A stretch of DNA of 24,330 nucleotides. Source: a virus. The position numbers and the translations under genes are program-made. Shown one piece after another: positions 1-24,330 of the stretch (positions are counted from its first letter, which is position 1; each line of letters opens with the position of its first letter). Below the pieces are notes generated by a model. That model was given only the letters and a program-made list of their open reading frames with translations, ran no database searches and was not told where the DNA came from. Location: positions 1 through 24,330 of the IMG/VR virus record IMGVR_UViG_3300018469_000082. One strand, written 5' to 3'.

Positions 1-3
1 CAG

Positions 4-291
4 ATGCTGTTGGACGAGGCGAACAGCCGTGACTGGTGCTCGGAGTACGACGACTTCGTGGACTCAGTGAACGGCCGCACGACGTACCTCGACCTGATCC
101 ACCGAGCCAAGGAGTATACGGCCGACATCAGTGTGCCGATCAAGTTCACGGTGAGTTCTAGTGACGACGAGCACGACATCGCGACCAACATCGCCCGAGC
201 GATGGCGTACTACATGGCCCACAACAACATGGGCGATTGGGCGTTCGAGGTGAACGGCGAGGGCACGTCCGAGAACGTGGACGAGGCCTGA
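4..291 (+). CDS. Hypothetical acidic small protein (possibly 5'-partial)
   Basis: Encodes about 95 residues from an ATG three bases into the window. The true start may lie outside, because the frame is open to the window edge and no ribosome binding site can be seen. The product is acidic, with a Asp/Glu-rich end (ENVDEA) and no cysteine pair, membrane segment or motif that I recognise. The middle (about residues 40-80) alternates hydrophobic and polar residues and looks like a small folded alpha/beta domain. The stop codon lies two bases before a copy of the 15-bp palindrome, and a hairpin follows, so the transcription unit probably ends here. Function unknown. Confidence 0.6.
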   Translation: MLLDEANSRDWCSEYDDFVDSVNGRTTYLDLIHRAKEYTADISVPIKFTVSSSDDEHDIATNIARAMAYYMAHNNMGDWAFEVNGEGTSENVDEA

Positions 292-293
292 GA

Positions 294-308
294 TATCCAA
301 CTTGGATA
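294..308. promoter_or_regulatory. 15-bp palindrome TATCCAACTTGGATA, copy 1 (perfect)
   Basis: A perfect copy of the window's repeated palindrome, two bases after the stop codon ending at 291 and 63 bases before the next start at 372. The left flank TGAGA is shared with the copy in the integrase gene. A GC hairpin follows directly. Probably a protein-binding site (operator-like); no binding protein is proven. Confidence 0.75.
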
Positions 309-316
309 GCGGAGTT

Positions 317-341
317 GCCCCCCGGTGTTGAGCCGGGGGGC
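317..341 (+). terminator. GC-rich hairpin, probable terminator
   Basis: GCCCCCCGG (317-325) pairs with CCGGGGGGC (333-341) around a 7-base loop, a 9-bp all-G/C stem. There is no T run after it, so it may be a weak intrinsic terminator or a processing/stability hairpin. It sits between copy 1 of the palindrome and the gene starting at 372. Confidence 0.5.
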
Positions 342-371
342 TTCGCCGCGCTACAACCAACGGAGAACCCC

Positions 372-1394
372 ATGACACTCACATTCCCCAGGGTGCGTCG
401 CGCCCACGACCTACCGGAGCTACGAGCCTGGCTCGTCCACCAATGGCGAGAGGGCACGACGCTCGCCAGGGTCGTCTCCGACGCACAGTGGATACAACGT
501 GACCTGCCCAGCGCCGAGCTGTGGTGGGTCGAGGAAGAGACGTGCCACCTGTTGGCCGACTCTGCGCCCACGCTCCCCGCCGACCTCACGCTGGACATGC
601 ACGACATGCCAGCGGCGGCGGGCTTCGCCGTGTTCGCCCACGACCTCGCAGGCATCGACTCCGACCCCGAGGAGGCCAACCTCGACGGCATGGTGCGGGT
701 GTCAGCGATCATGTGGGGGCCGGTCCATGTCCCGCTCGGTTCTGGTCGAGAGGTGGTGCCAGCGCTCGGCATCGGCACCTGGTCGCGGTCGGTGCTCGAA
801 GACGGACTGAGTGGGGATGAGCTGCGTCGGGCTGGCCCGACGCTGTTCGCTCTCACCGAAGAGCGTGACCGACACATGATGCGGCCAGACGGCCGAGGCA
901 ACTTCTCGGCCATGCTGCACGGCGACGTGTACTGCTACCTCGGCCGGTCCGACTGGCTGCCCGGCTGCGGACCCGACGAGATCAACGACGGTGACCCGTA
1001 CGCCAAGTCCGAGGTGGCCCAACGCTCGAAGGCCGAGGATCGCCGTCTGTTGGCGTGCTTGTGGCAGCTGGCCAAGACCCCCATCGTCTCGATGGAGGTG
1101 CAGCACCCGCCGAGAGCGGCGGCTCGCCGTGCTCAGCGAGCGGGCTACGACCCAACCGTCCGGGTGCTGACGCTGGGCCGTCGCCAGTACGAGCCGAGCG
1201 CCGAGCCTGTCAAGCACAGCGTGGACTGGCAGCACTCTTGGATTGTGCGACCGCACTGGCGGTGGCAGGCCCACGGCCAGGGGCGCAAGGAGCGCAAGCT
1301 GATCCTGGTCGGGCCGTATCGCAAGGGACCAGCCGACAAGCCGTTGCTCGGAGCAGAGCGGGTGTGGCGCGTCGTGCCACCGAAGGGAGGCTGA
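372..1394 (+). CDS. Conserved hypothetical phage protein with VRPHWRWQ / KGP motif
   Basis: Encodes 340 residues. The ATG at 372 is chosen because GGAG (362-365) lies a suitable distance upstream and the palindrome and hairpin occupy the sequence before it. The distinctive part is the C-terminal quarter: WQHSWIVRPHWRWQ followed by a basic stretch (GQGRKERK) and YRKGPADKPLL. From memory, such a Trp/His/Arg-rich tail followed by a KGP(E/A)DKPLL signature recurs in uncharacterised proteins of actinobacterial phages and mobile elements; I cannot name a function. There is no signal peptide or membrane segment. The first about 200 residues are acidic and contain many Trp. The basic, aromatic C-terminus suggests nucleic-acid contact, which is inference only. 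Confidence 0.75.
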   Translation: MTLTFPRVRRAHDLPELRAWLVHQWREGTTLARVVSDAQWIQRDLPSAELWWVEEETCHLLADSAPTLPADLTLDMHDMPAAAGFAVFAHDLAGIDSDPEEANLDGMVRVSAIMWGPVHVPLGSGREVVPALGIGTWSRSVLEDGLSGDELRRAGPTLFALTEERDRHMMRPDGRGNFSAMLHGDVYCYLGRSDWLPGCGPDEINDGDPYAKSEVAQRSKAEDRRLLACLWQLAKTPIVSMEVQHPPRAAARRAQRAGYDPTVRVLTLGRRQYEPSAEPVKHSVDWQHSWIVRPHWRWQAHGQGRKERKLILVGPYRKGPADKPLLGAERVWRVVPPKGG

Positions 1395-1434
1395 CATCCA
1401 TCGCTGCCGAAGTCTGCGACTTCGGAGTTGGATA
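1395..1434. promoter_or_regulatory. Split palindrome variant with an internal hairpin
   Basis: CATCCA (1395-1400) and AGTTGGATA (1426-1434) resemble the two halves of the 15-bp palindrome. Between them is a perfect 8-bp hairpin: CCGAAGTC (1408-1415), loop TGC, GACTTCGG (1419-1426). The site starts at the stop codon of the 340-aa gene. It may be a terminator whose stem is extended by the half-sites, or a palindrome copy interrupted by an insertion. Confidence 0.5.
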
Positions 1435-1458
1435 CGCGCGCGGCCTTGACATGACGAG

Positions 1459-1467
1459 TTACAGTCC
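1459..1467 (+). promoter_or_regulatory. Promoter-like TTACAGTCC motif
   Basis: TACAGT (1460-1465) fits the TAnnnT pattern of an actinobacterial -10 box. The nine bases TTACAGTCC recur at 4786-4794. In both places the box ends 53-55 bases before a start codon with a good ribosome binding site. A TTGACA at 1446-1451 is too close (8 bases) to act as its -35. It lies just after the hairpin that probably ends the previous unit. Confidence 0.4.
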
Positions 1468-1517
1468 TCCCTGCAGCGACCCGTTGGGGGTAACGCGAGA
1501 CAGGAGGATATGTATCC

Positions 1518-1868
1518 GTGGCACGTCAGAAGTCACTCGTCCGTCCAGTCAAGAACCCGGAAATCTTCGCTCAGTGCCGATCACTCGGCCACGAGTGGAG
1601 ACACCGGGGACCAGTCACAGAAGACCATGAGGAAGTCAGGCGTCCACACGGGATCGTGTGGGGCACCGTGGGTCTGCGGAGCCAATGCGCCGACTGCAAG
1701 ACAGACCGGATCAAGTGGATCACTCGCTCAGGCGAGGTCATCACCCGGTACACCTACCCGGACGGGTACTCGCTGCATGGCGACGACCGTCTCTCATCAC
1801 AGCAGTGGCGCTCGCAGTTCGTCACTCGTCTCTTCGAGTCGAGCCTGGCACCTGCGGCTACTGCCTGA
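1518..1868 (+). CDS. Small Cys-containing actinophage-type protein (GHxW...CxxC)
   Basis: Encodes 116 residues from a GTG preceded by AGGAGG (1502-1507). A possible ATG at 1510 opens a different, arginine/serine-rich frame that looks non-coding. The sequence begins with a basic segment, then CRSLGHEW (about residues 20-27), a CADC pair near residue 58, and a GEVI-RYTYPDGY segment. I recognise this arrangement from short hypothetical proteins common in actinobacteriophages: Cys/His near the start, CxxC in the middle, then a YPxGY segment. The Cys/His residues could form a zinc site, so a small nucleic-acid-binding role is plausible but unproven. It is the first gene after the TTACAGTCC motif, and the next gene begins 15 bases downstream. 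Confidence 0.75.
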   Translation: MARQKSLVRPVKNPEIFAQCRSLGHEWRHRGPVTEDHEEVRRPHGIVWGTVGLRSQCADCKTDRIKWITRSGEVITRYTYPDGYSLHGDDRLSSQQWRSQFVTRLFESSLAPAATA

Positions 1869-1882
1869 ACCAAGGACAACCA

Positions 1883-2539
1883 ATGAAGCAGATCATCGCC
1901 CTCCTGGCGAATGGAACAGTGAAGTACGCCATCTACGACGACGGCTCCGAAGAGCTGACGCAGTTCGCGGAGGTGCTCGCCCCGAGCACCTTCGGTCTGG
2001 AAGAGGCAGCCACCCTCGGCATCAACCTGGCGACAGTCGTCGGGCTGCACAAGGCCAAGCCGCTGATGAAAGCACCCGAGACAGCGCCCAGGGTCAACGA
2101 GCCACCCGCCTTGCCATCGGCTGGGCCAGGCAAGGGCCGGGGCCGACCGACGAACGCGGCGCTGCGAGCTGACGGCAGGCCCCGCCAGCGGGCATTTCCG
2201 GCACCGAAGTACAGCGGGGGTTACATCCCGGCCGACATGGTGATCGGCATCATCAACGAGCATCCCGAGGGCATCACCATTCCCGAGATCGGGGAGATCA
2301 TCCATCAACGCACGGGTGAGGGGTACGAGTGGAGTCGGATCTCTACGAACAACCGACTCACAGTGATGCGGGCGAAGTCCAAGAGCCAGGGCATCCCGAT
2401 GCCAGTCCGCGAGGAACGCAAGCTCGTCCCGGCCACCGGGACCGTTGCCCCCTTGCTCTTCCCACTGCAGCAGGAACGCCACGCCCCCCTGGTCACAGGA
2501 CCCATGCAGGGCGAGCTACAATCCCCGGAGCAGGCATGA
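1883..2539 (+). CDS. Putative DNA-binding protein: AT-hook-like linker plus winged helix
   Basis: Encodes 218 residues; ATG at 1883 with AAGGA at 1872-1876. Three parts can be seen. Residues 1-55 form a small N-terminal domain. Residues 80-105 are a Pro/Gly/Arg-rich linker with two AT-hook-like cores, GRGRP (about 85-89) and DGRPR. Residues 112-175 form a helical segment (IPADMVIGIINEHPEGITIPEIGEI) of the kind seen in winged-helix domains, followed by a basic stretch. This suggests a DNA-binding regulator or silencer-like protein, by sequence pattern only. The last codons overlap the following 20-aa membrane peptide gene as ATGA, so the two are probably translated together. I cannot assign it to a named family. 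Confidence 0.7.
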   Translation: MKQIIALLANGTVKYAIYDDGSEELTQFAEVLAPSTFGLEEAATLGINLATVVGLHKAKPLMKAPETAPRVNEPPALPSAGPGKGRGRPTNAALRADGRPRQRAFPAPKYSGGYIPADMVIGIINEHPEGITIPEIGEIIHQRTGEGYEWSRISTNNRLTVMRAKSKSQGIPMPVREERKLVPATGTVAPLLFPLQQERHAPLVTGPMQGELQSPEQA

Positions 2540-2598
2540 GCGTCGGCCTGGCCGTGCTCATCGGATGGATTGTCATCGGCCTCATCGTCGGTGGCTAG
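2536..2598 (+). CDS. 20-aa single-pass membrane peptide
   Basis: A very short gene whose ATG overlaps the upstream stop (ATGA, 2536-2539) and has GGAG at 2526-2529, six bases before the start. After MSVG the peptide is one uninterrupted hydrophobic segment with a single Trp, ending in GG; it is long enough to cross a membrane once. The coupling and ribosome binding site support real translation. It could be a holin-like, superinfection-related or regulatory micropeptide; nothing seen distinguishes these. A GC hairpin (2608-2625) follows at once. Confidence 0.55.
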   Translation: MSVGLAVLIGWIVIGLIVGG

Positions 2599-2607
2599 GA
2601 GCAGTGT

Positions 2608-2625
2608 CTGCGCCGTAGGGCGCAG
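2608..2625 (+). terminator. Hairpin between the membrane peptide and the next gene
   Basis: CTGCGCC (2608-2614), loop GTAG, GGCGCAG (2619-2625): a perfect 7-bp stem. There is no T run, and it lies just before the ribosome binding site of the next gene, so it may be an attenuator or stability element rather than a full terminator. Confidence 0.4.
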
Positions 2626-2640
2626 CGGAAGGAAGGAGTG

Positions 2641-2850
2641 ATGGAACATCGACTGGTCATGCGGACCGAGGTCCTCGACCAGACCAGCAAGGCAGTGATG
2701 CAAGCGTTCACTGCGACGAAGGCGAGGTACAAGCGGCTGGGAGCCGGGAGCAAAGCAGCCCGGAACGCATCCGAAGAACTGAACCTGCTCGCAGAAGCCA
2801 TGCAAGACCTGACCAAAGCCCAGCTCGAAGAGGTTTGGGCCGAGACATGA
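2641..2850 (+). CDS. Small helical hypothetical protein
   Basis: Encodes 69 residues (MEHRLVMRTEVLDQ...). ATG at 2641 is preferred; a GTG at 2638 in the same frame would add one residue but lies inside the AAGGAAGGAG ribosome binding region (2629-2638). The protein is predicted almost wholly alpha-helical, with Ala/Leu/Lys/Glu heptad-like spacing over about residues 10-65, so a short coiled coil or helical bundle is likely. Its stop overlaps the next start as ATGA, indicating translational coupling. Function unknown. Confidence 0.65.
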   Translation: MEHRLVMRTEVLDQTSKAVMQAFTATKARYKRLGAGSKAARNASEELNLLAEAMQDLTKAQLEEVWAET

Positions 2851-3074
2851 GCATGAAGACCGCCCGACTACCCAACGGAAGGACCATCGGCAGCGGAGCC
2901 AGCTTTGTGGCGAAGCAGGGCCGACACTTCCAGCGGCTGGTCCTGCGGACAGCCGGTGTCACCCGCCAGGGGGAGACATGGCTGGCCGCGGAAGACGACC
3001 ACGGGCGGATGCACTACTGCATGGCACGCGACGTGACATGCGTCCACATGGAAGGAGATACCAGTGAGCAGTGA
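2847..3074 (+). CDS. Small hypothetical protein
   Basis: Encodes 75 residues from an ATG that overlaps the upstream stop (ATGA at 2847-2850); a second ATG at 2853 is an alternative. The pattern RLPNGRTIGSGASF, then LVLRTAG, WLAAEDDHGRMHYC, suggests short beta strands, perhaps a small barrel-like fold. It has two cysteines (near residues 58 and 65) and no membrane segment. The last 11 bases overlap the start of the downstream HTH gene, so it belongs to the same tightly packed unit leading to the attachment site. Function unknown. Confidence 0.6.
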   Translation: MSMKTARLPNGRTIGSGASFVAKQGRHFQRLVLRTAGVTRQGETWLAAEDDHGRMHYCMARDVTCVHMEGDTSEQ

Positions 3075-3333
3075 CCTCCGGGCGGCGGTCGCTCCCGTAC
3101 TCGGCTGGTTGGAGGGGCTACCCCCCGAACAGCGAGCGAAGACCGCGCATGAGATGTGGGGGCAGCTCATCGAGATACAAGCCCAACTCGCCCGGGTGCG
3201 CCGATCAGGCGTCCGGGAGATGCGGGTCGATCACACCCTCGGGCAAATCGGGGAACTACTCGGGATCAGCATCACGAGGGTCAAGCAGATCGAGGCAGGA
3301 ATGGACAGAAAGGAGGTCACCAACAGCGGATAG
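3064..3333 (+). CDS. HTH DNA-binding protein next to attP (possible excisionase/regulator)
   Basis: Encodes 89 residues; GTG at 3064 with AAGGAG at 3051-3056. Residues 57-78 (HTLGQIGELLGISITRVKQIEAG) form a clear helix-turn-helix of the sigma-region-4/Xre-like type (hTLxxIGxxLGISxxRVxQIE). Residues 1-50 are helical and may mediate dimerisation. The gene ends inside the first arm-like repeat of the attachment site: its TAG stop is part of GATAGAACCG. It therefore abuts the integrase attachment region, the usual place for a recombination directionality factor or a lysogeny regulator. That role is inferred from position; the HTH call is from sequence. Confidence 0.7.
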   Translation: MSSDLRAAVAPVLGWLEGLPPEQRAKTAHEMWGQLIEIQAQLARVRRSGVREMRVDHTLGQIGELLGISITRVKQIEAGMDRKEVTNSG

Positions 3334-3392
3334 AACCGGAACCGGCTCCGAATAGAACCGGTCCCGGCCCAGCTCACGGCGGAATAGAACCG
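3329..3392 (+). repeat. Arm-type direct repeats 1-3, (G)AATAGAACCG
   Basis: Copies at 3329-3338 (GATAGAACCG, one base shorter), 3350-3360 and 3382-3392 (both GAATAGAACCG). The first contains the stop codon of the HTH gene, and the third ends at the tmRNA-like core. Probable integrase (or excisionase) arm-binding sites. Confidence 0.65.
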
Positions 3393-3430
3393 TGGAGCTG
3401 AGGGGAATTGAACCCCTGATCCATTCGGAT
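3392..3430 (-). other. 3'-end tmRNA (ssrA) fragment: attP core
   Basis: On the minus strand the sequence reads GGATC, then a T arm AGGGG-TTCAATT-CCCCT (3417-3401), then CAGCTCCAC (3400-3392). The acceptor strand CAGCTCCA is typical of tmRNA 3' ends, and the GGATC before the T arm resembles the P2 strand seen there (GGAC in E. coli). No anticodon loop fits upstream and there is no room for a whole gene, so this is a fragment, not a functional RNA. Phages that integrate into ssrA carry such a 3' fragment so that the gene is rebuilt after integration. Confidence 0.75.
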
Positions 3431-3455
3431 TCCCCAGCTCTTCGAGCAGGGGGAC

Positions 3456-3498
3456 GAATAGAACCGAACGAACCCTCGTTCGACAGGGAATAGAACCG
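3456..3498 (+). repeat. Arm-type direct repeats 4-5, GAATAGAACCG
   Basis: Exact copies at 3456-3466 and 3488-3498, spaced 32 bp like copies 2 and 3 on the other side of the core. Between them lies a 7-bp inverted repeat CGAACGA/TCGTTCG (3465-3471 and 3476-3482), which may be another binding site. Confidence 0.65.
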
Positions 3499-3502
3499 AA
3501 GT

Positions 3503-3523
3503 GCCGCACCCGGAGGGTGTGGC
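3503..3523 (+). other. Hairpin upstream of the integrase start
   Basis: GCCGCACCC (3503-3511), loop GGA, GGGTGTGGC (3515-3523): nine pairs including one G-U in RNA. It lies 23 bases before the integrase GTG and could influence its translation or be part of the attP arm. No function is shown. Confidence 0.4.
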
Positions 3524-3546
3524 GAACGAAGGAATGTGAGTGAGCA

Positions 3547-4593
3547 GTGAGAGATATTCAACTTGGATATGAGTTGGTCGAGAGGTTTCTCGATCATCGG
3601 ATGAACGTCGAAGAGAACAGTCCGACAACGATTGCGTCGTACCGCAGGACGTTGTTCAAGCTGTCGAACTGGTTGGACGGGGCCAACCTGACTGACATCA
3701 CCTACAACGACCTGGACGATTTCGTGAATCGCCCGGTGCGAGCGGGTGATGGGACGACGGCCACAAAGCGTCCGGCAAGCAACACGTCCCGTCGCCAGCT
3801 GATGACGATCAAGGCGTTCTGGCGTTGGCTGATCGACGTGGAAGAGATTCCGGTGTCGAAGGACTCGAAGCGCATCCGCCGCAAGAAGGCACAGATTCCT
3901 GATGGGGTTCCGACCCCGGTGGATGACGCGACGTGGAACCTGGTGTGGGATTCGGACTTGGACCCGGATGACCGCATCTGGTTGGGTATGGCCTACTTCT
4001 GTGGGTTCCGCCGCTTCGAGCTGTTGTGGATCGCCCCGGAAGAGGTGCTGGTCGATGAGCGTGTGTTCGACTTCTTGCGGAAGGGGAAGCGGACGAGCGC
4101 ACGCAAGCGTCATCGTCTCCCGTACGGCGAGATCATCGAGGAACATCTGCGGCCCCGGATGCACACGATTGGGATGCACCGGATTGACGAGTGGTTGGAG
4201 CTGGTCGAGTGGCTGGCTACGTCGCGCCGTGGCGAGAAGTTCCTGTCGCCGTTGACGGTGGGCGAAGAGGTGGCCTTGGACCGGAACACGACGGTGTGGA
4301 TGCCGGTGGAGCGGGACAACGGACGGATCAACCGTCGCCTCGAACAGCTGTTGGTCGGGGTCGGGTTGGAGCGCAACGCGTTCCGGCCGCACGATCTGCG
4401 GGATTCGGCGGCGACCAACCTGTACCGAGCGGGCACCGATCTGCTGCGGATGGCGTGGCTGATGAACCACGACAAGCTGGACACGACTCGGGGCTACGCC
4501 CAGGTGTCAGCGGTGTACGAGGCCGAGCGCAGCCGCAACCTGCACGGCAAGCAAGGCGACGAGTGGGCCAAGCAAGGAGACGACAGCCGGTAG
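3547..4593 (+). CDS. int: Tyrosine integrase (site-specific recombinase)
   Basis: Encodes 348 residues. It would catalyse attP/attB strand exchange through a covalent 3'-phosphotyrosine. Catalytic residues visible: R155 in GFRRFEL, H282 and R285 in HDLR, H308 in MNHDKLDTT, and nucleophile Y317 in RGYAQ. Residues about 10-90 form the SAM-like core-binding domain (ENSPTTIASYRRTLFKLSNWL). A separate N-terminal arm-binding domain is not obvious, although the repeats next door look like arm sites. GTG at 3547 is the only start that keeps the whole core-binding domain; AAGGA at 3529-3533 is rather distant. Codons 3-8 (DIQLGY) are encoded by a copy of the palindrome, so a protein bound there would sit on the start of the gene. 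It lies immediately beside attP, as usual for phage integrases. Confidence 0.95.
   Translation: MRDIQLGYELVERFLDHRMNVEENSPTTIASYRRTLFKLSNWLDGANLTDITYNDLDDFVNRPVRAGDGTTATKRPASNTSRRQLMTIKAFWRWLIDVEEIPVSKDSKRIRRKKAQIPDGVPTPVDDATWNLVWDSDLDPDDRIWLGMAYFCGFRRFELLWIAPEEVLVDERVFDFLRKGKRTSARKRHRLPYGEIIEEHLRPRMHTIGMHRIDEWLELVEWLATSRRGEKFLSPLTVGEEVALDRNTTVWMPVERDNGRINRRLEQLLVGVGLERNAFRPHDLRDSAATNLYRAGTDLLRMAWLMNHDKLDTTRGYAQVSAVYEAERSRNLHGKQGDEWAKQGDDSR
3555..3569. promoter_or_regulatory. 15-bp palindrome copy 2 (TATTCAACTTGGATA), inside the integrase start
   Basis: One mismatch (C to T at position 4) from the perfect palindrome. It begins eight bases after the first base of the integrase GTG codon and shares the TGAGA left flank of copy 1. 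The mismatch may be tolerated because the site is also coding. Binding here could block transcription or translation initiation of the integrase. Confidence 0.7.
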
Positions 4594-4610
4594 TAGGCTT
4601 GCCATGTTGG

Positions 4611-4646
4611 GGTCAGTGAGTTCCTCCTAGCCGTGGCGCACTGACC
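4611..4646 (+). other. Inverted repeat after the integrase gene
   Basis: GGTCAGTG (4611-4618) and CACTGACC (4639-4646) are perfect 8-bp inverted repeats with a 20-base spacer. They lie 17 bases past the integrase stop and just before a strong GC hairpin. This may be a tandem terminator arm, an RNA processing site or a protein-binding site. Confidence 0.4.
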
Positions 4647-4663
4647 TCCGCAGCGAGAACGGG

Positions 4664-4691
4664 ACCCCCGGGGCTTCGGCCCCGGGGGTTT
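4664..4691 (+). terminator. Strong intrinsic-type terminator after the integrase gene
   Basis: ACCCCCGGGGC (4664-4674), a TTCG tetraloop, then GCCCCGGGGGT (4679-4689): a perfect 11-bp stem with an extra-stable loop, followed by TT and mixed bases. This is the best terminator in the window and separates the integrase from the downstream HTH gene, which has its own promoter-like motif. Confidence 0.75.
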
Positions 4692-4785
4692 CGTCGCGTC
4701 CAGGCCCAAGTTTCCGCAGGCCCTCTCCCTTGCAGGGCACCCTACACGTTCACCTCCAACACTCGCACGTTTGTAGTTGCGATGA

Positions 4786-4794
4786 TTACAGTCC
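4786..4794 (+). promoter_or_regulatory. Promoter-like TTACAGTCC motif (second copy)
   Basis: Identical to the nine bases at 1459-1467. TACAGT (4787-4792) ends 55 bases before the GTG at 4847, against 53 bases for the other copy and its gene. It follows the strong terminator, where a new promoter is needed. No good -35 box at 17 bases is visible. Confidence 0.45.
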
Positions 4795-4846
4795 GGGTGC
4801 TGGTGGTACGTAGGGGCCACCTCGCAGACCGATGACAGGAGATCGC

Positions 4847-5164
4847 GTGGCTAGGACGCTGACCGCTTCTGAGCGTGAGGACGCCATCGTTGCGGCGTAC
4901 CTCGCAGGGGAGACCATCAACAGCATCAAGAAGGGCTACAACGTTGGCTCGACGGTGCTCTACGACATCCTGCGCCGATCCGGCAAGGTCCCGTTGCGTT
5001 CTCAGCGCAGGTCGGGGGGCGACGACCGGACCGACGCGATGATCGCCGGGCTGCACGACCTCGTGGAGTACCAGGCGAAGCAGCTCGTCGCGTTGCGGCG
5101 CGAGCTGGACGCCGAGCGTCGAGCCAGGCGCAACCGCAACGGCGACCGCCGACGCGCCGTGTAG
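4847..5164 (+). CDS. Small HTH regulator (candidate repressor)
   Basis: Encodes 105 residues (MARTLTASEREDAIVAAYLAG...). GTG at 4847 is preferred because AGGAGA (4837-4842) lies four bases upstream; an ATG at 4832 in frame would add five residues but has no binding site. Residues about 19-44 form a resolvase/transposase-type helix-turn-helix (AGETINSIKKGYNVGSTVLYDIL). Residues 63-92 are a helical, probably dimerising, segment, and the end is strongly basic (RRARRNRNGDRRR). It has its own promoter-like motif and terminator-bounded unit next to the integrase, the usual position of a phage immunity or integration regulator. It is a candidate to bind the dispersed palindrome; that link is inference. 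Confidence 0.75.
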   Translation: MARTLTASEREDAIVAAYLAGETINSIKKGYNVGSTVLYDILRRSGKVPLRSQRRSGGDDRTDAMIAGLHDLVEYQAKQLVALRRELDAERRARRNRNGDRRRAV

Positions 5165-5166
5165 GC

Positions 5167-5185
5167 CCATCGCTGAGGGCGATGG
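5167..5185 (+). terminator. Hairpin after the HTH gene
   Basis: CCATCGC (5167-5173), loop TGAGG, GCGATGG (5179-5185): a perfect 7-bp stem three bases after the TAG stop at 5162-5164, immediately before palindrome copy 3. Terminator-like position but no T run. Confidence 0.45.
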
Positions 5186-5186
5186 C

Positions 5187-5201
5187 GATCCAACTTGGAT
5201 A
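5187..5201. promoter_or_regulatory. 15-bp palindrome copy 3 (GATCCAACTTGGATA)
   Basis: One mismatch at the outermost base. The right half is reused in a second inverted repeat TTGGA-TAAT-TCCAA (5195-5208), and the sequence GATAAT (5199-5204) resembles a -10 box. The stretch 5195-5219 is unusually AT-rich for this window. It may be an operator overlapping a promoter for the downstream replication block. Confidence 0.65.
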
Positions 5202-5487
5202 ATTCCAATCGCTAATAGTCCCGAAGTTTCTTCGGGCGCTTCGCGCGACGGGCTGTATCAAGTGAGGGGCTGATGTCCCGAGAAGCCCCGAACGATCTCC
5301 GGTCTACTCACCACCCTCCGGGCGACCGGAGCGAAGCCCGAGTCGCCCCCATCCCTACTCCGTACGGGATGTGGACGCTCGGTCTTCCCCAAGTGCCCCT
5401 TGCGTTGGGGTAGGGCGGGGTACAAACTGCGTGCGGTCTGTGGGGGGACCACGGGTGCCAAAGACCCAGCACTCGTTGGGAGGGACG
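5202..5487 (+). other. Structured noncoding stretch upstream of the replication genes
   Basis: No gene is supported here. It holds several inverted repeats: CCCGAAG/CTTCGGG (5220-5236), GCGC/GCGC (5236-5246), CTCCGGTC/GACCGGAG (5297-5304 with 5324-5331), ATCCC/GGGAT (5351-5370) and CCCC/GGGG (5396-5410). A TACAAA (5421-5426) could be a -10 box. It could be a long leader of the replication transcript, a small structured RNA, or part of a replication origin. The sequence alone does not decide. Confidence 0.4.
5220..5246 (+). repeat. Repeated hairpin element, copy A
   Basis: CCGAAG (5221-5226), six bases, then CGGGCGCTTCGCG (5233-5245). The same two blocks with the same six-base gap recur at 5967-5991. 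CGAAG can pair with either of two CTTCG segments (5230-5234 or 5239-5243), so two mutually exclusive hairpins are possible. Confidence 0.5.
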
Positions 5488-5961
5488 ATGACGGACGATG
5501 TATGGGGGCAGCTGTATGACCCCTCCGATCCGGTCCACCAGAGCCTCGCGCGAATGTCCGGGTTCCACGACGACCCGCGACCCGAGACACTGGCCGAGTA
5601 CATGGATCACCTGCGGTTGTACCTGGACACGAAACGTCGCATCGGTCAGGCCGGGATGGAGCTGCTGGGACCACGCAAGGTCCACGACCGCCGCTTGAAG
5701 TGGAAGCTGATGGCCGAGCACCTCCGGGACGAACGGTCGTGGGTCAGCATCGAGGTCGAGGTGGGGCTGCACCACATCGAGCAGTGCTACGTGATCTCCA
5801 ACGGTCACGAGACTCCGTTGATCGGGTGGGACGAGGACCTGCAGATCGAGTGCGAGCACGACATCCGCGACGGCATGTCGGCCTACCGGGTGGCCCGGGT
5901 CTACGACCTGCCCGAACATCAGGCCCGCGCCCTGGTGCGCCTGTTCCGGGGACCGGACTGA
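5488..5961 (+). CDS. Hypothetical protein opening the replication block
   Basis: Encodes 157 residues; ATG at 5488 with GGGAGGG (5478-5484) just upstream. The protein is acidic and mixed alpha/beta, with a helical middle (about residues 35-80, including YMDHLRLYLDTKRR) and a C-terminal helical part with HDIRDGMSAYRVARVYDLPEHQARALVRLF, which resembles a helix-turn-helix. No motif is firm enough to assign a function. It leads the block that continues with the nuclease and helicase, so a replication-associated role is possible. The stop codon lies inside an inverted repeat (GGACCG 5950-5955 / CGGTCC 5963-5968). Confidence 0.7.
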   Translation: MTDDVWGQLYDPSDPVHQSLARMSGFHDDPRPETLAEYMDHLRLYLDTKRRIGQAGMELLGPRKVHDRRLKWKLMAEHLRDERSWVSIEVEVGLHHIEQCYVISNGHETPLIGWDEDLQIECEHDIRDGMSAYRVARVYDLPEHQARALVRLFRGPD

Positions 5962-5966
5962 TCGGT

Positions 5967-5991
5967 CCGAAGAAATCTCGGGCGCTTCGCG
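5967..5991 (+). repeat. Repeated hairpin element, copy B
   Basis: CCGAAG (5967-5972), six bases, CGGGCGCTTCGCG (5979-5991): the same arrangement as 5221-5245, here between the 157-aa gene and the nuclease gene. CGAAG (5968-5972) can pair with CTTCG (5985-5989). It overlaps the inverted repeat around the preceding stop codon. Confidence 0.5.
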
Positions 5992-6013
5992 AAACCGGGT
6001 GGACCATGAGTGA

Positions 6014-6862
6014 ATGGTGGTTGACGACGAGGGGTCGGTCTGGTTCCGCCAGAGCTGGCTCGACCAGGTTGACCGCTGTCCCGAGCGGGGCCGACTCCAT
6101 CTCGTAGAACCTGAGTTCAACGCCGCGACCAACGACGCGGCGATGATCGGGACCGGCGCGCACGCTGCCATCGCCGCCGTGCTCCAAGGCAAGGCCGAAC
6201 CCGAAGAGGTCGGGCCGTTGGCCTACAACCTGACGATCAAGTTCTGCGAGCGCGCCGACGTGCGATGGGTCAACTGGACCCTTCCTGGCCAACTTGCTGA
6301 CTTGGCTCGGCGCTGCGCGCAGGGGTGGGTGACCGACATCCTGCCGAGCATCGAACGGGGCGGGCTGGTCGAGCAGGAGTTCAAGGTCCCCCTGTTCGAG
6401 TACCGGGGCAGGACCGTTGGGATCACCGGGACGATGGACTACGTGCAGCCCAACGGGGTCATCGTGGACTGGAAGACGGCGAGTCGGAAGTTCACGCAGA
6501 AAGAGAAGCAGCGCACCGCGATCCAGCCCACCGTCTACTCCGTCGCTGCAGTGCATGGGGGGCTGGACCGTCCGTTCGAGTACCCGGTGACGTTCCGCTT
6601 CGGCGTCATGGTCCGCGGTGACCCGCGGGCAGCCGAGCCGAAGATCACCACGCAGATCGTGGACGTTCAACGAGTCCACGCCCACGAGGGGTGGCTGCTC
6701 GACAAGATCGAGAGCTACTTGGACCTGGCCGACGCCCTCGGTGTGATGCGGCGCTGGCCTCGCAACGAGGACCACTACCTGTGCAACGCCACCTGGTGCC
6801 CGTGGTGGTCCGTCTGTAAGGGCGCACGCCTCAGCACCGACCAGGACCTCTGGTCAGCCTGA
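6014..6862 (+). CDS. PD-(D/E)XK nuclease of the Cas4/AddB Fe-S type
   Basis: Encodes 282 residues. Nuclease core motifs: GTGAH (H50), QEFKV (E122), GITGTMDYV (D142), VIVDWKTAS (D152, K154) and QPTVYS (Q171, Y175). One cysteine near the N-terminus (C22) and three near the C-terminus (C257, C262, C268, as C-x4-C-x5-C) reproduce the split four-cysteine signature that binds a 4Fe-4S cluster in Cas4 and AddB nucleases. The likely role is a single-strand or end-processing exonuclease in phage replication/recombination, acting with the helicase and putative ssDNA-binding protein next door. There is no CRISPR array or cas1/cas2 in the window, so a CRISPR role is not supported. ATG at 6014 is used; its ribosome binding site is weak (GGTGGA 5998-6003). 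Confidence 0.88.
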   Translation: MVVDDEGSVWFRQSWLDQVDRCPERGRLHLVEPEFNAATNDAAMIGTGAHAAIAAVLQGKAEPEEVGPLAYNLTIKFCERADVRWVNWTLPGQLADLARRCAQGWVTDILPSIERGGLVEQEFKVPLFEYRGRTVGITGTMDYVQPNGVIVDWKTASRKFTQKEKQRTAIQPTVYSVAAVHGGLDRPFEYPVTFRFGVMVRGDPRAAEPKITTQIVDVQRVHAHEGWLLDKIESYLDLADALGVMRRWPRNEDHYLCNATWCPWWSVCKGARLSTDQDLWSA

Positions 6863-6887
6863 ACCTAAACCCCGTTCGGAGGGACCA

Positions 6888-7382
6888 ATGGATTTCCGCG
6901 ACCGTTCGATCATCACCCAAGTGGCCTTCAAGGGGGCCATCGACTTGGCCAAGGGACAGCTCGACCTCGCCACTGCCGAGGGCACCTCGCAGTTCGAGGT
7001 GGTCTTCGAGTACCTGACCAACAGTCTGTTCGGCCAGATCGGTGACCCTGAGGAACAGGCAGCCAAGGTGATCCAGGCTCACTTCCCCGGGGCTGTCCAG
7101 GTGCCGATGCAGCAACAGCCGCAGAACCCGCAGCCCCAGCCGCAACCGCAGATGATGCAACCGCAGATGCAGCAGTCCGTGCCCTTCGCCCCGGCCCCGG
7201 GGCAGCTGGTTGTGAAGGGTGCTCAGTTCGGTCCGCTCCCGGACTGGCTGTTCGAGCAGGCCGCGGCCAAGGGGGTGGTCGAGGTGTACGACAACCGTGC
7301 CACGGTGGGCACCTCTCGTCGTCCGTGGTTTAAGTCCACGAGCGGAGGTGAGAACGCTCCCGCCTTCTGGCCTCCGCGGTGA
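6888..7382 (+). CDS. Putative ssDNA-binding / replication accessory protein
   Basis: Encodes 164 residues; ATG at 6888 with CGGAGGG upstream. Residues 1-65 are a helical domain (RSIITQVAFKGAIDLAKGQLD...). Residues about 67-105 are a Gln/Pro/Met-rich linker. Residues 110-164 end in DWLFEQAAAKGVVEVYDNR...RPWFKS...APAFWPPR. From memory, this C-terminal pattern (WxxxQAxxKGxxEVYDNR, then RPWFxA and AFWPPR) occurs in actinobacteriophage proteins annotated as ssDNA-binding. A disordered linker is typical of ssDNA-binding proteins, but here the aromatic domain is at the very end. The gene sits between a nuclease and a replicative helicase and overlaps the helicase start by four bases (GTGA), so co-translation is likely. 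Confidence 0.6.
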   Translation: MDFRDRSIITQVAFKGAIDLAKGQLDLATAEGTSQFEVVFEYLTNSLFGQIGDPEEQAAKVIQAHFPGAVQVPMQQQPQNPQPQPQPQMMQPQMQQSVPFAPAPGQLVVKGAQFGPLPDWLFEQAAAKGVVEVYDNRATVGTSRRPWFKSTSGGENAPAFWPPR

Positions 7383-8407
7383 CCGAGCTGCTCACCCCCG
7401 TCGAAGTGGCGGCGGGGTGGCAGCTGGTCGAGTCCACGGCGTCCCTGCAACACGTCCGTCCTCTGGCCGACGCCGCCCGTCGAGTCATCACCGAGGCGCA
7501 GTCCGGTCGGGTGCAGCTGGGCTTTCAGCCCTTCGACAACGAGATGCGGGGCATGTCACCCGGCCACCTGGCCTTCATCACCGGCTACGCCCACTCAGCC
7601 AAGACGTTGCTCATGTTGAACATGGTCGTCCACAACGCCGGGCGTCGGATCGCGCTGTTCACCCCGGACGAACCGGCACCGCTCGTGCTCGTCAAGTTGG
7701 CGTCGATGGTCTTCGAGATACCGGTGGCCGAGTTGGAGCGACGCGTCGCCAACTACGACCCCGAGGGTCTGCGCCTGGTCCATGAGACGGTGGACTACTT
7801 CCCCAACCTGTTGATCTTCGACCGCCCGATCTCGGCCCGGATCATGCGGGCCTGCTACGAGGAAGCCCGGGAGGTGTGGTCCGAGGACGCCGACCTGGTG
7901 GTGCTCGACTACCTCGATCTCCTGCAGGCCGGTGACCTGTCGGGCCGCGCCGACGCGGTGAAAGCATTCGCCTCCGACTTCGAGGTGCCCCTCGTCGTTC
8001 TGCACCAGACCTCGCGTTCCGCGGGGTCCAAGGGGCAGACGATGAGGATCGACTCGGGGAACTTCGGGGGTGAAACCTGGGCCACGTTCCAGCTCGGGGT
8101 ACGACGGAAACGGGCAGCCATCGAAGCGGAGATCGAAGACCTCACGCATCGGGCTGACCGACCGCAATGGGTCGTGGACCGGATCGCCTTTCTCACTCAC
8201 GAGCGACTGGTCCACGAGTACACGGTCACCGTCAACCTGACGAAGAACAAGCGGCCCGGGGGCCGACTGGTGGGGGAGGTGGACTTCGAGCTGGACCATG
8301 CGACAGGCGCGCTACGGCCCCTCGGTGGCGATCTCCCCCGCCAGTACCTACGACACCACTCGCACCTGCGGGTGGTGGAGGACGACGAACGAGAAGCGAG
8401 GTGGTGA
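7379..8407 (+). CDS. DnaB-like replicative helicase / RecA-fold ATPase
   Basis: Encodes 342 residues from a GTG overlapping the upstream stop by four bases. RecA-fold motifs: Walker A-like GYAHSAKT (69-76), FTPDEP (94-99, in the position of the catalytic Glu segment), Walker B LVVLDYLDLL (D177), H-motif glutamine in VLHQTSRS (Q210), and an arginine-finger-like segment LTKNKRPGG (287-295) matching the KNRxGxTG segment of DnaB. The N-terminal domain of full DnaB is absent, so this is a short helicase-domain-only version as in many phages. Walker A has Ala in place of the second Gly (GxxxxAKT). It likely unwinds the fork with the primase encoded at 8757. The stop overlaps the next start as TGATG. 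Confidence 0.85.
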   Translation: MTELLTPVEVAAGWQLVESTASLQHVRPLADAARRVITEAQSGRVQLGFQPFDNEMRGMSPGHLAFITGYAHSAKTLLMLNMVVHNAGRRIALFTPDEPAPLVLVKLASMVFEIPVAELERRVANYDPEGLRLVHETVDYFPNLLIFDRPISARIMRACYEEAREVWSEDADLVVLDYLDLLQAGDLSGRADAVKAFASDFEVPLVVLHQTSRSAGSKGQTMRIDSGNFGGETWATFQLGVRRKRAAIEAEIEDLTHRADRPQWVVDRIAFLTHERLVHEYTVTVNLTKNKRPGGRLVGEVDFELDHATGALRPLGGDLPRQYLRHHSHLRVVEDDEREARW

Positions 8408-8595
8408 TGGCTGGACCCCGACACGTACCCGACTGGCTGCGGAAGCGGTGCCGCCGTTGTGGCGAGGGGATGGTGACCCACGACCCCGAGTCCGACGTGT
8501 GCGAAGAATGCTGGAACAACCTGGGCCAGATGTCCTTCGAGATCGAGGAAGAGGATGTGGACGCCGACCAGCACGACGTAAGGAGGGGATGGTGA
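8407..8595 (+). CDS. Small zinc-ribbon protein
   Basis: Encodes 62 residues; the ATG shares one base with the helicase stop (TGATG, 8405-8409). Two cysteine pairs, CRRC (about 15-18) and CEEC (about 32-35), form a zinc-ribbon-like site in the basic first half. The second half is very acidic (EIEEEDVDAD). This is a common layout for small phage nucleic-acid or protein adaptors, but no exact role can be assigned. Coupled to both the helicase and the next zinc-ribbon gene. Confidence 0.65.
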   Translation: MAGPRHVPDWLRKRCRRCGEGMVTHDPESDVCEECWNNLGQMSFEIEEEDVDADQHDVRRGW

Positions 8596-8747
8596 AGGAC
8601 GCGCAGTGCGCCCGGTGCGGCGTCCTGCTCGCGGTGTCCGACGACTTCGATCTGGACGAGGACATGACCGTGTGCAACCAGTGCGACTACGAGATGGCCC
8701 GGGATCAGGGCGAGGCACCGTGGATGATCGACACCCCTCCGCTGTGA
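8589..8747 (+). CDS. Small zinc-ribbon protein
   Basis: Encodes 52 residues (MVKDAQCARCGVLL...). The ATG at 8589 lies close behind AGGAGG (8581-8586). The GTG at 8592 gives better spacing and a GTGA overlap with the upstream stop, so the start is uncertain by one codon. CARC (7-10) and CNQC (29-32) make a zinc-ribbon pattern, with an acidic linker. The stop TGA (8745-8747) is one base before palindrome copy 4. Function unknown. Confidence 0.6.
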   Translation: MVKDAQCARCGVLLAVSDDFDLDEDMTVCNQCDYEMARDQGEAPWMIDTPPL

Positions 8748-8748
8748 G

Positions 8749-8763
8749 TATCCAACTTGGATA
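8749..8763. promoter_or_regulatory. 15-bp palindrome copy 4 (perfect), over the primase start
   Basis: A perfect copy, one base after the stop at 8747. It contains the TTG (8757-8759) that is the only available start for the primase frame, since an in-frame stop (8745-8747) lies just upstream. This repeats the arrangement at the integrase, where a copy also covers the start of the gene. Confidence 0.75.
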
Positions 8764-9653
8764 TCTGCACTGAGTTCTTCATCTACCTGTTCCGGGGACG
8801 GGGCGATGCCTACGGGGCGTGGCATGGAGAGTCGATTCGTGCCCCGCTGACCCCTCAACACTTCCACCGTCACCTGACCAGCCCGGACCCGGCCGACTGG
8901 ATCGGGGTCTACAACGTGATCGGGGACCGGTGCTCGTGGGGCTGCATCGACATCGACACCGACGACTACGGGCTGGCCCGCAACCTCCGGGCGGCACTGC
9001 ACTACAAGGGCGTCCCGGCGTGGGTCGAGCAGACCACCCGGGGCTACCACGTATGGGTGTTCCCCCAGGAGGCTCTGGTCAGTGCGAAGACGATGAAGAA
9101 GGCGCTGACCGCGGCGTGCCGGGCCATCGACTACAGCCCGAAGGAAGTGTTCCCCAAGCAGATGCGGGTGCGGGGCGACGGGCTGGGGAACTACGTGCGG
9201 CTGCCGTTCAACGGGTACTGCGCTCGATCACCGGACGTGCGGCTGTTCGAGGACGTGGACCCGGCCGGGCCACTCTCGGACTTCCTCCGGGAGATGCACC
9301 GTCTCCGTGCGCCCACACCTCTGCTCGAAGGGCTGGCCGCGCTGCTCCCTGATCCACAGCGTGTGGACATCTCTGTGGACTTTCAGGCCGGGCTGGAAAT
9401 CGAAGAGGCCGTGGCCAACATCGGGGGGCTGGCCTACCGCATCTGGCGGGACGGCCCACTGATGGGCAGTGATCGATCCACCACCCTCGTTCACCTGGCC
9501 CGATTGATGGCCGAGCGCGACGTGCCACCCGACCAAGCCGCCGCCGTCCTGTCGTCAGCCGACGAGCGGTGGGGCAAGCGGTTCATCGACCGGGGCGAAT
9601 CCGGCCTGGCGATCATGCGCCGGATTGTGGACAAGGCGTACAGCGAACGATGA
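8757..9653 (+). CDS. Archaeo-eukaryotic-type primase (AEP, TOTE-like)
   Basis: Encodes 298 residues. Metal-binding motif CIDIDTDD (D65, D67), then TTRGYHVWVFP (H98; the sxH motif) and EVFPKQ...LGNYVRLPFNG (130-152), the same order as in AEP-superfamily primases related to the TOTE group. The likely role is RNA/DNA primer synthesis for the adjacent helicase. Residues about 215-298 are a helical C-terminal part (PriCT-like in position) with a segment resembling those found after AEP catalytic domains. The start must be TTG at 8757, inside the palindrome; no Shine-Dalgarno sequence is seen before it. An ATG at 8806 would cut into the domain. The stop overlaps the next gene as ATGA. Confidence 0.85.
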   Translation: MDICTEFFIYLFRGRGDAYGAWHGESIRAPLTPQHFHRHLTSPDPADWIGVYNVIGDRCSWGCIDIDTDDYGLARNLRAALHYKGVPAWVEQTTRGYHVWVFPQEALVSAKTMKKALTAACRAIDYSPKEVFPKQMRVRGDGLGNYVRLPFNGYCARSPDVRLFEDVDPAGPLSDFLREMHRLRAPTPLLEGLAALLPDPQRVDISVDFQAGLEIEEAVANIGGLAYRIWRDGPLMGSDRSTTLVHLARLMAERDVPPDQAAAVLSSADERWGKRFIDRGESGLAIMRRIVDKAYSER

Positions 9654-9880
9654 AGTGCGTCAGCTGCGGTCAGGAGACGGGGGACCGGCACTTTCGCTGC
9701 TGGCACTGTCGCCGTAGTGGGTTGTCGGCCCGGCTACTCGATGACTACGACGAGTGGAAAGCGAACAAGACGAACGGAGTCTGCACCTGCGCCAACCCCC
9801 GGCCCGAACCACTCGGCGGGATATGGAGCGGGCTGGCCCTGCGGCAATGCTCACGGTGTGGGAAGAAGGTCACCTCATGA
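9650..9880 (+). CDS. Small protein with two Cys-pair zinc sites
   Basis: Encodes 76 residues; ATG overlaps the primase stop (ATGA). Cysteines occur as CVSC (3-6) with CWHC (17-20), and CTC (about 45-47) with CSRC (about 67-70), suggesting two zinc ribbons with a basic linker. Such small proteins often accompany phage replication genes. The stop overlaps the RusA start as ATGA, so primase, this gene and RusA form a coupled trio. Function unknown. Confidence 0.65.
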   Translation: MKCVSCGQETGDRHFRCWHCRRSGLSARLLDDYDEWKANKTNGVCTCANPRPEPLGGIWSGLALRQCSRCGKKVTS

Positions 9881-10224
9881 CGGTGCAGCAACGCCTGGTC
9901 TGGACCCCGAGAGCCAAGGCCCGGCCCCGCACGACGTGGGGCAACGGGGGGTACCGGACCTACACCCCGGAGCCGACGAAGCAGGCCGAGAAGGACCTGG
10001 CGGCACAGTGGGTCGGCAAGCCCATCGAAGGCCCCATCGAAGTGGTCATCCTGCTGGCCGATACGTTCGTGGAGGTCACCGTGATCCCGTGCGAACCCCC
10101 ATCGTGCCGTTTGTTGAAGCGTGGTGACATCGACAACTACGCCAAGCTCGTCATGGACGCGCTGAACAAGGTCGCCTGGGATGACGACCGACAGATCGGT
10201 CGGCTGTACGTCTACAAGCTGTGA
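9877..10224 (+). CDS. rusA: RusA-family Holliday junction resolvase
   Basis: Encodes 115 residues, close to the 115-120 typical of RusA. The family signature is clear: RGDIDNYAKLVMDALNKVAWDDDRQI, with acidic metal ligands D84, D86, D94 and D103/D104 and the KxxxDAL segment. RusA is a dimeric endonuclease that cuts four-way junctions symmetrically; in phages it resolves recombination or replication intermediates before packaging. ATG at 9877 overlaps the upstream stop. The stop codon lies inside an inverted repeat GTGACC-GCG-GGTCAC (10221-10235). Confidence 0.93.
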   Translation: MTVQQRLVWTPRAKARPRTTWGNGGYRTYTPEPTKQAEKDLAAQWVGKPIEGPIEVVILLADTFVEVTVIPCEPPSCRLLKRGDIDNYAKLVMDALNKVAWDDDRQIGRLYVYKL

Positions 10225-10235
10225 CCGCGGGTCAC
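10221..10235 (+). other. Inverted repeat over the RusA stop codon
   Basis: GTGACC (10221-10226), GCG, GGTCAC (10230-10235). The 6-bp stem contains the TGA stop. It may be a mild terminator or simply a stop-codon hairpin; there is no T run. Confidence 0.3.
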
Positions 10236-10267
10236 GTTCCGAGCCTGCGGCCCGAAGGAGGAGGGCG

Positions 10268-10489
10268 ATGATCCCTCAACGTTTCCGAGCGAACTGCGTG
10301 GACTGCGGGATGGAGCTGGACATCCGCCGCCCCGGTGTCTACGCCCACACGTCAGGGTGGGTGAAGAACCGGAGCCAGGGTGGCGGCAACGCCATCGCCC
10401 TGCCGGTCAAGAGCGGGTCGTACGCCTGCGAGTCGTGCATCGACCTCGCCTCCCACCCCGGCAAAGATTTACAGGCCGCCCTGTTCTGA
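10268..10489 (+). CDS. Small zinc-ribbon-like protein
   Basis: Encodes 73 residues; ATG at 10268 after a very purine-rich ribosome binding region (GAAGGAGGAGGG). CVDC (about 10-13) and CESC (about 57-60) are separated by a Gly/Asn-rich loop (SQGGGNAIAL), consistent with a split zinc ribbon. It is the fourth small Cys-pair protein between 8.4 and 10.5 kb. No function can be assigned. Confidence 0.65.
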   Translation: MIPQRFRANCVDCGMELDIRRPGVYAHTSGWVKNRSQGGGNAIALPVKSGSYACESCIDLASHPGKDLQAALF

Positions 10490-10514
10490 ATCCCGACCTA
10501 CCCTGGTGGAGCGA

Positions 10515-10889
10515 ATGGCCGTGGAGATTCCCACCGTCTTCGCGGAGTGGTCCACCACCACAACGCTGACCTTCGGGCCACGCTATTCCACCGGCACCGA
10601 GGCGATGATGGGGACCTTGCCCGGGTACGACCCGGACCCCTCGCTGTACGAGCTGCAGACATTGCGGGAGGCTGTCGTGGATTGCCTCGACCAGCTCGGT
10701 GCCGAGGACCGGTTCGTGATCGAAGCCCTGTGGTTCGAGGGGATCACGGTCCGTGCCCTGGCCGAGCGGCTGGGCATCCACAAGTCGCGGACCCATCGGA
10801 TTGCACAGCGGGCTGTCAACCGGCTTGGCCAGGTTTGCCAATGCCACCCGACTATCGTGGGCCACCTACGGCTAGGAGGTGCCTCATGA
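10515..10889 (+). CDS. Sigma-70 region 4-like HTH protein
   Basis: Encodes 124 residues; ATG at 10515 with GGTGGAG upstream. Residues about 50-106 (REAVVDCLDQLGAEDRFVIEALWFEGITVRALAERLGIHKSRTHR) match the region-4 pattern: an LxxLxxxxRxVIxLxFxEGxTxxEIAExLGIS-like helix-turn-helix at about 76-101. Region 2 is missing, so it cannot be a complete sigma factor. It may recruit or redirect host RNA polymerase or act as a simple DNA-binding regulator, perhaps for late transcription. It is followed by a gene overlapping as ATGA. Confidence 0.75.
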   Translation: MAVEIPTVFAEWSTTTTLTFGPRYSTGTEAMMGTLPGYDPDPSLYELQTLREAVVDCLDQLGAEDRFVIEALWFEGITVRALAERLGIHKSRTHRIAQRAVNRLGQVCQCHPTIVGHLRLGGAS

Positions 10890-11050
10890 ACGGCTTGGAT
10901 CGGATACCCCCGCTGAGCATGGACGACATGCGGTGCTGGATCATCGCCATCGCGTCGGTCATCACCGACGAGCTGGGCGACGAGGTTGGGGCGAAGCTGT
11001 TCGAGCGGGCCAGCGAGGTCCGCGAACTGCAGCGTTCCGCCAACAACTAG
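10886..11050 (+). CDS. Small helical hypothetical protein
   Basis: Encodes 54 residues; ATG overlaps the upstream stop (ATGA) with TAGGAGG at 10873-10879. Helical, with a Trp-Ile-Ile patch near residue 18 (MRCWIIAIASVITDELG) that is amphipathic rather than a convincing membrane segment. It may be a partner of the sigma-like protein because of the tight coupling. Function unknown. Confidence 0.55.
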   Translation: MNGLDRIPPLSMDDMRCWIIAIASVITDELGDEVGAKLFERASEVRELQRSANN

Positions 11051-11056
11051 CCCGCC

Positions 11057-11320
11057 GTGCTCGCTCTACGTCTGTTCACCTGGATGGTGATCCTCTTCAA
11101 CTGGATCATCCTGTTGTGGCTGTACTGGTTGCTGAAACGGAGTGCTCGCCTGGCCGAGCGAGCCTCGAACGACGCCAACCATTGGGCCGTCCTCGCCGTG
11201 TTCACGCAGATGAAGCTGCAAGAGGTGGCCCCAGGAACCACGGTTCCGGTCCCACCCGACACGGTGGCCTGGATGGAAGCCCAGGCGTTGCACAACATGG
11301 TCTACGGAGATGGGGGTTGA
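11057..11320 (+). CDS. Small membrane-anchored protein
   Basis: Encodes 87 residues from a GTG at 11057. One strongly hydrophobic segment at residues about 8-27 (WMVILFNWIILLWLYWLL) is followed by a basic KRS and a soluble, helical tail of about 55 residues. This is a type-II-like single-pass topology. No ribosome binding site is visible; the start is six bases after the previous stop, so reinitiation is likely. It stands before a secreted protein and another membrane peptide, forming an envelope-facing group. It could be a spanin-like or holin-accessory protein; nothing decides this. Confidence 0.65.
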   Translation: MLALRLFTWMVILFNWIILLWLYWLLKRSARLAERASNDANHWAVLAVFTQMKLQEVAPGTTVPVPPDTVAWMEAQALHNMVYGDGG

Positions 11321-11323
11321 CGT

Positions 11324-11992
11324 ATGCGACGACTACTAGTCGTCGCCGCGGTGATGGCGGGACTGCTCAGCTCGGCGGGGGCTGACGCTCACCACGACAA
11401 CGACGACCCGATGACCCGGCGACAATGGGTCAACGCCGTGATGCGGCACACCAACGGCGTCACCCGCACCGAGGCCCGTCACATTTGGCGGCACCCGAAG
11501 CTGCGTCGATCTATGCCTGTAGCGTCCCACACGACCTGGCGAGGCGAGTCATGGACGAACCCTGCGGTCACCACGCGAGGCGCAGTGGGGGGCTGCCATG
11601 TTTCGACCACCCATTGGGAGTACGGGTACGGGATCAGGATGATGGGCGCAACGCCGGTCCCGTTCCGCGACCCGCTGTTCCGCTACACCCTTCACCGGAC
11701 ATGGAACTTCGACGGGTGGCGAGTTCGTCCCGTCCAACAATGGGACACCGACTACATCGTCCCGTTCGCCAATCTGCGCTGGAACTTCGACGGCGCGTTC
11801 GACATCGAGAACTTCTACGTGCAAGTCGGTGACTCGGCCCAAGCCACCCACATGCACAGCCGTAAAGGCAAGTTCTCGTCAATCGTCCAGCTCGGCGCGG
11901 GCCGGACCGATATCCCGCGATCAATTCTGGCCAAGTGGCATGGCGGCTGGGAGACACCGGGACACAGCGCACACTCCTGCGAGGACAACTGA
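11324..11992 (+). CDS. Secreted protein of unknown function
   Basis: Encodes 222 residues. The N-terminus MRRLLVVAAVMAGLLSSAGADA is a classic signal peptide (two Arg, hydrophobic core, AxA-type cleavage near residue 22), so the mature protein is exported. The mature part is rich in Trp, His and Arg and contains only two cysteines, near residue 91 (GGCHVST) and at the C-terminus (HSCEDN), which may pair outside the cell. The repeated WNFDG motif occurs twice (TWNFDGWRV and RWNFDGAFD), suggesting a duplicated beta structure. Secreted proteins in prophages can alter the host surface or block superinfection; this is a possibility only. The stop overlaps the next start as TGATG. Confidence 0.75.
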   Translation: MRRLLVVAAVMAGLLSSAGADAHHDNDDPMTRRQWVNAVMRHTNGVTRTEARHIWRHPKLRRSMPVASHTTWRGESWTNPAVTTRGAVGGCHVSTTHWEYGYGIRMMGATPVPFRDPLFRYTLHRTWNFDGWRVRPVQQWDTDYIVPFANLRWNFDGAFDIENFYVQVGDSAQATHMHSRKGKFSSIVQLGAGRTDIPRSILAKWHGGWETPGHSAHSCEDN

Positions 11993-12087
11993 TGTTCAGC
12001 GGCGACGAATGGTTCGTACTGTTGGTGGTTGCGCTGGTGATCGTCGGCGTCGTGGCTGTCGTGAGAGCGGGGAGACGTGGGAACTGA
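11992..12087 (+). CDS. 31-aa single-pass membrane peptide
   Basis: The ATG shares one base with the preceding stop (TGATG at 11990-11994). MFSGDE is followed by a hydrophobic span of about 18 residues (FVLLVVALVIVGVVAVV) and a basic tail RAGRRGN, giving an outside-in single-pass topology. Its last 11 bases overlap the GTG start of the next gene. The conserved-looking layout and one-base coupling support it as a real gene. Together with the signal-peptide protein upstream it may form a small envelope module. Confidence 0.55.
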   Translation: MFSGDEWFVLLVVALVIVGVVAVVRAGRRGN

Positions 12088-12832
12088 ACCGCTGGACGAT
12101 TCCCTTGCCGATCTTGCCGTCACGATCAACCACGAGCACGACCTTGCCTATCGCTCAGCCCTCGACACGCTCGAACACGCGATCCGCTGTGGCCAGGGTT
12201 TGATCGAGGCACGCGCGATGATCCCCGATGGGCGTTGGGGCCAATGGATGAAAGACAATCTCAACGTGAGTCCGCACGCGGCGACGCGGTACATGCGGAT
12301 AGCTACCCACGCCGACCGACTACTCACCGGCGACAGGCAACCGAAGTCAATCAACGCCGCGATCACCTACCTGCGCGACATTGACGCACCAGCCATCACG
12401 ACCGGGCGCAACGGTCGTCGTCCCACATTCGATGTCGATGAGGCGAAGCGGCTCCGCAAGCTAGGGATGACCTACGTGGACATCGGGGATGCGGTTGGCG
12501 TGTCCGATGTCGCCGTGTGGCGGCAACTCACACCGGGCGCGACGCGCAGGGCGATCACGTACACGAACCGGGCGCGAACTCAGCGCCGGGCCGAACGTCG
12601 CGCTCTCATCGAGAAGGAGCTTACGCAGAGGGTCGCCCGCGTCGGCGGTGCTCCTGCCGATGCCTACGCCTTTCTCCGCAAGTGCGCGATCGCGCTCGAT
12701 CGGGCACTGGCTGATGCGGATACTGATGAGATGCGTCGGACGCTGCGTGACGCGCTTGCCTACACGCATCGGGCGGAGGATGCGATCACCCGTGCTCTCG
12801 GCATCGAACGGGGGAGGCGTCATCTTGGCTGA
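12077..12832 (+). CDS. DUF3102-like protein with a C-terminal HTH
   Basis: Encodes 251 residues; GTG at 12077 after GGGGAG (12069-12074). Residues about 20-82 (ALDTLEHAIRCGQGLIEARAMIPDGRWGQWMKDNLNVSPHAATRYMRIA) follow the DUF3102 pattern: a helical region with G-xx-L-xEA and GxWxxW-xxxLxxS motifs, seen in phage and plasmid regulators. Residues 120-152 form a second helix-turn-helix (MTYVDIGDAVGVSDVAVWRQL). The C-terminus is helical and basic. It probably binds DNA. The N-terminus MGTEPLDDS carries the EPLDDS motif shared with three of the following genes. The next start overlaps its end by eight bases. Confidence 0.75.
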   Translation: MGTEPLDDSLADLAVTINHEHDLAYRSALDTLEHAIRCGQGLIEARAMIPDGRWGQWMKDNLNVSPHAATRYMRIATHADRLLTGDRQPKSINAAITYLRDIDAPAITTGRNGRRPTFDVDEAKRLRKLGMTYVDIGDAVGVSDVAVWRQLTPGATRRAITYTNRARTQRRAERRALIEKELTQRVARVGGAPADAYAFLRKCAIALDRALADADTDEMRRTLRDALAYTHRAEDAITRALGIERGRRHLG

Positions 12833-13001
12833 GAATCGAAGCGAACCGCTGTTCAATCACGCTCGACGTGAACGACTCATCCGCTTCCTGCTCGATGAGG
12901 GACTGGCCGAAGAACGGGAGGGCTACGGTCACGCAACCGCCGAACGGGTGGCCGACTCCGTGATCGAATGGCTCGAAGGTGAGATGCGCGATGCAGAGTG
13001 A
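12825..13001 (+). CDS. Small helical protein with an EPL motif
   Basis: Encodes 58 residues. TTG at 12825 is chosen because GGGAGG (12812-12817) lies seven bases upstream and no other start precedes SEPLFNHARRERLIRFLL. The protein is helical and charged, with an amphipathic pattern, and ends EGEMRDAE. SEPLFNH resembles the EPLDDS/EPLNDS motif of its neighbours, and the DNA (GAACCGCTG 12843-12851) matches the core of their repeat. It overlaps the genes on both sides. Function unknown. Confidence 0.55.
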   Translation: MAENRSEPLFNHARRERLIRFLLDEGLAEEREGYGHATAERVADSVIEWLEGEMRDAE

Positions 13002-13332
13002 ACGCATCGAACCGCTGGACGATTCCCACCGGCACGACGACTGCACCGCCGCCCACAACTGCGGCGAGCACCCCGAGTGGCCGTTCGAGCCGATGACCGA
13101 CGAGGAATGGGAACCGTTCGCCGCGGCGACCGGCATCGAACCGCTGAATGATTCCCGGCAAGAGTTCGTGGAGGCGATGGTTCGCTACGTCAAGACCCAT
13201 GAACGGTGGAGCGAGTTGAGCAAGGAGGATGCTGTGCGGGAGACCTTGCTCGTCCTGACGGGCGACATCGGCGCGGCGCAAGGATTCCTCAACGCGATCG
13301 GTGTGAAGGTCGATCTGTACGGCGATGCCTGA
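12991..13332 (+). CDS. Hypothetical protein with two EPL(D/N)DS motifs
   Basis: Encodes 113 residues; ATG at 12991 overlaps the previous gene by 11 bases (a GTG at 12979 would add four residues). The motif occurs twice: RIEPLDDSH near residue 8 and GIEPLNDSR near residue 52, about 44 residues apart. Between them lies a His/Asp/Cys-rich stretch. The second half is helical (residues about 55-110, EFVEAMVRYVKTHERWSEL). The internal duplication suggests that this gene arose by fusion or expansion of two repeat-headed units. Function unknown. Confidence 0.6.
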   Translation: MQSERIEPLDDSHRHDDCTAAHNCGEHPEWPFEPMTDEEWEPFAAATGIEPLNDSRQEFVEAMVRYVKTHERWSELSKEDAVRETLLVLTGDIGAAQGFLNAIGVKVDLYGDA

Positions 13333-13540
13333 TCGAGACATCGAACCGCTGAACGATCACGAGATCATCAAGTCCGTGCTGGTCCGCAGCCTGACCTTGA
13401 ATGAGGGGTGTTGCGGAACCCCGGAGTGGCGAGGACGGCTGTGCCCGTACCACCAGGGCGTGATGGACGGGGCCGAAATGGCCCTGCTGCAGCTCCGACT
13501 AGAGAGCAAGCCACCCGAGGCTGACAAGCGCCAGTCCTGA
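13325..13540 (+). CDS. Small C-x-x-H actinophage-type protein
   Basis: Encodes 71 residues; ATG at 13325 overlaps the previous stop. It starts MPDRDIEPLNDHEII, the fourth gene in a row with the EPL motif near its start. Cysteines appear as CC...LCPYHQGVMDGAE (about 29-50); a LCxYHxGxxDGxE end is familiar from small actinobacteriophage proteins that are annotated only as hypothetical. It may bind zinc. Its last 42 bases overlap the end of a convergent gene on the minus strand, so the two transcription directions meet here. Confidence 0.65.
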   Translation: MPDRDIEPLNDHEIIKSVLVRSLTLNEGCCGTPEWRGRLCPYHQGVMDGAEMALLQLRLESKPPEADKRQS

Positions 13541-13675
13541 CGCCACGAGGGCAGAGTCGAACGCCCGAGCGGCGAAGCGGATCACTGCCGCCACCACGAG
13601 CAGGACCGTGGCGATCAGGAAGAGGATGTCGGCCCAATCCAGTTCCCGTTCGACAACTTGTGCGAGCAGACTCAT
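13499..13675 (-). CDS. 58-aa two-helix membrane protein (lysis-region, holin-like)
   Basis: Encoded on the minus strand from ATG (13675-13673) to TAG (13501-13499). Its start overlaps the previous minus-strand stop as ATGA. Two membrane segments are clear: about residues 15-35 (ADILFLIATVLLVVAAVI) and 44-58 (LVASGLALVSLGWLAL). It is short, has an acidic first part (VERELDW) and a small basic loop (RFAARAFD), a class II holin-like layout. It lies in the same late operon, three genes below the endolysin, so a lysis role is plausible. It overlaps the end of the convergent plus-strand gene by 42 bases. Confidence 0.65.
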   Translation of the reverse strand: MSLLAQVVERELDWADILFLIATVLLVVAAVIRFAARAFDSALVASGLALVSLGWLAL

Positions 13676-13842
13676 CGCTTCCCTTTCGTCCCGTAGCGGG
13701 AGTTGCGTTTCACGGCGGCGTTGGCCTGTCGGACGGCGCTACCCGGACTCGCCCCTTTGGCCTTCGTTGATTGGTAGACGTGATCCCACTGCCGTTTCAG
13801 CTTGGGTGTGGTCGCCTTCTTCGTGAACTTGCGTGCTGGCAC
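13672..13842 (-). CDS. Small basic phage protein
   Basis: Encoded from GTG at 13842 to TGA at 13672, 56 residues; GAAGGAGGAAC lies just upstream. The product is very basic (MPARKFTKKATTPKLKRQWDHVY...) with a RQWDHVYxS segment and a GxxxxAVRQANAAVKR helix, an arrangement I recognise from short actinobacteriophage proteins near the lysis or head genes, usually unannotated. The first 104 bases lie inside the 3' part of the upstream membrane-protein gene in another frame. The ATGA overlap at its end couples it to the 58-aa membrane protein. Confidence 0.65.
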   Translation of the reverse strand: MPARKFTKKATTPKLKRQWDHVYQSTKAKGASPGSAVRQANAAVKRNSRYGTKGKR

Positions 13843-14023
13843 CGTTCCTCCTTCGGGCTTCCAGAAGGCTTCTGATCTGGTCGAACGAGATGACCCCCAT
13901 GAGCACGCAACCGAAGATGATCGACGCCGTGGACGACGGCTGCTCGATCAGCGCGTCGAGGACGATCGCCAGACCGAGGACAAAGACGAGTACTCGGACC
14001 ACGACGTGGATGGCGTTGCTCAC
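13739..14023 (-). CDS. Two-helix membrane protein after the endolysin gene (holin candidate)
   Basis: Encodes 94 residues from GTG at 14023, which shares one base with the endolysin stop (TAGTG). Two membrane segments: about residues 5-22 (IHVVVRVLVFVLGLAIVLDAL) and 33-48 (ASIIFGCVLMGVISF), followed by a charged C-terminal tail. Position directly after the amidase and one-base coupling make this the best holin candidate in the window. The soluble tail (residues about 60-94) overlaps the following gene for 104 bases on the same strand, so the sequence there serves two frames; the true end of the function could lie earlier. Confidence 0.65.
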   Translation of the reverse strand: MSNAIHVVVRVLVFVLGLAIVLDALIEQPSSTASIIFGCVLMGVISFDQIRSLLEARRRNGASTQVHEEGDHTQAETAVGSRLPINEGQRGESG

Positions 14024-14868
14024 TACTTCTTCGTGTTGTCGTGAATCTGTTTGAGCATCGTGTCGGTAGGGGGCGCAGTGCCGTCCTTCCAGCCACCGAG
14101 GAACTGGCGCACCGTGCCTTTGATTGTGTTCAGCGCTGACCACGCCTTGGTCCCACTAATGTCATGCGTCCACACCGCCGAGGCGATCTTCTTGGCGTCC
14201 TCATCCGAGATAGGCATGTCGACTTCCTCTCCCGACCCGCCTGCGGCGGCTCGACGGTTGCATTCGGCCTTCAAGTCATCGAGCGACCAGGTGCCCGACG
14301 ACGTGACCGATTTCGGATACCAGCCGCCCTGAACCCCGGTGCAGGTGGCCGGGTCAACCTTCCGGTCGGGTGCGTACGCCTGGTGGTGGATCACATCCGT
14401 GGGGAGTAAGCCACATTTGCTAGTGACAACCAGTGAGGTGGCAAACGCCGCGTCAATGCACGCCTTCGAGTACGGCTCACCGACCCCGTTGTTCCCGATC
14501 TCGATTCCCACGGCGTACGTGTTCATCGAGTCCACCGGCACCGTGCCCCGCGACGTGTCGCGGGTACCGGACCCTTTGCCGTTCGTGTTGGTCGCCCCTG
14601 CGGCCATGACCCACACCTCGCCGTCGCGGGCGATGTACAGGTTGGCGGTCGGGTACGCGTCGTTGCTCGGGTTGAGCATGTAGGCCACGTCGTTGGCTGC
14701 CGAGCACCCGGTCGATGACGCGGTGTGGTGCCACATCACGCACCACGGCCGACCCGAGTCGTAGCCACCGCTGGACCGGCTACGGGTCTTCCAGCTGTCG
14801 CACTCGACCACACGCTGGCCAGCGCGACGTAGCTCGTCGGCCAGCCAGGTGAGGTAGTAACTACCCAT
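14023..14868 (-). CDS. Endolysin: N-acetylmuramoyl-L-alanine amidase (Amidase_2/PGRP type)
   Basis: Encodes 281 residues. It would cleave the bond between N-acetylmuramic acid and the L-alanine of the peptide stem, lysing the host. Catalytic zinc-site residues: H47/H48 in VMWHHTASSTG, E123 in VGIEIGN, H161/H162 in VIHHQAYAPDRKVDP with K170 and D172. The domain covers about residues 35-185. Residues about 215-281 form a separate C-terminal segment (SDEDAKKIASAVWTHDI...), probably for cell-wall binding or multimerisation. There is no signal peptide, so export needs a holin; the genes after it encode small membrane proteins. ATG at 14868 overlaps the preceding gene by eight bases. Confidence 0.92.
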   Translation of the reverse strand: MGSYYLTWLADELRRAGQRVVECDSWKTRSRSSGGYDSGRPWCVMWHHTASSTGCSAANDVAYMLNPSNDAYPTANLYIARDGEVWVMAAGATNTNGKGSGTRDTSRGTVPVDSMNTYAVGIEIGNNGVGEPYSKACIDAAFATSLVVTSKCGLLPTDVIHHQAYAPDRKVDPATCTGVQGGWYPKSVTSSGTWSLDDLKAECNRRAAAGGSGEEVDMPISDEDAKKIASAVWTHDISGTKAWSALNTIKGTVRQFLGGWKDGTAPPTDTMLKQIHDNTKK

Positions 14869-15154
14869 CGGTGGCGACCAGCCTCAACAGAACGAACTCG
14901 ATGTCTTCGAGCGCCTGGTTGGCCCGATGCTGCTGACGGGCGTTCAAGTCTCGCTCATCGAGCGCGGCTTGGACTCGTCGGATCAGCCCATCGAGCACGT
15001 CCCGAACGTGCTTGCCCGGTGGCAGTCGTGGCCCCCGGTCGAGCAGGGCGACTCGCAATGAGATGTTGCGGACCTGTTCGGGGATGGCGTCTTCGGGGTG
15101 CCAGGCATCCTCTGGTTCAGAGTCCCCAAAGTCAGAACGTTGAGCCTCGTCCAC
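14861..15154 (-). CDS. Small acidic/helical protein before the endolysin
   Basis: Encodes 97 residues from GTG at 15154 (frame open further upstream, but that part is an obvious shadow of other genes). The start overlaps the 66-aa gene by 23 bases. Acidic N-terminus (DFGDSEPEDAWHPEDA), then a helical region with a RRVQAALDERDLNARQQHRANQALEDIEFVLLRL heptad-like pattern, suggesting a coiled-coil oligomer. Its end overlaps the endolysin start by eight bases. It may be a minor virion or lysis-linked protein; function unknown. Confidence 0.6.
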   Translation of the reverse strand: MDEAQRSDFGDSEPEDAWHPEDAIPEQVRNISLRVALLDRGPRLPPGKHVRDVLDGLIRRVQAALDERDLNARQQHRANQALEDIEFVLLRLVATDG

Positions 15155-15332
15155 CCGCTCGCCTCTGCCTGCCCTGCGCTCGCTTGGCCTGGTTGTAGGC
15201 CTGGCGGATCGACCCCGCCTGACCGGGGAAGGGCTTGCTGGTGATGGCACCCGGCCGGGGTGGGCTGATCCCATAGCGCGCACGACCCTTGGCGGGGACC
15301 CTGCCCCGGCCGAGGTTGACGTTTCGAGGCAT
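15132..15332 (-). CDS. Small basic Gly/Arg-rich protein
   Basis: Encodes 66 residues, ATG at 15332 with GGGAGGAGC just upstream. The protein is rich in Arg, Gly, Pro and Lys (GRGRVPAKGRARYG; RAQGRQRRAGGRG), with one helical segment IRQAYNQAKRAQ. It is probably disordered and may bind nucleic acid or the virion. Its end overlaps the next gene's GTG by 23 bases. Function unknown. Confidence 0.6.
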   Translation of the reverse strand: MPRNVNLGRGRVPAKGRARYGISPPRPGAITSKPFPGQAGSIRQAYNQAKRAQGRQRRAGGRGSTF

Positions 15333-15342
15333 GGCTCCTCCC

Positions 15343-15795
15343 TTAGGCCGCGTTGAAGTGGAAGTCCTGCGGAGCGGACTTGAAGCCAAGGTTGTCGATC
15401 TCCACTGGCACCGTCGCCGGACCCCCAGCGGTAGACGGTTGGACACCGGTCGTCACCTCGGTGGCGCTGACGTACGTGGTCGGTTCCTTGCCGCCGTTGA
15501 ACACGATCACGGATTTCGGGATGAAGTTCGAGCCGATCGCGGTCATCGTGAAGTTCGCTCCACCGACCACCGCGTTGTTCGGAGTGATGTCCGTGAGGAC
15601 CGGGGTGTACATACCGGTCAGCTCGTCGCTCGGTGAACCGCCAGGTTCGGTCACGGTTCCGCTGTTGGCCGGGGGGGTGTGTGGACTGGTGCTGGTGCCT
15701 GGCTCGACCTCGCCAGTCGTCACCGCAGCCGTCCCGCCTGGCGGCTGGCCCGAGTTGATGACCGGCAGCCCGTAGTCGTACAGCGGGTGGACCAT
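15343..15795 (-). CDS. IPT/TIG Ig-like domain protein (virion decoration candidate)
   Basis: Encodes 150 residues. Residues about 65-148 (PVLTDITPNNAVVGGANFTMTAIGSNF, then VIVFNGG, VPVEIDN...) have the beta-strand pattern of an IPT/TIG immunoglobulin-like domain: PxITxIxPxxxxxGG followed by (I/V)xGxxF and VxFNG. The first 62 residues are Pro/Thr/Ser/Gly-rich and likely flexible. Such domains decorate capsids and tails in phages, and its place in the minus-strand late operon fits a surface virion protein. The ATG shares one base with the upstream stop (TGATG). Confidence 0.8.
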   Translation of the reverse strand: MVHPLYDYGLPVINSGQPPGGTAAVTTGEVEPGTSTSPHTPPANSGTVTEPGGSPSDELTGMYTPVLTDITPNNAVVGGANFTMTAIGSNFIPKSVIVFNGGKEPTTYVSATEVTTGVQPSTAGGPATVPVEIDNLGFKSAPQDFHFNAA

Positions 15796-15980
15796 CAGAT
15801 GCCCAGCCCGCCGCGAGCCTTGGCTCCTTCGGCCGGGTCACCGGGCGGGTTCACGGACGGGGACTCACTCCCGTCCACCGTGGTGGCGTTCTCCTTGGCG
15901 CTGCGCCGTTCCTCCAACACGCTGTCGTGACCGCGTGGGTCCTTCTCCGGGGCGTCAGCGGTCTTCTTGGTGGTGGCCAT
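15795..15980 (-). CDS. Small hydrophilic protein
   Basis: Encodes 61 residues, MATTKKTADAPEKDP... Rich in charged residues, Pro and Gly, with no Cys and no hydrophobic core, so probably disordered. It follows the 2519-aa gene after a palindrome copy, and its stop overlaps the next start (TGATG). GGGGGAC on the minus strand upstream may serve as ribosome binding site. Could be a virion-associated linker or chaperone-like protein; function unknown. Confidence 0.6.
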   Translation of the reverse strand: MATTKKTADAPEKDPRGHDSVLEERRSAKENATTVDGSESPSVNPPGDPAEGAKARGGLGI

Positions 15981-16004
15981 ACATGAAGGGCGAACTGTCC
16001 CCCG

Positions 16005-16019
16005 TATCCAAGTTGGATA
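16005..16019. promoter_or_regulatory. 15-bp palindrome copy 5 (perfect), at the 3' end of the giant gene
   Basis: Read on the minus strand, TATCCAACTTGGATA starts immediately after the TGA stop of the 2519-aa gene. The central base C on the minus strand makes it inverted relative to copy 6. It lies 25 bases before the 61-aa gene's start. Confidence 0.75.
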
Positions 16020-19000
16020 TCAGCCTCGAAGTGCAGCCAGGGCTTCAAGCCGGTCCATCTCATCGAGCTGCCCGTAGTACGCCGATCCCTGCTGCCTGCG
16101 CCTTTCCGCCGCCATCACCTCGGGGGTCATCTGCTTGCCGGGGAACCCGAGGAAGTTCCACAACGCCTGTGTGGTGCGGCCCTCCCGCTCGGGGGTGGTG
16201 CCGACGAGCCGGTTGATCTGCGCCAGCGGCGGGATCAGGTCCCGCACGATGTCGGCGCTCTGTTGGGGGACTGCTGTGCCGCCGCCAGGAATCTGTTCGG
16301 TCTGGCCGAGCATCCCCAGCACCGGTTCCAACCAGCTCAGCTCGGTCCCGCCGAGCTGCTGGTAGCTCTTCCCGTACGGAGCGCCGTAGAAGAAGTTCTG
16401 CCCGGTGAGCGCTTGGGCCGGGTTCTTCAACAGCGGGTTCAGGTTCGACAGCATCTTCATCGAGCCGAACTCGCGCAGTGACTCCTGCATCTGGCTGGGA
16501 CCGAACTCGGGAGCGAGCGCCACGCCCGGGGTGAGCCGGAACGCGCCCAGCTCCTTGAGGTACTTGGGCATCAGCGGGAAGCCCTGGCCCGAGTCCTCAT
16601 CGAAGTTCTTGCGGAACTTCTCGTAGGTCAGGTAGGTCTTGGGCCGCAGCATCATCTGCTGCATCTGCAGCGGGACGTTGCGGCTCATGTAGGTCCAGAA
16701 CGGGACCAGCTTCCGCATCTTGGCGTCGAACTCGGAGACGTGGCTGTAGTTGAAGTGGATGCGGTTGATCCGCTGCGTGGCCTCCGACACGGTGCCACCG
16801 TTCATCAACGTGTCCAACGCCAGCCCGGCTCGCACCCCGCCCTCGATGGCCTCGCCCACACGCCGGGTGAAGCGGACGGCCCGGTTCTGCATGACGGCCC
16901 GCTTCGCGCCCTTGGCCATCTGTCCGCTGGCGGCTGCGCCGACCTCGGCTGCGGAGAACCCGCCCCCGGCCCCGCTGCCGTACACGGCCCGCACCACGTC
17001 CTTGGCCTTGTCCTGGTACGCCTTCGGCAGCGTCTTCCACCATTCGCCTCGCGGGTTCTGACGGTACGCCGTCCAGAGCTTCACCCCGGCCCCCTGGTTG
17101 ATGAGTGAGGCACCATCGGAGGTGTTCATGAACATGGCACCGAGCGCGTTGCGGACGTGGAAGCCCGGGGTCATCGTGGCGTACGTCTTGAAGAACTGCG
17201 TGTAGGTGTCGAACAGCTTGCCGACCGGGCCGGGCTTGGCCTTGATGATCTTCTCGTTGATCTCGTTGAACGCCCGCTGCACGGTGCGGTCGATGGCCAG
17301 GTCCCGCCCGGTGACCTGCGAGGTGAAGGCGGCGAAGTTGTCCTTGAACACCGTCCGCATGATGGGCACGCCCTTGCCGCTGGCAAGCATCTTGGACATC
17401 TGGTCGAGGTGCTGTGCCCGAGCGTCGAGGTCCTGCATCTTGGGCACGATGTCCGCAGTGGAGCGCAGCAGGTCGAGCGTGGTCTGGTCGGCCCCCGACG
17501 AGGCGGCGTCGGTCATGTCCTTCACGAGCTGCTCGTAGGCCGCGGTCGTGTTGACCTTGGCCGGGACCGACACACCCTGAACTCGTTTCACTCGTTGCTG
17601 GGCGGTCCTCACACCGCGCTCGATGGCCACCGCGTCGTTCAGCCGTTCGTCGGCCTGCCCGGCGAGAATCTTGTCGGTGTCACCGAGGGCGAACCACTCC
17701 TTGCCGAGCGCTTGGGTCCGGGCGTTGATCCGGGTCTGGATGCGATCCGACACCTGCTGCGCGTAGTCCCGGTTGCCGATCATGTTCTGCAGCGTCTGAC
17801 GGTCGGCACCGAGCAGCTCGTTGTCCGCGATCTCCTTGGCCATCGTCTCGATGGGCTTGGCCAGTTTCGTCTCGGCCTCCCGGCCACCCCTCACGGTCGG
17901 TTCCAACGCCCCGATCTCGCCCGGGACCGCCAGCTCCCGCTCGTACTCCCCGGCCCGTTGCCGTGCCGCCATCTCACGGCGGGTGACAGCGGGCTGTCGG
18001 TTGGCCGACTGCGTGCGAGCCAACTGATCCAACTCGGCCTGGGCCTCGGGGGTGAGTGGCTGGCGCAACTCTGCGAGACGCTGATCCACCGTCTCCTGCG
18101 CGCCCCGGTAGCGCGCCCGCTCCCCGGCCAGCTCCTTGTACTTGCCGGGCTGGAAGTAGCTCGTCAGGTCCTGAGGTGTGGGCGCTTCTTCGAGCGCACC
18201 GCGTCGCGTCAGGAGATCGAACCAGTCCCCGGCCACCATGCCTTCGGTGCCACCGGCTCCACCGAGCCGGGCCACCCGCTGGTCCATCTCGCGCAGTGCC
18301 CGGGTCGTGCGGAGCGATTCGTCGCGGATCACTTCGAGCACCCGCGCCCTCGCTTCCGGGGGGATGCGCTCGAACAGGTCGGCCAGGAACTTGGCCCGCT
18401 GCTTCTGGCCTCGCCCGGCGATCATCGTGACGAGACGACCGGGACTGAGTGTCGCGCCCTTGCCCCGTCCACCGATGGCCCGCGGATGGATCGGACCCTG
18501 GGCTGCGCCCAGCCCGAGTCGCTTGGCCTCTGCTTGCGTGACCTCTGCACCGAGTGGCTCCAAGCCCTTGCCGCCCGCGAACAGTCGCTTCGGTTCGCCC
18601 GACAGTTCCTTCCACCGGGACCCGGTGAACCGTTGCAGCAACTCCCCGAATCCACGCGTCTCTTCGATCACCTTGTTGCGGGCGTAGGCATCGAGGTCGC
18701 TGACGATGGCCATCGTGTCGAACTTGCCGCCCAGGCCGATGTCTTCGACCTCGCCGCCGCGCAGGAAGGCTTCGACATCGGCCCCGCCCCCACCCTCTTC
18801 GGCCATCGCCTCGTCCACGAACTCTTGAATGTCGGTGTCTTCCAAACCTTCGGTGGTGCGACGACGCCCGCCGATGCCGAGCTGCTGGGCTGCCTCGTCG
18901 GCCTGCAGCTGTTGCAGCTCCTTGGTCATGATCTCGCCGGTCGCCTCGTTGATCCCTCCAAGTTCCTGGAACGAGCCGAGTCGGGCGAGCTGCTCGGGCG

Positions 19001-24330: not shown

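Follow-up and report, generated by a model that had tools for sequence, protein, structure and literature searches.

The recombinase IntI1 has no arm-binding domain, and at attI1 the same protein binds both the inverted core pair and the repeats DR1 and DR2 (PMC3518468). The IRS of TnpI (Tn4430, Tn5401) is made up of four subsites, an IR1-IR2 core and the direct repeats DR1-DR2, and lies just upstream of the recombinase gene (PMC7157771). These precedents show that direct repeats of this type can be used by armless recombinases. In the attP of cluster K phages (CrimD, Pixie), the integrase is held to contact 11-bp repeats through an N-terminal arm-binding domain (PMC3203893). A survey of tyrosine recombinases described control over the mobility of mobile elements as having been gained through an acquired arm-binding domain; in its count, simple recombinases were present in 27 phages and arm-binding ones in 410 (PMC8138268). 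The locus reported here has direct repeats that match a core half-site beside an inverted core, a layout like that of IntI/attI and TnpI/IRS, next to the integrase gene of a phage.

The window analysed in this study is the whole 24,330-nt stretch of DNA, a single linear IMG/VR virus record. Among the proteins it encodes are an integrase, a DnaB-like helicase, a PD-(D/E)XK exonuclease, RusA, an AEP primase and an amidase endolysin, and related helicase, exonuclease, primase and RusA genes occur in the same order in one podovirus record. The source is probably a temperate tailed phage, a podovirus of an actinobacterium. The AEP-TOTE-like primase (window 8757-9653) adjoins the DnaB-like helicase in a phage replication module, and a 2519-aa ORF on the minus strand (16020-23579) has no Pfam match and a weak PHROG match (phrog_36598). 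A second phage, the 43.6-kb contig L138, was reached via the helicase. It runs collinear with the window, with a DNA identity of about 67-77% across most of what the two share, and its integrase is 54% identical.

Layout of the attachment region

The features of the region and their counterparts in L138 are as follows.

3064..3333, plus strand: 89-aa HTH protein, sigma-70 region-4-like, 75% identical in L138
3328..3338, plus strand: putative accessory half-site P1, GGATAGAACCG; L138 counterpart GAATAGATCCG at 3374
3350..3360, plus strand: putative accessory half-site P2, GAATAGAACCG; L138 counterpart GAATCTAACTG at 3397
3382..3392, plus strand: putative accessory half-site P3, GAATAGAACCG; L138:3430 identical
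3393..3419, minus strand: tRNA-Ala 3' end, the segment common to the predicted attB; 27 nt identical to actinobacterial tRNA-Ala genes
3405..3413, plus strand: putative core half-site C', GAATTGAAC, which is the T loop GTTCAATTC; 8/9 match to the repeat unit
3412..3419, no strand assigned: predicted overlap (crossover) ACCCCTGA, 6-8 bp centred on 3415.5, from dyad geometry and the edge of tRNA-Ala identity
3418..3426, minus strand: putative core half-site C, GAATGGATC, phage-specific; 7/9 match to the repeat unit, L138:3467 identical
3430..3454, plus strand: hairpin in the gap separating the core from the right-hand repeats, z -3.4 (L138 z -4.0)
3456..3466, plus strand: putative accessory half-site P4, GAATAGAACCG; L138:3506 identical
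3488..3498, plus strand: putative accessory half-site P5, GAATAGAACCG; L138 counterpart GAATATAACCG at 3539
3547..4593, plus strand: Xer-like 'simple' tyrosine integrase, 348 aa, without an arm-binding domain (domain search, alignments)

This region is almost certainly the attP of the adjacent tyrosine integrase. The initial annotation had read it as an attP, and that reading stands: a tRNA-type 3' end lies between repeats, beside an integrase gene, and the arrangement is conserved in a second phage. Between P3 and P4 the minus strand (3393-3419) carries TCAGGGGTTCAATTCCCCTCAGCTCCA, a T arm and acceptor end of the tRNA type composed of TC, the T arm AGGGG-TTCAATT-CCCCT, CAGCTCC and A73. Neither ARAGORN nor Rfam found a complete tRNA or tmRNA in the region, as would be expected of an attP fragment. 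A small RNA was also considered for the region and rejected; the weak mascRNA-like and plastid matches are not conserved in L138.

In a search of the whole 24,330-nt window allowing 0-1 mismatch, GAATAGAACCG had exact copies at 3350, 3382, 3456 and 3488. A fifth copy at 3328 differs by one mismatch (GGATAGAACCG). All five are on the plus strand, and there were no copies outside these sites. When the window was simulated 100 times with a first-order Markov model, no 11-mer occurred four times in 200 bp, and the highest number reached was 2. The upstream HTH ORF terminates at the TAG within P1. The repeats and tRNA-like core of the initial annotation are real, and so are its 32-bp period on both sides and its third left-hand copy (intervals of 22, 32, 74 and 32). 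Its description of the repeats as mirrored applies to their positions but not to their orientation, since all five copies point in the same direction.

L138 has all five repeat sites and both core half-sites in the same order, with each interval in the att region 1 bp longer than in the window. Between the two phages 49/55 positions are identical in the repeat sites versus 72/116 in the spacers (Fisher p = 2.6e-4). In the core 44/48 positions are identical; over about 45 of them two differ, one being the T-loop purine (TTCGATT in L138). The hairpin stem is kept despite changed sequence. Helical phasing was set aside as evidence because it is good in the window (10.6 bp/turn) but not in L138. 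Searches for further relatives by integrase, HTH protein and core pattern returned only L138 again, and the system was found in only these two phages, which are related to each other. Two other candidates, a phage tRNA-Met (L002) and an unrelated tandem array (L122), were rejected, as they had only pieces in common. The latter (L122:6553-6650) belongs to an unrelated viral contig, has GGTTCTATTC/GGCTCTGTTC as its 10-bp tandem unit and adjoins a small ORF whose product is secreted-protein-like.

An armless integrase and seven candidate half-sites

The integrase has a core-binding domain at residues 11-97 and, by alignment, the catalytic residues R155, K179, H282, R285, H308 and Y317. As in the simple (Xer-like) recombinases, it consists of a core-binding and a catalytic domain only, with RKHRH + Y. 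It matches the XerC model at E 7e-20, below the equivalog cut-off. Because the core-binding domain begins at residue 11, the XerC alignment begins at residue 2 and the start codon is closely preceded by an in-frame TGA, the protein has no arm-binding domain. The last repeat is 48 bp from the start codon, which leaves no room for one, and in an alignment with an arm-bearing integrase residue 3 falls opposite residue 101 of that protein. In contrast, the integrase of L027, encoded next to a displaced tRNA-Ala end of an actinobacterial genome, has its core-binding domain at residue 109. Pairwise integrase comparisons were made with Brujita, L027, L127 and L130, and left out L124, L126 and L129, which were wrong-frame Xer extractions.

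The 9-mer of the repeat matches the core as an inverted pair, 8/9 at C' (GAATTGAAC) and 7/9 at C (GAATGGATC), the two being inverted relative to each other and 4 bp apart. Of random 9-mers from the window 0.05% had an inverted-pair score this high, and of shuffles 0.18%. Repeats and core half-sites share the consensus GAATNKAWC, and GAATNGAWC has six matches here versus 0.5 expected in the whole window. The positions that vary among the L138 repeats (GAATAGATC, GAATATAAC, GAATCTAAC) are largely those that vary in the core half-sites. Judged by sequence, the repeats and the half-sites of the core probably represent a single type of binding site, with the qualification that the T-loop half-site is constrained by tRNA function, so its resemblance to the repeats may in part reflect chance or mimicry. 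In a lambda-type system an N-terminal arm-binding domain precedes the core-binding domain and the arm repeats are unlike the core sites. Neither holds for this integrase or these repeats, and the initial annotation's naming of the repeats as arm-type was not borne out.

The reading that appears reasonably probable, if well short of secure, is that an armless Xer-like integrase integrates this attP into tRNA-Ala by binding seven half-sites, two in the core and five accessory. The phage integrase would recombine attP with a host tRNA-Ala gene at the 3' end of that gene, two protomers sitting on the inverted half-sites, C' in the T loop (3405-3413) and C at 3418-3426. Strand exchange would fall in the 6-8 bp between C' and C, inside 3412-3419. 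On its right side the identity with tRNA-Ala stops where an 8-bp overlap centred in the C'/C dyad would stop; a 28-mer beginning ATC, which would extend the host tRNA match beyond that edge, had no match in genome_contigs. On the other side, the most frequent sequence among host tRNA-Ala genes is GAAGAGGTC, which matches the consensus at 7/9. The phage-borne tRNA 3' end would restore the host gene at the prophage end that carries the HTH gene, and a lysogen would read tRNA-Ala gene, then CGGTTCTATTC repeats. The five direct half-sites (3328, 3350, 3382, 3456, 3488) would be gripped by the same DNA-binding surface of the integrase, and these accessory sites would mark attP and possibly set direction, in the role of lambda-type arm sites, perhaps with help from the HTH protein. 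The chances seem evenly balanced that a single DNA-binding surface serves both core and 'arm' recognition and that integration is controlled through seven copies of one half-site, including the T loop itself.

The best surviving alternative also has the attP target tRNA-Ala, with the integrase binding the core only and the repeats bound by the 89-aa HTH product, another directionality factor or a repressor. The HTH ORF ends in the first repeat, its product is conserved along with the array and would be suited to directly repeated sites, and the armless Brujita system functions without arm sites (PMC7194413). However, this alternative leaves unexplained why the repeats resemble the core half-sites beyond chance, and the repeats lie on both sides of the core rather than in a single promoter-proximal cluster. 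It is regarded as unlikely, and the HTH protein itself is a candidate directionality factor or regulator. Far more doubtful is the idea that the repeats are operators for int or the HTH operon with no role in recombination: they do lie between the HTH gene and int with a hairpin among them, but they are placed symmetrically on either side of the core and look like its half-sites, and no sigma-70-like promoter was found.

The target gene

The initial annotation had placed integration in ssrA, the tmRNA gene, and took as a refutation that no 3' end of an actinobacterial ssrA shares at least 20 identical bases. When 30 actinobacterial tmRNA genes were located with Rfam RF00023 and compared with the core, at most 13 nt were shared, which for these 30 genes refutes the placement, whereas identity with actinobacterial tRNA-Ala reached 27 nt inside the core as first annotated and up to 30 with flanks. 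This identity takes in both the T arm and the acceptor of the tRNA 3' end. When genome_contigs was scanned for the 24-mer AGGGGTTCAATTCCCCTCAGCTCC, at least 119 loci matched; among the matches listed, the actinobacterial loci (Acidimicrobiia, Geodermatophilaceae, others) were tRNA-Ala genes or a few displaced tRNA-Ala 3' ends, and tmRNA-gene loci occurred only in Bacilli, Clostridia, Helicobacteraceae, Patescibacteria and Tenericutes. A 31-nt pattern allowing up to 3 mismatches had matches in 56 of 296 actinobacterial genomes. Every listed match had a tRNA variable loop, the loci read with ARAGORN were tRNA-Ala, and none of those listed was of the tmRNA type. The L138 variant of the core fits tRNA-Ala as well.

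In letters the two targets differ little (26 nt for tmRNA and 27 for tRNA-Ala), so the argument rests on host phylum. The tRNA match itself and a GC content of 62-68% point to an actinobacterial host, and the integration target would be the 3' end of its tRNA-Ala gene. An attP aimed at ssrA with lambda-type arm sites finds some agreement in the 26-nt segment, which recurs unchanged at the 3' ends of tmRNA genes in Bacilli, Clostridia, Helicobacteraceae and Patescibacteria, and in cluster K1 mycobacteriophages, which integrate in tmRNA with 11-bp arm repeats around the core (PMC3203893), but the exact tmRNA matches are mostly in low-GC taxa, the integrase has no arm-binding domain, and with the shortfall in actinobacterial tmRNAs this proposal becomes the least probable of those considered. 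For Actinobacteria these comparisons largely refute an ssrA target.

No close relative of the integrase was found in the 296 and 396 sampled actinobacterial genomes, nor was a lysogen or an attL/attR pair. Actinobacterium IMCC26256 carries a tRNA-Ala(GGC) gene (L053:580-653) and two further copies of its 3' part (1609-1632 and 3812-3835), such as integrative elements leave. In L027 a displaced tRNA-Ala 3' end (405-428) lies beside a 415-aa integrase (514-1761) with about 100 extra N-terminal residues, another element with tRNA-Ala as attB.

Comparison with described recombinases

In the limited literature searched, no description was found of an armless integrase with direct-repeat accessory sites in the attP of a tRNA-targeting phage. 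Such a phage lineage may have arrived at a complex attP, possibly a directional one, with no arm-binding domain in its integrase. If spare core half-sites do serve an armless integrase as arms, the arrangement would be an intermediate solution or an alternative one, and it would offer a compact integration tool for tRNA-Ala.

The integrase resembles Brujita gp33, also a 'simple' tyrosine recombinase of an actinobacterial phage (PMC8138268, PMC7194413; PDB 5vfz), though the sequence match is weak. Brujita has no arm-type sites, no comparable repeat family was found in its int-repressor region, and its attP lies within the repressor gene, whereas here there are five repeats and the core, which starts at 3393, is outside the HTH ORF, which ends at 3333. 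The cluster K attP likewise has 11-bp repeats around a T-arm core, which are direct repeats in Pixie, and a hairpin in the gap separating the core from the right-hand ones. However, CrimD uses tmRNA and Pixie tRNA-Lys, and the arm-binding domain of their integrases is absent here. TnpI/IRS shares with this locus a tyrosine recombinase with a core and direct repeats just upstream of its gene, but it serves transposon resolution with two accessory sites and no tRNA target. IntI1/attI1 shares the armless recombinase, the inverted core pair and the direct repeats, to which binding of the recombinase is predicted here as well. It differs in that attI1 has two accessory sites on one side only and captures cassettes with no tRNA target, whereas this phage has five putative ones flanking the core and a predicted target in tRNA-Ala.
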